Assembly (NCBI GenBank): GCA_021789215.1
Contig: JAJYJS010000004.1
Coordinates: forward strand, 62,001-126,000
Source of the DNA: Nitrospirota bacterium
GTDB taxonomy: Bacteria; Nitrospirota; Thermodesulfovibrionia; Thermodesulfovibrionales; JdFR-88
Reading direction: 5' to 3'
Length of the DNA: 64,000 nt
How positions within the stretch are numbered: the stretch's first letter is position 1; each line of letters starts with the position of its first letter. The translations under genes were made by a program, and so were the position numbers. This document shows positions 1-64,000 of the stretch, in pieces. A model generated the notes under the pieces. That model searched no databases. It was not told the DNA's origin and saw nothing but the letters and a program-made list of their open reading frames with translations.

Positions 1-581
1 TTCCCCCGCTCAAACGCCTTATTGCTGACAAGCGATGGGTCGGCCCCTTCGAGCACTCCGCCGGACTCTATCCGCTCCAGGTCCGCCGCGTCTCCAAGCC
101 CCTGCCCGACCGCCCACCTTGCCCCCTCGACCATCACCTTTTTAAGGTCCTCGGCCCCGAACCTGAGCTTGCCCTTGGAGCCCACCCCGGAGGGTATCTC
201 CTGATAGAGCATCGCCACAAGCTCCCTTAAACGCGGCATTACGTCTTCCCGCCTCAGATTGCTCCGGAGCAGGCGCACGCCGCAGTTGATGTCATATCCG
301 ACGCCGCCCGGCGATATTATCCCGTCTTCCAGCCTGAATGCCGCAACCCCTCCGATGGCGAACCCGTAGCCCATGTGTATGTCCGGCATGGCCATGGACG
401 CCTTCACAATGCCCGGCAGCATGGCCACGTTTACCACCTGCTGTATGGATTTTTCCTCCAGCCCGGCCTCAAGCATCTCATCCAGGTAGATGACGCCCTT
501 CACCCTCATGCCGGGCTGATATGTCTGCGGTATTTCAAGCTTGTATTCGTTTATCCTTTTTATCGCGGTCTGCACAGCCAT
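1..581 (-). CDS. rtcB: RNA-splicing ligase RtcB, N-terminal part (runs off left edge)
   Basis: Reverse-strand translation from 581 gives MAVQTAIKRINEYKLEIPQTYQPGMRVKGVIY...AIGGVAAFRLEDGIISPGG.GYDINCGVRLLRSNL, typical of RtcB; followed by archease upstream. Confidence 0.9.
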   Translation of the reverse strand, partial: MAVQTAIKRINEYKLEIPQTYQPGMRVKGVIYLDEMLEAGLEEKSIQQVVNVAMLPGIVKASMAMPDIHMGYGFAIGGVAAFRLEDGIISPGGVGYDINCGVRLLRSNLRREDVMPRLRELVAMLYQEIPSGVGSKGKLRFGAEDLKKVMVEGARWAVGQGLGDAADLERIESGGVLEGADPSLVSNKAFERG

Positions 582-596
582 CCCGCACACCTCTTT

Positions 597-1010
597 TCAG
601 ATATCAAAGATTACTTCCATGCGCCACTTGCCGTCCGTGTTCTCCACCTTCAGATTATGGAACGTGGCGGCCTTTATAAGCAGCCCCCTTGCGTGCCTTC
701 CGGGGTCGAAGGTCTCGCCATACACGGTGGCGCGTATCCTGTCCCCGCCAAGTCCGTCAATTTTAACCCTTTTCGCTATAAAACCGTATGCGTCGAACCT
801 GAAAACAAGCTCGTTAAGGAATCCCACGAGAAGGCCCTCCAGGGTATCGTTCTCGTATGTTATGGCCTGGGACTCTTTTTCCTCGACCTTGTCCAGGTCC
901 GTAATGAGGCTGAACATCCCCATTGCCGCGGAGGCAAAGGCGTCCTCCGCGCTTCCAGCCGCCACCCGTATCCCGGCGTCGCCTGATACGTCCAAGACCT
1001 CGTATCCCAT
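597..1010 (-). CDS. Archease (RtcB cofactor protein)
   Basis: 137 aa ORF with archease-like sequence (GDAGIRVAAGSAEDAFASAAMGMFSLITD), next to rtcB. Confidence 0.85.
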   Translation of the reverse strand: MGYEVLDVSGDAGIRVAAGSAEDAFASAAMGMFSLITDLDKVEEKESQAITYENDTLEGLLVGFLNELVFRFDAYGFIAKRVKIDGLGGDRIRATVYGETFDPGRHARGLLIKAATFHNLKVENTDGKWRMEVIFDI

Positions 1011-1061
1011 AATGTTAAACTATCATGCGTGTATATGGCGGTCAAGGAAAGGGGCCTCGGA

Positions 1062-1090
1062 TTGACTTGGCGCGGCCTTTCTGTTATTTT
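1062..1090 (+). promoter_or_regulatory. sigma70-like promoter TTGACT-17-TATTTT
   Basis: TTGACT at 1062-1067, 17 bp spacer, TATTTT at 1085-1090, immediately before the riboswitch-like leader. Confidence 0.6.
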
Positions 1091-1094
1091 TAGT

Positions 1095-1187
1095 GAGGCA
1101 ATGGGGTTCGCCTTGGACCGCTCCGGCAATTTTTTAACCGGGGCTGATACTCCTACTCTCCGGCCGAAGGGGGAGTAGGTTTTTTTA
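1095..1187 (+). promoter_or_regulatory. Fluoride (crcB-motif) riboswitch-like leader with intrinsic terminator
   Basis: GAGGCAATGGGGTTCGCCTTGGACCGC...AACCGGGGCTGATACTCCTAC matches the remembered crcB-motif conserved blocks; then hairpin CCTACTCTCC/GGGGGAGTAGG and T7. Confidence 0.75.
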
Positions 1188-1239
1188 TGCCTGGAAAAGA
1201 AAAAAAGGATTAAAAAGAAAAGTGTGAGGAGGATGTGAG

Positions 1240-1662
1240 ATGCTGAGAAGGATGCTCGTCGCCTTCGACGGCTCGCCAAAGTCATACGAGGCCTTTGAAT
1301 ACACGGTGGCCATTGCCGGAGCGTGCAAGCTGCGTTCTGAGATTTTCGTCATCTCGGTGGCGCAGCCTCCGGAACCGATAGACTTCGTGGAAATGGACGA
1401 TATTGTCGAGGCGGCCTCGAAGCATTACGAGGCGCTTCAAAAGGAGCTTGAAGACAAGGCGCACGAAAAAGGCATACACATCCGTTCCAAAATAGCCGTG
1501 GGGCACCCGGCCGACCAGATCGTCAAGTTCGCGAAGGAAAAGCACTGCGACATGATAATCCTGGGGCAGAGGGGCAAGTCCACCATAGAGGGCTGGCTGC
1601 TGGGTTCGGTCTCCAAAAGGGTGGCCTCACACGCCCATTGCGCGGTAACCATAATCAAGTAG
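1240..1662 (+). CDS. Universal stress protein UspA family
   Basis: 140 aa; MLRRMLVAFDGSPKSYEAFEYTVAIA...IILGQRGKSTIEGWLLGSVSKRVASHAHCAVTIIK. Confidence 0.9.
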   Translation: MLRRMLVAFDGSPKSYEAFEYTVAIAGACKLRSEIFVISVAQPPEPIDFVEMDDIVEAASKHYEALQKELEDKAHEKGIHIRSKIAVGHPADQIVKFAKEKHCDMIILGQRGKSTIEGWLLGSVSKRVASHAHCAVTIIK

Positions 1663-1762
1663 GAGAGGTTTTTACCCAGGTTCTGGTGATAGGCGCCTGA
1701 AGTTCCGCAAACCCTCCTGAAAGACAGGTTTACAAACCCCGCTTTTTTGATAAATTTGGGGT

Positions 1763-3163
1763 ATGGTCCTCAAGCGGATCTCGTTCATTGAGCCAAATAC
1801 ACCCGGACGGCACGTCTTCAGCAAGATAAGGATACCGAGGCTGGGGGCGCTGCTGCTGGCCACAATCCTTAAAGAGCGGGGCTACGAGACAAAAGTCTTC
1901 CTTGAAGACCTGGCGGAGCCCGACTGGTCTTATATAGAAAATTCGGACCTGCTGTGCATATCGGCCATCACCAACACCGCCCAGCGCTCCTATATGATAG
2001 GGGCAAAGGCCAGGAAACTGGGCATCCCGGTTATCATGGGAGGGGCGCACCCCTCTTTCATGCCTGAAGAGGCCCTTCAACACTCGGATTACGTCGTCAG
2101 GCAGGAAGGTGACGAAAGCCTTCCCGAGCTTCTGAAATATCTCGAAACAGGCAAGCCGGACATTGCAACCATAGCCGGGGTCTCTTACTGGAAAAACGGC
2201 AGCATCGTCCACAACGAGCCCAGGCCTTTCATCTCCGGGCTGCTCAATGTGCCGATGCCCGATTTCTCGCTGGCGCACGGCTGGAGGCCCGGCGACGTAT
2301 ACCCCGTCTCAAGCTCAAGGGGCTGCCCATTCCAGTGCCGCTTCTGCTCTGTCATCCAGATGTTCGGGAAAAAATACCGCTTCCGCTCGGTTGAGGCAAC
2401 CCTTAAAGACCTCAAGTCCCTGAAAGGCACCGAAAAGAACGTGTTCTTTGTTGACGACAACTTCACGGCCCACAAGCCGAGGGCCAAGGCGATACTCAGG
2501 GGGATGCTGGCCGAGGGCATAAAAATGAGGTGGTCGGCACAGACAAGGGTGGATGTCGCAAAGGACCCCGAGCTGCTGAAACTCCTTGCCGATACGGGGT
2601 GCTCCAAGCTCTTCATCGGATTTGAGTCCATTAATCCAAAAACACTTGAGCTTTACAACAAGAAACAGAACCTGGACGAGATAAAGACCTGCATCCGCGA
2701 GGTGAACTCCTACGGGATAGGCATCCACGGGATGTTCGTGCTGGGGGCGGACACCGACGACGTGGAGACGATAAGGAACACCGCCAAATTCGCGAAGGTG
2801 CTGGGCACAGGCACCCTGCAATTCATGATGCTCACGCCTTATCCGGGAACCCCCGTGTACGCCGAATTCGAATCCCAGGGCAGGCTCCTGCACAAAGACT
2901 GGACAAAGTACGACGGCCTGAACGCGGTATTCCGCCCGGCCCTCATGAGCCCCGAGACCCTTCAAATGGAGACGCTTAAAGGGCTTGCCCGGTTTTATTC
3001 GTGGAAATATATATTCACTCATATGAGGAAGCTCGATTTCTACCACGCGGCAATAGGCATTTACGGCAAGAACTCCGTGCGCCTTGCCCTGAAAAAGGCG
3101 AAGGAATACTTCGCGGAGATGATCAAGACGGCAACCCCGGACGACCTGGGAAGACAAGTCTGA
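1763..3163 (+). CDS. B12-binding-domain radical SAM protein
   Basis: 466 aa; SSRGCPFQCRFCSV radical SAM CxxxCxxC motif, N-terminal B12-binding-like domain. Confidence 0.9.
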   Translation: MVLKRISFIEPNTPGRHVFSKIRIPRLGALLLATILKERGYETKVFLEDLAEPDWSYIENSDLLCISAITNTAQRSYMIGAKARKLGIPVIMGGAHPSFMPEEALQHSDYVVRQEGDESLPELLKYLETGKPDIATIAGVSYWKNGSIVHNEPRPFISGLLNVPMPDFSLAHGWRPGDVYPVSSSRGCPFQCRFCSVIQMFGKKYRFRSVEATLKDLKSLKGTEKNVFFVDDNFTAHKPRAKAILRGMLAEGIKMRWSAQTRVDVAKDPELLKLLADTGCSKLFIGFESINPKTLELYNKKQNLDEIKTCIREVNSYGIGIHGMFVLGADTDDVETIRNTAKFAKVLGTGTLQFMMLTPYPGTPVYAEFESQGRLLHKDWTKYDGLNAVFRPALMSPETLQMETLKGLARFYSWKYIFTHMRKLDFYHAAIGIYGKNSVRLALKKAKEYFAEMIKTATPDDLGRQV

Positions 3164-3182
3164 TTGAAATGAAATTTCGACC

Positions 3183-3206
3183 TTCCCTGCGGCAAGCCGC
3201 AGGGAA
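3183..3206. terminator. Hairpin between convergent genes (radical SAM / ssrA)
   Basis: TTCCCTGCGGCAAGCCGCAGGGAA perfect inverted repeat. Confidence 0.5.
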
Positions 3207-3226
3207 TCCAATGTGAGGAATTTTTT

Positions 3227-3573
3227 TGGTGGAGGCGGCGGGAGTCGAACCCGCGTCCGAAAGCACTACTCTCAAGCCTCTACATGCTTAGGCCATTTAT
3301 TTGAGTCTCGGCAAGCGCCATGCGAATAGCCGCGCCCGGCGCACGCCCATCCCCCGTTTGGTTTTCGTCTTCCGTCAGAGGGCCCTCCGGAAGCTTATCC
3401 TGCTGCTTGCGTCCTGCCGGGCCGCAGGCGCACCCGGAAAGACGTGCTGCTTTAATTAAGCAGCGAGTGCCAGTTCGTTGTTGGCGTTTGTAAGTGTTCC
3501 ACCTTTTTACGTGGTGATGGAGCCACGGCATGCCACCTGAGCCTCATAACCCCCGTCGAGACCTTTCGCCCCC
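3227..3573 (-). ncRNA. ssrA: tmRNA
   Basis: Reverse strand GGGGGCGAAAGGTCTCGACGGGGG... to ...GGGTTCGACTCCCGCCGCCTCCACCA; acceptor stem GGGGGCG/CGCCTCC, T-arm, encoded CCA; tag ORF ending ANNELALAA-TAA. Confidence 0.95.
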
Positions 3574-4034
3574 TAACGACGGCCTTTGATGGCCCGCTCT
3601 ATCTGGCGGTTGGCCTCCTTTTCCCTGATGGCCTCCCGCTTGTCAAAGAGCTTTTTGCCCTTCGCAAGAGCTATTTCTATTTTAACATAGGGCCCCTTGA
3701 AATACATCTTGGTGGGGATAAGCGTGTAGCCCCTCTGCGTCATCCTGCCCTTCAGGCGCTCAATCTCCTTCCTGTTGAGGAGGAGCTTCCGGGTCCTGAG
3801 CGGGTCGTGGTTCATGATGTTTCCGTGGCTGTAAGGGCTTATATGGCAGTTAAGGAGGAACACCTCGGAGTCCTTCACTATCACATAGCTGTCCTTCAGG
3901 TTGGCCTTGCCCTCCCTGATGGACTTCACCTCGGTGCCAAGGAGGACGACTCCAGCCTCCAGGGTCTCCTCGATGAAATAATCGTGGTATGCCTTTCTGT
4001 TTTCAGCGACAGGACGCATTGTTAATTTTAGCAC
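3573..4034 (-). CDS. smpB: SsrA-binding protein SmpB
   Basis: 153 aa; [40 protein letters not shown]; next to ssrA. Confidence 0.95.
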
Positions 4035-4043
4035 AAAGAGGAG

Positions 4044-4070
4044 AAACTCCCCGGCCGGGGGAGTTTTTTT
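4044..4070. terminator. Terminator-like hairpin with T tract
   Basis: AAACTCCCC-ggccg-GGGGAGTTTTTTT. Confidence 0.5.
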
Positions 4071-4094
4071 GAAACTTCCCGCACACGCCTGATG

Positions 4095-4343
4095 CTAATG
4101 CTTTTTGAACTTGTTGTCAAAAAGGCATTTTCTGAAATCGTCTATGTAGGGCTGCAATTCCTTTATCCGCTCCCTGAGCCCGCTCTCGCCGGAGCCGTTC
4201 ATCTTTTTGACGTACATCAGCAGGAGCACGCCAAGCTCCGCGGTCTTGAGTTTCATTTCCTCGATGGAAACGTCGCCTTTCACATAATTGCTGCCCCTTA
4301 ATGCCGCAAACTCCACAAGTCCATCCAAAGCCTTGTCTCTCAT
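4095..4343 (-). CDS. Hypothetical protein
   Basis: 82 aa ORF between smpB and the Fn3 lipoprotein, same strand. Confidence 0.55.
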   Translation of the reverse strand: MRDKALDGLVEFAALRGSNYVKGDVSIEEMKLKTAELGVLLLMYVKKMNGSGESGLRERIKELQPYIDDFRKCLFDNKFKKH

Positions 4344-4556
4344 CTGGACCCTCCCTCTCCCGTAAGATGCCGGTTTTTTCGCTAAAACAGGCTCTTTTTA
4401 TGCGGCTTTTCCAAAGACTTGCGCCTTTTCACCCACCATTTCCACCCACTTTGTTAGTTTATTAACTCCGATACTATCCCATATCAGATAATATGCAATA
4501 TATGTGCCCCTGCCACGGGCACAATACGGCCAGCTAATCATTTAACATAAAAAAAG

Positions 4557-5459
4557 CTATTTGGGAAGGGAAATTTTGACGGGGTCCGATAGAGGCCCTT
4601 CGCTGACAGGCCCGATGGCACTGACCCTGTAAGTGCCCTGTTTCTCTCCTTCGTCCAGGAAGGTGGGGATGGAAGAGTCTGCGATATGGCTTGTACCGGC
4701 GCAGGTCTCCTTATAGATGCGGTAGCCCTTCACCCAAGCTTCCGGGTTGGGTTGCCAGATAAGCCTTACGCCCTCAGGGGTGGGTACCGCATCGAGGCCA
4801 ACGGGTTTGGAGGGCACAAAGTCCTCCGGAGTGACCGTTACCTGTGCCGCTTTCCCCTCGTACACATGGGGGCCGCCAAGCATGGCGGTAACCATGTAGG
4901 TTATCGCCTGATTGGGCATGGGCGCCACCTTAAAGGTGTTACCGCTGACCGGGGCCGGGTTTAAAAGCACCGTTCCGGAGGCGGTTTTCCGATAGACGTT
5001 ATAAATGATGTTTGGCTGGCTTTGCCATGAAAGGGTAATCAATTTGTCCCCTATGGAAAAGCCCGGATTCCCGGGCGGGGCCGGGGGCTCCATCGCCTTT
5101 ATCGAGACCCAGGCTTCATTGCCAAGGACGTTCGTGAATGACCTGGCGCGCACCCTGTAAACATATTTCCGGCCCGGCTCGATCCTGCCGGTATAAACCG
5201 TCGCATTGACTGCCCGGGCTATTACCCTGAAACCCTCTTCATCCTTTTCCCGCTCGATTATGGAGGATTTCACGTTTTTGGTGTTCTCGTAAGCCCATCT
5301 GAGCGTAACATAGTCCTCCCGCTGGATGGCGGAAATGTCCTTTGGCGTGGGGGGCTTTTCGTATTCCTTAAGAGAAAGAGGGGTCCTGTTCCCGCATCCG
5401 GCAAGCAAAAAAAGGACAATTATTAAACCCGCAGCCCCATGGGAAAAATTTTTTTTCAC
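4557..5459 (-). CDS. Lipoprotein with fibronectin type III-like domains
   Basis: LIIVLFLLAGCGN lipobox; Fn3-like repeats (ITLSWQSQPNIIYNVYRK, VRLIWQPNPEAWVKGYRIYKE). Confidence 0.8.
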   Translation of the reverse strand: MKKNFSHGAAGLIIVLFLLAGCGNRTPLSLKEYEKPPTPKDISAIQREDYVTLRWAYENTKNVKSSIIEREKDEEGFRVIARAVNATVYTGRIEPGRKYVYRVRARSFTNVLGNEAWVSIKAMEPPAPPGNPGFSIGDKLITLSWQSQPNIIYNVYRKTASGTVLLNPAPVSGNTFKVAPMPNQAITYMVTAMLGGPHVYEGKAAQVTVTPEDFVPSKPVGLDAVPTPEGVRLIWQPNPEAWVKGYRIYKETCAGTSHIADSSIPTFLDEGEKQGTYRVSAIGPVSEGPLSDPVKISLPK

Positions 5460-6895
5460 CTGCCGGGGGCTTTCCTGTGTTTGCGTATCTGCCTGCTCAC
5501 CTGGGAATAGGCCGTCCCGCCATAGCTCTGCTTGGCGTTTACCGAAGCAGGGGCGGCAAGCACATCGAAGACGTCGGCCTCAAACAGGCGGCTGAAGCCC
5601 TTCAGCTCATCAAGGCCAAGGGCGGTAAGCATCTTGCAATTCTTTATGGCATACAGCACCACCCTGCCGCTTACGCCGTGCGCCTCCCGGAAAGGCATGC
5701 CCTTCCTGACCAGATATTCGGCCAAATCCGTAGCGGTGGAAAAACCCTCCTCGGCGGTGCCCTGAAGCCGCTCTTTTTTGAATCCAATCGCGGGCAGCAT
5801 CTCGGAAAGCACCCCAAGCGCCGCCTTTACCGTATCCACTGTGTCGAACAGGGGCATCTTGTCTTCCTGCAAATCCCTGTTATATGAGAGGGGGAGCCCC
5901 TTCATTATGGTGAGCATGTTCATAAGGTTACCGTAAACACGTCCCGTTTTGCCCCTCACAAGCTCCGCCACATCGGGGTTCTTCTTCTGGGGCATGATGC
6001 TGGAGCCCGTGGCGAAGGCATCAGGAAGCTCTATGAATGAAAATTCCTGGGAGGCCCAGAGGACTATTTCCTCAGAAAACCGTGAAAGGTGCATCATAAC
6101 GAGGGCAGAGGCCGCGATGAACTCTATGACAAAGTCCCTGTCGGAGACGGAATCCATGCTGTTGTCCGAGACGCTCTCGAAATGGAGCAGGTCTGCCACA
6201 AAATGCCTGTCTATCCGCAGGCTGGTGCCGGCCAGGGCGCAGGAGCCAAGCGGCAGGACGTTTATCCTCTTCATGGCGCCGGAAAGCCTTGCCAGGTCCC
6301 TGTCGGCCATCTCGGCATAGGCCAGCAGGTGATGGGACAGCAGCACCGGCTGCGCCCGCTGAAGGTGCGTATAGCCCGGCATTACGGTGTCCGCGTTCTT
6401 TTCGGCCGCCTGCACCAGGGCATCCTTGAAGCGTTTCAGCAGTCCGGTTATATTGGCCGCCTCCGCCCTCAGATAAAGCCTCAGATCGAGGGCTATCTGG
6501 TCATTCCTGCTCCTTGCGGTGTGGAGTTTGCCCCCGGCGGGGCCGATCCGTTCCGTAAGGGCGGACTCTATGTTCATGTGGATGTCCTCAAGCTCACGCC
6601 TGAAACTGAACCTGCCGGCCTCGATGTCATCGGCTATCTCACAAAGGCCCTTGGCGATGAGAGAGGCGTCTTTTTTTGAGATTATGCCCTGGCGGCCAAG
6701 CATTTTTGCATGGGCGATGCTGCCTTCAATGTCGTACTTCCAGAGCCTCCAGTCAAAGGAGATGGATTCGGTGAAGGCCTCCACAACGCCGGAGGTCCTT
6801 TCGGTAAACCTGCCGCCCCAGAGTTTTTTCCCGGCGGCGCCGCCGCCCTTCTTACCGGGTTTTTTCCTTTCTTTTTCTTTTCTTTTTGCAGGCAT
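5456..6895 (-). CDS. argH: Argininosuccinate lyase
   Basis: 479 aa; LWGGRFTERTSGVVEAFTESI, TGSSIMPQKKNPDVAELVRGKTGRVYG signature. Confidence 0.95.
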   Translation of the reverse strand: MPAKRKEKERKKPGKKGGGAAGKKLWGGRFTERTSGVVEAFTESISFDWRLWKYDIEGSIAHAKMLGRQGIISKKDASLIAKGLCEIADDIEAGRFSFRRELEDIHMNIESALTERIGPAGGKLHTARSRNDQIALDLRLYLRAEAANITGLLKRFKDALVQAAEKNADTVMPGYTHLQRAQPVLLSHHLLAYAEMADRDLARLSGAMKRINVLPLGSCALAGTSLRIDRHFVADLLHFESVSDNSMDSVSDRDFVIEFIAASALVMMHLSRFSEEIVLWASQEFSFIELPDAFATGSSIMPQKKNPDVAELVRGKTGRVYGNLMNMLTIMKGLPLSYNRDLQEDKMPLFDTVDTVKAALGVLSEMLPAIGFKKERLQGTAEEGFSTATDLAEYLVRKGMPFREAHGVSGRVVLYAIKNCKMLTALGLDELKGFSRLFEADVFDVLAAPASVNAKQSYGGTAYSQVSRQIRKHRKAPGR

Positions 6896-6928
6896 GATGG
6901 AAAGGATAAAATTTTACCGGCTGAATGG

Positions 6929-8284
6929 TCAAGCGCTTATATCGACAGCGCCTATCAGGATGGATGGCGAGCCGGTCTGGCCGTAAAACCTCAGGTCGTT
7001 TCCAACCGCCTCAACTTTACCGAAGAGGTCAAGGATATTTCCGGAGATAATGGCCTCCTTGACGGGGCGGGACAGCTTCCCGTTTTCTATGAGGAGCCCG
7101 GATATGCCCACGGAGAACTCCCCCGAAACCGGGTTTATCGTGTGCATGCCCATCGCCTCTATCACATAAATGCCTTTACCGGCCCTGGAGATAAGCTCGT
7201 CGCGCCCGAAATTCCTCCCATCGTGCGCGCCGAGAAAGAAGTTAAGCGGCTCAACTACCGGAGGCGAGGAAATCGACGGCTTCAATCCGTTTCCGGTGGA
7301 TTTTGTCCCGTCCTTGGCCGCGGTATAGGAGTTGTGCATGTACCCCTTGAGCACCCCGCCCTCTATAAGCACCTTTCTCCCGGCGGGCACGCCCTCATCG
7401 TCAAAGGGCCTTGTGCCAAGAGCATGGGACAGGAGGCCGTCGTCTATAATGTCCAGGTTTTTATGTATTACACTCTGGCCGGTCCTGCCCTTGAGCATGG
7501 ACTTGCCTTTCTGGACGGATTCCGCGGAGAGCATGGAGGCGAAGACGCCAAGAAACTCCGCTGCCACTCCGCTGTCCAGCACGACAAGGGCCTTCATCGG
7601 GGAGGTCCGGCCGGCCCCGAGCATCATCAACGCCTTTTGGGCGGCCTGCCTTCCTACCTGTTCGAACCGGACATCCGAAAGGAAACAGCCCCCCATGAAG
7701 TCCCATCCCATCTGGGACTCCTTGCCCTCCTCCGCGACGGCCATCAACTGCGCGGAGGCCGATGTCGATTCGAACCCTCCGGAAACGCCGTTTGAGTTCA
7801 CAATAAAGACTTCTTCCGTATTGAAAGAAGCCGTGCATCCGCGCACAAGCTTTATCCTGCCGTCGGATTCCATTGCGGAGCGCTCCATCGAAAGGGCCTT
7901 CTGGAACGCCAGTTCGGGTGTGATCTCTTCTATGAGCCTGTCGTAAATCTCAGGCGTGGGCGGGATGTTTTTTTCCGCGGGGCCGCTGAAAGAAGGGAGT
8001 GTAAAGAAAGGGTCTTCTTCGGTGTAGGCCGCGGCGCCAATCGCGTCCCTTGCCACATCCCGGAAGTCCTCCTGCCGGGTCGAATATGAAAAACCGGACC
8101 TGGAGCCCTTAATCACCCGGACGGAATAGCCGAAATCGCGCGAGGTCTTGACGGCCTCCAGCGCCCCTCCTTTGGATTCGGCGCTTACGCCCTTCCTGAC
8201 CCTTATAAATATTTCGGCCTTTTCAGCGCCCAGCCCAATGGCTTCCTTGAGCGCCAGGGAGGCGAATTCAGTGTCAATCCTCAT
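6929..8284 (-). CDS. TldD/PmbA family metallopeptidase-like protein
   Basis: 451 aa; overall TldD/PmbA pattern, KGIYVIEAMGMHTINPVSGEFSVGISGLLIENGK. Confidence 0.85.
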   Translation of the reverse strand: MRIDTEFASLALKEAIGLGAEKAEIFIRVRKGVSAESKGGALEAVKTSRDFGYSVRVIKGSRSGFSYSTRQEDFRDVARDAIGAAAYTEEDPFFTLPSFSGPAEKNIPPTPEIYDRLIEEITPELAFQKALSMERSAMESDGRIKLVRGCTASFNTEEVFIVNSNGVSGGFESTSASAQLMAVAEEGKESQMGWDFMGGCFLSDVRFEQVGRQAAQKALMMLGAGRTSPMKALVVLDSGVAAEFLGVFASMLSAESVQKGKSMLKGRTGQSVIHKNLDIIDDGLLSHALGTRPFDDEGVPAGRKVLIEGGVLKGYMHNSYTAAKDGTKSTGNGLKPSISSPPVVEPLNFFLGAHDGRNFGRDELISRAGKGIYVIEAMGMHTINPVSGEFSVGISGLLIENGKLSRPVKEAIISGNILDLFGKVEAVGNDLRFYGQTGSPSILIGAVDISA

Positions 8285-8642
8285 AATATGTCGCTGATGC
8301 GGAGTCCGACTCCCATACGGTGACAGCGGAGAGCTGGACCCCGTCGTTTATCTTTCTCTTAAGTGAATCATACACCCATTTCGCTATATTTTCACTCGAC
8401 GGGTTTTTCTCCGTGAACGGGAAAACATCGTTCAGGAACGAATGGTCCAGCGGGGCTATGCACTCGTTCAGTATTTTTTTTAGTTCGTGGAAATCCATTG
8501 CCAGGTCTATATCATTGAGCCTGTCGGCTGAGACGTGGACCTGTATCTTCCAGTTGTGGCCGTGGAGTCTTTCGCACTTGCCGCCATATCCCCTGAGCTG
8601 GTGGGCCGCCGCGAAAGATGATTCTACCATGAGCTCATACAT
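8274..8642 (-). CDS. queD: 6-pyruvoyl tetrahydropterin synthase / QueD family
   Basis: 122 aa; SFAAAHQLRGYGGKCERLHGHNWKIQVHV, DFHELKKIL, PLDHSFLND. Confidence 0.85.
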   Translation of the reverse strand: MYELMVESSFAAAHQLRGYGGKCERLHGHNWKIQVHVSADRLNDIDLAMDFHELKKILNECIAPLDHSFLNDVFPFTEKNPSSENIAKWVYDSLKRKINDGVQLSAVTVWESDSASATYYED

Positions 8643-8679
8643 TAAATTCAGCTCCTTCTTGTCTTCGGATTAGCTTTTT

Positions 8680-9240
8680 TTAGGTCGATTTCTTGAAAAT
8701 CGCTATGTAGGGCAGGTTCCGGAACCTGTTGGAGTAGTCCAGGCCATAGCCGACCACATATTTATTGGGTATCGAAAAGCCGGCATAGTCAAGCGGGATT
8801 TCCGCTATGCGCCTCTCCTTCTTGTCCAGCAGGGCGCAGATTTTGATGCTTGCCGGACCTCTCTGCATCAGGTGTTCTCTCAGGAAATTGAGGGTCACCC
8901 CCGTGTCGGCTATGTCTTCCACCAGGAGGACGTGCTTGTCCTTTATGTCCTCGCGCAGGTCCTGATGTACCTTCACCTCCCCCGTGGTGTCCGTCTTCAC
9001 ATAACTGGAGCAGGAAACAAAATCCACCTTGAGCGGGACCCGTATATGCCTGACAAGGTCTGCAAAGAACATGAACGCGCCGTTCAGGATGCAGACCGCA
9101 ATAAGCTCCTTTCCGTTATAGTCCTTCGTTATCTTGTCGGCAAGCTCCCTGACCCTCTTTTGTATCTGCTCGACAGTAAGAAGCGGTTTCCCTATGACCA
9201 TGTGAAAACAAATCCCTCCGGGTTGAATTTGAGACTGCAT
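8680..9240 (-). CDS. hpt: Hypoxanthine phosphoribosyltransferase
   Basis: 186 aa; VLLVEDIADTGVTLNFL PRPP motif; IGKPLLTVEQIQKRVRELADKI. Confidence 0.9.
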   Translation of the reverse strand: MQSQIQPGGICFHMVIGKPLLTVEQIQKRVRELADKITKDYNGKELIAVCILNGAFMFFADLVRHIRVPLKVDFVSCSSYVKTDTTGEVKVHQDLREDIKDKHVLLVEDIADTGVTLNFLREHLMQRGPASIKICALLDKKERRIAEIPLDYAGFSIPNKYVVGYGLDYSNRFRNLPYIAIFKKST

Positions 9241-9317
9241 ATATCATAACACACTGTTTATATATATTAAATTTTGAAATTGGGCGAAAAAACCTTTTTG
9301 AAAGGCATAAAAACGGA

Positions 9318-9335
9318 TTCCCGCCTGCGCGGGAA
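9318..9335. repeat. REP-like palindrome
   Basis: TTCCCGC-ctgc-GCGGGAA in an intergenic region. Confidence 0.4.
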
Positions 9336-9361
9336 CGACTGGCTTCAGGCTTTACGATTAT

Positions 9362-9402
9362 AAAAAAAGCAGGGGCATCCCGCGTTTAACGCAGGCTGCC
9401 CC
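9362..9402 (-). terminator. Intrinsic terminator downstream of the DUF2892 gene
   Basis: Reverse strand GGGGCAGCCTGCGTTAAACGCGGGATGCCCC then TGC and T7. Confidence 0.75.
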
Positions 9403-9434
9403 ATATTCATTCGGCAAGGGCCTTTAACCGGGCC

Positions 9435-9626
9435 TTAGCTGCATTTTTTGCAGGTTGAAATGCCAAAGATGGCATAAGGCGGGCACCAGCCCAGAAGCCC
9501 AGTCAGAAGCGGCACAACACCCAGGTACGCCCACAGGGATTTCGGCCCGGCAAAGGCCAGGGAAAGGATGCCGATTCCCGCGATGACCCTTATTGCCCTC
9601 TCAGCCGGTCCTATGTTCTTCTTCAT
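9435..9626 (-). CDS. DUF2892-like inner membrane protein
   Basis: 63 aa; KNIGPAERAIRVIAGIGILSLAF...WCPPYAIFGISTCKKC. Confidence 0.85.
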   Translation of the reverse strand: MKKNIGPAERAIRVIAGIGILSLAFAGPKSLWAYLGVVPLLTGLLGWCPPYAIFGISTCKKCS

Positions 9627-9697
9627 CCCGTCTGCCTCCTTTTTCCAAGTACTGATTAAATCTTAACTGGAATGGGGCCGGGATGTATGTGACTTTA

Positions 9698-10345
9698 TCA
9701 CAAAAGCCGGATGGAGCTTCTGGAAAGAGATGCCCTGCCCTTCCGCTCGAAGTCCTTGAGAATCCGGCTTACGACCTCCCTTGACGTGCCAAGGCCGTCC
9801 GCTATTTTCTGGTGGGTCGTATTGAGGACGCCGTCCGCCGCCCTCTCTTTAATGTACTCGTATATCCTTTCGTCCATCTTCCCGAAGGCAACCTCCTCCA
9901 CAAGGGCCATCACGGAAGAAAGACGGCTGCTGACAAGAGAAAAGACAAAATCCCTCATCGCTTCGGACTCCCTCATCAGGGAGCGGAAAGAGGATGCCGG
10001 GACGAGCAGCGCTTCCGTTTCCTCGATAGTAACGGCATTTGCCGGATAAGAGAGCCCTGAAAGGATACACGACGCGTTAAGTATGCAGGTCTCTCCGGGG
10101 CCTATTTCGTAAAGCGTTATCTCGCGCCCGTTCTCTCCCGCCTTGTAAACGCGTATTGCTCCTGAGAGGACAAACGCTATGGATGAGCAGGGGTCTCCTT
10201 CGGAATAAATGAGGGCGCCCGCAGGTAAATTGCCCGGCCTTGCCGTTTCAAGGAGCCTGTCCGCCAGAAAAAAACGCTCCGGCCCCTCGCCGAATGCCGG
10301 GAAAAGAGCCAGAAACCTGTCCTTTTGAACGCTGCCTGTTCGCAT
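9698..10345 (-). CDS. Crp/Fnr family transcriptional regulator
   Basis: 215 aa; cNMP-binding fold and C-terminal HTH TTHQKIADGLGTSREVVSRILKDFERKG. Confidence 0.9.
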   Translation of the reverse strand: MRTGSVQKDRFLALFPAFGEGPERFFLADRLLETARPGNLPAGALIYSEGDPCSSIAFVLSGAIRVYKAGENGREITLYEIGPGETCILNASCILSGLSYPANAVTIEETEALLVPASSFRSLMRESEAMRDFVFSLVSSRLSSVMALVEEVAFGKMDERIYEYIKERAADGVLNTTHQKIADGLGTSREVVSRILKDFERKGRASLSRSSIRLL

Positions 10346-10353
10346 TGATTCGG

Positions 10354-10953
10354 CTACTGCTTCAGGTTCCGCATCTGCACCCTGGCCACATTAACGGCTT
10401 TTTTTACCTCTTCATCATCCGGGGCAAACTTGAGGACGCCCTCCCAAACGGCGACGGCCAGCTCCAGCTTGCCCTCGCGGTATAGGGCGAGGCCCTGCTC
10501 CGTGAGGGCCTTGGCGCAGGCCTTAATCCTGCCGTCAAGGAAGCCCGGACCGAAGGTCAATCCAATGCCAAGTGACTTCGCGTGACCGTAGTATCTGAAC
10601 AGGAGGCTGTAAAGCTCTCCCGCGTACATGAACCTTTTTTTCTGGTTGAAAGATTCCTCAGCCGTGTTCTTTATCCGCTCGAATGCGCCTGCATACGCGG
10701 CCAGAAGCTTAGGCTCATCCGGGTGGGCTGAAACCGCCGTCTTGTAGACCTCCATCGCCTTCCCGTACTCGCCGCTTGAAAGCAGACCGGCCCCATCCGC
10801 AATCACCATGTCCGGGCTGAACTTTGGCTTTGGGGGGACGCTCACAACCGGGGAAGGAGACTTGACAGGCTCCTGCCTGTTAAAAAAGCATGAAGTCAGG
10901 GAAAAAAAAGAAATTAAAACAAGCAGGATGACAGCGGCTCCCGGCCGACGCAT
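10354..10953 (-). CDS. TPR-like lipoprotein
   Basis: 199 aa; signal peptide ending SLTSCF, helical repeats. Confidence 0.6.
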   Translation of the reverse strand: MRRPGAAVILLVLISFFSLTSCFFNRQEPVKSPSPVVSVPPKPKFSPDMVIADGAGLLSSGEYGKAMEVYKTAVSAHPDEPKLLAAYAGAFERIKNTAEESFNQKKRFMYAGELYSLLFRYYGHAKSLGIGLTFGPGFLDGRIKACAKALTEQGLALYREGKLELAVAVWEGVLKFAPDDEEVKKAVNVARVQMRNLKQ

Positions 10954-10956
10954 CGG

Positions 10957-12288
10957 CTAAATTACCTCCGGGAGGATGAAACCCTCGTGCTCGTTCCTGA
11001 AGACCTGGATGAATACCTGCACGAGACCGGGATTGAACTGCGTGCCGGAGCAGCGGACCAGCTCTTTCAGGGCTTCCGCCTCGGAGCGGGCGTTCCTGTA
11101 CGGCCTTGTTGAGGTCATAGCGTCGAAGGAGTCGGCAATCGTTATTATGGCGGCTGAAAGCGGTATCGCGTCACCGGAGAGCCCGTCAGGATAGCCGTTG
11201 CCGTTGTACCACTCGTGATGGTGCTTCACCGCGGGTATGTATTTCATGAGCATGGGGGCCTTGGCAAGTATCTCCGCCCCGTCTTCCGTATGCCTGGACA
11301 TCTCCCTGAATTCGCTGTTGTCCAGGCGTCCCGCCTTGAGCAGGACGTGGTCCGGGGTCTTAATCTTGCCCACGTCATGGAGCAGGCAGGCTATCTCAAG
11401 CTCCTCAAGCTCCTCTTTTGAAAGCCCTATGGCCTCGCCAAGCTTCAGTGACAGTGAAGCGACCCTGGCTGAATGCCCCAATGTATAGGCGTCCCTTGCG
11501 TCAATGGCCGCGGCAAGCACCCTCAAAGTGGATATGTAGGCCTCTTCAAGCTCTCCGGCATACCTGCCCAGCTTGTCCTTCTGCTCCACGATGAGGGCCG
11601 ACATCTCGTTAAAGCTCTCTGTAAGTTTCCCAAGCTCGTCCCTTGAATAGACCTTGAGCGGGCGGTTCTTCCCCTTTTTCAGCTCCATGACGCCCGCCGA
11701 CAGCTCCGCGATGGGCTTGGTCACTATAGAGGTAAGGAGCAGCACGCCCGCGACGCCAAAAAAGAAAGCGGCCGCAAACCCTTTCAGGATGCTGTTGCGT
11801 GCCCTCTTCTGGGCGTTGAAGAGAATGGACTTGTTCAGGCCGAGCATGACATATCCCAGTTGCTTGTGGACAAAGGAAATCGGGGTCAGCACCTCGAACT
11901 CACCGGCAAGCCCTTTCAAGACCGCGCCGTAGCGGTCCATGCTCACAAGCTGCCCGGTAAGGGGGCCAAGGCTTTCCCCCCTCTTGCTGATATCACTGTG
12001 GGCTATGGCCTTCATGGCGTTGTCCGCGACGGCTATGAAGTCCACATCCGTGTGCTGGTCCTTGACCCTCGAAACAACATTGTCCGTGCCCAGCAGGTCG
12101 TCCGCCGCAATGCTGTACGCGGCGGTGGCGGCCGCGCTCCTGCCTACGGTTTCCGCTCTCTTGAGGACCTCATTCAAAATGTAGTCGTCAACGGCCCTCA
12201 CGGTAAAGACGGAAAAAAGGAATGTAGCTACAGCCAGAAGAAAAAGGATAACAACGGAAATCTTGAAGCGCAAGCTTTGAAATAACAT
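10957..12288 (-). CDS. HAMP / HD-GYP domain protein
   Basis: 443 aa; TM-sensor-TM, HAMP, HSARVASLSLKLGEAIGL...LLHDVGKI...HHEWYNGNGYPDGLSGDAIPL. Confidence 0.9.
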   Translation of the reverse strand: MLFQSLRFKISVVILFLLAVATFLFSVFTVRAVDDYILNEVLKRAETVGRSAAATAAYSIAADDLLGTDNVVSRVKDQHTDVDFIAVADNAMKAIAHSDISKRGESLGPLTGQLVSMDRYGAVLKGLAGEFEVLTPISFVHKQLGYVMLGLNKSILFNAQKRARNSILKGFAAAFFFGVAGVLLLTSIVTKPIAELSAGVMELKKGKNRPLKVYSRDELGKLTESFNEMSALIVEQKDKLGRYAGELEEAYISTLRVLAAAIDARDAYTLGHSARVASLSLKLGEAIGLSKEELEELEIACLLHDVGKIKTPDHVLLKAGRLDNSEFREMSRHTEDGAEILAKAPMLMKYIPAVKHHHEWYNGNGYPDGLSGDAIPLSAAIITIADSFDAMTSTRPYRNARSEAEALKELVRCSGTQFNPGLVQVFIQVFRNEHEGFILPEVI

Positions 12289-12429
12289 ATTTTTTACATC
12301 CCGTCACCCTTTCGAGCTGCACTATTGTAACATAAATCACAGGTTCCAGAGGATAGTTTCATTCTGTGGCGACACCCTGGCTCCCGTTTCATTTGAAACT
12401 TGCCTCAGGCTTGATTTAATCTTTTAATA

Positions 12430-15096
12430 ATGAAGATCATCTATTGCCCTCCCGGAGCAAGGAATATTACAAAAGGGCTGCTCGAACGGGCCCTTTCCGC
12501 TGTGGGTGGGCAAAAGGACTTCTCCCGGCTCGTTTATACTGCGCCGACCCATTTAAAATGCAGGGAGGCGCTCGGCGTCTTTCATTCGATAAAGGGCGGC
12601 AGCTATGTCCCCCCCGTGGCGCTCACGCTTAACCGTCTGGCCAAAAAACTCTGCCAAAACCATCTGGAGGGCCAGCTCGTTTTTCCCTCGCACCTGAGGG
12701 TCCCCCTTATCATGCGGATTTCCGGCAGGGGCGCGGGGCATGCCGGTCTCCTTGCCGATTTTTATACTGAGCTGAAAAGCCATTTCCCGCACAGAAGGGC
12801 GCCGGAGATAATGGAGGAGATGAAGCCCGCCCTGGACAGGCTTGGCATCGCGATGGAGATAGCCGGCCGGCTCGAAAACTCTCTTGAGATAATGGGCCGC
12901 TATGAAGAAGCCCTGCGTGCGGGCAATTTCATAGATGAGGCGGAAACTTTGGAGACCGCGGCCGCGCTTGCCGGCGGCATCGAGGCGGATACCCTGATAC
13001 TGGACGGTTTTTATGAGCTTTCACGGGCCGGGGAGGTCTTTGTGAAATCCCTTGCGGGCCGGTTCACCGATGCTTTCGCTTCCATCCCTCTCACCGGCAG
13101 GCAGACGGAGACGGCCCAGGGCTATATAGAGTTCCTGAAGGGCCTCTCTCCTTTTGAAGAGGAAACATTAGCCGCGGAGCAGGGAAAATCCGCTGACACG
13201 GCCTATTACGCATACCCCTCACGGGAAGAGGAAGTGGAGGGCGCGGCAAGGAGGATAAAGTCCAGCTATATATCGGGCCACTTCCCCGACCTCACAAAGG
13301 TGTCGGTCTGCCTGCCGGGGACAGGCAAAAAAGATTATTCCGCAATGGTGGAAAGGGTCTTCACCAAGTACGGCATCCCCTGCAACATGCCATCGGGCTC
13401 CAGCCCGGCGGAGTCGCGCAGGGCGCTGGACCTTATGAGCGTGATCGAAACCGCGGCAAACAATTATCCGGCAAAAAAACTTTCCCGCCTGTTGAACTCG
13501 CCCTTCTTCACGGGAATTCCGGATGCGCTCCGCGGATGGGCGCCCAATATCACGCTGTCCGGAATATCCGGGGGGCCATTCAGCCAATGGCTGGCGCTTG
13601 AAGGGGCCCCGGCAGACGAGCTGAAACGGACCGGGAAAAAACTGGAGCCCCTGGAGAAAACGCTTTCAAGGCCCTGCGGCTATCCAGAAATGGTTTCAGC
13701 GTATCTCGATGCGCTGAAGGCGCTTGGCTTTTCCTCAAAAGGCTTTGATGAGGAGCTTGAAGACAGGCTCCAGGGGCTTGCGCTGGCCGGCGCGCTCGCC
13801 GGGGATTGCGGCAGCGTATCCAAAAAGGAATTCGCGGAGGCGGCCGATTACATAATAAGCACCATCAGCGAGGACGAAGAGCGCTCAGGGGTCCAGGTAT
13901 TCGGGTTTTCGGATGCCCTCGGGCTGGAACCCGGCTGCCTGTACATGCTGGGACTCAAGGACGGAGACCTGCCCCGGCACCCCGAAACGGATTTCTTCCT
14001 GCCCGAAAGGCTCAGGGCGGAACTCGGCATGGCCACAATGAAAAAGCGCCTCTCTGAGGAGGAATTTCTCTTCAGGAGGATTGTTGCCTCGTGCAGGTCC
14101 GTGCACCTTTCGTACCCGGAGATGGAGGCGGACAAGATGTTCATCCCCAGCATCTTCATCTCCGAGGGGCAGAAGCTCAAGGACAGCCTCTACGGCATCT
14201 TCTCGAAGGAAGAGGAGCTTGCCAGGAAGGGGAGACTGCCCTATTGCGTTTTCCTTAAAGAGATAAAAAATATCCCGTTCAGGAGCAAAAACGGGCTAAG
14301 GGTGACCCAGATAGACGCCTGCCGGAACTGCCCAAGGTTCTTCTACATAGACAACATCCTCTCCATGACGCCGCTTGAGGCCAAAAGGTACGGCCTTGAG
14401 CCAAAAACTGCCGGCACCCTGCTCCATGAGATAATGGAAAAGCTCCTTCCCCTGGGGCCGGGGGATTTCGAGCTTGAGGGCTTTGAAAAAAAGGCGCGGC
14501 GGGTACTCGATGACGTCCTTGGGCGCGCTCCGTCGCCCGCATACTGGAGGGAACTCCTGAAAGAGGTGTTCCTTGACAGCCTGCCCGAAATCCACGAAAA
14601 GGAGCTTGGGTTCATATCGGAGGGGTTCACTTTTTTGAGGGCCGAGCATTCCATCGAAGGCGAACTGAAGGGGATAAAACTGCGGGGAAAGATAGACAGG
14701 ATAGACCGGCACGAAAACGGCGGCTTCCAGATAATAGATTACAAGACCGGCCCGCTCGCCCTCACGCCCGGAGACGTCCTCAAGAAGGGCGCGAACCTTC
14801 AGCTCTTCCTGTACGCGGCCCTTTCGGCGCAGAAAGGGGCCGGCGCGATGCGGGTTGGCATATATTCGCTCAAGGACCTCAAAACTAAGTTCGTGCCCGG
14901 AAAGACTGACATCAGGGCTGGCAGGACCATCGACGATTATGTGAGCGCATCCCTGGGCTACCTGGAGGAGACCGTCCGCAGACTGGAAGCAGGCGATTTC
15001 AGGGCCATGCCCATCGGCGAGCAGAATTGCAGGCGCTGCCATGAAAAACCGTATTGCCCATACATTCACGGCGAACCCGGTGAAAAAGGGGATTAG
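12430..15096 (+). CDS. AddB-like helicase-nuclease subunit (PD-(D/E)XK nuclease)
   Basis: 888 aa; C-terminal GKIDRIDRHENGGFQIIDYKTG nuclease motif and Cys cluster CRNC...CRRCHEKPYC; abuts the AddA-like gene. Confidence 0.85.
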   Translation: MKIIYCPPGARNITKGLLERALSAVGGQKDFSRLVYTAPTHLKCREALGVFHSIKGGSYVPPVALTLNRLAKKLCQNHLEGQLVFPSHLRVPLIMRISGRGAGHAGLLADFYTELKSHFPHRRAPEIMEEMKPALDRLGIAMEIAGRLENSLEIMGRYEEALRAGNFIDEAETLETAAALAGGIEADTLILDGFYELSRAGEVFVKSLAGRFTDAFASIPLTGRQTETAQGYIEFLKGLSPFEEETLAAEQGKSADTAYYAYPSREEEVEGAARRIKSSYISGHFPDLTKVSVCLPGTGKKDYSAMVERVFTKYGIPCNMPSGSSPAESRRALDLMSVIETAANNYPAKKLSRLLNSPFFTGIPDALRGWAPNITLSGISGGPFSQWLALEGAPADELKRTGKKLEPLEKTLSRPCGYPEMVSAYLDALKALGFSSKGFDEELEDRLQGLALAGALAGDCGSVSKKEFAEAADYIISTISEDEERSGVQVFGFSDALGLEPGCLYMLGLKDGDLPRHPETDFFLPERLRAELGMATMKKRLSEEEFLFRRIVASCRSVHLSYPEMEADKMFIPSIFISEGQKLKDSLYGIFSKEEELARKGRLPYCVFLKEIKNIPFRSKNGLRVTQIDACRNCPRFFYIDNILSMTPLEAKRYGLEPKTAGTLLHEIMEKLLPLGPGDFELEGFEKKARRVLDDVLGRAPSPAYWRELLKEVFLDSLPEIHEKELGFISEGFTFLRAEHSIEGELKGIKLRGKIDRIDRHENGGFQIIDYKTGPLALTPGDVLKKGANLQLFLYAALSAQKGAGAMRVGIYSLKDLKTKFVPGKTDIRAGRTIDDYVSASLGYLEETVRRLEAGDFRAMPIGEQNCRRCHEKPYCPYIHGEPGEKGD

Positions 15097-17946
15097 ATGG
15101 ATTATACGGACGTAAAAAAGAGTTTCATCATCTCTTCCCCGGCGGGCTCCGGAAAGACGGAAAAGCTCGCGCGAAGGTACATAAGCCTCCTGGATTCGGG
15201 CGGCGAGGTGGAGAGGATACTTGCCATCACCTTCACCGAAAAGGCCGCATCGGAGATGAAGCAGAGGATACTTAAAATACTCTCCTCGGAAAAACCGGGG
15301 CTGTACGGCAAGGTGAAGCCCCGCGTGCCGCTGATGAGGATATCCACCATACACGCCTTCTGCCTGAGGCTTTTGAAGAGGTTTTCCCTTGAGCTTGGGC
15401 TGGACCCGGACCTGAGCGTGGCCGATGAGGGGGCGGCCAATTCCCTCTGGCAGGAGGCGGTTGCCGATGCGCTGCGGAGCGAGGCCGTCCGCCCCGCGCT
15501 CTTTTTCGAGATGATGAAGGACCGGGGTATAAGGGGATGGGACGGGCTCCTGGCCCAGCTTGAGGATATGTACAGGCAGCGCCCGCTTTCGGAGCTTATC
15601 CTCAAGGAAAGGCTGGACCTCCGCTCCGGCGGCGAGGAAAGGTTTTTGGAGCTTTTCAACACTTGCCTGAACGCATACAGGCTTAAAAAGCGGGACGCGA
15701 GGCTCATAGATTTCAGCGACCTGGAGCTGCTTGCGTACAAGGCTCTCCTGAAGAGCCCGGACTGGCAAAACATCCTCTACTCATTCGACGAGCATACCGA
15801 CCACATACTCGTTGACGAGTTCCAGGACACGAGCGCCCTCCAGTGGCGGCTCCTTGACAAGCTCACGGAGGAATGGCGCTCCGGCATGGGCGCAAAGAGG
15901 GAGTCCGGGGCCGTGCCGACCATCTTCCTGGTGGGAGACGAAAAACAGTCCATATACTTCTTCCGGGGCGCGGATGTCTCAGTGGTGAAGAAGGCGCGGG
16001 AGCGCCTTTCCAGCTTCATGGGCCCTGAATACGAGTTCCATGAGGTAAAAGACAACTACCGGAGCCTGCCGGAGATAATCAGGTTCACGAACGCGCTCTT
16101 TGAAAGGCTCATGCCCAGAGGGCTGGGCGAGTCTTGGCAGGTGGACTATTCGCCCTTCGAGGCAAGGAGGGCGGGGGAAGGCAAGGTGCAACTCCTCCTG
16201 CTTGAGCCGGAGCAGGGGTTTTTCCACACCAAGGAAAAACGCGCAGCCGAGGCAAAAATCCTTGCCAGGAGGATAAAGACCCTCAGAAGAAACCATGAGA
16301 TTTACGGCGCTGACGGAAACAGGAGGTTATGCGATTACGCCGACATGGCCATACTGCTCAGGCAGCGGACCCACCTGGCCGCCTTCGAAGAGGCGCTGAG
16401 GAAAGAGGGCGTGCCGTTTCTGGTGCTGAAGGGGATGGGGTTTTACGACGAGCCGGAGGTTGCCGCACTGAGGGAATTCGCAAGCTTTATCGCCGACCCC
16501 GCGGACGACTACAGCCTCTTCTGCCTGCTGAGGAGCCCCCTTTTCGGCATGGGTTACAAAAACCTGCTCGGCCTGCGGAAAAAAGGCGTTTCGCTGATGG
16601 AGAGCCTGGGGCAAAGCGGCGCGAAAAAGGCCAAAGAGGCGGCAGGGCTGCTTGGCAGCCTGGCCGCATCCAGCGCACAGATCCCGATTGCAAGGCTCAT
16701 GGAAAAACTGCTGGTTTCCACCTCCGGCTGGATGCATTTCTGGGAGGGCCAGAGGCATGCCAACGTGAAAAAATTCATAGCGATGGTGGAGGCCATGGAG
16801 GCCCAGGGCATGAACCCGGTGGAGATAAGGGACAAGCTGATGGCCGAGCGCTACAAAGGGGAGGTCTCCAAGGCCAACGTGAACTCGGAGGGCATGGACG
16901 CCGTGAAGCTCATGACCGTGCATGCCGCAAAGGGGCTGCAGTTCCCGATGGTCTTCCTGCCGTGCCTCGATGAGGACATAGGCCCCAAAAGCTCCGCCAT
17001 GGTCATAGAGGAGATTCCGGCGGGGAAAACAACCGAAGAGCCGGTGTTCAGCTTCAGGTACGAGCCGGAGGCGGCAAAGAGAAAAGACATACCTGCATTC
17101 GAAAGGAACAAGCGCAAGGAGCTTGAGGAGGAAAAGAGGCTTTTCTATGTGGCTGTGACAAGGGCGATGGATTACATCTTCATGAGCGGCTTCAGGGAGG
17201 AAAAGATAAAAGGCAGGCTCCTGTACCTCGAAGAGGCATTCGGGCTTGACCCGGAGAAAAGCGGAGGCGAAAAACGGCCCTTTGAACTTGTTGCGAGAGA
17301 GGAAATCGAGGGCCTGCATGAGGGGGCGCAAGGCATAGAGCTGAAAGAGGAAAGGCACTTCCTGGACGAGCCTGTCTATGCCGAACCGTTTGACTACGAG
17401 CCTTCGCTCCACATGAGGGACGTTACCGAGGACATACTCGTCAAAACCAGGCACGGCAAGGACTGGGTGCTGCTGGGCAGGCTGATTCACCAGGTGCTTG
17501 AGGAGCTGTCACGCGGCACGCTGAAGCCCTCCGGCACCGAAAAGAGGGCTTCGCTCCTGCTCTCGGCGCTTGCCCTTGAGCCCGCCCGGAGGGAAAAATT
17601 CCTGAGGACAATAAATGAAGATATCGAAAAACTGGCCAATAAAGGCATCCTCGGGGAGGTCATACTCCCCAGGGAAAATGCGTACTCCGAACTCCCGTTC
17701 GCCCACGAGCGCGGAAAGACCCTTTACAAAGGCAGGATAGACAGGCTCATATTAAAAGACGGAGAGGCGCTGGTTTACGATTACAAGAGCTTCCCGGCCA
17801 AAAACTCCGATATCGGGGAGCTTACGGAGAAATACCGCTATCAGATGGAGCTTTACAGGGAGGCCGCTGGGCAGATATACGGGCTCCCCGCGAGGGCCTT
17901 CATCATCTTCACGCACATGCCGCTTGTCATAGAACTTGCGCCATGA
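15097..17946 (+). CDS. AddA-like UvrD/Rep superfamily helicase-nuclease
   Basis: 949 aa; SSPAGSGKTEKLARRY Walker A, VDEFQDTSALQW, GDEKQSIYFFRGADV, C-terminal GRIDRLILKDGEALVYDYKS. Confidence 0.9.
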   Translation: MDYTDVKKSFIISSPAGSGKTEKLARRYISLLDSGGEVERILAITFTEKAASEMKQRILKILSSEKPGLYGKVKPRVPLMRISTIHAFCLRLLKRFSLELGLDPDLSVADEGAANSLWQEAVADALRSEAVRPALFFEMMKDRGIRGWDGLLAQLEDMYRQRPLSELILKERLDLRSGGEERFLELFNTCLNAYRLKKRDARLIDFSDLELLAYKALLKSPDWQNILYSFDEHTDHILVDEFQDTSALQWRLLDKLTEEWRSGMGAKRESGAVPTIFLVGDEKQSIYFFRGADVSVVKKARERLSSFMGPEYEFHEVKDNYRSLPEIIRFTNALFERLMPRGLGESWQVDYSPFEARRAGEGKVQLLLLEPEQGFFHTKEKRAAEAKILARRIKTLRRNHEIYGADGNRRLCDYADMAILLRQRTHLAAFEEALRKEGVPFLVLKGMGFYDEPEVAALREFASFIADPADDYSLFCLLRSPLFGMGYKNLLGLRKKGVSLMESLGQSGAKKAKEAAGLLGSLAASSAQIPIARLMEKLLVSTSGWMHFWEGQRHANVKKFIAMVEAMEAQGMNPVEIRDKLMAERYKGEVSKANVNSEGMDAVKLMTVHAAKGLQFPMVFLPCLDEDIGPKSSAMVIEEIPAGKTTEEPVFSFRYEPEAAKRKDIPAFERNKRKELEEEKRLFYVAVTRAMDYIFMSGFREEKIKGRLLYLEEAFGLDPEKSGGEKRPFELVAREEIEGLHEGAQGIELKEERHFLDEPVYAEPFDYEPSLHMRDVTEDILVKTRHGKDWVLLGRLIHQVLEELSRGTLKPSGTEKRASLLLSALALEPARREKFLRTINEDIEKLANKGILGEVILPRENAYSELPFAHERGKTLYKGRIDRLILKDGEALVYDYKSFPAKNSDIGELTEKYRYQMELYREAAGQIYGLPARAFIIFTHMPLVIELAP

Positions 17947-17967
17947 AAAAATGATAAAATAATCCTC

Positions 17968-18948
17968 ATGTTTGCTTTCATAGGTAAACGCCTTGCCCAG
18001 ATGGTCCCTCTGCTCTTTGGAATAACCATCATCACGTTTGCGGTAATCCACCTTGCCCCGGGCAGTCCCGTTGAGGCGGAGACCGCCATGTCTCTCAAGG
18101 TGTCCGCGCAGGCAAGGGAAAACCTGAAAAAGCTCTACGGTCTGGACAAGCCCGTTTACGTCCAGTACGGGCAATGGCTTGGCAGGTTCGTGAGGCTGGA
18201 CTTCGGCAAGTCCTTCGTTGACGGCAGGGACGTGATAAAAAAGATCGCGGAGCGGATACCTGTTACGCTTGCAATAAACATCCTTTCGCTTTTCCTGATA
18301 ATCGTCGTGGCCATACCCCTTGGGGTCATCTCCGCCACAAAACAGTATTCCCTTTTCGACAAGATAAGCACCGTATTCGTATTTGTGGGCTTTTCCACGC
18401 CCACTTTCTGGCTGGCACTCCTGCTGATGATATTCTTCGGCGTCCAGCTTGGCATCCTCCCCATTTCCGGCATCCAGAGGATAGACGTAAGCGGCATGGA
18501 CCCGGCCGCCAGGGTGCTGGACTGGGGCAGGCACCTGCTGCTGCCAGTTTTCGTTTCGGCCTTCGGGGGCATAGCAGGGCTTTCAAGGTACAGCCGTTCA
18601 AGCATGCTCGAAGTGATAAGGCAGGACTACATAAGGACGGCAAGGGCAAAGGGGCTCCCTGAAAAAATAGTGATAAGGAGGCATGCGCTGAGGAACGCCC
18701 TCCTGCCTGTGGTGACTATACTCGGCCTTGCCGTGCCAGGACTGATCGGCGGGGGCGTCATATTCGAGACCATATTCGCCATACCCGGCATGGGACAGCT
18801 CTATTACCAGTCCGTCATGGCGAGGGATTACCCCACAATAATGGGGATAATGGTGATATTTGCGGTATTGACGCTCCTTGGCAACCTGCTCGCGGACGTT
18901 TCATACGGCCTTGTTGACCCGAGGATAAGGGTTTCGGGAAGGAAATGA
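17968..18948 (+). CDS. Dipeptide/oligopeptide ABC transporter permease (DppB/OppB family)
   Basis: 326 aa; [29 protein letters not shown]. Confidence 0.9.
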
Positions 18949-19844
18949 GCCTCAAAAAAATCATATGGAAGAGGTTCAGCCGGAACACGCTGGCAGTTGG
19001 CGGGGCCGTTGTCATCGCCTGTATAATCGCGACGGCCCTGCTTGCGCCCTACATAGCCCCTTACGGGCCGACCCACATAGACATAGACAACGTCCTTTCC
19101 TCTCCGTCAGCGCGGCACCCGCTTGGCACGGATGAGCTTGGGCGGGACGTGCTCTCCAGGATGATCTACGGGAGCCGCGTGTCTTTGGAGGTCGGGTTCA
19201 TCGCGATGGGGATAGCCGTATCCATAGGCGTCATAATCGGCTCGGCCGCGGGTTTTTACGGCGGCAGGGTGGACTCCATCCTGATGCGGTTCGTGGACGT
19301 GATGCTCGCGTTTCCCTCCTTTGTCCTCATACTTGCCGTAATAGCCATACTAGAGCCCTCCATAGTGACGATAATGGCCGTGATAGGGGTCACCGGGTGG
19401 ATGGATGTGGCAAGGCTTGTCCGGGCGGAGTTCCTTTCTTTGAAGGAGCGAGACTTCGTGCTTGCCGCCAAGTCCTCCGGGGCCGGCAACTTGCGGCTTA
19501 TCTTCAAGGAAATACTTCCAAACGCTCTTTCACCCGTCTTTATCGCCGCGACCTTCGGGGTCGCGGGGGCGATACTCATAGAATCGAGTCTCTCTTTTCT
19601 TGGCATCGGGGTGCAGCCCCCGGACCCTAGCTGGGGCAATATACTCAGCTCCGGGAAGGACTACATCGAGACCGCGTGGTGGCTTTCGGTCTTTCCGGGG
19701 ATGGCCATCCTCGTTACAGTCCTGAGCTATAACCTTGTGGGCGAAGGGCTGAGGGACGCCCTGGACCCAAGGCTCTGGCAGGCCGAGAGCTTCGAGAAAA
19801 TAGAAAAGCCCGGGCAAGCGGCGGCGAAAATACTTACGGAATAG
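18945..19844 (+). CDS. Dipeptide/oligopeptide ABC transporter permease (DppC/OppC family)
   Basis: 299 aa; [24 protein letters not shown]...[18 protein letters not shown]; overlaps upstream gene by 4 nt. Confidence 0.9.
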
Positions 19845-19971
19845 TTATTAATGTTCTCACAATAGTCTGAACATCCCATGCCGTCATTGACCCGAAAATA
19901 CAAAGTATGACCGGATGTGCGGCATAATGCCTATTCTATTTCAGGAAGATTAATATTTTATTTATTTCTGT

Positions 19972-20532
19972 TCAGGAAAAATCTTCCATGCGGAAGATGC
20001 TGTAAAGCGGCACGCCAAGGGACTCCACGTTTTTCTTTCCTTCGTGCTCTCCCCTGTCCAGAAGGACTATCGCCGCAAGGACTTGAAGCCCGGCGGCCCT
20101 GGCCGCCTCTATGGCCTTTATAGTGGATTTGCCCGTTGTGAGCACGTCGTCGAGGATGACAACCCTGTCCCCCTCCTCCACGTTCCCCTCCACCTGCTTC
20201 ATCGTGCCGTGGGCCTTGGGCTCCTTCCTTATGACAAACGCCTCAAGGGGTCTTTCACGCAAATACGAGCAATACGCCGTCGCGGTGGCTATCGGGTCCG
20301 CGCCCATCGTGAGCCCGCCAACGGCCTTTGGCGATAATTTCAGCCCCTCTATTTTTTCGAACACCAGGTTGCCGATGAGGTACTGGCCTTCGGGAGAAAG
20401 CGTCGCCCTCCTCAGGTCGAAATAGAAATTGCTCATCTTGCCGGAGGTGAGCCTGAATATGGGCTTGCCGCTTTTTAAAAAGCAGTTCTTTTTTATGAAG
20501 CCGGCAAGTTCTTTCCTGAAATCCATGGCCAT
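19972..20532 (-). CDS. pyrE: Orotate phosphoribosyltransferase
   Basis: 186 aa; RVVILDDVLTTGKSTIKAIEAARAAG. Confidence 0.9.
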   Translation of the reverse strand: MAMDFRKELAGFIKKNCFLKSGKPIFRLTSGKMSNFYFDLRRATLSPEGQYLIGNLVFEKIEGLKLSPKAVGGLTMGADPIATATAYCSYLRERPLEAFVIRKEPKAHGTMKQVEGNVEEGDRVVILDDVLTTGKSTIKAIEAARAAGLQVLAAIVLLDRGEHEGKKNVESLGVPLYSIFRMEDFS

Positions 20533-20597
20533 TGATTCTAGCAGAGCCGGGAGCTTAAAAACAACGACCTGTGATAAAATAATCCAGGTTTTTTGAA

Positions 20598-21563
20598 ATG
20601 GGCCTCTTGGGGATAATAAATCAATTCAGGCGCAGGCGGATACTCGTCATCGGGGACCTCATACTGGACAGGTACATCTGGGGAAAGGTGAGCAGGATAT
20701 CCCCGGAGGCCCCTGTCCCTGTCGTCGAGGTGGTGGACGACGAATTCATGCTTGGCGGGGCCGCAAACGTCGCCAATAACATAATCTCACTGGGCGGCAA
20801 GGCCACCATACTCGGCATAGCCGGAAGGGATGCGGCGGGAGAGGAACTCAGAACACTGCTCGCCAAACATTCCATAGACTCCGCCCTTATTGAGGACTCC
20901 AGGCCCACTTCGGTAAAGACCAGGGTCGTAGCACACAACCAGCAGGTTGTCCGCTTCGACATGGAAAGAAGGGACCACCTCACGGGAAGGGAATTCAAGC
21001 GCATGACGGAACTGCTCGATGAACATATGGCCAAATGCGACGCGGTAATCGTTTCTGATTACAGGAAGGGTGTAATCTCCGCCCCCTTGATGAAGCACCT
21101 GCTCAGGAGGGCAAAAGGGCAGAAATTCATTGCGGTCGACCCCAAAGTCGGGCACTTCCATCTTTACAGGAAAGTCTCCCTGATCACGCCAAACGTGCTT
21201 GAGGCGTCGCAGGGTTCCCTGACAGACATAAAAGACGAGGCCACCCTGCTCAGGGCCGGAAACACCCTCCTCAGGAAACTGGGCGCGGGCGCAATCCTCA
21301 TTACCCGGGGAGAGGAAGGGATGAGCCTCTTCAGCCGTGAAGGGGTAAAGCACATCCCCACGGCCGCCAGAAAGGTCTTCGATGTAACAGGGGCCGGAGA
21401 CACGGTTATAGCCGCGTTCACCCTCGCCTACGCGTCCGGGGCCGCGATGGAAGAGGCCGCGGCAATCTCCAACCATGCGGCGGGCATTGTAGTGGGCCGG
21501 GTGGGCACCACAACGGCAACGCCTGAGGAGCTTAGAAAATCCCTCAGGGGAAACCGCGTCTAG
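20598..21563 (+). CDS. D-glycero-beta-D-manno-heptose-7-phosphate kinase (RfaE1/HldE N-domain)
   Basis: 321 aa; ILVIGDLILDRYIWGKVSRISPEAPVPVVEV; FDVTGAGDTVIAAF. Confidence 0.9.
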   Translation: MGLLGIINQFRRRRILVIGDLILDRYIWGKVSRISPEAPVPVVEVVDDEFMLGGAANVANNIISLGGKATILGIAGRDAAGEELRTLLAKHSIDSALIEDSRPTSVKTRVVAHNQQVVRFDMERRDHLTGREFKRMTELLDEHMAKCDAVIVSDYRKGVISAPLMKHLLRRAKGQKFIAVDPKVGHFHLYRKVSLITPNVLEASQGSLTDIKDEATLLRAGNTLLRKLGAGAILITRGEEGMSLFSREGVKHIPTAARKVFDVTGAGDTVIAAFTLAYASGAAMEEAAAISNHAAGIVVGRVGTTTATPEELRKSLRGNRV

Positions 21564-21573
21564 GGGCTGTTTT

Positions 21574-22614
21574 ATGGCCAAGGCTATTGCGCTTCTTTCA
21601 GGTGGACTGGACAGCACGCTGGCCATCCTGCTGGTCAAAAAGCAGGGCATAGACGTAACCGCGATAACATTCCTCACCCATTTTGGATGCGACATATCAG
21701 ACAGTTCCTCCTGCTCCAGGGACCCGTTCCCCGCGTCTGAAAAATTCGGCTTCAGGGTAAAACTCTGCCACCTGGCGGACAAGTTCGTAGACATCGTCAA
21801 GAACCCCAAATACGGCCATGGCAAAAACATGAACCCCTGCATAGACTGCCGGATACTGATGTTGAAAGAGGCAAAGGAGCTGATGAGGCTCACGGGGGCC
21901 GATTTTGTGGTTACGGGCGAGGTGCTTGGGCAGAGGCCCATGAGTCAGCGCAAGGAGACCTTCCCGCTCATAGACAGGGAGGCCGGGCTTTCCGGCTATG
22001 TGCTGAGGCCGCTAAGCGCAAAGCTCCTGAAGCCCACTGTGCCGGAAACAAACGGGCTGGTGGACAGGGAGCGGCTCTGCGATATAAGCGGCAGGACCAG
22101 AAAACCCCAGATTAGGCTTGCCGAGGAGTTTGGCCTCACCGATTACCCCAACCCGGCCGGGGGATGCCTTCTGACAGAGCCCAATTTCGCCTGGAGGCTT
22201 AAAGAGCTGCTCAGGTTCAACCCGGAGCCTTCCATGAAGGAATTGAACCTTCTAAGGGTGGGCAGGCATTTCAGGATGGGCCCTTCAATAAAAATAATAG
22301 CCGGGCGGGACGAGGCCGAAAACAACCGCATAGAGGCGCTCTGCTCTAATGATGACATTCTGCTGAGGGCTGAGGGATGCGGGAGCCCGCTTGTGCTCGT
22401 TACAGGGGAGGGAAAACCCTCCGAAGAAGACATAAAATCGGCCGCCTCCATATGCGCCAGGTATTCCGATGAAAAGACCGCCCCCAAGGTGAGGGTTTCG
22501 GTTCAGAAAAACGGCTCCAGTTTTGAAGTTGAAGCGGCCCCCGCCGACGAGGCCTTTCTTGAGCTTTACAGGGTGCAGAAAAGACCTGAAAAGCCAAAAC
22601 GCATCAAAGCTTGA
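21574..22614 (+). CDS. PP-loop ATPase, ThiI/MnmA-like tRNA-thiolation-type protein
   Basis: 346 aa; ALLSGGLDSTLAILLVKKQGIDVTAITF; MNPCIDCRILML. Confidence 0.75.
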   Translation: MAKAIALLSGGLDSTLAILLVKKQGIDVTAITFLTHFGCDISDSSSCSRDPFPASEKFGFRVKLCHLADKFVDIVKNPKYGHGKNMNPCIDCRILMLKEAKELMRLTGADFVVTGEVLGQRPMSQRKETFPLIDREAGLSGYVLRPLSAKLLKPTVPETNGLVDRERLCDISGRTRKPQIRLAEEFGLTDYPNPAGGCLLTEPNFAWRLKELLRFNPEPSMKELNLLRVGRHFRMGPSIKIIAGRDEAENNRIEALCSNDDILLRAEGCGSPLVLVTGEGKPSEEDIKSAASICARYSDEKTAPKVRVSVQKNGSSFEVEAAPADEAFLELYRVQKRPEKPKRIKA

Positions 22615-23089
22615 TTATCTCTGCCTTCATTGTCCCGGTATCAAGGAGCGCCACCGTCGATTCGCCCTTGTGCAGTCTGGCGACCTTGCCGGGGCTCAGT
22701 ATCAGCGCGCCTGTTTTTTCATGAAACCTGATGTCGGGCCTGTGCAGGTGGCCGTAGATAACGGCATCGAAATCCCCGCTTGCCGCAAGGGACTCCACAA
22801 TCACCGGCTCGTGCATGAGGACGAGCCTTTTGCCCCCGGCCTGAAGAAGGTGGGGCTGGTTGTGGACCCTGCCGCGGGCCTTTTCCTCAAGGAGGAGCTT
22901 GTCTCCGTCGTTATTGCCAAAGATGCCTGCGAATTCAGCCTCAAGGAGGTCAATGGCCTCGAACGTAAACGGCGACACCATATCGCCAGCGTGGAGCACA
23001 AGCCCCGCGTTTTTTGAATTGAAAAAGGAAACCGCCTTCCTTATGGACTCCATGTCGTCATGGGTGTCTGACATTATTCCTATGAGCAC
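22604..23089 (-). CDS. YfcE-type metallophosphoesterase
   Basis: 161 aa; IGIMSDTHDD, HAGD, GNND, YGHLHRPD. Confidence 0.9.
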   Translation of the reverse strand: MLIGIMSDTHDDMESIRKAVSFFNSKNAGLVLHAGDMVSPFTFEAIDLLEAEFAGIFGNNDGDKLLLEEKARGRVHNQPHLLQAGGKRLVLMHEPVIVESLAASGDFDAVIYGHLHRPDIRFHEKTGALILSPGKVARLHKGESTVALLDTGTMKAEIIKL

Positions 23090-23203
23090 GGATTGCTTCC
23101 TCCCCGATTTTTTCCTGACTACAAATTATACTTCACAACCGCTAGTCAAATGAATACTTTTTGCTAGACTATAAACGGATATGGACGCTCCACGGAGGAA
23201 GAC

Positions 23204-24529
23204 ATGGACGTAGTTGCGCTGAGCAGGCTTCAGTTTGCGGCAACTGCCGGTTTCCATTTCATCTTCGTGCCGCTTACCCTTGGCCTTTCAGTCCTGACCG
23301 CATATATGGAAACCCGCTATGTTGTTACCAGGGACAATCTTTATCTTGGGATGGCAAAATTCTGGGGCAGGCTTTTCCTCATCAATTTCGCCCTGGGCGT
23401 GGTTACCGGCATTACGATGGAGTTCCAGTTCGGGATGAACTGGGCGGAGTATTCGAAATACGTGGGCGACATATTCGGCGCGCCCCTGGCGGTGGAGGCC
23501 CTTATCGCGTTCTTCCTTGAGTCCACCTTCATCGGCCTCTGGGTCTTCGGCTGGGACCGGGTCTCAAAAAAGGTGCACGCATGGTCGATATGGCTTGTCG
23601 CGATCGCGACCAACCTCTCGGCCCTCTGGATACTCCTGGCAAACGGCTGGATGCAGCACCCGGTGGGCTATGCGCTGAGGGGGGGCCGTGCAGAGATGGT
23701 AAACTTCGGCGCGCTTGTTTCCAACCACTACGGATGGCTGGAATTCCTGCACACGCTTTCGGCGGGATACCTGCTTTCGGCTTTTTTTGTAATGGGCGTT
23801 TCGGCATATCACCTGTTGAGGAAAAATCACCTTTCATTTTTCCGGAGGTCGTTCAGGGCGGCGGCGTCATTCGCGCTTGCCAGTTCGCTTCTTGTCTTCC
23901 TTTTCGGGGACCTGCAGGGTGTTATGGTGGCAAAGACACAGCCGGCCAAATTCGCGGCGATGGAGTCCGTATGGGAAACGAAGACGGGCGCGCCGTACAA
24001 CCTGCTGGTAATCCCGGACACGGCAAACGAGCGCAACAGGGTAGAGACGCTGGGGATACCAAAATTCCTGAGCTTCATGGCCACACACGATTTTAACGGC
24101 AAGGTGAGGGGGCTGAAGGAGTTCCCGCCGGATGAAAGGGCGCCCCTGCTGCCTGTTTTCTGGAGTTTCAGGGCCATGATCGCCCTCGGCGTGCTCTTCA
24201 TACTGCTTTCAGCCGCCGCTTTCATAAAGTCCAGGAAAGAAACCGGCCTTGAATCAAAGAGGCTTTTTTTAAGGACCATGTTCTTTGCCCTGTTCCTTCC
24301 GTATGTGACCGTCCAGCTTGGCTGGATAGTGACCGAAATGGGCAGGCAGCCATGGATAGTGTACGGGCTCCTTAAAACATCCGATGCGGTCTCGAAATCC
24401 ATATCAGTCTGGCATGTGGCCGGCTCGCTTGCCGGGTTCACGCTTTTATACGGTTTCCTTGTGATAATCGACGTCTATCTTCTGGCCAGGTATTCCAGGA
24501 AGGGGCCGGAGGAGTATGCGGGATATTAG
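23204..24529 (+). CDS. cydA: Cytochrome bd ubiquinol oxidase subunit I
   Basis: 441 aa; MDVVALSRLQFAATAGFHFIFVPLTLGLSVL; WIVTEMGRQPWIVYG. Confidence 0.95.
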   Translation: MDVVALSRLQFAATAGFHFIFVPLTLGLSVLTAYMETRYVVTRDNLYLGMAKFWGRLFLINFALGVVTGITMEFQFGMNWAEYSKYVGDIFGAPLAVEALIAFFLESTFIGLWVFGWDRVSKKVHAWSIWLVAIATNLSALWILLANGWMQHPVGYALRGGRAEMVNFGALVSNHYGWLEFLHTLSAGYLLSAFFVMGVSAYHLLRKNHLSFFRRSFRAAASFALASSLLVFLFGDLQGVMVAKTQPAKFAAMESVWETKTGAPYNLLVIPDTANERNRVETLGIPKFLSFMATHDFNGKVRGLKEFPPDERAPLLPVFWSFRAMIALGVLFILLSAAAFIKSRKETGLESKRLFLRTMFFALFLPYVTVQLGWIVTEMGRQPWIVYGLLKTSDAVSKSISVWHVAGSLAGFTLLYGFLVIIDVYLLARYSRKGPEEYAGY

Positions 24530-24545
24530 AGGAGAGAAATAAAAA

Positions 24546-25541
24546 ATGTTCCAGACCATCTGGTTCATTCTATGGGGTGTCCTTTGGGCCGTGTATTTTG
24601 CGCTCGATGGGTTTGACCTTGGCATAGGGGTCCTCCGCCCGGCCATAGGCAAAACGGATGAGGAGAAAAGGCAGATACTCTCCAGCATAAGTCCGCTCTG
24701 GAACGGCAACGAAGTTTGGCTCATAACGGCAGGCGGAGCGACTTTCGCGGCGTTTCCGGTGACATACGCCCTCATGTTCAGTTATCTGTATACCCCCCTG
24801 CTCCTGATATTGTTTTCGCTCATACTGAGGGGGGTGGCGGTGGAGTTCATCGGGAAATCGGAAAAGCCCCAGTGGCAAAGCGGCTGGTCCGCCGCATTGT
24901 TTTTGGGCAGCCTCGCCCCGGCCCTGCTCTTTGGCGTCGCATTCGGCAACATCTTCCAGGGACTGCCGATGGATGCCCAGGGCTATCATGGTTCTCTCCT
25001 CATGCTCCTGAACCAGTACGGCATACTGACGGGCGCCCTGTTTGTGCTGATGTTCCTTGTTCATGGCGCACTCTGGCTTTCCATGAGGACGGAGGGCGGG
25101 ATTTCGCGCAAGGCAGCAGGGGTCGCGGGAAGGCTCTGGTATCCGCTCCTCGCGGCAACACTCCTTTTCCTGATAGACACGGCCTTTGCCACAAACCTTT
25201 ACGCCAATTACCTGCGTTATCCCGCTTTGCTGATATTGCCGCTTGCTGCCGCCATCTCCCTGCTTGCGATAAAGCTCTTCCAGCTTAAAGAGCGGCATGC
25301 AAAGGCTTTTTACGCCTCTCTCGCATTCATCCTCACGCTTGTGCTGACGGGAGTGGGGGGGCTTTACCCGGAGCTTATCCCTTCCAGCATCGACCCCGCA
25401 TACGGGCTCAATATCAACAACTCTTCCTCAAGCGTCTACACGCTCAGGATAATGACCATAGTTGCCGTTCTTTTTGTCCCGGTTGTAATCGCCTACCAGG
25501 CCTGGGTCTACCGGGTGTTCGGGCGTAAAACCGGGCAATAG
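24546..25541 (+). CDS. cydB: Cytochrome bd ubiquinol oxidase subunit II
   Basis: 331 aa; FALDGFDLGIGVLRP; PLWNGNEVWLITAGGATFAAFP. Confidence 0.95.
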   Translation: MFQTIWFILWGVLWAVYFALDGFDLGIGVLRPAIGKTDEEKRQILSSISPLWNGNEVWLITAGGATFAAFPVTYALMFSYLYTPLLLILFSLILRGVAVEFIGKSEKPQWQSGWSAALFLGSLAPALLFGVAFGNIFQGLPMDAQGYHGSLLMLLNQYGILTGALFVLMFLVHGALWLSMRTEGGISRKAAGVAGRLWYPLLAATLLFLIDTAFATNLYANYLRYPALLILPLAAAISLLAIKLFQLKERHAKAFYASLAFILTLVLTGVGGLYPELIPSSIDPAYGLNINNSSSSVYTLRIMTIVAVLFVPVVIAYQAWVYRVFGRKTGQ

Positions 25542-25645
25542 CCCGGCAAAAAAACGCCAGCCTGCCCCGATTGCCGTCTTATTTGACAACTTTTTTATTT
25601 AAGGTAAACATTTTTACAGGAGGGGGAGTGGAAAGGAGAGCACGC

Positions 25646-25930
25646 ATGGCGACATATGTTATCCTTAGTACTCTGACCGATGAGGGAAGGAAGACGCTGA
25701 AGAACAACCCTCACAGGGTAATGGAAGTGAACAAGGAACTGGAAAGCATGGGGGTCAAGGTGAAAGAGCAGTTCGCGGTGCTGGGCCCTTACGATTTCGT
25801 CAATATCGTCGAAGCCCCGGACAACGAAACAGTCCTCAGGATGTCCGTTGAGCTTGGCTCAAGGGGAAGCGTCCAGATGGTCTCGCTTGCGGCCATCCCC
25901 ATGGAGGAATTCATAACAAAGTTCAAATAA
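25646..25930 (+). CDS. GYD-domain-like protein
   Basis: MATYVILSTLTDEGRKTLKNNPHRV...GPYDFVNIVEAPDNETV; SD and ATG at 25646. Confidence 0.75.
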   Translation: MATYVILSTLTDEGRKTLKNNPHRVMEVNKELESMGVKVKEQFAVLGPYDFVNIVEAPDNETVLRMSVELGSRGSVQMVSLAAIPMEEFITKFK

Positions 25931-25971
25931 TAAAAAGTCCCCCTCCAGAAAAGATAAAAACGGGAAGGAAG

Positions 25972-26205
25972 ATGGCCGGAAAAAAGACCGAAACACTGGA
26001 TGTGAGCAGGCTCGCCTGCCCCGTCAACGTGCTCCAGACCAAGAAGATGCTGAACGGGATGCCCCCCGGAAAGCTGCTTGAGGTAATAACAACGGATGAA
26101 TACGAGATGGATATGGTCTCTTTCTTCAAGCGCACAGGCCACAAGCTGGTCGGCACGAGCAGGAAGGCAGGCAAGGTCTACCTGATGGTGAGGAAGACAG
26201 AGTAA
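25972..26205 (+). CDS. TusA-family sulfurtransferase
   Basis: 77 aa; LDVSRLACPVNVLQTKKMLNGMPPGKLLEVITTD. Confidence 0.85.
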   Translation: MAGKKTETLDVSRLACPVNVLQTKKMLNGMPPGKLLEVITTDEYEMDMVSFFKRTGHKLVGTSRKAGKVYLMVRKTE

Positions 26206-26221
26206 TCTCCCTTAAAATAAT

Positions 26222-28138
26222 TTACCTGAACCCCTTTATGGCGGATGCGGCCTCTTCGGGGTCGTGCAGGACGGTCTCCCTGAGGCGCTTGAACCTTATC
26301 ATCTTTTCCTTGTCAAACCCTGCCGATTCCCTTTGAAGCCTCTCAAGCCCCTTCGCGCTTTCATCCGAAAGCCCAAGCATGCGCCTGTATTTGGCCGGGT
26401 CCGTCTTTATGGAAAAATCCCCTGGGGCCTTCCATTTGTCCCTGAAGTAAAGCCATGACGCGAAATCGCCTATCTTGTAACCGTCAAGCAGTTTTATCGG
26501 GGTTGTATTATGGAGCCCCTCTATCCTGAGCCCTTTTGCATCGGCCACTATCCTGTGTGTGCCATTAAACGGCTCCGCGCCCTGATTGTCCATGAACTGC
26601 CACGTGGACACCGACACCTGGCTCTTTCCTCCGTGGCAGCTCTTGCAGCTCCTGGCCTTGCCGAAGGGATGCGCCGCCTGTTCTATCTCAAGCCAGAGCA
26701 GGTGCTTGTTGTCACTGGGCGTGTTGTCTATGGTGCCCACTATGTAATAGGCGTCCCTGGTCTGCCCGTCCGGCCAGCGGAACATGATTCCAGGCGAAGA
26801 AGGGACGTCTTTCCTGAAATTCGAAAGGCTGTGCGGCCATATCTTGACCGGCATCCACTGCCCCTTCTGGTCTTTCATGATGATGGGCGGGCTTTGAATG
26901 CCGTAATAAAGCGAATACTTATTGAACGGGTTGGGTTTCTCAGCAACGTAGCCCGGCCCCCAAATGGTGAGCTGGTAGCCTCTCAACTGGGTGATATGGC
27001 AGGCCGCGCAGTCCAGTTTCCTGTGGACGCTCCTTGCGAGCGCGTCCTCGGCCTCTATGTGGCAGTCCTGGCAGGTGGCCTTCCGCATCATGTCTCCCAT
27101 GCCAGCCGGGCCCTGGAGGTGGCAGTCCACGCAGAGGATGCCCTTTTTGTAATGCACGTCCGGTTTCATGCCCTCCGGGATGGAGTAGTCGCCACCGATG
27201 TATGTCTCCCCCCTTCTGCTCTGCATGGCCCCCGGATGGCAGATGCTCGTGCCCCTGCCGTAGCCTCCGCACGATTCGGGGAGCGGCCGCCTCACGAAGC
27301 GGTGGGCACCCAGCTTCCTGTCCGGCGCGTAGTGGCAGTCCAGGCAGCCCGCGTGGCAGATATTGCAGAACTTCTGTTTGTCTTCGGCCTGCGCCTTTGA
27401 AAAAGGGACATTTACCTCGTCCATTATCTTTCTGGTGTTACTGTAATCAAATCCGGCGCTGTCAAGCTCCCTGGTGGCTGGAAGGTCGGCGAATGACGGG
27501 CCGCAGTTGTGCGGGCCATAGGGCCGAAGCCAGGTCTTCATTGTGCGCTGCCGGAAGTTCCTGCCCATTATGCTGGTCCTGAACTGCGCCAGTTCCTGAG
27601 GGTGGCAGTCCGGCTTGCCGCATGTCTTTGCCGCAATAGCGGGGTCGAAATTGAAGGTCCTGGGGTTCCTGTCCTGCCACAGGAGGTTCCTCACCTCTGG
27701 CAGGACGTATCCGTCTGGCCCCTTTGGGAGCATCTCCCGTATATGGTCGCTGCCGGTTGGGACAAGCGCCTTCTTGTAAAGCGCGGCACGGTTCAGCACC
27801 TCTCCGGCCTCGCTGATGAACATCGCCTTGAGCATCCCCTTATGCGCCTCGTCTGGGTCTTTCGCCCTCCCGTTTCCCAGATGGCAGTCCCGGCAGGTCA
27901 CGTTAGGGTGGTTGCTCTCCTTCTCCACCATCCCGGGAGTGACATAAAGCTCCGGGTAGCCCAGCCTGGCGAGCTTTTCCCTGTCTCCGTGGCAGGCGAC
28001 GCATTCCGCGCTTGAATCAAGCCACGCCCTGTAAGCCAGCAAGGGGACAACGATAAGGAATTGGCATAAAACGATAACCAGGAACGTTTTGCTTGTAAAA
28101 ATACGTTCCAGAGGACCAGTGCCGGATAACTTTCGCAT
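26222..28138 (-). CDS. Membrane-anchored multihaem c-type cytochrome
   Basis: 638 aa; eight CxxCH (CVACH, CRDCH, CNICH, CLDCH, CVDCH, CQDCH, CAACH, CKSCH) plus possible non-canonical motifs; N-terminal TM. Confidence 0.85.
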   Translation of the reverse strand: MRKLSGTGPLERIFTSKTFLVIVLCQFLIVVPLLAYRAWLDSSAECVACHGDREKLARLGYPELYVTPGMVEKESNHPNVTCRDCHLGNGRAKDPDEAHKGMLKAMFISEAGEVLNRAALYKKALVPTGSDHIREMLPKGPDGYVLPEVRNLLWQDRNPRTFNFDPAIAAKTCGKPDCHPQELAQFRTSIMGRNFRQRTMKTWLRPYGPHNCGPSFADLPATRELDSAGFDYSNTRKIMDEVNVPFSKAQAEDKQKFCNICHAGCLDCHYAPDRKLGAHRFVRRPLPESCGGYGRGTSICHPGAMQSRRGETYIGGDYSIPEGMKPDVHYKKGILCVDCHLQGPAGMGDMMRKATCQDCHIEAEDALARSVHRKLDCAACHITQLRGYQLTIWGPGYVAEKPNPFNKYSLYYGIQSPPIIMKDQKGQWMPVKIWPHSLSNFRKDVPSSPGIMFRWPDGQTRDAYYIVGTIDNTPSDNKHLLWLEIEQAAHPFGKARSCKSCHGGKSQVSVSTWQFMDNQGAEPFNGTHRIVADAKGLRIEGLHNTTPIKLLDGYKIGDFASWLYFRDKWKAPGDFSIKTDPAKYRRMLGLSDESAKGLERLQRESAGFDKEKMIRFKRLRETVLHDPEEAASAIKGFR

Positions 28139-28274
28139 AAGGTTTATTTAACCATAAACGCCCGGACCTGGACAAATCCGGGGCTTTGTTGCCCAACCCC
28201 CCTTTTTAATCTACAATTTGCTTAACCGGCGGCATCTTTACGCTTTTTTTTCAATGCGAAAACGGGAGGGGACG

Positions 28275-30887
28275 ATGGGAAAATTTTTCTTCTCGGGAAA
28301 GAAAAAAAACCTGTTTTGTTTCATTTTTCTGGTTTTCATATCGCTTTCCGGCGCGGCATATCTTCTGGTCAAGAACCTGTCTCATCTCAATTTGAAGGGC
28401 CGGCCCCTGGAGCGGCAGAAGGCACAAGCGCCCACAAAAGCGGTTTTTTCACCGGCAGGGTTTTTCTTCACGGGTTTTGAGCCCAATATGGGTCAGACCG
28501 TCCAGCCGGTAAAATTTCTGATGAGGGGGAACGGCTATAACCTGTTCCTGACCCCTGACGAGGCGGTGTTCGCCTTCTTTAAAAAAACGAAAGCAGGACG
28601 GGTTTTTCCCGGCTCCGGCGTCATCCGGATGAGCTTCGAGGGGGCGAAAAAAAAGGCAAGTATCGCGGGAGCAGGCGAACTCTCCGGGAAAACCAGTTAC
28701 TTCATTGGAAGGGACAAGGAGAAATGGCTCTCCGGCATACCGCTCTTTTCGGATGTGGTTTACAACGGCATTTACCGGGATATCGACCTTGTCTTTCATT
28801 CGGGCAAAAAAAGGCTTGAATACGACTTCGTGGTCCATCCGGGGGCAGATCCGGGGGACATCGCGCTCCGGCTTGAAGGCGCAAAGGCCGTAAACATGGA
28901 CGGGAAAGGCGACCTGGCCATCTCCGGCAGCGCCGGGGAAAAAATGGTCTTTATCAAGCCGGAGGTGTATGAGGAGGCCCGCGGCGTCAAAAAGAAGGTA
29001 GAGGGACATTTTATTATTGAAGGAGATACAATCGGCTTCAGGGTGGCGGGCTATGACCGCAGGAAAACGCTGGTAATAGACCCCTCCATCGCCTACTCCA
29101 CCTTCCTTGGCGGCAGCCAGAACGACGAGGGGCACGGGATAAGGGTGGACGCGCAGGGGAACGTCTTTGTAACGGGGTTCACGATGTCGCCCGATTTCCC
29201 CACGAAGGCCCCGGAGCAGCCGGTGTGGGGCGGGGGGACTTCCACCGGGGACGTGTTTGTCACAAAACTTAACACGGCTGGAAACGCATTGATTTACTCC
29301 ACCTTCATTGGCGGAGCGTCCGATGACGCGGGCAAGGCGATTGAGATAGACCCTGCCGGAGAAGCATATATAACCGGGGTTACAGCCTCCAGCAATTTCC
29401 CCGTGCTCACCCCGTTCCAGGGCACGCTCAAAGGGGCGAGCAACGCCTTTATCGTAAAGCTCTCGGCAAGCGGCACACAGCTTTTGTATGCAAGTTATCT
29501 GGGCGGCGGGAGCACCGACGAAGGGGAAGACATTGCGCTGGACCCCTCCGGCAATATCTATATAACAGGTTTCACCAGTTCAGCCGATTTCCCCCTGCTC
29601 AAGCCTGTAAAGGCCAGTATAGGCGGGGCTTACGACGCATTCATAACGAAGCTGGACCCCACCGGGCGCAAGCTCATCTACTCGACCTTTCTTGGCGGCG
29701 GCAGCAATGACGAAGGCATGGGCATAAAGGCTGACGCAAACGGCGATGCCTATGTTACAGGTGCGACGGCATCCAGCGATTTCATGACCGTAAATCCGGA
29801 GCAGGCCAGTTTAGCCGGGAGCACGAACGCCTTCCTGTCCAAGTTCGACCCGAACGGCGTGCTCTTGTTTTCCACTTATCACGGGGGGGCGGCAGCAGAC
29901 GCCGGGACGGCCATTGCCCTGGATTCAAGCGAAAACGCGTATATAACCGGAAGCACCACCTCTCCGGATTTCCCTGTGCTGGGCCCGGTACGGTCTTACA
30001 GCGGCGCAAACGACGCCTTCGTAAGCAAATTCAGCCCGCAAGGCCGGATAATCTACTCCACATTTCTGGGCGGGAGCGCTGACGACTTCGGATACGGCAT
30101 AGCGGTCGACATCTTCGGAAACACCTACGTGGCGGGACAGACGATTTCTTCGGACTTTCCGTTAGTCAACCCCGTCCAGACGCTGAAGCCTGGCCAAAAC
30201 GCATTCCTGACCGAAATAAACTCAACCGGAACGGCCTTCGTATTCTCCACATTCCTGGGCGGAGGCGGCAACGACGCCGGGTTCGCGGTCATAACGGACG
30301 GATCCGGCTCGGCCTATCTCACCGGACGGACGAATTCACCCGATTTCGCCACCGTCAATTCCATCCAGCCCTATACCGGCGGATATGACGCATTTGTTGC
30401 AAAGATCCGGAGCGCGGCAAACCAGCCCCCCTCGCCTCCGGTGCTTGTAAGCCCGGCAAGCGGCCAGACCGGGGTTGACACGACCGTGACATTCACATGG
30501 GAAAAATCGACCGACCCCGATGGAGACCCCGTGACCTATAACTTCTTCCTCTGCACAAACCCGGACTTTACGGGCTGTTCCCCCTCCGTAGTCTCAAAAA
30601 ACGGCAATGGAGGAAAAATCAGGCTTGCCTCCGTGTTATTATTAAGCATGCCGGTTGCGGGCATATTCTGGGGGAGGAAGAAGAAAAAGGCCTTGTCCTT
30701 CATCGCTCTGGCCGCTTTAGTCGTAGTGGCGGCATCATGCGGCGGAGGGCAAAAAGCCCCGCCCAACCAGGTACAGATAAAGATTACAGGGCTTGCCCAT
30801 AACACAACCTATTACTGGAAGGTTGTGGCCCTGGACGGGAAAGGAGGCTCCGCACAGAGCGAGACCCGCTCTTTCACGACCGGATGA
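28275..30887 (+). CDS. SBBP-repeat beta-propeller secreted protein with interrupted C-terminal Fn3-like domain
   Basis: Repeated YSTFLGG(S/G)..D.G...ITG.T.S.DFP units; signal peptide; ATG at 28275 preceded by GGGAGGGG. Confidence 0.85.
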   Translation: MGKFFFSGKKKNLFCFIFLVFISLSGAAYLLVKNLSHLNLKGRPLERQKAQAPTKAVFSPAGFFFTGFEPNMGQTVQPVKFLMRGNGYNLFLTPDEAVFAFFKKTKAGRVFPGSGVIRMSFEGAKKKASIAGAGELSGKTSYFIGRDKEKWLSGIPLFSDVVYNGIYRDIDLVFHSGKKRLEYDFVVHPGADPGDIALRLEGAKAVNMDGKGDLAISGSAGEKMVFIKPEVYEEARGVKKKVEGHFIIEGDTIGFRVAGYDRRKTLVIDPSIAYSTFLGGSQNDEGHGIRVDAQGNVFVTGFTMSPDFPTKAPEQPVWGGGTSTGDVFVTKLNTAGNALIYSTFIGGASDDAGKAIEIDPAGEAYITGVTASSNFPVLTPFQGTLKGASNAFIVKLSASGTQLLYASYLGGGSTDEGEDIALDPSGNIYITGFTSSADFPLLKPVKASIGGAYDAFITKLDPTGRKLIYSTFLGGGSNDEGMGIKADANGDAYVTGATASSDFMTVNPEQASLAGSTNAFLSKFDPNGVLLFSTYHGGAAADAGTAIALDSSENAYITGSTTSPDFPVLGPVRSYSGANDAFVSKFSPQGRIIYSTFLGGSADDFGYGIAVDIFGNTYVAGQTISSDFPLVNPVQTLKPGQNAFLTEINSTGTAFVFSTFLGGGGNDAGFAVITDGSGSAYLTGRTNSPDFATVNSIQPYTGGYDAFVAKIRSAANQPPSPPVLVSPASGQTGVDTTVTFTWEKSTDPDGDPVTYNFFLCTNPDFTGCSPSVVSKNGNGGKIRLASVLLLSMPVAGIFWGRKKKKALSFIALAALVVVAASCGGGQKAPPNQVQIKITGLAHNTTYYWKVVALDGKGGSAQSETRSFTTG

Positions 30888-31549
30888 ACCTTGAGCTTAC
30901 ACTTCTGATACTGGAGTCCGTCCTGCTTGCGTTCACGGTGGTGCTGCTCCTTTTCAGCATCAGGGAGGGCAGGAGCCGGGAAAAGCTGATACGAGGGGTG
31001 GACAAGGCCGCGAAAACGTTTACCCGGCTGGAGTATTTCCTTGCCGTAGTCGATTCCATGTCAGATGCCAAGGTTGAGATTGCCGGGCTTATAACTGGCA
31101 GGCCGCCCTCCGGGAGCGATATAAAAAGGTCGCGGGACATAATCGATGCTATAGAGAAAATGAGCAAGTCTCAGGTGCGGATAAGATACCTTCTTCCCCA
31201 GTTCCACGACAGGCTGCACATAGGATATCTGTACTCGAAAGCCGGGGCCCAGATAAGGTTCAGCACATGCCCCATCCTGCACGACCTGCGCTATATGACC
31301 GTGGATGAAGGGGTCACCATCATCGGCATACCGGAGAGCGTCGGGCAAAAGGAAGCCACAAAGAAGGGCTACAAAATAGCTTCCGAGGGGCTCAATTCCA
31401 TCCTGAAGGAGCACTTCGAGTCCTGCTGGGCGGCAGCGGTGCCCTTTGAGGAATACCTGAAAGAGGTCATAAGCCAGACAAAAGCGACCGCCAGGCATCT
31501 TTCAAAGGAGCTCAATATAGACGAGGCCGAGCTTGAGCGGTTTTATTGA
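30884..31549 (+). CDS. Hypothetical membrane-anchored protein
   Basis: 221 aa ORF with N-terminal TM, overlaps upstream stop by 4 nt. Confidence 0.6.
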   Translation: MNLELTLLILESVLLAFTVVLLLFSIREGRSREKLIRGVDKAAKTFTRLEYFLAVVDSMSDAKVEIAGLITGRPPSGSDIKRSRDIIDAIEKMSKSQVRIRYLLPQFHDRLHIGYLYSKAGAQIRFSTCPILHDLRYMTVDEGVTIIGIPESVGQKEATKKGYKIASEGLNSILKEHFESCWAAAVPFEEYLKEVISQTKATARHLSKELNIDEAELERFY

Positions 31550-31593
31550 CTGAATTGACCTCCCCCCAAGCCATCATATAAAATCGTATTCCT

Positions 31594-31633
31594 GCCGGAG
31601 TGGCGGAACTGGCAGACGCAAGGGACTTAAAAT
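31594..31633 (+). pseudogene. 5' half of tRNA-Leu(UAA), truncated in the anticodon loop
   Basis: GCCGGAGTGGCGGAACTGGCAGACGCAAGGGACTTAAAAT identical to 33624-33663, then diverges to T-rich DNA. Confidence 0.9.
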
Positions 31634-31832
31634 TTTTTTTGGGCTAATTTCGTAACTTGGCCTCTGGTCTGGATATTTAGCAAAGTACTCGATTTTTAAG
31701 GGCAAAAACCGCTTCTGTTTTTTATAGCTGTTCCCATATTTTCTGCCCTTCCGGATATTTTCCGCTACAATTCTGCTACAGTCAAAAAGGAAGGCGAGAG
31801 AACAACTGCGATTCTGATTCTGCCCATTTGCA

Positions 31833-31861
31833 TTGACAAATATACGGCATCGCCGTATATT
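31833..31861 (+). promoter_or_regulatory. Promoter/operator of first TA module
   Basis: TTGACA-17-TATATT with perfect IR AATATACGGC-atc-GCCGTATATT spanning the spacer and -10. Confidence 0.8.
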
Positions 31862-31866
31862 TAATT

Positions 31867-32190
31867 ATGTCATGGGAGCTTATAGAACTGCCTCCCTTTG
31901 CAGAGCTTAGGGATAAGTTGTTTTCTGATGAGGAGTTTCGGGATTTACAGATATTTTTGATCGATCAACCCAAAGCGGGCGACGTTATCCCTGAAACGGG
32001 TGGCTGCCGTAAGTTGCGTTGGGCAGCTAAAGGGAAAGGTAAGCGTGGCGGTGCGCGAGTGATCTATTTTCTCCGTATGACGGATGATCAGATTGTGCTG
32101 GTCGCCGCATACGGTAAAGGAGAACGGGACGACGTGCCGCGAGCATGGCTTAAACGAATCAAGGAGGTATTTGAACATGAGCAGAGCTAA
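31867..32190 (+). CDS. RelE/HigB-type toxin
   Basis: 107 aa; CRKLRWAAKGKGKRGGARVIYFLRMTDDQIVLVAAYGKGERDDV. Confidence 0.85.
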   Translation: MSWELIELPPFAELRDKLFSDEEFRDLQIFLIDQPKAGDVIPETGGCRKLRWAAKGKGKRGGARVIYFLRMTDDQIVLVAAYGKGERDDVPRAWLKRIKEVFEHEQS

Positions 32191-32533
32191 AGAATCAGTC
32201 CGCCGCCTCATGGAAACTATAGATAAGGGCGGCAAAGTCGAATGGGCCCGTAAAACCCGGTTTATTCCGCAGCGCGACGGATCGCTCCGGCGGCTGGTAC
32301 AGCGCAAGGATGGAACTGTGGAGAAAGACGAGATCATTTCCGAAGATCGTATGCTGGTGGCCGAAGCCCGCGCAAAGACTGGCCTGTCCCAGGATAAATT
32401 CGCGGCGCTGCTCGGAATTTCCGCACGCACCCTCCGCGATTGGGAGCAAGGCCGTAGAACACCTTCGGGAGCCGCCAAAACACTTCTCCAAATAGCGGCG
32501 AAACATCCCGACGTGCTTCAGGAAGTGGTCTGA
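32177..32533 (+). CDS. XRE/HigA-type antitoxin
   Basis: MSRAKESVRRLMETIDKGG...LVAEARAKTGLSQDKFAALLGISARTLRDWEQGRRTPSGAAKTLLQIA; overlaps toxin end. Confidence 0.85.
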   Translation: MSRAKESVRRLMETIDKGGKVEWARKTRFIPQRDGSLRRLVQRKDGTVEKDEIISEDRMLVAEARAKTGLSQDKFAALLGISARTLRDWEQGRRTPSGAAKTLLQIAAKHPDVLQEVV

Positions 32534-32616
32534 ACACCATAGGTGGTGTGTTTATGACTGTAAAGCTTGATATAGCGCCGAAGAGGTAAATTCGTTCATC
32601 TCTCATATCCATTCAG

Positions 32617-32657
32617 TTGACTCGAGAGACATTTGTGTACATAATAAAGTATACAAA
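32617..32657 (+). promoter_or_regulatory. Promoter/operator of second TA module
   Basis: TTGACT (32617)-17-CATAAT (32640) overlapped by palindrome TTTGTGTAC-N8-GTATACAAA. Confidence 0.65.
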
Positions 32658-32670
32658 GGAGGACACGATT

Positions 32671-32958
32671 ATGAAATTTCTGAGCGTTCGGGACCTGAGG
32701 GGCAAGTCCGCCCAGGTCTGGAAAGAGCTTCCCAAGGAGAGGGAGATGATAGTTACTAGCAACGGGCGGCCAATCGCAATCCTTGCGGCGATAAACGAAT
32801 CGAACATTGAAGAATCTCTGGCGGCCTTCCGGCAGGCACGCGCGGCCGAAGCGGTCTTGTCGCTCCAGCGCGGCTCCGTGGCGCGCGGAAAAGACAAACT
32901 GACGATGGAGGACATAGACGCCCAAATCAAGGCCGTCCGCAAGCAGCGGAACCGATGA
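32671..32958 (+). CDS. Phd/YefM-type antitoxin
   Basis: MKFLSVRDLRGKSAQVWKELPKEREMIVTSNGRPIAILAAI. Confidence 0.85.
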   Translation: MKFLSVRDLRGKSAQVWKELPKEREMIVTSNGRPIAILAAINESNIEESLAAFRQARAAEAVLSLQRGSVARGKDKLTMEDIDAQIKAVRKQRNR

Positions 32959-33368
32959 ATATCGTCCTGGACACCAATGTCCTTGTTGCCGGCCTTCTGT
33001 CTCCCTTTGGCGCCTGCGGCGAGATCGTCCGCATGGTTTCCTCGGGCAAGCTGACACTCTCTTTCGACGCCAGAATTCTTGCCGAGTATGACGAGGTCTT
33101 GCGACGGCCCTGGTTCGGGTTTGAGGAGGAAAAGGTGGCGGCGCTTATGGAATACATTGTCCACAGCGGGAAGGCGGCAGCGTCGCTGCCCTGCGCGGAC
33201 CCACTGCCGGATGCCGATGATATGCCGTTCCTTGAGGCTGCCACGGCCAATAAAGCGGCATGCATAGTTACCGGAAATCAAAAACATTTTCCGGCTGGCC
33301 TGTGCCAGGGCGTTAAGGTTTTTTCTCCGAAGGAATTTCTTGTGTTTTACAAAAAACAAAAGCAATAA
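32955..33368 (+). CDS. PIN-domain toxin
   Basis: 137 aa; MNIVLDTNVLVAGLLSPFG...DPLPDADDMPFLEAATANKAACIVTGNQKHF; 4 nt overlap with antitoxin. Confidence 0.9.
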   Translation: MNIVLDTNVLVAGLLSPFGACGEIVRMVSSGKLTLSFDARILAEYDEVLRRPWFGFEEEKVAALMEYIVHSGKAAASLPCADPLPDADDMPFLEAATANKAACIVTGNQKHFPAGLCQGVKVFSPKEFLVFYKKQKQ

Positions 33369-33439
33369 AAAGCATGGCTCCCTTTTTTGGATAATTTTGT
33401 ACCTATATATTGATAAATGATGACATTCTTATCCATTCT

Positions 33440-33535
33440 TTAAACCCTGAAAATACTCACGCTGCCCACCTTCTCCTTGCCGCTTTCCCATCTGGATACC
33501 GTAACCGGACTGACGGAGAGGAACCATAAAAGACA
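33440..33535 (-). pseudogene. Remnant of an XRE-type HTH gene
   Basis: Reverse-strand LSVSPVTVSRWESGKEKVGSVSIFRV* resembles an HTH_3 recognition helix; no matching upstream ORF. Confidence 0.5.
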
Positions 33536-33623
33536 GGATTTCTCTCGATGCCAGTTACAATCTGCTACACTAAGGTTGTTTCTTTGTTGACGGAAATCCG
33601 AAAAATCCTTTAAAATCAACCAT

Positions 33624-33709
33624 GCCGGAGTGGCGGAACTGGCAGACGCAAGGGACTTAAAATCCCTCGGGGGGGAACCCCCGTACGGGTTCAATTCCCG
33701 TCTCCGGCA
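33624..33709 (+). tRNA. tRNA-Leu (anticodon TAA)
   Basis: GCCGGAG...CTCCGGC acceptor stem, GGGA-CTTAAAA-TCCC anticodon arm, long variable arm, TTCAATTC T loop; CCA not encoded. Confidence 0.95.
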
Positions 33710-33800
33710 TTTTTGTTTTTAATTATTCGTCGAGTTACGGCAGCAGCATCTTTTAGAACATGTTTTGTAGCATCGGAAGGTAAAAAGAATCAGGAGCGGT

Positions 33801-34565
33801 TCAAATCCTGAACCTTCCCAACACCCTGTTTAGAAACTCCCTTGTCCTCGGGACTTTCGGGTCGGTGAATATCTCCGTTGGCGGGCCGGTCTCTATGATA
33901 TTTCCTTTATCGAATACCACCACCCTGTCGGCCGCTTCGTGCGCAAATCCCATCTCGTGAGTGGCAATAATGGTGGTCATCCCCCCGTCCACAAGTTTCC
34001 TTATCACGGAGAGCACCTCTCCGGCCATCTCCGGGTCAAGAGAGGACGTGGGTTCGTCAAAAAGCATCGCCTCCGGACGCATGGCAAGCGCCCTGGCTAT
34101 CGCGACGCGCTGCTGCTCGCCGCCTGAGAGCTGGCCTGGATAGCTGTTTATCTTGCCCTCAAGGTTTATCTGCCTCAATATCTCTCTCGCGTCCGCCACG
34201 GATTGCTCCCTGCTCATCCCAAGCACTCTCACAGGGGCCTCGATTATATTTTGCAGCACGGTCATATGCGGAAAAAGATTGAACTGCTGAAAGACCATTC
34301 CCAGCTTTAGCCTTACATTCCTTATCCTTTCAGCCTCCTGTTTCGAAGGCCGTTTGGAGTTTATGGAATGGAGCTCAATTCCGTCGACTATGACCTCGCC
34401 CCGCTCGAAAGTTTCGAGCCCGTTTATGCAGCGGAGCATCGTGCTCTTTCCACTTCCCGAAGGGCCGATAAGGACCACAGCCTCCCCTTTTTCCACCTGA
34501 ATGGAAATGCCCTGGAAGAGCGGGTGCGCCCCGTAGGATTTATAAAGGCCGTGGACGGTTATCAT
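33801..34565 (-). CDS. Polar amino acid ABC transporter ATP-binding protein (GlnQ-like)
   Basis: 254 aa; [49 protein letters not shown]. Confidence 0.95.
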
Positions 34566-36094
34566 CTCTGGTCTTTTTTAAGCCTTTTCTCCAGCCTCCG
34601 GGCCAGCAAGGAGAGCGGATAGCTCATCCCGAAGTAAAGGAGCGCGGTTATAAGCCCAAGCTGGAAGAAACGGAGCGTGCTTGCGGCAAGCATGCTGTAG
34701 GTCTTGGTAAGCTCCACCATCGCAATCACGGATACGAGGGAAGAGTCCTTGAACAGGGCGATGAAGTCGTTGGTTATGCCCGGAAGGGCAATCTTTACAG
34801 CCTGGGGCAGGATGACGCGCCTTACGGCGAGCCCCCTGGTCATGCCAAGTGTGAGCGCGGCCTCCATCTGGCCATTGGGCACGGCGTTTATCCCGGCCCG
34901 GTAAAGCTCGGCCTCATAAGCGGCGTAATTCATCCCAAGCCCCAGGAAAGCGGCCATCACGGGATTAAGAGAGATGCCGACGTTGGGCAGGCCATAATAA
35001 AGGATGAAAAGCTGTATGAGGAGCGGGGTCCCCCTGTAGACCTCTATATAAGACGTGGCAAGCCATTCAAAGGGCGGCCCGGCATAAAGACGCATCAGCG
35101 TAAGCAGAAGCCCAAGCCCAATGGCCAGGGCCATAGATGAAACTGAAATGAGCACCGTGACCCCGGCGCCCTTTAAAAGCATCGGGAAGAAGTTCTTTAC
35201 AGGCGCCCGCCGGCCCTCCTCCAGTGTCGTGGCGCCGGAATCCTCGAAAAAAGAGGCAAGCTTCTCCTGTTTTTTATTCCAGAGGCCCCATTTTTCATAG
35301 ATTTTTTTAAGCTCGCCCGTGCTGTAAAGTTTTGCCAGTATGCCGTCCAGCTTCTTTTTCAGCTCCGTATCGTTCTTGCGGACGGCTATTGCATAAAGCC
35401 CCTCCCCCACCGGCGGCCCGGCGTATTTCAGCTTTGGGTTGGGCTTTGCGTAATAGGCCGCTATCGGGAGGTCAAGCAGAACGGCATCCAGCCGGGAGAG
35501 CGCAAGGTCCTGATAGGGCTCCACCTGCCCGGAGTAAATCTTTACGTTCACGCCCCCCATGCCCATTAAAATATCCTGGGCCACCGTCCCTGAGAGCGTG
35601 CCAACCCTCCTGCCCTTCAGGTCCACGATGCTTTTTATATCCGTATTGTCCTTTTGCACTACAAGCTGTTCGGTGTAGATGTAATACGGCTCGCTGAAGA
35701 GGACATGGTTTTTTCTTCCTTCCGTAACCTCTATCCCGTTCATGGCGAAATCGAAGTCCCCGCGTTCGAGCGCCGGGATGAGGCTGTCCCAGGCATTCTG
35801 GGACTGCACGGCTTTAACGCCAAGTTCGTGGGCTATGGCATCAGCGAGGTCCACCTCGAAACCTATGATTTTAGAAGGGTCCCCGGGGTCCGGAAAAGCG
35901 TATGGCGCGCCGCCCTCGGCGTCAGCTCCCCAGAGAAGATAGCCGCGCTCTTTTATCCTTTCCAGCGTGCCCTCTTTTGGCTTCGGGGGCGCGGCCATGT
36001 ACATAATTACCCCTACCCCTGCCAGCAGAGAAAGAATCTTAAAAAAACGCCGCCGCATCGGTTTACGGTAAACCAATCCGGCCAAAAGCGTCAA
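34562..36094 (-). CDS. Amino acid ABC transporter substrate-binding/permease fusion
   Basis: 510 aa; SBP domain (GFEVDLADAIAHELGVKAVQSQNAWDSLIPALERGDFDFAMNG) fused to HisM-type permease (YIEVYRGTPLLIQLFILYYGLP). Confidence 0.9.
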   Translation of the reverse strand: MTLLAGLVYRKPMRRRFFKILSLLAGVGVIMYMAAPPKPKEGTLERIKERGYLLWGADAEGGAPYAFPDPGDPSKIIGFEVDLADAIAHELGVKAVQSQNAWDSLIPALERGDFDFAMNGIEVTEGRKNHVLFSEPYYIYTEQLVVQKDNTDIKSIVDLKGRRVGTLSGTVAQDILMGMGGVNVKIYSGQVEPYQDLALSRLDAVLLDLPIAAYYAKPNPKLKYAGPPVGEGLYAIAVRKNDTELKKKLDGILAKLYSTGELKKIYEKWGLWNKKQEKLASFFEDSGATTLEEGRRAPVKNFFPMLLKGAGVTVLISVSSMALAIGLGLLLTLMRLYAGPPFEWLATSYIEVYRGTPLLIQLFILYYGLPNVGISLNPVMAAFLGLGMNYAAYEAELYRAGINAVPNGQMEAALTLGMTRGLAVRRVILPQAVKIALPGITNDFIALFKDSSLVSVIAMVELTKTYSMLAASTLRFFQLGLITALLYFGMSYPLSLLARRLEKRLKKDQR

Positions 36095-36189
36095 GCAGGA
36101 GAGAGAGGGAATTCAGGACATTAATAATGCAAGGGTTTTTGAGTGATTCTTCGGTTCGCTCTGAATGACGTGCGAAAGCGCAAACGCAT

Positions 36190-36230
36190 GGGGAAGGGGA
36201 AAAGGCGGAAAACGCCCTTTCCCCTTCCCC
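36190..36230. terminator. Long GC-rich hairpin, terminator-like
   Basis: GGGGAAGGGGAAAAGGCG-gaaaa-CGCCCTTTCCCCTTCCCC then TTTT. Confidence 0.5.
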
Positions 36231-36269
36231 TTTTGGAAATTACTTCCGGCCCTCTGCGGGAGCGGCCTT

Positions 36270-36428
36270 CTACTTGCCGGGCGCGTTGGTTGCGCCGGGG
36301 GCATTCGATGGCGCGGCAGGCGCGGGCGCTTCAGTCGGCGCCGGGGCCTCCTTCTTTTTGCAGGAAGTGAATGTCAGGAGTGAAAAAGCCATCAAAATGC
36401 TCAGGAACAGACTTACCAGATACTTCAT
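36270..36428 (-). CDS. Small Ala/Pro-rich lipoprotein (52 aa, not in supplied ORF track)
   Basis: Translation MKYLVSLFLSILMAFSLLTFTSCKKKEAPAPTEAPAPAAPSNAPGATNAPGK*; lipobox TFTSC; upstream AGGAGGGATG. Confidence 0.75.
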   Translation of the reverse strand: MKYLVSLFLSILMAFSLLTFTSCKKKEAPAPTEAPAPAAPSNAPGATNAPGK

Positions 36429-36606
36429 ATCATCCCTCCTTTTTATGCTGCGTTCAGATATCTCATCTCCGCGCAGATTTTTTATTTCATTATTTATGTG
36501 CCTGAATAAGGATTCACCACCTCCTCTTTTCAGGGCCGGAAAGAACAGGCATTTCTTTTTTCAGCGTTTTTTCCTTTTCAAAAGATTAGCAGAATCCAGC
36601 GGCAAG

Positions 36607-37110
36607 TCAAGAACGGGGGAGGAAGGCATCGGCGGGCCGGTCCAGGAGCGAATGATAATATTCCATGTCCAGTATCCGCCTCTTTATCTCCACGCTTGGA
36701 GAGTAGCCGCCCAGACCGCCGTTGGACTCTATAACCCTGTGGCACGGAAGCACAAGCGGTATGGGGTTCCTGGAGAGCGCCTGGCCGACGGCCCTCGATG
36801 CGCCGGGCCTGCCGACCCTTTCGGAAACCCACTTGTAAGTCCTGGTGCCGCCATAGGGTATCTCCCGCAGGCAAAGCCAGACGTCCTGCTCAAATTGGGT
36901 GCCGGAGAGCAGGACAACCGGGGACTTGAATTCCCTCAGTCCTCCGGCGAAATACGCATTGAATTCACTTATCAAAAGGGCCGGGGCCGCGCCCCTCTTG
37001 ACCCCCTGCGGCCTCTGGCCAAACGAAACGCCCGCAAGTTTTTTCCCGTCTTTAAGCAGAAGGTATATGACGCCAAATGGACTCTCTATGCGGTCAAAGA
37101 AGGTGTTCAT
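36607..37110 (-). CDS. ogt: Methylated-DNA--protein-cysteine methyltransferase
   Basis: 167 aa; ASRAVGQALSRNPIPLVLPCHRVIESNGGLGGYS. Confidence 0.95.
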   Translation of the reverse strand: MNTFFDRIESPFGVIYLLLKDGKKLAGVSFGQRPQGVKRGAAPALLISEFNAYFAGGLREFKSPVVLLSGTQFEQDVWLCLREIPYGGTRTYKWVSERVGRPGASRAVGQALSRNPIPLVLPCHRVIESNGGLGGYSPSVEIKRRILDMEYYHSLLDRPADAFLPRS

Positions 37111-37327
37111 CGCAAAGCCTCAGCCCGGCATAATAGCAGCAGAGTTCGCTGTCCAGGTCGTTTATGAATGATCTCTCTTCTCCATCCTCGAAGAGCACCC
37201 GCACAAGGCACGTCCCCCCCTCCAAAGCCGAGTGCTTCTCTTCCACCACCTCACCTATTCCCCAGAAACTGTACCTTATGTGCTGGACCTTGTCGCCCGG
37301 CCTGAGATACAGCCTTTTCCTGCGCAT
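37094..37327 (-). CDS. DUF3553-like small protein
   Basis: 77 aa; LRPGDKVQHIRYSFWGIGEVVEE...CLVRVLFEDGEERSF. Confidence 0.65.
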   Translation of the reverse strand: MRRKRLYLRPGDKVQHIRYSFWGIGEVVEEKHSALEGGTCLVRVLFEDGEERSFINDLDSELCCYYAGLRLCDEHLL

Positions 37328-37429
37328 GATACCTATTATAACAGTTGCAAACAGGCGGCTAAAAGCTTTCCAAAACGGCGTATTCTATGGTATAAAGTAA
37401 AGATGCCTTACCAACCCAAGGAGGAATGA

Positions 37430-38041
37430 ATGAAGAAAATAATGCTGGTTTTTTTGATGATGGCGCTCGCCCTCATCTCCTGCAACAGGCAGAAAACAGG
37501 GACCGAAACATCCGGGAGCGCCCCGTCCGCCAGCAGCCAGGCGTACCTGGCCAAGGTAAACGATGTGGTGATAACAAAACAGATGTATGACGAGGAGCTG
37601 AATGCGCTCCCCGAACAGCTCCGCCAAGTTTTCCTGAGGCAGGGCGGCCCGGAGGCATTCCTGAACGAGCTTGTGAACAAGGAGCTTCTCTACCAGGAGG
37701 CCAGGAAGAAAGGGCTTGATAAAGACCAGCGCCTTGCCAAGGCGGTTGAGGACTACAGGAAAATAACCATGGTAAAACTCCTGCTCCAGGACCAGATAGA
37801 GAACAAGACATCCGTATCCGATGACGATGTGAAGAAGTTCTACGACCAGAACAAGCAGGACTTCAAGGTGCTCTCAGGCAAGGACAAGGGCAAGACGGTA
37901 GATTTCGACATGGTAAAGGAGCTTATACGCCAGCGGCTCAATTCCAGGAGGCAGGAACAGGCGTTCAACGACTACCTGAACGGCCTCAAGAAATCCAACA
38001 AGGTGGAGATAAACCAGCAGGAAGTGAGCAAATTAAAGTAA
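37430..38041 (+). CDS. SurA-N-domain-like lipoprotein / putative PpiC-type chaperone
   Basis: 203 aa; LALISCNRQ lipobox, LAKVNDVVITKQMYDEELNALPEQLRQVFLRQGGPEAFLNELVNKELLYQEARKKGL. Confidence 0.8.
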   Translation: MKKIMLVFLMMALALISCNRQKTGTETSGSAPSASSQAYLAKVNDVVITKQMYDEELNALPEQLRQVFLRQGGPEAFLNELVNKELLYQEARKKGLDKDQRLAKAVEDYRKITMVKLLLQDQIENKTSVSDDDVKKFYDQNKQDFKVLSGKDKGKTVDFDMVKELIRQRLNSRRQEQAFNDYLNGLKKSNKVEINQQEVSKLK

Positions 38042-38054
38042 AAAAAGCTTTTTT

Positions 38055-38681
38055 TCAGGCAAGCGGGATGCGGAAGCCGCAGGACGTGTCGCCCCGGGAA
38101 AGAGACGTCTGCTGCACGACCGGCGCTCCAAGCAGGTCTTTAAGGAGCTCTACCTCATAGAAGCAGGCCTCGTTGTATACGCTGGCAATCCTTGAAAGAG
38201 GGCAGTTGTACTTGCTAAGGACATAGTCGCTGCCCTCGGTCTTCAGCTCAACTATATAACCGTCGTTTTCAAGCAGCCTGGAAAGGGCCTTCAGCCTTTC
38301 GGAAAGAGGGCCGGCCCCGTTCAACTGGGAGCTTTTCTCCTTTAAAAGCCTTTCTTTCCTCATCCTGAAGAGCTCTTTTATCTTGCCCCGGCCGTCAAGG
38401 GCCTCGAGGTCCCTGAGCATGTCGATGGAAAACTGGTGGTAGCCTTTCGGGAAGATCTCGTCCGCCTTGTCGGTGAGCTTGTAGATGAAGACCGGACGGC
38501 CGATGCCGTGCTTCCTGGCCTCGTATTCGACCATGCCCTTGCGTTCAAGCGCCAGCAGGTGCTGCCTTATGCCCATGGGTGTAATTCCAACGTGTCTGCT
38601 TAAATCCTCCGCAGTGAGCCCCCCGGTCTTTTTAAGCAGCATGATAATCCGGTCCTTGGTTTGACCCTCTTCCATGCGCAT
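38055..38681 (-). CDS. HTH transcriptional regulator (ArsR/DeoR/SufR-like)
   Basis: 208 aa; KDRIIMLLKKTGGLTAEDLSRHVGITPMGIRQHLLALERKGMV; C-terminal Cys residues. Confidence 0.8.
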   Translation of the reverse strand: MRMEEGQTKDRIIMLLKKTGGLTAEDLSRHVGITPMGIRQHLLALERKGMVEYEARKHGIGRPVFIYKLTDKADEIFPKGYHQFSIDMLRDLEALDGRGKIKELFRMRKERLLKEKSSQLNGAGPLSERLKALSRLLENDGYIVELKTEGSDYVLSKYNCPLSRIASVYNEACFYEVELLKDLLGAPVVQQTSLSRGDTSCGFRIPLA

Positions 38682-38828
38682 GACGAAAAATTAACATAAT
38701 TTTATATTTTTGTAAATATTTTTTAAAAAAAAGCGAAAATCGCCTTTTTAGGCCGTTTTTGAGGTGGTATAATATTACAGGGAAAAAAAGGGGCAAAATA
38801 CGCGCAGAAAAATGACCCGGAGGTGCTG

Positions 38829-39620
38829 ATGATAGTCATAGCCGACAACCTGAACACCAGAAACAAGGCTTACATGTCCGCACTCGATGGCAGGGATGAA
38901 AAATACCTCCGGTCGATGGCCGGGAAGCTTGCAAGCGCCCATGCCGACGTGATAAATGTGCAGTGTTCGCTGGACGGCGCAGGCGACGAGGAAAGGCTGC
39001 CATGGGCCATTGAGGTAATCGAGAAGGCCGCCGGGGACCTGGTAATTTCCATAGACTCCAGAAATCTTGAGGCGGTAAGAAAATCGCTTAGCGTGGTCAG
39101 GAAGCCACCGCTTATTAATTATATGTCTGAAACGGAACCCGTGGACAGGGGAGAGCTTTTTTCGATAGTGCAAAGGGCGAAGGCTTATCTTGTGCTCAGG
39201 GCCTCAAGGGGCACCGTGCCGACCTCCTTTGAGGCGAAACTCCAGATACTGGAGGGACTGCTCGAAGAGGCCAACCGGAGCGACATCCCCAACGAAAGGC
39301 TTTTCCTCGACCCCTCCATAATCCATCTTGGAAGAGGCGCCGGGCAGGACCATATAGTGAACTCGCACGAATGCCTGCTTGCAATAAGAGAGATGGTAGA
39401 CCCTCCGGCAAGCACTATCGCCTGGATATCCAACATCTCTTCCGGCCTGCCCCGGAAGACAAAAAAGGCCGCGGAGACCAGCCTGCTCATATATCTTGCC
39501 GGGGCCGGGCTCGATGCTGCAATGGTGGACGTGCTGGATCCCGGCATCCAGAAGGCCCTCTACTTCATTAAATCATTCAGGGACGAGATAGTGTTCTCCC
39601 CTTCGGAATTGACTGCATAG
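38829..39620 (+). CDS. Pterin-binding-domain protein, methyltetrahydrofolate methyltransferase-like (AcsE-like)
   Basis: MIVIADNLNTRNKAYMSALDGRDEKYLRSMAGKLASAHADVINVQC; TIM-barrel DHPS-like motifs. Confidence 0.75.
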   Translation: MIVIADNLNTRNKAYMSALDGRDEKYLRSMAGKLASAHADVINVQCSLDGAGDEERLPWAIEVIEKAAGDLVISIDSRNLEAVRKSLSVVRKPPLINYMSETEPVDRGELFSIVQRAKAYLVLRASRGTVPTSFEAKLQILEGLLEEANRSDIPNERLFLDPSIIHLGRGAGQDHIVNSHECLLAIREMVDPPASTIAWISNISSGLPRKTKKAAETSLLIYLAGAGLDAAMVDVLDPGIQKALYFIKSFRDEIVFSPSELTA

Positions 39621-39624
39621 AGAC

Positions 39625-40470
39625 ATGCTCAGGCTTCATGACGGATTAAAGGAGATCATCAAAAAGGTCGCCACGACCCTCCCCAGGGACGTGGAGGAGG
39701 CGCTTGTTGCCGCATGCGAAAGAGAGCCCGAAGACAGCCCCTCAAGAAAGGCGCTCGAAAATATCCTTGAAAACGTGCGCACCGCAAAGAAAAACCAGCT
39801 CCCGTTGTGCCAGGACACGGGCACCCCTGTGTTCTACGCCAGCGTGCCCAAGGACCTGAGCTTCGATACGGTCGGGAAGTCCATATACGATGCCGTAAGG
39901 CTTGCCACCGAAAGCATACCTCTCAGGCCGAACGCGGTTGACGTGCTCACCGAGAAAAACAGCGGCGACAACACGGGCATTGCCTTCCCCGAGGTGCATT
40001 TTGAACAATCGGAGGAAGGGACGCTTTCAATAGACGTTGCCCTGAGAGGGGCGGGATGCGAGAACGCGGGCATGTTCTATAAACTGCCCGACGAAGGGCT
40101 CAAGGCCGAAAGGGACCTGGACGGGGTGCGCAGGTGCGTCCTCGACGCCATATACAGGATACAAGGCAGGGCCTGCCCGCCCTATACAGTAGGCGTGGGC
40201 ATCGCCGGGACAAGGCTGACAGCCGTGCGGCTCTCCAGAAAGGCACTGATGCGGAAGCTCGATGATGAATCCGGTGTGGGGGCGATACGGGAGCTTGAAC
40301 GCAGGCTGCTTGCCGGCATCAACAGGCTTGGCATAGGCGTAATGGGTTTTGGCGGCAACTGCACGGCCCTTGGCGTAAAGATAAACCATGCCCACAGGCA
40401 CACGGGCTCATATTTTGTCGATGTCTCCGTCGCCTGCTGGGCAAACAGGCGCGGAAGGCTGGTCTGGTAA
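39625..40470 (+). CDS. Class I fumarate hydratase alpha-subunit domain
   Basis: 281 aa; LPLCQDTGTPVFYASVPKD; ENAGMFYKLPDEG; GFGGNCTALGVKI. Confidence 0.9.
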   Translation: MLRLHDGLKEIIKKVATTLPRDVEEALVAACEREPEDSPSRKALENILENVRTAKKNQLPLCQDTGTPVFYASVPKDLSFDTVGKSIYDAVRLATESIPLRPNAVDVLTEKNSGDNTGIAFPEVHFEQSEEGTLSIDVALRGAGCENAGMFYKLPDEGLKAERDLDGVRRCVLDAIYRIQGRACPPYTVGVGIAGTRLTAVRLSRKALMRKLDDESGVGAIRELERRLLAGINRLGIGVMGFGGNCTALGVKINHAHRHTGSYFVDVSVACWANRRGRLVW

Positions 40471-40475
40471 AGCAA

Positions 40476-41077
40476 TGACAGGCAAACCAGCCATAAATAT
40501 AAAGATACCTATAAGCAAGGAGACGGCCAGAGGACTCCGCGTGGGGCAGTATGTCCTCCTGAACGGCATCGTCCTCACCGCAAGGGACAAGGTGCATAAA
40601 TACCTGTTCAGCAAAAGACCGGATGCCGGAGCGATGCCTTTCTCCCTTGAAGGCGGGGTAATCTACCATTGCGGCCCGATTATAAGGCAGTCGCCGGAGG
40701 GGGCAAGGGTAATAGCCGCCGGACCTACGACCAGCGCCCGGATGCAGATGTACGAGCCTTTCATCATAGAGCATTACAATGTAAGGGGCATAATGGGCAA
40801 GGGCGGGATGTCCGGCGCCGTGGCCAATGCGATGAAGGAGTCCGGCTGTGTATATTTTCACGCCATCGGGGGCGCGGGGGCGCTCCTGGCGCAGAGGATA
40901 AAAAAGGTCTCAGGCGTATGGCTGCTTGAGGAATTCGGCCCGGCGGAGGCCATGTGGGCATTTGAGGTGGAAGATTTCCCTGCCGTCGTGACCATAGACT
41001 CCCAGGGAAACAGCATGCACCGGCAGATAGAAGACCTGTCCAGGCAGAGACTGGAAGAGATCCTCATCTCAGGCTAG
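40476..41077 (+). CDS. Class I fumarate hydratase beta-subunit domain
   Basis: MTGKPAINIKIPISKETARGLRVGQYVLLNGIVLTARDKVHKYL; GGVIYHCGPII; MGKGGMS. Confidence 0.9.
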
Positions 41078-41097
41078 AAGGAAAAAGAGGGGGCAAA

Positions 41098-42015
41098 ATG
41101 CTGCTTTTTATCGCCGGAGGCACCGGTTTCATCGGCAGGAACCTTGTGTCCTTTTTGAGACAGCAGGGGATAAACGCCCGCTGCCTCGTGCGCAACCCGC
41201 AAAAAAGCGCCCCGCTCTGTTCGGGTTTCGAGATGGTTGCGGGAGACCTGAACAACATCCCTTCTGGCGCGCTTGACGGCGTCGATATGGTAATCCACCT
41301 GGTGGGGATCATCAGGGAGGAAGGCCGGGAGACGTTCCAGTCCGTCCATGTGAACGGCACTCATAACCTCGTGAATGAATCCCTGAAGGCGGGGGTAAGG
41401 CGTTTTTTTTACCAGAGCAGCCTCGGCGCCTCACTCGAATCGCAAAGCATGTACCAGAAGACAAAGGCCATGGCCGAAAGCTTCGTGAAGGACTCGGGAA
41501 TGCACTACATCATATTCCGCCCCTCTCTTGTGCTCGGCGAGGACGACGGCTTCACCAGGCAGATGATATCGCTTATCAGGACGGCTCCTGTCGTGCCAGT
41601 GCCTGGGAACGGAAAGGCCAAATTCCAGCCTTTATACATCAAGGACTGGCTGAAATGCTTCCAAGCCGTGCTGGATAAATCCGGACACGAGGACAGGACA
41701 TACGAAATGGGCGGGCCGGAGCACCTGGAATATAACCAGATGCTTGAAAAGTACATGGACGCACTGGGCATTCATAAAAAGCTCACCCACATGCCGATGG
41801 CGCTGGTGAAGACCGGGGTCAGCATAATGGGCATTGCGGCGCTTGTACCGGGGCTGAAAGGGCATATCCCTCCGGTCAGCGCGGAGCAACTGGAATTACT
41901 GGGCACCGATAACATCACTGATATAGACTCAATAAGGAAGCAGTTCGGGTTTGAACCCCTGAAGATGGAAGACTACCTTAAGGAATTTATTTCACCACAA
42001 GCACAGGACAGGTAG
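41098..42015 (+). CDS. NAD-dependent epimerase/NDUFA9-like SDR protein
   Basis: 305 aa; LLFIAGGTGFIGRNLVSFLRQQGINARCLVR; YQKTKAMAE. Confidence 0.85.
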   Translation: MLLFIAGGTGFIGRNLVSFLRQQGINARCLVRNPQKSAPLCSGFEMVAGDLNNIPSGALDGVDMVIHLVGIIREEGRETFQSVHVNGTHNLVNESLKAGVRRFFYQSSLGASLESQSMYQKTKAMAESFVKDSGMHYIIFRPSLVLGEDDGFTRQMISLIRTAPVVPVPGNGKAKFQPLYIKDWLKCFQAVLDKSGHEDRTYEMGGPEHLEYNQMLEKYMDALGIHKKLTHMPMALVKTGVSIMGIAALVPGLKGHIPPVSAEQLELLGTDNITDIDSIRKQFGFEPLKMEDYLKEFISPQAQDR

Positions 42016-42406
42016 AATAGTCCACAATCCTGGAGGAGACGCTTCCAAGCAGGAATTTTTTCGCCCCGTGCCTCCCGTGAGAACCGGTAACGATCAGGTC
42101 GACCTTCATTTTTTTTGCGGTTTCCAGTATCTTCTCGGCGGGGTCGCCCTGCCTCAGGATGATCTTGGCGTCTATGGACTTGCCCGACAGCGAAGACCTG
42201 ATCTTTTCCATCGCGTTCTGCGTCTCTTCAGTCATGACCTGCACGATGCGCTCCCTGTCCACATCGGACAGCTCGGTCAGGTAAAGCTCCGGTATTACTG
42301 AAAGGACGGTGATCGAGGCACCGAATTTCAACCCAATCTCGACGGCCTTTTTCAACGCCTTGTCAGAGGCCTTCGAGCCATCGTGCGTCACCAGGATCCT
42401 GTTCAC
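41987..42406 (-). CDS. Universal stress protein UspA family (GTG start)
   Basis: NRILVTHDGSKASDKALKKAVEIG...VTGSHGRHGAKKFLLGSVSSRIVDYSTCPVLVVK; GGAGG upstream of GTG at 42406. Confidence 0.85.
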   Translation of the reverse strand: MNRILVTHDGSKASDKALKKAVEIGLKFGASITVLSVIPELYLTELSDVDRERIVQVMTEETQNAMEKIRSSLSGKSIDAKIILRQGDPAEKILETAKKMKVDLIVTGSHGRHGAKKFLLGSVSSRIVDYSTCPVLVVK

Positions 42407-42492
42407 TTTGCATTTCCTCCAAAGGAAAAAGATAAGCTCTATAAATTTTAACAGTATTGGAGCGAAAAATAAAGGAAATTCAGGCACAAACA

Positions 42493-42520
42493 AAAGGGGG
42501 AGCCATATGGCTCCCCCTTT
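42493..42520. terminator. Perfect palindrome, terminator-like
   Basis: AAAGGGGGAGCCATATGGCTCCCCCTTT. Confidence 0.65.
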
Positions 42521-42540
42521 CTCAAGGCCTGATGCCTTTT

Positions 42541-43497
42541 TTACTCAAGGAACTTGGAAGGCGCCCTGTACTCGTGACAGGTGACGCATTTCTTCTTTGC
42601 CACCTGGGGCGTTACCCTCCAGAGATGGGGTTCGTGGCACTGCGTGCACTGCATCTTCATCATCCCGACGTGTATCGGGTGCTTGCCGGTATTGGGCACG
42701 TTCTTGTGGCACCTCAGGCAGTCAGCCGATGTTGGCATGATGTTTTTCTGGTGGGGCTTATGGCACTCGTAGCAGTAGAACTGCATCGGCGAGTCCTCGG
42801 CCACCTTTATCTTCACGGCCTTTTTGACAAGGCCCGGGTCCGGCTGATAATGAGTAACATCCAGGACGTCTTCTTCCTTGAGCTGTTTCCTCACGTTATC
42901 GCCGCCATGGCAGTAGAGGCATTTGAGCCTGTCGGGCTTCAGGTTAAGGGTCCTGTCCGTATGGCAGTTCAGGCAGGCAAGCCCTTCCATTCCCGTCCCA
43001 TGCACTTCCTTGCCCTGGTGGCACCTGACGCAGAACCTGGGCTCCGGCGTGAACCTGTGGATTATATAGCCGTGGCACTTGGTGCACTCTATCTTGGACG
43101 CGAAGAAGTGCCTGGAGTGGAAAGGCGAGTTGTTTATCTTCGGCGCGTTCGGATACTCCTTGTTCGTATCATAGTGGCAGTTGACGCAGAGCTTCCACGG
43201 GACTATCACCTCGCCGTGCCTGGGCGGTACAGTCTTGGGGTTCTTGAACACGAAGCTGATGAGGAGCTTGTTCTGGTCCATCAGGCTCAGGTGATGGCAG
43301 TTGTGGCAGTTGATGCCAGCGTGCTCGCTGGTGGCCCATGCGTTGTAGGCCGGGGTCATCAGGTGGCAGGCGATGCAGAACTTTGGGTTGTTTTCCTTGA
43401 AGTCCCAGAACTTCCACGCGCCAAACCCGCCTATTGCGATAAAGGCGATTACGGCAATGACCAACGTCGTTTTCATCTTCCCTGAAATCGATGCCAT
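42541..43497 (-). CDS. NapC/NirT-like multihaem c-type cytochrome (11 CxxCH)
   Basis: 318 aa; CIACH CHNCH CVNCH CTKCH CVRCH CLNCH CLYCH CYECH CLRCH CTQCH CVTCH; N-terminal TM. Confidence 0.85.
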   Translation of the reverse strand: MASISGKMKTTLVIAVIAFIAIGGFGAWKFWDFKENNPKFCIACHLMTPAYNAWATSEHAGINCHNCHHLSLMDQNKLLISFVFKNPKTVPPRHGEVIVPWKLCVNCHYDTNKEYPNAPKINNSPFHSRHFFASKIECTKCHGYIIHRFTPEPRFCVRCHQGKEVHGTGMEGLACLNCHTDRTLNLKPDRLKCLYCHGGDNVRKQLKEEDVLDVTHYQPDPGLVKKAVKIKVAEDSPMQFYCYECHKPHQKNIMPTSADCLRCHKNVPNTGKHPIHVGMMKMQCTQCHEPHLWRVTPQVAKKKCVTCHEYRAPSKFLE

Positions 43498-43535
43498 TTA
43501 AATGAGACCTCCCCGTAATTCTAAATGTGGTTTAT

Positions 43536-44843
43536 TCAAAACTGTATGCTTTTAAGAGTTTCATATGCCGCTTTGGCAGTTTTTTCCACATCAGCGCCCG
43601 TATGAGCAAGACTCATGAAGCCAGCCTCGAACTGGCTCGGAGCCAGGTTGATGCCCCTCTCCAGCATGCCCTTGAAGAACAACCCGAACCTGGCGGTGTC
43701 GGCGGTCTTCGCGCTTTCATAATCGAACACTTCTCTATCTGTGAAATAAGTGCAGAACATCGTGCCCGCCCTGTAGAACCTGACGGTGGCGCCCGCCCTG
43801 ATAGCGGCATCCCCCAATGTCTCTTCAAGCTGGGCCGCCCTGTCCAGTATCTTTTTATAAACACCCTTTGAGGAAAGCACCTTCAGGGTCTCGATGCCCG
43901 CCGTCATCGCAAGCGGATTGCCCGAGAGGGTCCCTGCCTGATAAACAGGCCCCTCCGGCGCTATCATATCCATTATCTCCTTCTTTCCGCCATATGCGCC
44001 CACGGGAAGGCCCCCTCCGATGACCTTGCCAAGGCAGGTCATGTCGGGGTCTATCCCGTAATGCTCCTGGGCCCCGCCATAGGAGACGCGGAAGCCAGTC
44101 ATTACCTCATCGAATATAAGCACTACGCCGTATTTTCTGGTCAGCTTCCTCAGGGCCTCAAGAAAACCGGGCCTGGGCAGAACGCAGCCTATGTTGCCTA
44201 CCACAGGCTCGGTGATGACACACGCTATCTGCCGCCACTCTTTTTCTATTGTGCTTTTAAGCGCTCTGGTGTCGTTGAAGGGAAGAGTTATGGTGTTTTT
44301 TGCATATGATTTTGGGACGCCGGGGCTGTCCGGAACCCCGAAAGTGGTCGCGCCGGAGCCCGCCTTTACAAGCAGGCCGTCCGCATGCCCGTGATAGCAC
44401 CCCTCGAATTTTATTATCCTGTCCCTTCCGGTAAACCCTCTTGCGGCCCTTATGGCGCTCATGGTGGCCTCGGTCCCGGAGTTCACCATGCGCAGCTTTT
44501 CCATCGAGGGATAGGCACCAAGCACAAGCTCCGCCAGCCGGACTTCCAGTCCGGTGGGCGCTCCAAAGCTTGTCCCATTGTCTATGGCTTTTTTCAGGGC
44601 CCGTGTCACCCTCGGATGGGCATGGCCCAGTATCATCGGCCCCCATGAAAGGACGTAATCTATATACCGGTTCCCGTCGGCGTCATAGAGCTTTGAGCCA
44701 TTGGCCCTCTTTATGAAAAGAGGGTTCCCGCCGACTGCCTTGAATGCCCGGACGGGGCTGTTGACGCCGCCTGGCATCAGGGCCTGCGCCTTCCTGAAAA
44801 GATTCCTGGACCGGGTAGTTCTCATGCCATTACCAAAAAGCAT
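43536..44843 (-). CDS. hemL: Glutamate-1-semialdehyde 2,1-aminomutase
   Basis: 435 aa; [61 protein letters not shown]. Confidence 0.95.
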
Positions 44844-44891
44844 TATAATCTAACATAAAATTAGCGAAAAAGAAAACCTGCTAAGTATAGA

Positions 44892-44919
44892 TTGACATCC
44901 CGCCCCCGGATGATAAAAT
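44892..44919 (+). promoter_or_regulatory. sigma70-like promoter TTGACA-16-TAAAAT upstream of nfu-like gene
   Basis: TTGACA at 44892-44897, TAAAAT at 44914-44919. Confidence 0.55.
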
Positions 44920-45037
44920 CCGAAAAAGGACAAATACCAAAAAGACGCCTCTTTCCCCCGGTATGATCTGCATCAGTGCGTCCCGCACCCGGGCGCTGAT
45001 ATTGTTATAATAAAACAAAGGAGGTGCGGGAAAGAAA

Positions 45038-45262
45038 ATGATCCAGGAAGACGTTAAAAAAGTAATAGAGGAAATAAGGCCCTTCCTGAAGGCCGACGGC
45101 GGAGACGCCGAGCTTGTAGAGGTCACGGAGCAGGGCGTGGTGAAGCTGAAACTCCTTGGCGCTTGCGGACATTGCCCGATGTCGATAATGACATTGAAGA
45201 TGGGCATCGAAAAGCGCATCAAGGAAAAGGTCCCCGGAGTAAAAGAAGTAGTCGCGGTCTGA
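45038..45262 (+). CDS. NifU C-terminal (Nfu) domain iron-sulfur carrier
   Basis: 74 aa; [21 protein letters not shown]...[25 protein letters not shown]. Confidence 0.9.
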
Positions 45263-45305
45263 AGGGCTAAAAAATTGCCTGTGCCGCTTTTGAGGTCGGG
45301 GGAAA

Positions 45306-45569
45306 ATGCCTGCTTATCTCAACAGCATAAGGGACATCGCGAACAAGTACTCGCCGGAGCAGATTGAGGAGTGCATAATCCAGCAGGTGGAGACCGGCGC
45401 GAATGTCTGCCTCGAAGACGAAGCACATGAGAAGGTCGTCGCCGACCTGGCAAAGGCGGCCTTCGTAAAGACCCTGATGGAAGAGGAAGGCCTTTCGCTT
45501 CCCGAAGCGCTGAGGGAACTCGCCAGGCGCATGCGGCTGATAACCAGCCACGCCAGGCCCCATCGCTGA
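45306..45569 (+). CDS. Conserved-looking hypothetical protein
   Basis: 87 aa, downstream of nfu on same strand. Confidence 0.55.
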   Translation: MPAYLNSIRDIANKYSPEQIEECIIQQVETGANVCLEDEAHEKVVADLAKAAFVKTLMEEEGLSLPEALRELARRMRLITSHARPHR

Positions 45570-45590
45570 AGGGCCGGGGGCTTTTAATAT

Positions 45591-45633
45591 AAAAAGGGCT
45601 TAAGGTTTTTGTTTTTTACCTTAAGCCCTTTTT
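45591..45633. terminator. Bidirectional intrinsic terminator
   Basis: AAAAAGGGCTTAAGGT...ACCTTAAGCCCTTTTT, perfect 16-bp stem between convergent genes. Confidence 0.9.
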
Positions 45634-45659
45634 GGTTGCTGCAAATTCTCTATTCTGTC

Positions 45660-47423
45660 CTAGAACAGTCCCTTAACCTTTCCGGTCTCGCCGTCAACAT
45701 CTATGCGTCTGTAGGCTGGGTCTGAGCTTGTGCCGGGCATAAGCTTTATGGCCCCTGCGACAGGGACGACGAAGCCCGCGCCCTTGTAGGTGAGTATGTC
45801 CCGCACGTGGAGCTTCCAGCCCTTGGGAACGCCCTTTAAGTTCGGGTTGTCCGAAAGGCTCAGGTGCGTTTTCACCATGCAGGTGCCCAGCTTCGAGGTC
45901 TCCGGGTCGGCCTCCAGGCGTTTCGCCTTGGCCAGCGCCTCGGGGGAGTATTCCACGCCGTCGGCCCCGTAGACCTCTTTCGCCATGAGGTCTATGCGCT
46001 CCCTGAGCGGGGTGCTGAGGTCGTAGAGGAACTTGAAATCGTTGGGCTCGTTGCAGGCGTCCACAACGGCGTCGGCCAGCTCAAGCGCGCCATCGCCGCC
46101 AAACTGCCAATGCCTGGAGACAGCCACCCTCGCCCCGGCCGCCTCGGCAAGCCTCTTGACGGCCTTTATCTCGTTTTCCGTATCCGTATAGAAGGCGTTT
46201 ATGCAAACGACGGGGTTGATGCCCGCCTTCTTCACCGTATTGATGTGGTGTATCAGGTTCGCCGTTCCTGCTTCCACCCAGCCCACGTTCTCCTGGCCGT
46301 ACTCCGCCGGGATAGGCTTGCCGGGCACCGGTATCGGCGCCCCGCCGTGGCACTTGAGCGCCCTGATGGTCGCAACGACGACGGCAGCGTGCGGCTTGAG
46401 GCCGGAGAACCTGCATTTCAGGTTCCAGAACTTCTCGAAGCCTATGTCCGCGCCGAAGCCGCTTTCGGTGATGTGGTAGTCGGCCAGCTTGAGCCCTACC
46501 CTGTCCGCTATAATCGAGGACTGCCCTATCGCGATGTTCGCGAAAGGCCCCGCGTGCACAAGCACGGGCTGGCCCTCTATCGTCTGCATCAGGTTGGGGT
46601 TTATCGCCTCGACCATCCACGCCGTCATCGCGCCAGCCACCTGGAGGTCTTCCGTGGTGACGGGGTTGCCAGCCTTGTCATAGGCGGCCACTATCTTGCC
46701 CATGCGTTCGCGCATGTCTGCAAGGTCCTTGGCCACGGCCAGTATCGCCATGACCTCGGAGGAGACGGCTATTGCGAAGCCGGAATTCATCATGAAGCCG
46801 TCCTGCTTGCCGCCAAGGCCGATTACGATGTCCCTCAGCGCCTGGGCGCAAAAATCCATTATCCACTTCATCTCCACGTTCCTGGGGTCGATGCCGAGCC
46901 TCTTGAGCTTCCTTTTGGCGAGCTGGTCGTCGTTGTAGTTGAACTCGTGCTGCATGCGGGACGTAAGGGCCACCATCGCAAGGTTGTGGGCGTTCATTAT
47001 CGCGTTGATGTCGCCCGTCAGGCCCAGGGAAAAAGGCGTAAGCGGTATGCACTGCGAGAGGCCGCCGCCAGCCGCGGAACCCTTGATGTTCATGGTGGGG
47101 CCGCCGGAAGGCTGCCTGATTGCGGCGATGACCTTCTTGCCCCTCTTGCCGAGGCCCTCGGTAAGGCCCATCGTGGTGGTGGATTTCCCCTCTCCAAGCG
47201 GCGTGGGGGTTATCGCTGTGACGTCGACGTACTTGGCGTCGGGCCTGCCGGAGAGACGTTTGATTATCTTCTTGAAATCGAGTTTGGCCACGTAATGGCC
47301 GTGGGGGAGAAGCTCTTCCTTCTCAAGGCCCAGCTCCTCGGCGAGCTGGTAAACAGTCTTCATGCTCTTTTCGGAATCCTCTGCAATCTGCCAGTCGGGG
47401 TGCTTGGTAGGATCAAGCGGCAT
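45660..47423 (-). CDS. fhs: Formate--tetrahydrofolate ligase
   Basis: 587 aa; [50 protein letters not shown]. Confidence 0.95.
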
Positions 47424-47482
47424 AGTTTTTAAGACCTCCTATATTAAGATGTTGTTGCCGTGAAAAAGAAAACAAAAAATCC

Positions 47483-50143
47483 TCAAGCCGTTTTTTTCTC
47501 GATTCTCGCCGCACAGGCCTTGAACTCCGGTATCTTGGCCACAGGGTCCAGCGCGTTGTTGGTTATGACGTTTGCGGCCGCCTCAGCGTAGTGCATCGGT
47601 ATGAAGACGATGCCCTTCCTGATGCCGCCGGTCACCCTGGCGCTGATGTCAATCGTCCCCCTCCTGGAAGTAATGCTGATCACGTCCCCTTCCTTCACGC
47701 CGAGCGCCGCGGCGTCCGCGGGGCTTATCTCCGCGTACGCCCTGCCCGCGTGCTCCTCTATCTGGCGCACCCGCCTGGTCATCGAGCCCGAATGGTACTG
47801 GAAGAGGTTCCTGCCCGTTGTAAGCAGATACGGGTACTGGGCGTCAGGCAGTTCGGCCGGAGGCGTAAACGGCACCACCGTGAAAGGCGGCCTGCCCACA
47901 GGGAAGCCCGTTTTGTAAAGATACCGTGTGCCGGGGTGGTCTTTCGAGGGGCATGGCCATTGAATGCCTCCCCTCCGGAGCCTGCCGTATGTGATGCCCT
48001 GCACGCCCTGCCAGAGCGAGCCCATCTCAGCAAACACGTCCTCCGCTCCACAATAGGAGGCAGGCAGGCCGATGCGGCCGGCGATACCCATCAGTATGGA
48101 AAGGTCTTCCCTGGCCTCTCCGGGAGGGTTTACGGCCTTTCTCACAAGCTGCACCCTTCTTTCGGTATTGGTGAATGTGCCTTCCTTTTCAGCGAAGCAC
48201 GCGGCGGGGAGCACCACGTCCGCAAGCTTAGCCGTCTCGGTCATGAATATGTCCTGGACCACGATGAACTCCATCCCCTCGAGCGCGTGGACGACATGGC
48301 CCTGGTTTGCGTCCGTGAGGACGGGGTTTTCCCCCATTATGTAAAGGGCCTTTATGCTGCCGTTAAACATCTCGGTCGCCGTAAGCCCGGGTTTGTCCGG
48401 GAGCGCCGGGCCCCAGGCCTTTTCGAACTTCTCCCTGTTTTCAGGGGCGTTCACCTTCTGGTAACCCGGATAGACATTCGGCAGCGCGCCGGAGTCGCAG
48501 GCCCCCTGGACGTTGTTTTGTCCCCTGAGCGGGTTTATGCCGGTAGATTCCCTGCCGATGTTTCCGGTAACCAGCGCAAGGTTGGCCACCGCGCTCACGT
48601 TGTCCGTGCCGTGGGTGTGCTGGGTGATGCCCATCGTGTAAAAGAGCCCGGCCTTCCTTGAGCCCCCGTAAAGGCGCGCGGCCTTCACTATGAGTCCCGC
48701 GGGCACGCCCGTTACGCTCTCAACGTATTCCGGCGTGAACGGCTCCAGGGATTTTTCCCACTCTTCGAATTTTTGTGTATTGTCCCTTATGAACTCCGTG
48801 TTTTTGAGCCCCTCTTTGACGATGACGCGGGCTATCCCGTTCAGGAGCGCCAAATCCGTGCCCGGCCTCAATTGCAGGTGGACCTCAGCGAACCTGGCCA
48901 TCGGGATGCCGCGCGGGTCGGCAAGGATTATCCTTGCCCCATTCCTGTACGCCTTTATCATCCTGTTTGCTATGACGGGGTGGGACTCCTTCGTATTGGA
49001 GCCTATTATGAATATGACCTCCATGCCCTCTATCTCCGGTATGGAATTGGTCATGGAGCCGGAGCCCAGTATCGCGGCCAGACTGGCCACGGTGGGGGCG
49101 TGTCAGAGACGCGCGCAGTGGTCAACGTTGTTGGTGCCGAACCCCGCGCGTATTATCTTCTGGAAGAGGTAGTTTTCCTCGTTGGTGCACCGCGCCGAAG
49201 AGAGCCCGCCTATGGCGTCAGGGCCGTATTTGCCCTTTATCTCCATCAGCCGGTCCGTGGCGTACTGAAGGGCCTCGTCCCAGCCTGCCTCTACGAATTT
49301 GCCGTCCTTCTTTATGAGCGGGGTGGTCAGCCTGTCCGGGCTGTTCACGAACTTGTACCCGAACCTGCCCTTCACGCAAAGCCAGCCCTCGTTCCATGTG
49401 TCTTCCCTGGAGGTTACCCTTGCGATCTCGTTGCCCTTAACATTGAGCGTAAGGTTGCATCCCACGCCGCAGTACCCGCAGACGGTGTCGACCTCGTTCA
49501 CCTCCACCTGTCTGCCCTTCTTAGCCCATCCCTTTCCGGTCAAGGCCCCGGTGGGGCATACGGACACGCACTGTCCGCAGAACTCGCAGTTCAGGTCGTG
49601 TTCGAACGGGGTGGATATCTTTGCCTGGAACCCCCTGTAAGCGAAATCTATCGCGCTTACGCCCTGCACCTCCTTGCAGACCTTTACGCACCGCCCGCAG
49701 AGGATGCACTTTTCCAGGTCGCGCTCTATGAACGGGTTTGCGTCTCGCTTCGCATACGTCCTCCTCTCGCCCCTGAACCTGTTCTCCCTCATGCCGTAGG
49801 AATAGGCAAGCTCCTGAAGGGTGCAGTTGCCGGCCTTCTCGCATGTCATACAGTCGTCAGGATGGTCGGAGAGAATAAGCTCAAGCACCGTCTTCCTGAG
49901 CCCTTCAAGCTGAGGGGTGGAGGTCGTTACCTCCATGCCTTCCGCAGCAGGCGTCGTACAGGAGGCCAGAGGCCTTGGGACCCCTTTCACCTCCACGATG
50001 CAGAGCCTGCACCCGCCAAAGGGCGTTAGTTTGGGGTGCTGGCAGAGCGTTGGGATGTAAACACCCAGTTTCCTGGCCGCCTCCAGGACAGTAGCGCCTC
50101 CGACAACCTGCGTCTTTTTCCCGTCTATCGTAAGTGTAATCAT
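47483..50143 (-). CDS. fdhA: NAD(P)-linked formate dehydrogenase alpha subunit, selenocysteine-containing (UGA at 49103-49105)
   Basis: Two adjacent same-frame ORFs: ...[34 protein letters not shown]...; NuoG-like 2Fe-2S/4Fe-4S N-terminus (MITLTIDGKK...); SECIS-like hairpin after UGA. Confidence 0.9.
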
Positions 50144-50160
50144 TTTTTCTTCTACTCCGC

Positions 50161-51939
50161 TTACTCCTTCACTACAGCCTTGAACTTGCATACGTCGAAA
50201 CAGCTCCCGCATTTAATGCACAATGCCTGGTTCAGCTTGTGAGGCTGTTTCTTCTCTCCTGTTATGGCCCCTGCCGGACACGCCCTCATGCACGCGCCGC
50301 ATCCCTTGCAAAGCGCCTCGCTAATGCTGAAGGTGATCAGCGCCCTGCACGCCTTGGCCGGACATTTCCTGTCCCTTATATGGGCCTCGTATTCATGCCT
50401 GAAATACTTCAGCGTGCTCAGGACGGGGTTCGGGGCCGTCTGCCCCAGTCCGCAAAGGGAGGTGAGCTTAATGTCCTGAGAGAGCTTTTCAAGGAGCTCT
50501 ATGTCTCCTTCCCTGCCCTCCCCTTTTGTGATGCGGTCCAGTATCTCAAGGAGCCTCTTGGTCCCTACTCTGCATGGCACGCACTTGCCGCAGGACTCCG
50601 ACTGGGTGAAGTTGAGGAAATAACGCGCCACGTTCACCATGCAGTCGTCCTCATCGAGCACTATCATGCCGCCAGAGCCCACAATCGCGCCAAGCTGCAT
50701 GAGGCTCTCGTAATCTATCTTCACGTCAAGGCAGTCCTCCGGGATGCAGCCGCCTGACGGACCTCCCGTCTGCACCGCCTTGTATTTCTTCCCGTTCTCG
50801 ATCCCTCCGCCTATCTCGAACACGATGTCCCTTAGCGGAATGCCCATCGGTATCTCTATGAGGCCCGTATTCTTCACCTTTCCGGTGAGCGCGAAGACCT
50901 TCGTGCCCCTGGACTTTTCAGTCCCCAGAGAGGCGAACCATTCCGCCCCCTTCCTTATGATGCAGGGGATGTTGGCAAGGGTCTCCACGTTATTGATGAC
51001 GGTGGGCTTTCCCCAAAGGCCGCTCGCCACCGGAAACGGCGGCTTCGCCCGCGGCATGCCCCTTTCGCCCTCTATCGAGGCTATGAGCGCCGTCTCCTCG
51101 CCGCATACGAATGCGCCCGCCCCAAGCTTGACCTTTATGTCGAAGTCCAGCCCGGAGCCAAGTATGTTTTTACCAAGCAGGTTTTTCTGCCTCGCGGCAT
51201 CCAGCGCAATCCTGAGCCGCTCCACCGCAAGCGGGTACTCCGCCCTGATATATACATATCCGTTGCTGGCGCCCACCGAATACGCCGCGATAATCATGCC
51301 CTCTATAACCGAGTGGGGATTGCCCTCTATGACCGAGCGGTCCATGAATGCGCCGGGGTCCCCCTCGTCCGCGTTGCAGATTATGTATTTGACATCCCCG
51401 GGGGACTTCCTCGCGGCCTCCCATTTCACGCCCGTGGGGAAGCCCGCTCCCCCGCGGCCCCTGAGGCCCGATTTCTTGACAAGCTCTATGACGTCCGCCG
51501 GGCCAAGCTCCGAGAGGACCTTCTTTGCCGCCTCGTAGCCGCCCCTTTCGATATAGGCCCCTATGTCTTCGGGGTCTATCTCCCCGCAGTCGTGGAGGAC
51601 GACCTTTATCTGCTTGTCATGAAATATGTGGTAGTCTTCCTTCACTTCCCATTCGGCAACGGGCCTGCCCTCCATGATGTGCTCTTTAACAATCCTGGAC
51701 ACCATCTCGGGCTTTATGTACTGGTAAGTGGTCTTCTGCCCGTCCACTATGACATCCACAAGGACGTCCCTCGCGCAAAAGCCCCTGCAGCCGACTTTTC
51801 CGGAAGAGCATTTGCCGAAGCCGGCTTCAAGCCCGTTATGTTTGAGTTCGGCCTCGAAGGCCTTGAGCACGCCTTCGCCCCCGGCGGCCATGCCGCCCGT
51901 GCCCATGCAAACCTTTATTTCCAGGTTCATGGCCATCAT
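50161..51939 (-). CDS. NuoF-like NADH-binding FeS flavoprotein subunit
   Basis: MMAMNLEIKVCMGTGG...SGLRGRGGAGFPTGVKWE; ICNADEGDPGAFMDRSV; C-terminal ferredoxin motifs CKGCGACMRACP. Confidence 0.9.
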   Translation of the reverse strand: MMAMNLEIKVCMGTGGMAAGGEGVLKAFEAELKHNGLEAGFGKCSSGKVGCRGFCARDVLVDVIVDGQKTTYQYIKPEMVSRIVKEHIMEGRPVAEWEVKEDYHIFHDKQIKVVLHDCGEIDPEDIGAYIERGGYEAAKKVLSELGPADVIELVKKSGLRGRGGAGFPTGVKWEAARKSPGDVKYIICNADEGDPGAFMDRSVIEGNPHSVIEGMIIAAYSVGASNGYVYIRAEYPLAVERLRIALDAARQKNLLGKNILGSGLDFDIKVKLGAGAFVCGEETALIASIEGERGMPRAKPPFPVASGLWGKPTVINNVETLANIPCIIRKGAEWFASLGTEKSRGTKVFALTGKVKNTGLIEIPMGIPLRDIVFEIGGGIENGKKYKAVQTGGPSGGCIPEDCLDVKIDYESLMQLGAIVGSGGMIVLDEDDCMVNVARYFLNFTQSESCGKCVPCRVGTKRLLEILDRITKGEGREGDIELLEKLSQDIKLTSLCGLGQTAPNPVLSTLKYFRHEYEAHIRDRKCPAKACRALITFSISEALCKGCGACMRACPAGAITGEKKQPHKLNQALCIKCGSCFDVCKFKAVVKE

Positions 51940-52424
51940 TGCCCGCCCTTCAGCTTCTTTATCTCTTTGTTCAATTTGTCGGTTGTCATCTTGCCGTGGA
52001 CTTCCTTGTTTATGATGATGACCGGCGCTATGCTGCACGCGCCGACACAGTTCACCTTCTCCAGCGTGAACCTCATGTCCGCCGAGGTGTCTTCGCCCTC
52101 AGGCAAGCCAAACTCCCTCACCATGTTGTCTATGAGCCTGTCGGAGCCCTTGACGTGACAGGCCGTGCCGGAACAGGCCGTTATGATGTTCCTGCCCCTG
52201 GGCTTGAAATGGAACTGCGCATAAAAGGTCGCCACGCCATAAAAATGGCTCCTCGGCATCTCCATCTTGTCTGCCACAAAATTCACCGCCTTTTCAGCTA
52301 CATAGCCGAATGAGCTTTCAAGCTCCTGGAGGACGGCTATCACGCTGCCCTTCTGGCCGGCGTATTTCGCGCAGATGCCTTCAAGTTTCTCTATTTCTGC
52401 TTCGGTAAGCGCTGTTTCTGGCAT
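51936..52424 (-). CDS. NuoE-like 2Fe-2S subunit
   Basis: MPETALTEAEIEKLEGICAKY...FHFKPRGRNIITACSGTACHVKGSDRL...VNCVGACSIAPVIIIN. Confidence 0.9.
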   Translation of the reverse strand: MPETALTEAEIEKLEGICAKYAGQKGSVIAVLQELESSFGYVAEKAVNFVADKMEMPRSHFYGVATFYAQFHFKPRGRNIITACSGTACHVKGSDRLIDNMVREFGLPEGEDTSADMRFTLEKVNCVGACSIAPVIIINKEVHGKMTTDKLNKEIKKLKGGQ

Positions 52425-52612
52425 TTTTCTATTTGCTCTCCTTGTTTTTGATGCGGAAACCAGCAAGTTTATTATTTTACCAGCGGAAAAAATACAAATT
52501 CAATCCACTATCGTATTATAAATATTTCAAATAGATTTCAGCCATTTTTAAACTAAAAACCTTATAAAAGCCCTACAAGGCCTTTTTAGCTCGGCCTGTT
52601 TTATAATCTAAT

Positions 52613-53776
52613 ATGGTCTACCTGGACAATAACGCAAGCACCCGGCCCGCGCCGGAGGTGACGGAGTTGATTTGCGGGCTCCTGAACGGTTCTTATGGGA
52701 ACCCCTCAAGCAGCCATATACCGGGAATTGAAGCAAGAAAGGCCATCGAAAATGCGCGGGAGCAGACGGCGGCCCTGATAGGGGCGTCCTCGCCGGGCGA
52801 GGTGTATTTCACATCCGGCGGTACGGAATCCAACAACATCGCCATATCCGGGGCTGCGGCGCTCGCAGGGCGCGGCCATATAATAAGCACGGTGATAGAG
52901 CACCCCGCTGTGCTGAACCCTTTAAAGGCGCTTAAAGACGCAGGATTTTTTGAGATAACTCTTGTCCCGGTGGACGGAAACGGCATTGCCAGCGTACGGG
53001 AGATAGAAAAGGCCATGAGGAAAGACACCGCGCTCATTACCGTAATGCACGCCAACAACGAGACCGGGACTATAGAGCCGGTTGAAGAGATAGGGGCCCT
53101 GGCCAGGCAAAGGGGCATCCTCTTCCATACGGACGCCGCGCAGTCCGTGGGCAAGATCGCCGTCGACGTGCGGAAGATGAATGTAGACATGCTCTCGATA
53201 GCGGGACACAAGTTCCACGCCCCAAAGGGTATTGGCGCGCTCTACGTAAGAGAGGGCGTGAAGATAAAAAATACAATAATGTACGGGGCCGGGCATGAGC
53301 GCGGAATGAGGCCGGGCACCGAGAACACCCCTTACATCGCGGGGCTTGGAAAGGCCTGCGAACTGGCGGGAAAGGCTTTTTTATCCGGCAGCCCGGAGGC
53401 CGTCTCAAGGCTGGGAGAGCTTCTTTTCAGCCTGCTGAAAAAAGAGATGCCGGATATTGCGGTGAACTGCGAAGGAGCGGGAAGGCTTCCCAATACGCTC
53501 AGCCTCCGCATCCCCGGGATTGACGGCCCCGCGCTCGTTTCTGCCCTGAAGGAGAGCGTTGCCATTTCCGCGGGCTCGGCCTGCCATGAGGGGACCAAAA
53601 GCCCGTCCGGCGTGCTGAAGGCGATAGGTCTGTCAGATGAGGAAGCATTTTCAACTGTGAGGATAAGCCTCGGCAGATACACGACGGAGGAGGAAATCAG
53701 AGAGGCGGCAGGACATCTCCAAAGGGCTTGTCTTCAACTGGCCCAAGCACGGTCAGGACGGGGCTTCTGCCTGTAA
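52613..53776 (+). CDS. NifS/IscS-type cysteine desulfurase
   Basis: 387 aa; MVYLDNNASTRPAPEV; MHANNETGTIEPVEEI; AGHKFHAPKGIGALYVR; SAGSACHEG. Confidence 0.95.
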   Translation: MVYLDNNASTRPAPEVTELICGLLNGSYGNPSSSHIPGIEARKAIENAREQTAALIGASSPGEVYFTSGGTESNNIAISGAAALAGRGHIISTVIEHPAVLNPLKALKDAGFFEITLVPVDGNGIASVREIEKAMRKDTALITVMHANNETGTIEPVEEIGALARQRGILFHTDAAQSVGKIAVDVRKMNVDMLSIAGHKFHAPKGIGALYVREGVKIKNTIMYGAGHERGMRPGTENTPYIAGLGKACELAGKAFLSGSPEAVSRLGELLFSLLKKEMPDIAVNCEGAGRLPNTLSLRIPGIDGPALVSALKESVAISAGSACHEGTKSPSGVLKAIGLSDEEAFSTVRISLGRYTTEEEIREAAGHLQRACLQLAQARSGRGFCL

Positions 53777-55034
53777 ACAACTTCTCAGCGGCCTCTTTCA
53801 GCCCTGAAAGGCTCACTGCATCTATGTCCCTGATTATCTCCTGCGGCGTAAAGTGTTTCTGGAAGTAGATCTCCTGCTTGGCTATGTTCTGCATCCTGCT
53901 GTTTGTGGACTCAAGCCCCAGGATGAGGTTCCCCTTCAACTGCTCCTTTGCCCTGTCCAGTTCCGCCTGCTCAAGGCTTTCGGGCAGGCCAGAGAGGTCT
54001 TTCAAGACCAGCGAGACGACCTCCTCGAAATTCTTCTTCCCGGTGCCCGCGTAAATCCCGAAGGTGCCCGTATCGACGTAGGATGAAATGAAGGAATATA
54101 TGGTATAGACAAGCCCGCGCTTCTCCCTTATCTCCTGGAAAAGCCTGGAGCTTATGCCTGCCCCAATGATGGTGTTCAGCACATAGTACTCGTAGCGGAG
54201 CGGGTGTGCCTGCGAAAACCCCTGGACGCCAAAACAGAGGTGCACCTCGGAGAGGTCTTTCCTGTGCATGAAGACACCCTTGCCGAAGGCCGGCGCGTGC
54301 GGGGCCGCAGGCTCGGAGCCCCTCCTGAGCCCGCCAAGCTTCTCGTTCAGGATGCCCAGCAGCCTGTCGTGGTCGAAGCTTCCGGCGCAGGAGACTATGG
54401 TGTCCTTGGTGCCATAGAACTTCTTGATGTGGTTCAGGAAATCCTGCCTTTTCATGGCCTTTATGGTGGCCCTTGTGCCAAGCACCGGCTGGCCCACACC
54501 CTCCGCTCCCCATACGTCCCGGCTGAAGAGGTCGTGGACGAGGTCGTCCGGCGTGTCCTCCACCATCTTTATCTCTTCCTTGATTACGCCGCGCTCCTTC
54601 TCGATGTCCTCTTCGGAAAGCGTGGAATGGCAGAAAATGTCCGAGAGAAGGTCGATGCCGGTCTCTATGTGCTCGTCCAGCACCTTCACGTAAAACGTGG
54701 TGTTTTCCTTGGCGGTGAAGGCGTTGAGGTCGCCGCCTATCCCGTCTATGGTCACGGCTATGTCCCTGGCCGAGCGCCTTTTCGTGCCCTTGAAGAACAT
54801 GTGCTCAAGGAAATGGGAGATGCCGTTTTTGCCCTGGGCCTCGTGCCTGGAACCCACCTTCACCCATATGCCCACGGCAAAGGAGCGCACCCCTTTCAAC
54901 TGCTCGGACACAACGGTTATCCCGTTTTCGAGATGCTCTTTCCTGAACACTTCTTTTCTTTTTCCCTTCCCCGGTTTTTCCTTGCTCTTTATCTTTGAAG
55001 ACAGGGGGACAGACCTGAAAAAAAATCCGCCCAT
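53697..55034 (-). CDS. M16-family zinc peptidase
   Basis: 445 aa; KNGISHFLEHMFFKGTKRRSARDIA (HxxEH). Confidence 0.95.
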   Translation of the reverse strand: MGGFFFRSVPLSSKIKSKEKPGKGKRKEVFRKEHLENGITVVSEQLKGVRSFAVGIWVKVGSRHEAQGKNGISHFLEHMFFKGTKRRSARDIAVTIDGIGGDLNAFTAKENTTFYVKVLDEHIETGIDLLSDIFCHSTLSEEDIEKERGVIKEEIKMVEDTPDDLVHDLFSRDVWGAEGVGQPVLGTRATIKAMKRQDFLNHIKKFYGTKDTIVSCAGSFDHDRLLGILNEKLGGLRRGSEPAAPHAPAFGKGVFMHRKDLSEVHLCFGVQGFSQAHPLRYEYYVLNTIIGAGISSRLFQEIREKRGLVYTIYSFISSYVDTGTFGIYAGTGKKNFEEVVSLVLKDLSGLPESLEQAELDRAKEQLKGNLILGLESTNSRMQNIAKQEIYFQKHFTPQEIIRDIDAVSLSGLKEAAEKLFTGRSPVLTVLGPVEDKPFGDVLPPL

Positions 55035-55107
55035 GTTGTGATTCAGCGCTGCCTGGGATTTTTTCCGGGGGCGTTTTTTATCTCAGCGCCCCCGTTTATT
55101 CGCCGGA

Positions 55108-57189
55108 CTATTCGTCCTGCTTAAGAAGCTCTTTCCTTGAAAGCCTGACGCGGCCCTGCTTGTCTATCTCTATCACCTTCACGTCCACCTCGTCGCCCAC
55201 CTGGAGGACGTCGGTGACCTTCGCTATGCGCTTATGGGCTATCTGGGATATGTGCACGAGCCCGTCAACGCCGGGCAGTATCTCCACGAACGCGCCAAAG
55301 TCGGTTATCCGCACGACCTTGCCCTTGTAGACCTTGCCAAGCTCGGCCTCGGCAACGATGCCCAGAATTATCTCCTTGGCCTTCATGGCGGAGGCCTCAT
55401 CGGCGGAGGCGATGTTCACGAGGCCGGAATCGTCGATATCTATTTTGACGCCCGTCTCCTCCACAATGCCCCTTATGACCTTGCCGCCCGTGCCGATTAC
55501 TTCCCTTATCTTGTCGGGCTTTATCTGCATGGTATAAATGCGCGGCGCGTGCGGCGCAAGGTTTTCTCTCGGGGCCGAAAGCACCTCGCTCATCTTGCCG
55601 AGGATGTGCAGCCTGCCAGCGCGGGCCCTCTCCAGGGCCTGAGCCATAATGTCCCTGTTGATCCCGGCTTTTTTCACATCCATCTGGAATGCTGTTATAC
55701 CCTTGTCCGTTCCGGTCACCTTGAAGTCCATGTCCCCAAGGTGGTCCTCAAGGCCAAGGATGTCCGTAAGGATGACTATCTTTTCGCCCTCGATAACGAG
55801 CCCCATCGCTATGCCCGCAACGGGCGCCTTTATGGGGATGCCCCCGTCCATCAGCGCAAGCGTTGACGCGCAGACCGTGGCCATCGACGAGGAGCCGTTG
55901 GACTCCAGGATGTCGGAAACTATCCTTATCGTATAGGGAAATGTCTCCTTGGGCGGTATCATCGGCCTTATCGCCCTTTCGGCAAGCGCGCCGTGGCCGA
56001 TCTCCCTCCTGCCGGGCCCCCTCAGGAATTTCACTTCGCCCACGCTGAACGGCGGGAAATTGTAGTGGAGCATGAAAGTCTTGTAGCTCTCGCCCTCGAG
56101 GGCGTCTATCTTCTGCTCGTCTTCCGAGGTGCCAAGGGTGGCAACGCAGAGCGCCTGGGTCTCGCCCCTCACGAACAGGGCCGAGCCATGCGCCCTGGGA
56201 AGGAACCCGGCCTTTCCGTAAATGGGCCTTATCTCGTCGGGCCTTCTGCCGTCGGCCCTCTTGTTCTCGTTTATTATCATGGCCCGCACCAGCTCCTTCT
56301 CTATGTCGAAGAAGAGGTCGGATATCTCGCGGCTCCTGTCATTCTCAGGGTCGTTCAGCTTTTCGATGGCCTCGGCCCTTATCTGGTCAAGCGCCGTCTG
56401 CCTCTTGAGCTTGTCCGGTATCACAAGGCACTCGGACATCTGTCCAAGCACCAGATCCTTTATCTTCTGCTTGAACTCCTCGTCCTTGGCCGGAGGGACG
56501 ACCTCCCTCTTGGGCTTGCCGGCCTTTTCGCGCAGTTCGTGCTGGAAACGGCATATCTTCCTTATCTCGGCGTGGGCCGTGTCTATGGCCTCAAGCAGCA
56601 GCGATTCGGAAATCTCGTTCGCCCCGCCCTCGACCATGACTATGAACTCCTCCGTCCCGGCCACCGTGATGTTCAGGTCGAGGCCCTCGGCCTCGGCCAG
56701 CGTGGGGTTGACTATGAGCTGGCCCTCCTTCGAGCCTATCTTCACGGCCCCGACCGGCCCGTTGAACGGGATGTCGGAGAGCATGAGCGCCGAGGACATG
56801 CCTATTATGCCCAGGACATCGGAGATGTTCTCCTCTCCAAAGGACAGGAGCGAGGCTATGCCCTGCGTTTCGGAGAAGAACCCCTTGGGGAAGAGCGGCC
56901 TTATCGGCCTGTCTATGAGCCTCGATGTAAGCACCTCTTTTTCGGAGGGCTTCCCCTCTCTCTTGAAAAAGCCGCCGGGTATCTTTCCCGCGGCATACGC
57001 CTTTTCCTGGTAATCTATGGTAAGCGGGAAGAAATCGAGCCCTTCCTTTACCCTTTTTTCGGCCACGACTGTCGCAAGCACCACGGTGTCCCCGTATCTT
57101 GCCACGACCGCGCCATCAGACTGTCTCGCCATTTCGCCGGTTTCGATTACAAGCTTGCCCCGGCCGATTTCGGTCTCTAATCTTGTCAT
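55108..57189 (-). CDS. pnp: Polyribonucleotide nucleotidyltransferase
   Basis: 693 aa; GRREIGHGALAERAIRPMIP; C-terminal KH and S1 domains; next to rpsO. Confidence 0.97.
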   Translation of the reverse strand: MTRLETEIGRGKLVIETGEMARQSDGAVVARYGDTVVLATVVAEKRVKEGLDFFPLTIDYQEKAYAAGKIPGGFFKREGKPSEKEVLTSRLIDRPIRPLFPKGFFSETQGIASLLSFGEENISDVLGIIGMSSALMLSDIPFNGPVGAVKIGSKEGQLIVNPTLAEAEGLDLNITVAGTEEFIVMVEGGANEISESLLLEAIDTAHAEIRKICRFQHELREKAGKPKREVVPPAKDEEFKQKIKDLVLGQMSECLVIPDKLKRQTALDQIRAEAIEKLNDPENDRSREISDLFFDIEKELVRAMIINENKRADGRRPDEIRPIYGKAGFLPRAHGSALFVRGETQALCVATLGTSEDEQKIDALEGESYKTFMLHYNFPPFSVGEVKFLRGPGRREIGHGALAERAIRPMIPPKETFPYTIRIVSDILESNGSSSMATVCASTLALMDGGIPIKAPVAGIAMGLVIEGEKIVILTDILGLEDHLGDMDFKVTGTDKGITAFQMDVKKAGINRDIMAQALERARAGRLHILGKMSEVLSAPRENLAPHAPRIYTMQIKPDKIREVIGTGGKVIRGIVEETGVKIDIDDSGLVNIASADEASAMKAKEIILGIVAEAELGKVYKGKVVRITDFGAFVEILPGVDGLVHISQIAHKRIAKVTDVLQVGDEVDVKVIEIDKQGRVRLSRKELLKQDE

Positions 57190-57204
57190 TTTTTCCTTTT
57201 TCTC

Positions 57205-57474
57205 TTATTTCCGGAGGCCCAGGCTCTCGACTACCTTTTCGTAGCGCGGGCGGTTGCTGGACTTGAGGTAATCAAGCAGCTTCCTGCGCTTGCCGACGAG
57301 CATCAGAAGGCCCCTTCTGGAGTGGTGATCTTTAGCGTGAGTCTTGAAATGTTCAGTGAGATAGCTTATACGCTCGCTGAGGAGCGCTATCTGGACCTCG
57401 GCTGAACCGGTGTCCGTTTCGTGGATTTTATATTGTCCGATTATATCCTGTTTTTTCTCCTTGTCGAGTGCCAT
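57205..57474 (-). CDS. rpsO: 30S ribosomal protein S15
   Basis: 89 aa; [51 protein letters not shown]. Confidence 0.97.
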
Positions 57475-57680
57475 CTGTACTCCTTTTAAGCTCCTTTCCT
57501 GCTTTTCAGTTTATATTCTATTTTACCTTCAATTTGATACAATAGCACAACTGCAGTATCCCTGTAAAGGACATTGCAGCAAAAGTTTTTTTAAAATTCA
57601 TAAGTTAGCGCAGGCACGGGCGGAAAGAAATCCGTTCACCCTTGCCGCCGCATATGTTAGAATAGAAAAACCCGTCATGT

Positions 57681-57754
57681 GCGCCCATAGCTCAGCTGGA
57701 TAGAGCGTCGGACTACGAATCCGCAGGTCGGGGGTTCGAATCCCTCTGGGCGCG
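57681..57754 (+). tRNA. tRNA-Arg (anticodon ACG)
   Basis: GCGCCCA/TGGGCGC acceptor stem, anticodon loop CTACGAA, T arm GGGGGTTCGAATCCCTC. Confidence 0.95.
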
Positions 57755-58939
57755 CTTTATTTTCAAGGAGTTTCCCTCATACGTCTCCACTCCCCTGCCG
57801 CCCAACGTGATAAAATCGTGATAATCACGCCCTGCCTCCAGCGCATCGACCAGGCCCCGCAGGCTCTCGGCATTGTGCCTGGCGTATCTCATGGTCGTCT
57901 GAAGCTGCGAATGATCGAGCACAGAGGCAATCGCGTAAATATCCTTGCCCGCGCGTCCCAGGCGGGTACCCACGGTATGCCTTAGGTCATGAAACCGGAG
58001 CCTGCCGACTTTCGCCAGCTTCAGCGCCTTGTACCACTCCCTTAGCATGTTCCGGGCGATAAAAGGGGTCCCTGCGGATGTTGTAAACACATAACCCGAA
58101 ATTGATCGGGTTTTCGCCTTCTCGTTAAGCAGGCGGCAGACGGTCTCATTCATGGGCACCGCCCTCCAGGAGTTCGTCTTTTCGTTATAGGACTCGAAAG
58201 CCCTGCCCGGAAGATCGATCTTCTCCCAACGCATCTTAAGGACCTCTCCTTCTCTTATCCCGGTGTTCAGGGCAATGATAGCCATCTCCGCCAATTGACC
58301 GCCAAGAAAGCCCTTACAGGCCTCCAAAAGCCTGTTTTCTTCCTCTAGGGTTAGGCATCTGCCGGTATTGTCATTGTCCTCTTTCTCCCGTGGAACGAGC
58401 TGGCAGGGATTCTCTTTTACCCACCTCCAAAGCCGCGCCAGATTAAAGGCCTTGCTGAGCATGGCAAGCTCCCTGTTTCTAGTTCCGGGCCGGCACTTTC
58501 GCTCTTGCCGCAATTCCAGGCAATCTTCCGTCTGCGGTTCATGCCTGCAATTCCCGCATTGCCCGGAGCCCGGCACGCACGTCTGCTCCCGGCGATAGGA
58601 AACATACCGCATTACAAGGTCGGTATCGATCTTGTCCAGGGTCAGACCGGAAAAGAAGCTGTCCAGATGGGGCAGCATGCTTTTATACCGCCTTTGAGTC
58701 ATCGGCTCTTTTGTTGGGGCATGTTCCGCCATGAATCTTTCCATCATGTCCTTAAAGGTGTACTGTTTGGCCCTGTCGACCTCAAACCATCTGCCCTCAA
58801 CAATTTGGGTCTCGACCTTGGCAAGTATCTTTTCCGCCAGCTTTTTATTGGCAGTGCCGGTGCTTTGCCGGTGCTGTTTCCCATCGGCTGAAAAACTCAT
58901 CCACCAGATCGGCGAATCAGGCCGCCTGTATAGTCCCAT
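57713..58939 (-). CDS. Tyrosine-type site-specific integrase
   Basis: 408 aa; LRFHDLRHTVGTRLGRAGKDIYAIASVLDHSQLQTTMRYARH; C-terminus KRAQRDSNPRPADS encoded within tRNA-Arg. Confidence 0.95.
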   Translation of the reverse strand: MGLYRRPDSPIWWMSFSADGKQHRQSTGTANKKLAEKILAKVETQIVEGRWFEVDRAKQYTFKDMMERFMAEHAPTKEPMTQRRYKSMLPHLDSFFSGLTLDKIDTDLVMRYVSYRREQTCVPGSGQCGNCRHEPQTEDCLELRQERKCRPGTRNRELAMLSKAFNLARLWRWVKENPCQLVPREKEDNDNTGRCLTLEEENRLLEACKGFLGGQLAEMAIIALNTGIREGEVLKMRWEKIDLPGRAFESYNEKTNSWRAVPMNETVCRLLNEKAKTRSISGYVFTTSAGTPFIARNMLREWYKALKLAKVGRLRFHDLRHTVGTRLGRAGKDIYAIASVLDHSQLQTTMRYARHNAESLRGLVDALEAGRDYHDFITLGGRGVETYEGNSLKIKRAQRDSNPRPADS

Positions 58940-59122
58940 GTTAAACTGCCCTCCTTTCCGGGACTAAACAAGGCTTGAAAATACCGACAATATTATAGCA
59001 CTGCCGTTCAGGCAGGCGTCATCGACCACGAACTGCTCTTTTCCCCTTATGTTCCGGATTTCAAGTACTTTTTCGCTCATATTGCCTCCTTGGCTTTTTC
59101 CCCCTTATAGAGATATAGACAT

Positions 59123-59226
59123 GGGGGCAACCCCCTCCTCTCAAAAACACAGGGTTTTCCGTGGGTATTTCCGGGTTATTTCCGTGGGTTTTCCGGCCAT
59201 TTTCAGAAGGCAAGGGGGTTGCCCCC
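59123..59226. repeat. Inverted repeats enclosing short phased direct repeats
   Basis: GGGGGCAACCCCCT (59123-59136) and AGGGGGTTGCCCCC (59213-59226); between them TTTCCG units at 59156, 59168, 59179, 59190. Confidence 0.7.
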
Positions 59227-59373
59227 CCTGCTATTTATATATGGAGGGTTTGAAAGAGACCAATAACGAACGTTTGTTCTTTTTTGAAAATGTGAGAATT
59301 GATAACCTTGTTATTTTTTTGAAATTGTGAGATTCCGGGCAACCATTTGCCGGTGAATGAAAGGAGAACAAAA

Positions 59374-59884
59374 AATGCTAGAAGAAATTGCCTGGCACTA
59401 CGGCATGACGGAGGCCTCCTTGAGGTTTCTAATCAGGCACGGGATCATCCAGGAAGATTTGACCGAAAGGAATCTGGATTTTCTTTCGGATTTGGGCCAG
59501 ATATGGCAGGACCTGGACTGGCTGAAGATAAGCCTCCGGAGGCGGATCAAGTCAAAGGCGCTAAGGGAAAAATTTATCCGAGAACTGGACCTGACCAAGC
59601 CCGAGCGGTACGTCCTGAACCGTTACCTGAACGCCAAGGGGCGGCTTTCGATTGGGACGGTAGCCGCAGAGCTTTCAATGAATTACGGCATGCCTGAAGG
59701 TATAGCCAAGGGAGTAGTCAGGAAAATGCGGGGGCAGGTCTATATGACAAGGTATAGGCAAAAGCCGGGCAAGAACGGGCAGAGAAGGCCTCGGGCTGAA
59801 AACCGGGCGGCCGCCCGGCAGGGTGGCCGCAGCTCATTCGACGAACAGACCGCGACCAGAAACATTTTTGGTCTTCAGCCATGA
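59374..59884 (+). CDS. Hypothetical protein of the integrase island, possible DNA-binding
   Basis: MLEEIAWHYGMTEASLRFLIRHGIIQEDLTERNLDFLSDLGQIWQDL; SD AAAGGAGAAC upstream. Confidence 0.55.
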
Positions 59885-59983
59885 AGGGCTTGATAATGCC
59901 GTTAATGCCGTGCGGTCGTGATCGAAAGCTCTGCTGATGGTATAATTTGAAGGTATTTTAAGATTCGGCATAGGAGAGAATAT

Positions 59984-60189
59984 ATGGCGAAAGAATTTAC
60001 CGTAATCATCGAGCAGGATGAAGAAGGCTACTACGTTTCGGAAGTGCCGGAGCTGCCCGGATGCCACACCCAGGCTAAATCCCTCGATAAACTCATGGAG
60101 AGGACCAGGGAGGCCATTCAACTCTGCCTTGAGGTTGCAGGGAAAGGCCGTCCTTCAACTCACCTTGTAGGCGTACAGAAAATCGCCAT

Positions 60190-60193
<4 letters not shown>
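59984..60193 (+). CDS. HicB-type antitoxin
   Basis: 69 aa; FTVIIEQDEEGYYVSEVPELPGCHTQAKSLDKLMERTREAIQLCLE. Confidence 0.9.
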
Positions 60194-63025
<2,832 letters not shown>

Positions 63026-63208
63026 TGTACAGCTATAACTTCTTGAAAAAAAAGACAGAAAATTAAGACGATCCGCGAAGGCGGTTTTTGCTTCCCGCGA
63101 ATCTTTCGTTGTCAAAGAGCTTAAAAACCTAAGTACGTGTTTTTCAATAAATTTCCGTCTGCTGCGAACCTTCAGGCAAAATCATGTGCGCTGCAGGTTC
63201 GCACCGGC
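63026..63208 (-). promoter_or_regulatory. CRISPR leader region
   Basis: AT-rich region between cas2 stop and first (leader-proximal) repeat; contains IR TGCGAACCT/AGGTTCGCA. Confidence 0.7.
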
Positions 63209-63499
63209 CTAAATAAGCAATGGTCCTTCCTGGTCCAAAGGCTCTTTAGCGCCAACGTGCTCTACCCGGTTTTTCCAGTTGGCGCCTAAATAATAAAATC
63301 TCAGACTGTCTTTTTTGGGGTCTATTTCCTTAATCAACCGGTTTTTCAGCACGGTCCACTGTGCCGGGTCCACAATACATTCAAACACGGAATACTGAAC
63401 CCTCTGGCCGTAATCCTGGCAGGCCCTGGCCACCCGGCGCAGGCGGCGCTGGCCCTTCCCCTCGTCTTCGGCAACATCATAGCTTACAAGCACAAACAT
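63209..63499 (-). CDS. cas2: CRISPR-associated endonuclease Cas2
   Basis: 96 aa; MFVLVSYDVAEDEGKGQRRLRRVARACQDYGQRVQYSVFECIVDPAQW. Confidence 0.95.
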   Translation of the reverse strand: MFVLVSYDVAEDEGKGQRRLRRVARACQDYGQRVQYSVFECIVDPAQWTVLKNRLIKEIDPKKDSLRFYYLGANWKNRVEHVGAKEPLDQEGPLLI

Positions 63500-63508
63500 G
63501 TTTTATCC

Positions 63509-64000
63509 TCATCTCCAGATAAAAGGCGGATAACCATCAAGGTCTCCACGCAGATACCGGGCCATCAACATGGCTTGTATATGAGGCAACAGGCCAATCG
63601 TGACCTTCTCATTGGTAAACGGGTGCAATATCTCTTCCTGCTTGCGTTTCTGATAAGCGATGAGGACAGCCTTTCTAGTATCGCCATCCATCCATACGGC
63701 CCCGGACTCTTTCTTCTGGAAACATTTGTCCTGCACCTGGCAAAGATTTATCAAAGAGAGAGTCAGCCGGTCGGCTAAAAACGGACGGAATTCCTCCATC
63801 ATGTCAAGTGCCAGGCCATATCGCCCCGGACGGTCCCTGTGCAGAAAGCCAACGGCTGGGTCCAGCCCTACCGTTTCCAGGGCGGACCGGACATCGTGCA
63901 TCAAAATGGTGTAAAGAAACGAAAGAAGGCAGTTTACATTATCCAGAGGGGGTCTGCGGTTGCGCTCACAGAAAACAAAATCGTCTTTCTGCGCTGTGAT
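63509..64000 (-). CDS. cas1: CRISPR-associated endonuclease Cas1 (partial, runs off right edge)
   Basis: Reverse-strand reading [63 protein letters not shown]. Confidence 0.95.

Follow-up and report, generated by a model that had tools for sequence, protein, structure and literature searches.

A lipoprotein-type signal within a membrane hairpin interrupts the C-terminal Fn3-like domain of secreted Nitrospirota proteins and may act as a split-domain lipid anchor

The window, a stretch of 64,000 nucleotides from a Nitrospirota bacterium, carries on its forward strand a gene (28218..30887) for an SBBP beta-propeller protein of 889 residues, in which a C-terminal Fn3-like domain is interrupted by an inserted cassette. 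The gene start is the TTG chosen by ORF calling, for which the ATG codons at 28254 or 28275 are alternatives. Pfam assigns a DUF7948 domain to residues 87-289 (E 1e-56) and SBBP repeats to seven stretches (E 8.7e-41). A hydrophobic N-terminus, MGKFFFSGKKKNLFCFIFLVFISLSGAAYLLV (28275..28370, +), read from the translation, is a putative signal peptide or anchor; it would be expected to serve as a Sec export signal and to place the propeller side outside the inner membrane.

The divergent neighbour at 26222-28138 (-) encodes a protein of 638 residues in which CxxCH-like motifs are numerous; it is probably a multiheme cytochrome c anchored in the membrane. On the other side lies a 221-residue ORF at 30884-31549 (+), the ATG of which overlaps the stop codon of the propeller gene (ATGA), and whose product has an N-terminal transmembrane segment and no Pfam match. 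This ORF also adjoins the cassette gene in relatives of the same family (L004-L012 and L014; 59-68% identity), and the two are possibly coupled in function. Further along the same strand, the ORF translations contain two toxin-antitoxin-like pairs, a RelE/HigB-like protein with an HTH partner at 31867-32533 (+) and a Phd-like antitoxin with a PIN-domain (VapC-like) toxin at 32617-33368 (+).

The Fn3-like domain is encoded in two parts, a front half with strands A, B, C, and C' (30420..30602, +) and a back half with strands E, F, and G (30768..30884, +), and by strand order the intervening cassette of 55 residues (30603..30767, +) occupies the C'-E loop. The reading frame stays open across it, with neither a stop codon nor a frameshift, and its translation is identical to the residues given in the original prediction. 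When the intact protein is compared with the Pfam fn3 profile, only the second half of the domain is recognized (profile 44-82, 17.6 bits), whereas the flanks joined without the insert reach 29.8 bits against a cut-off of 25 and cover positions 13-82 of 84. The joined flanks also match solved Fn3 structures end to end, among them neogenin, so that both sequence and fold are continuous once the insert is skipped. The original prediction of an insert inside an Fn3-like domain was therefore correct to the coordinate.

The same picture is given by AlphaFold2, run with the insert present on a 31-sequence alignment. The Fn3 is built around the insert, with strands at residues 11-14, 19-22, 26-31, 42-48, and 59-61 of the front half and 120-125, 133-141, 147-149, and 153-157 of the back half; pLDDT is about 90-98 for the strands at 11-61 and 120-157, while nearly all insert residues from 66 to 111 fall below 50. 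The top solved matches of the model in Foldseek are Fn3/Ig-like sandwiches. The AlphaFold2 models describe uncut chains and say nothing on the association of cut halves. Fn3 domains without an insert exist in the same order, for example in L166, with LFVTDHTGTNIVTETLQPSKVYYWKIVARD. Within the front half (30540-30590 of the window), and in many of the homologous Fn3 domains, there is a cysteine pair of the form F-x-L-C-T-x-x-x-x-F-x-x-C, which could form a local disulfide.

The cassette reads, in order, GNGGKIR, LASVLLLSMPVAGIFWG, RKKKK, ALSFIALAALVVVAAS, C, and GGGQKAPPN. Its first hydrophobic helix (TM1, LASVLLLSMPVAGIFWG, 30624..30674, +) resembles that of a C-terminal sorting tail and is followed by the basic loop RKKKK (30675..30689, +), which is expected from the positive-inside rule to lie on the cytoplasmic side. 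The second helix (TM2, ALSFIALAALVVVAAS, 30690..30737, +) has the character of a lipoprotein h-region, with 16 residues from the last lysine to the cysteine, and runs into the lipobox A-A-S-C, the cysteine of which (30738..30740, +) is residue 841 of 889. The glycine-rich linker GGGQKAPPN (30741..30767, +) leads back into the domain. The cysteine, the linker, and the back-half strands, 49 residues to the end, are predicted to constitute a lipidated fragment.

The segment recurs in other proteins, and 78 distinct homologous cassettes, mostly from Nitrospirota, were collected for family statistics. The lipobox cysteine is kept in all 78. The residue at -1 is S, A, or G in 77/78 and that at -3 is L, V, I, or F in 68/78; among internal cysteines that follow hydrophobic stretches in other ORFs of the fetched loci, a small control of 16, these proportions are 6/16 and 7/16. 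The last K or R precedes the cysteine by 16-18 residues in 67 of the 78 cassettes, and the residue after the cysteine is G in 62, S in 11, and Asp in only one. The loop between the helices holds 3-6 K/R in 74 of the 75 members scored, and the best 12-residue mean Kyte-Doolittle value of TM1 is at least 1.62, with a median of 2.33. The stretch after the cysteine, mostly 48-72 residues long, nearly always comprises the last Fn3 strands; the strand F signature Y-x-W-x-V is present there in 76/78. Among eight orthologues, the mean pairwise identity is 63% and 58% for the two half-domains and 29% for the stretch between them, up to the cysteine, a pattern in which the stretch varies in its letters but keeps its physical form. 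It had been proposed from the window that a helix and basic cluster like those of a sorting tail lead straight into a signal of the lipoprotein type, all within one unbroken Fn3 domain, and the family bears this out.

One reading of such a cassette would be a mere membrane hairpin of two helices, by which the Fn3 domain, uncut, is anchored in the inner membrane, its cysteine left unprocessed. Two hydrophobic helices and a basic loop suffice for anchoring, and the AlphaFold2 model has the Fn3 folding with the insert as a long loop. Yet a hairpin has no need of an invariant cysteine, a small residue at -1, a fixed spacing of 16-18 residues, or a glycine after the cysteine, and the N-terminal lipoproteins in the fetched loci bear the same kind of signal (for example, ..LSSCGGGGGGS in L231, ..IYACGGGGGG in L232, and LSLSSCGGGGGGS). 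We therefore consider a mere hairpin unlikely, while keeping it as a serious alternative.

Relatives carry full-length homologues, at 58% identity and below, in which the insert keeps its position. They are found in all sampled genomes of the same GTDB family but one (G003), some of them as partial pieces, and also beyond that family, both within the order and in further classes of the phylum; at E <= 1e-15 they were detected in 28 of the 299 genomes of the phylum. Outside Nitrospirota, cassette loci were found in MAGs titled Desulfuromonas, Deltaproteobacteria, Gammaproteobacteria, and Aminicenantes. The genome of the window itself has a second copy (L003, G000:C36:233886-234368), a frame of 847 residues with the cassette in a C-terminal Fn3 that is 36% identical to the domain in the window. 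In two further loci, L158 (G206:C214) and L159 (G255:C5), the Fn3 halves of cassette genes lie in different frames, which are probably draft-genome frameshifts; halves that were truly encoded separately would be informative.

This distribution bears on the suggestion that the cassette is a mobile in-frame insertion, or an assembly or frameshift artefact. The clean restoration of the domain when the insert is removed is what such an origin would leave behind, but homologous inserts stand at the same site in many genera and classes, the ORF is intact, no short duplication flanks the insert, and a paralogue in the same genome carries a cassette too. An artefact is ruled out by the open frame and the same-site inserts of relatives, and the reading as a whole is scarcely credible. 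A loss of Fn3 continuity in homologues, or a frameshift or chimera at 30603-30767, had been named as grounds for abandoning the original prediction, and neither was encountered.

The N-terminal partners of the cassette vary, as expected of an anchor module. They include SBBP propellers, a LamG lectin, a beta-helix, a reprolysin-type metalloprotease, FG-GAP/ASPIC with PKD, rhodanese, HAF repeats, and tandem ASH domains. The host domain itself can also differ: in L090 (G057:C255), a single sequence from one draft genome, the cassette splits an ASH/choice-of-anchor-D domain and not an Fn3. Joining the flanks of L090 extends its match to PF22544 from profile positions 1-76 to 4-99 of 100, and in an alignment with 37 uninterrupted ASH domains both flanks align and the gap coincides exactly with the cassette. 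In the AlphaFold2 model the ASH domain likewise forms around the insert: pLDDT exceeds 90 for the strands that precede residue 80 and for those at 149-158 and 165-173, and is about 45-55 in the insert. The strongest hint that the cassette is there to split a sandwich comes from its placement, directly ahead of the final strands in two unrelated folds, with the ASH case being that one draft-genome sequence. Four more candidates for ASH-hosted cassettes, and one relative, proved on inspection to be either lipoproteins of the N-terminal type or ORFs with no relation to the cassette.

Taken as a whole, we give somewhat better than an even chance to the cassette being a modular C-terminal lipid anchor, in which Lgt and LspA act on the internal lipobox and the lipidated strands are retained non-covalently. 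The protein would be exported by Sec until TM1 stops transfer, the basic loop would remain in the cytoplasm, and TM2 would re-enter the membrane as an internal lipoprotein signal. By analogy with the established action of the two enzymes, of which the genome of this organism encodes one each, Lgt would place a diacylglycerol on the cysteine and signal peptidase II (LspA) would cut before it, severing the chain within the last beta-sandwich domain. The freed piece, composed of the cysteine, the flexible glycine linker, and the last strands, would then be a small lipoprotein that stays lodged among the other strands, in the manner of a split protein, and through half a domain it would hold the N-terminal propeller non-covalently on the membrane. 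The earlier idea that anchoring or cleavage takes place within a domain agrees with what the family shows. The sequences and models establish the architecture, its conservation and modularity, and the continuity of the domain; lipidation, the LspA cut, and the persistence of the split domain are inferred.

The retention of the halves is suggested by the fold. In Fn3 domains, the partners of strands E and F are B and C, respectively, so that the two pieces would interlock in both sheets, and Fn3 fragments have been reported to complement each other in vitro. The C-terminal fragment is free of cysteine in 76/78 members, which excludes a disulfide between the halves in nearly all of them; they could only be held non-covalently. 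Should TM1 remain uncut, the protein would already be anchored by the hairpin and a lipid would appear superfluous, which counts against a lipid anchor. If TM1 were also removed, the complex might travel on from the inner membrane in lipoprotein form, with the outer membrane as one destination; both this removal and the delivery are speculative. Under the Lol rule of E. coli, Asp after the lipidated cysteine leads to inner-membrane retention, and its occurrence in 1/78 cassettes would predict no such retention, with the caveat that the rule is that of E. coli and may not hold here.

C-terminal sorting tails are removed by intramembrane proteases. A search for a dedicated processing partner of the cassette among CPBP proteases and rhomboids found none, a point against the lipid anchor: CPBP proteases are patchy, and their absence from the carriers G005, G008, G010, and G027 speaks against them in this role. 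Rhomboids are nearly universal in the order (129/151 genomes) and thus uninformative; the genome of the window has one.

The resemblance of TM1 and its basic cluster to such tails could also mean that the chain is cut at both sites into two independent products, a tail-processed propeller, released or lipid-linked, and a separate lipidated C-terminal fragment. In Vibrio cholerae, a similar helix-plus-basic tail is cleaved by rhombosortase and, inefficiently, by GlpG (PMC6219818), and the genome of the window has one rhomboid. Against two products speak the shortness of the C-terminal piece and its content: instead of a product in its own right, as had been foreseen, it is nearly always the last strands of the split domain. 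The front and back halves are, moreover, about equally conserved, which makes little sense if they part, and the GG of the window ahead of TM1 is found in only 20/78 cassettes. This reading is accordingly judged rather improbable.

A further possibility is that the tail works as a switch for maturation or release, the LspA cut freeing or re-arranging the protein, for example in force-dependent shedding, instead of anchoring it. It draws on the same data as the lipid anchor, and a split, non-covalent beta-sandwich is reminiscent of GAIN, SEA, and SEAL domains. No positive sign of signalling or shedding was seen, and the passengers are of many kinds, for the most part extracellular domains with binding, repeat, or enzyme character; we hold such a switch to be very improbable.

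The lipid anchor may also be an instance of a more general principle, by which the ordinary bacterial lipoprotein pathway acts on a C-terminal beta-sandwich from the inside, cutting off and lipidating its last strands, and the whole secreted protein is kept on the membrane through strand complementation, in at least two unrelated folds (Fn3 and ASH/choice-of-anchor D) and with many passengers; we would stop just short of calling this probable. If true, it would mean that a protein can be anchored by this pathway at its C-terminal end, through a cut in a folded domain whose fragments then complement each other. It would account for the many secreted Nitrospirota proteins that, with varied passengers, end in an Fn3 with an internal membrane hairpin. 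Automatic topology and localization calls would fail for the cassette family, and a split-domain lipid anchor would suggest itself for protein engineering.

This kind of region has already been noticed by the curators of NCBIfam, release 20.0 of which contains NF058595, 'invert_tail', a 'lipo-invert putative C-terminal anchoring domain'. The copy in the window scores 23 bits (E 7.8e-5), below the curated cut-off of 37 bits, and this score alone is weak, since sub-threshold matches also occur in 5/14 control genomes. The model matches 30 of 31 aligned cassettes at E <= 0.01, and some members surpass the cut-off, among them a homologue that is 48% identical from end to end (G027:C32) and reaches 37.7 bits; through cassette and host domain, the window is homologous to members of NF058595. 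The model covers the same protein region and, as far as its name tells, which is all that was compared, it too posits a putative C-terminal anchor. A literature search for 'lipo-invert' and 'internal lipobox' returned no paper, and one for internal lipoprotein signals returned nothing relevant. Beyond what the name of that model says, the new elements are the reading as a split domain, the constant geometry of the cassette, and a second kind of host domain. The original prediction had overlooked both that second type of host and the existence of a widespread modular C-terminal anchor modelled in NCBIfam.

Bacterial lipoproteins are understood as N-terminally lipidated. The cassette shares with an ordinary lipoprotein signal the basic n-region, the h-region of 16-18 residues, the lipobox [LVIF]-x-[SAG]-C, the glycine-rich tether, and the rarity of Asp after the cysteine. 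Both the window and the family thus have the lipobox cysteine, n-region, and h-region of a bacterial lipoprotein, but not its N-terminal location: the signal stands near the C-terminus, after another transmembrane helix and a whole exported protein. Unlike in an ordinary Lgt/LspA substrate, the signal helix is joined through a cytoplasmic loop to the preceding transmembrane helix, a form that Lgt and LspA may not accept, which counts against processing.

Another group of known systems, the GlyGly-CTERM, MYXO-CTERM, JDVT-CTERM, and similar sorting tails of exported proteins, likewise has a hydrophobic helix and then a basic cluster close to the C-terminus; one family member weakly matches JDVT-CTERM. 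These tails end the protein, whereas proteins with the cassette continue for 60 or more residues (in the window, 60 past the basic loop); neither GG nor Cys before TM1 is conserved, and no linked protease was found. GlyGly-CTERM, the tail type first proposed, is not supported, given a GG before TM1 in so few members, a [YFH]-A-small motif in 51/78, and a position away from the extreme C-terminus. Closest to the proposed outcome are the GAIN/GPS, SEA, and RsgI SEAL domains, in which a beta-rich domain is self-cleaved between strands and the pieces remain together. Those domains cut themselves, whereas in the cassette LspA would do the cutting, with a lipid anchor as the result.
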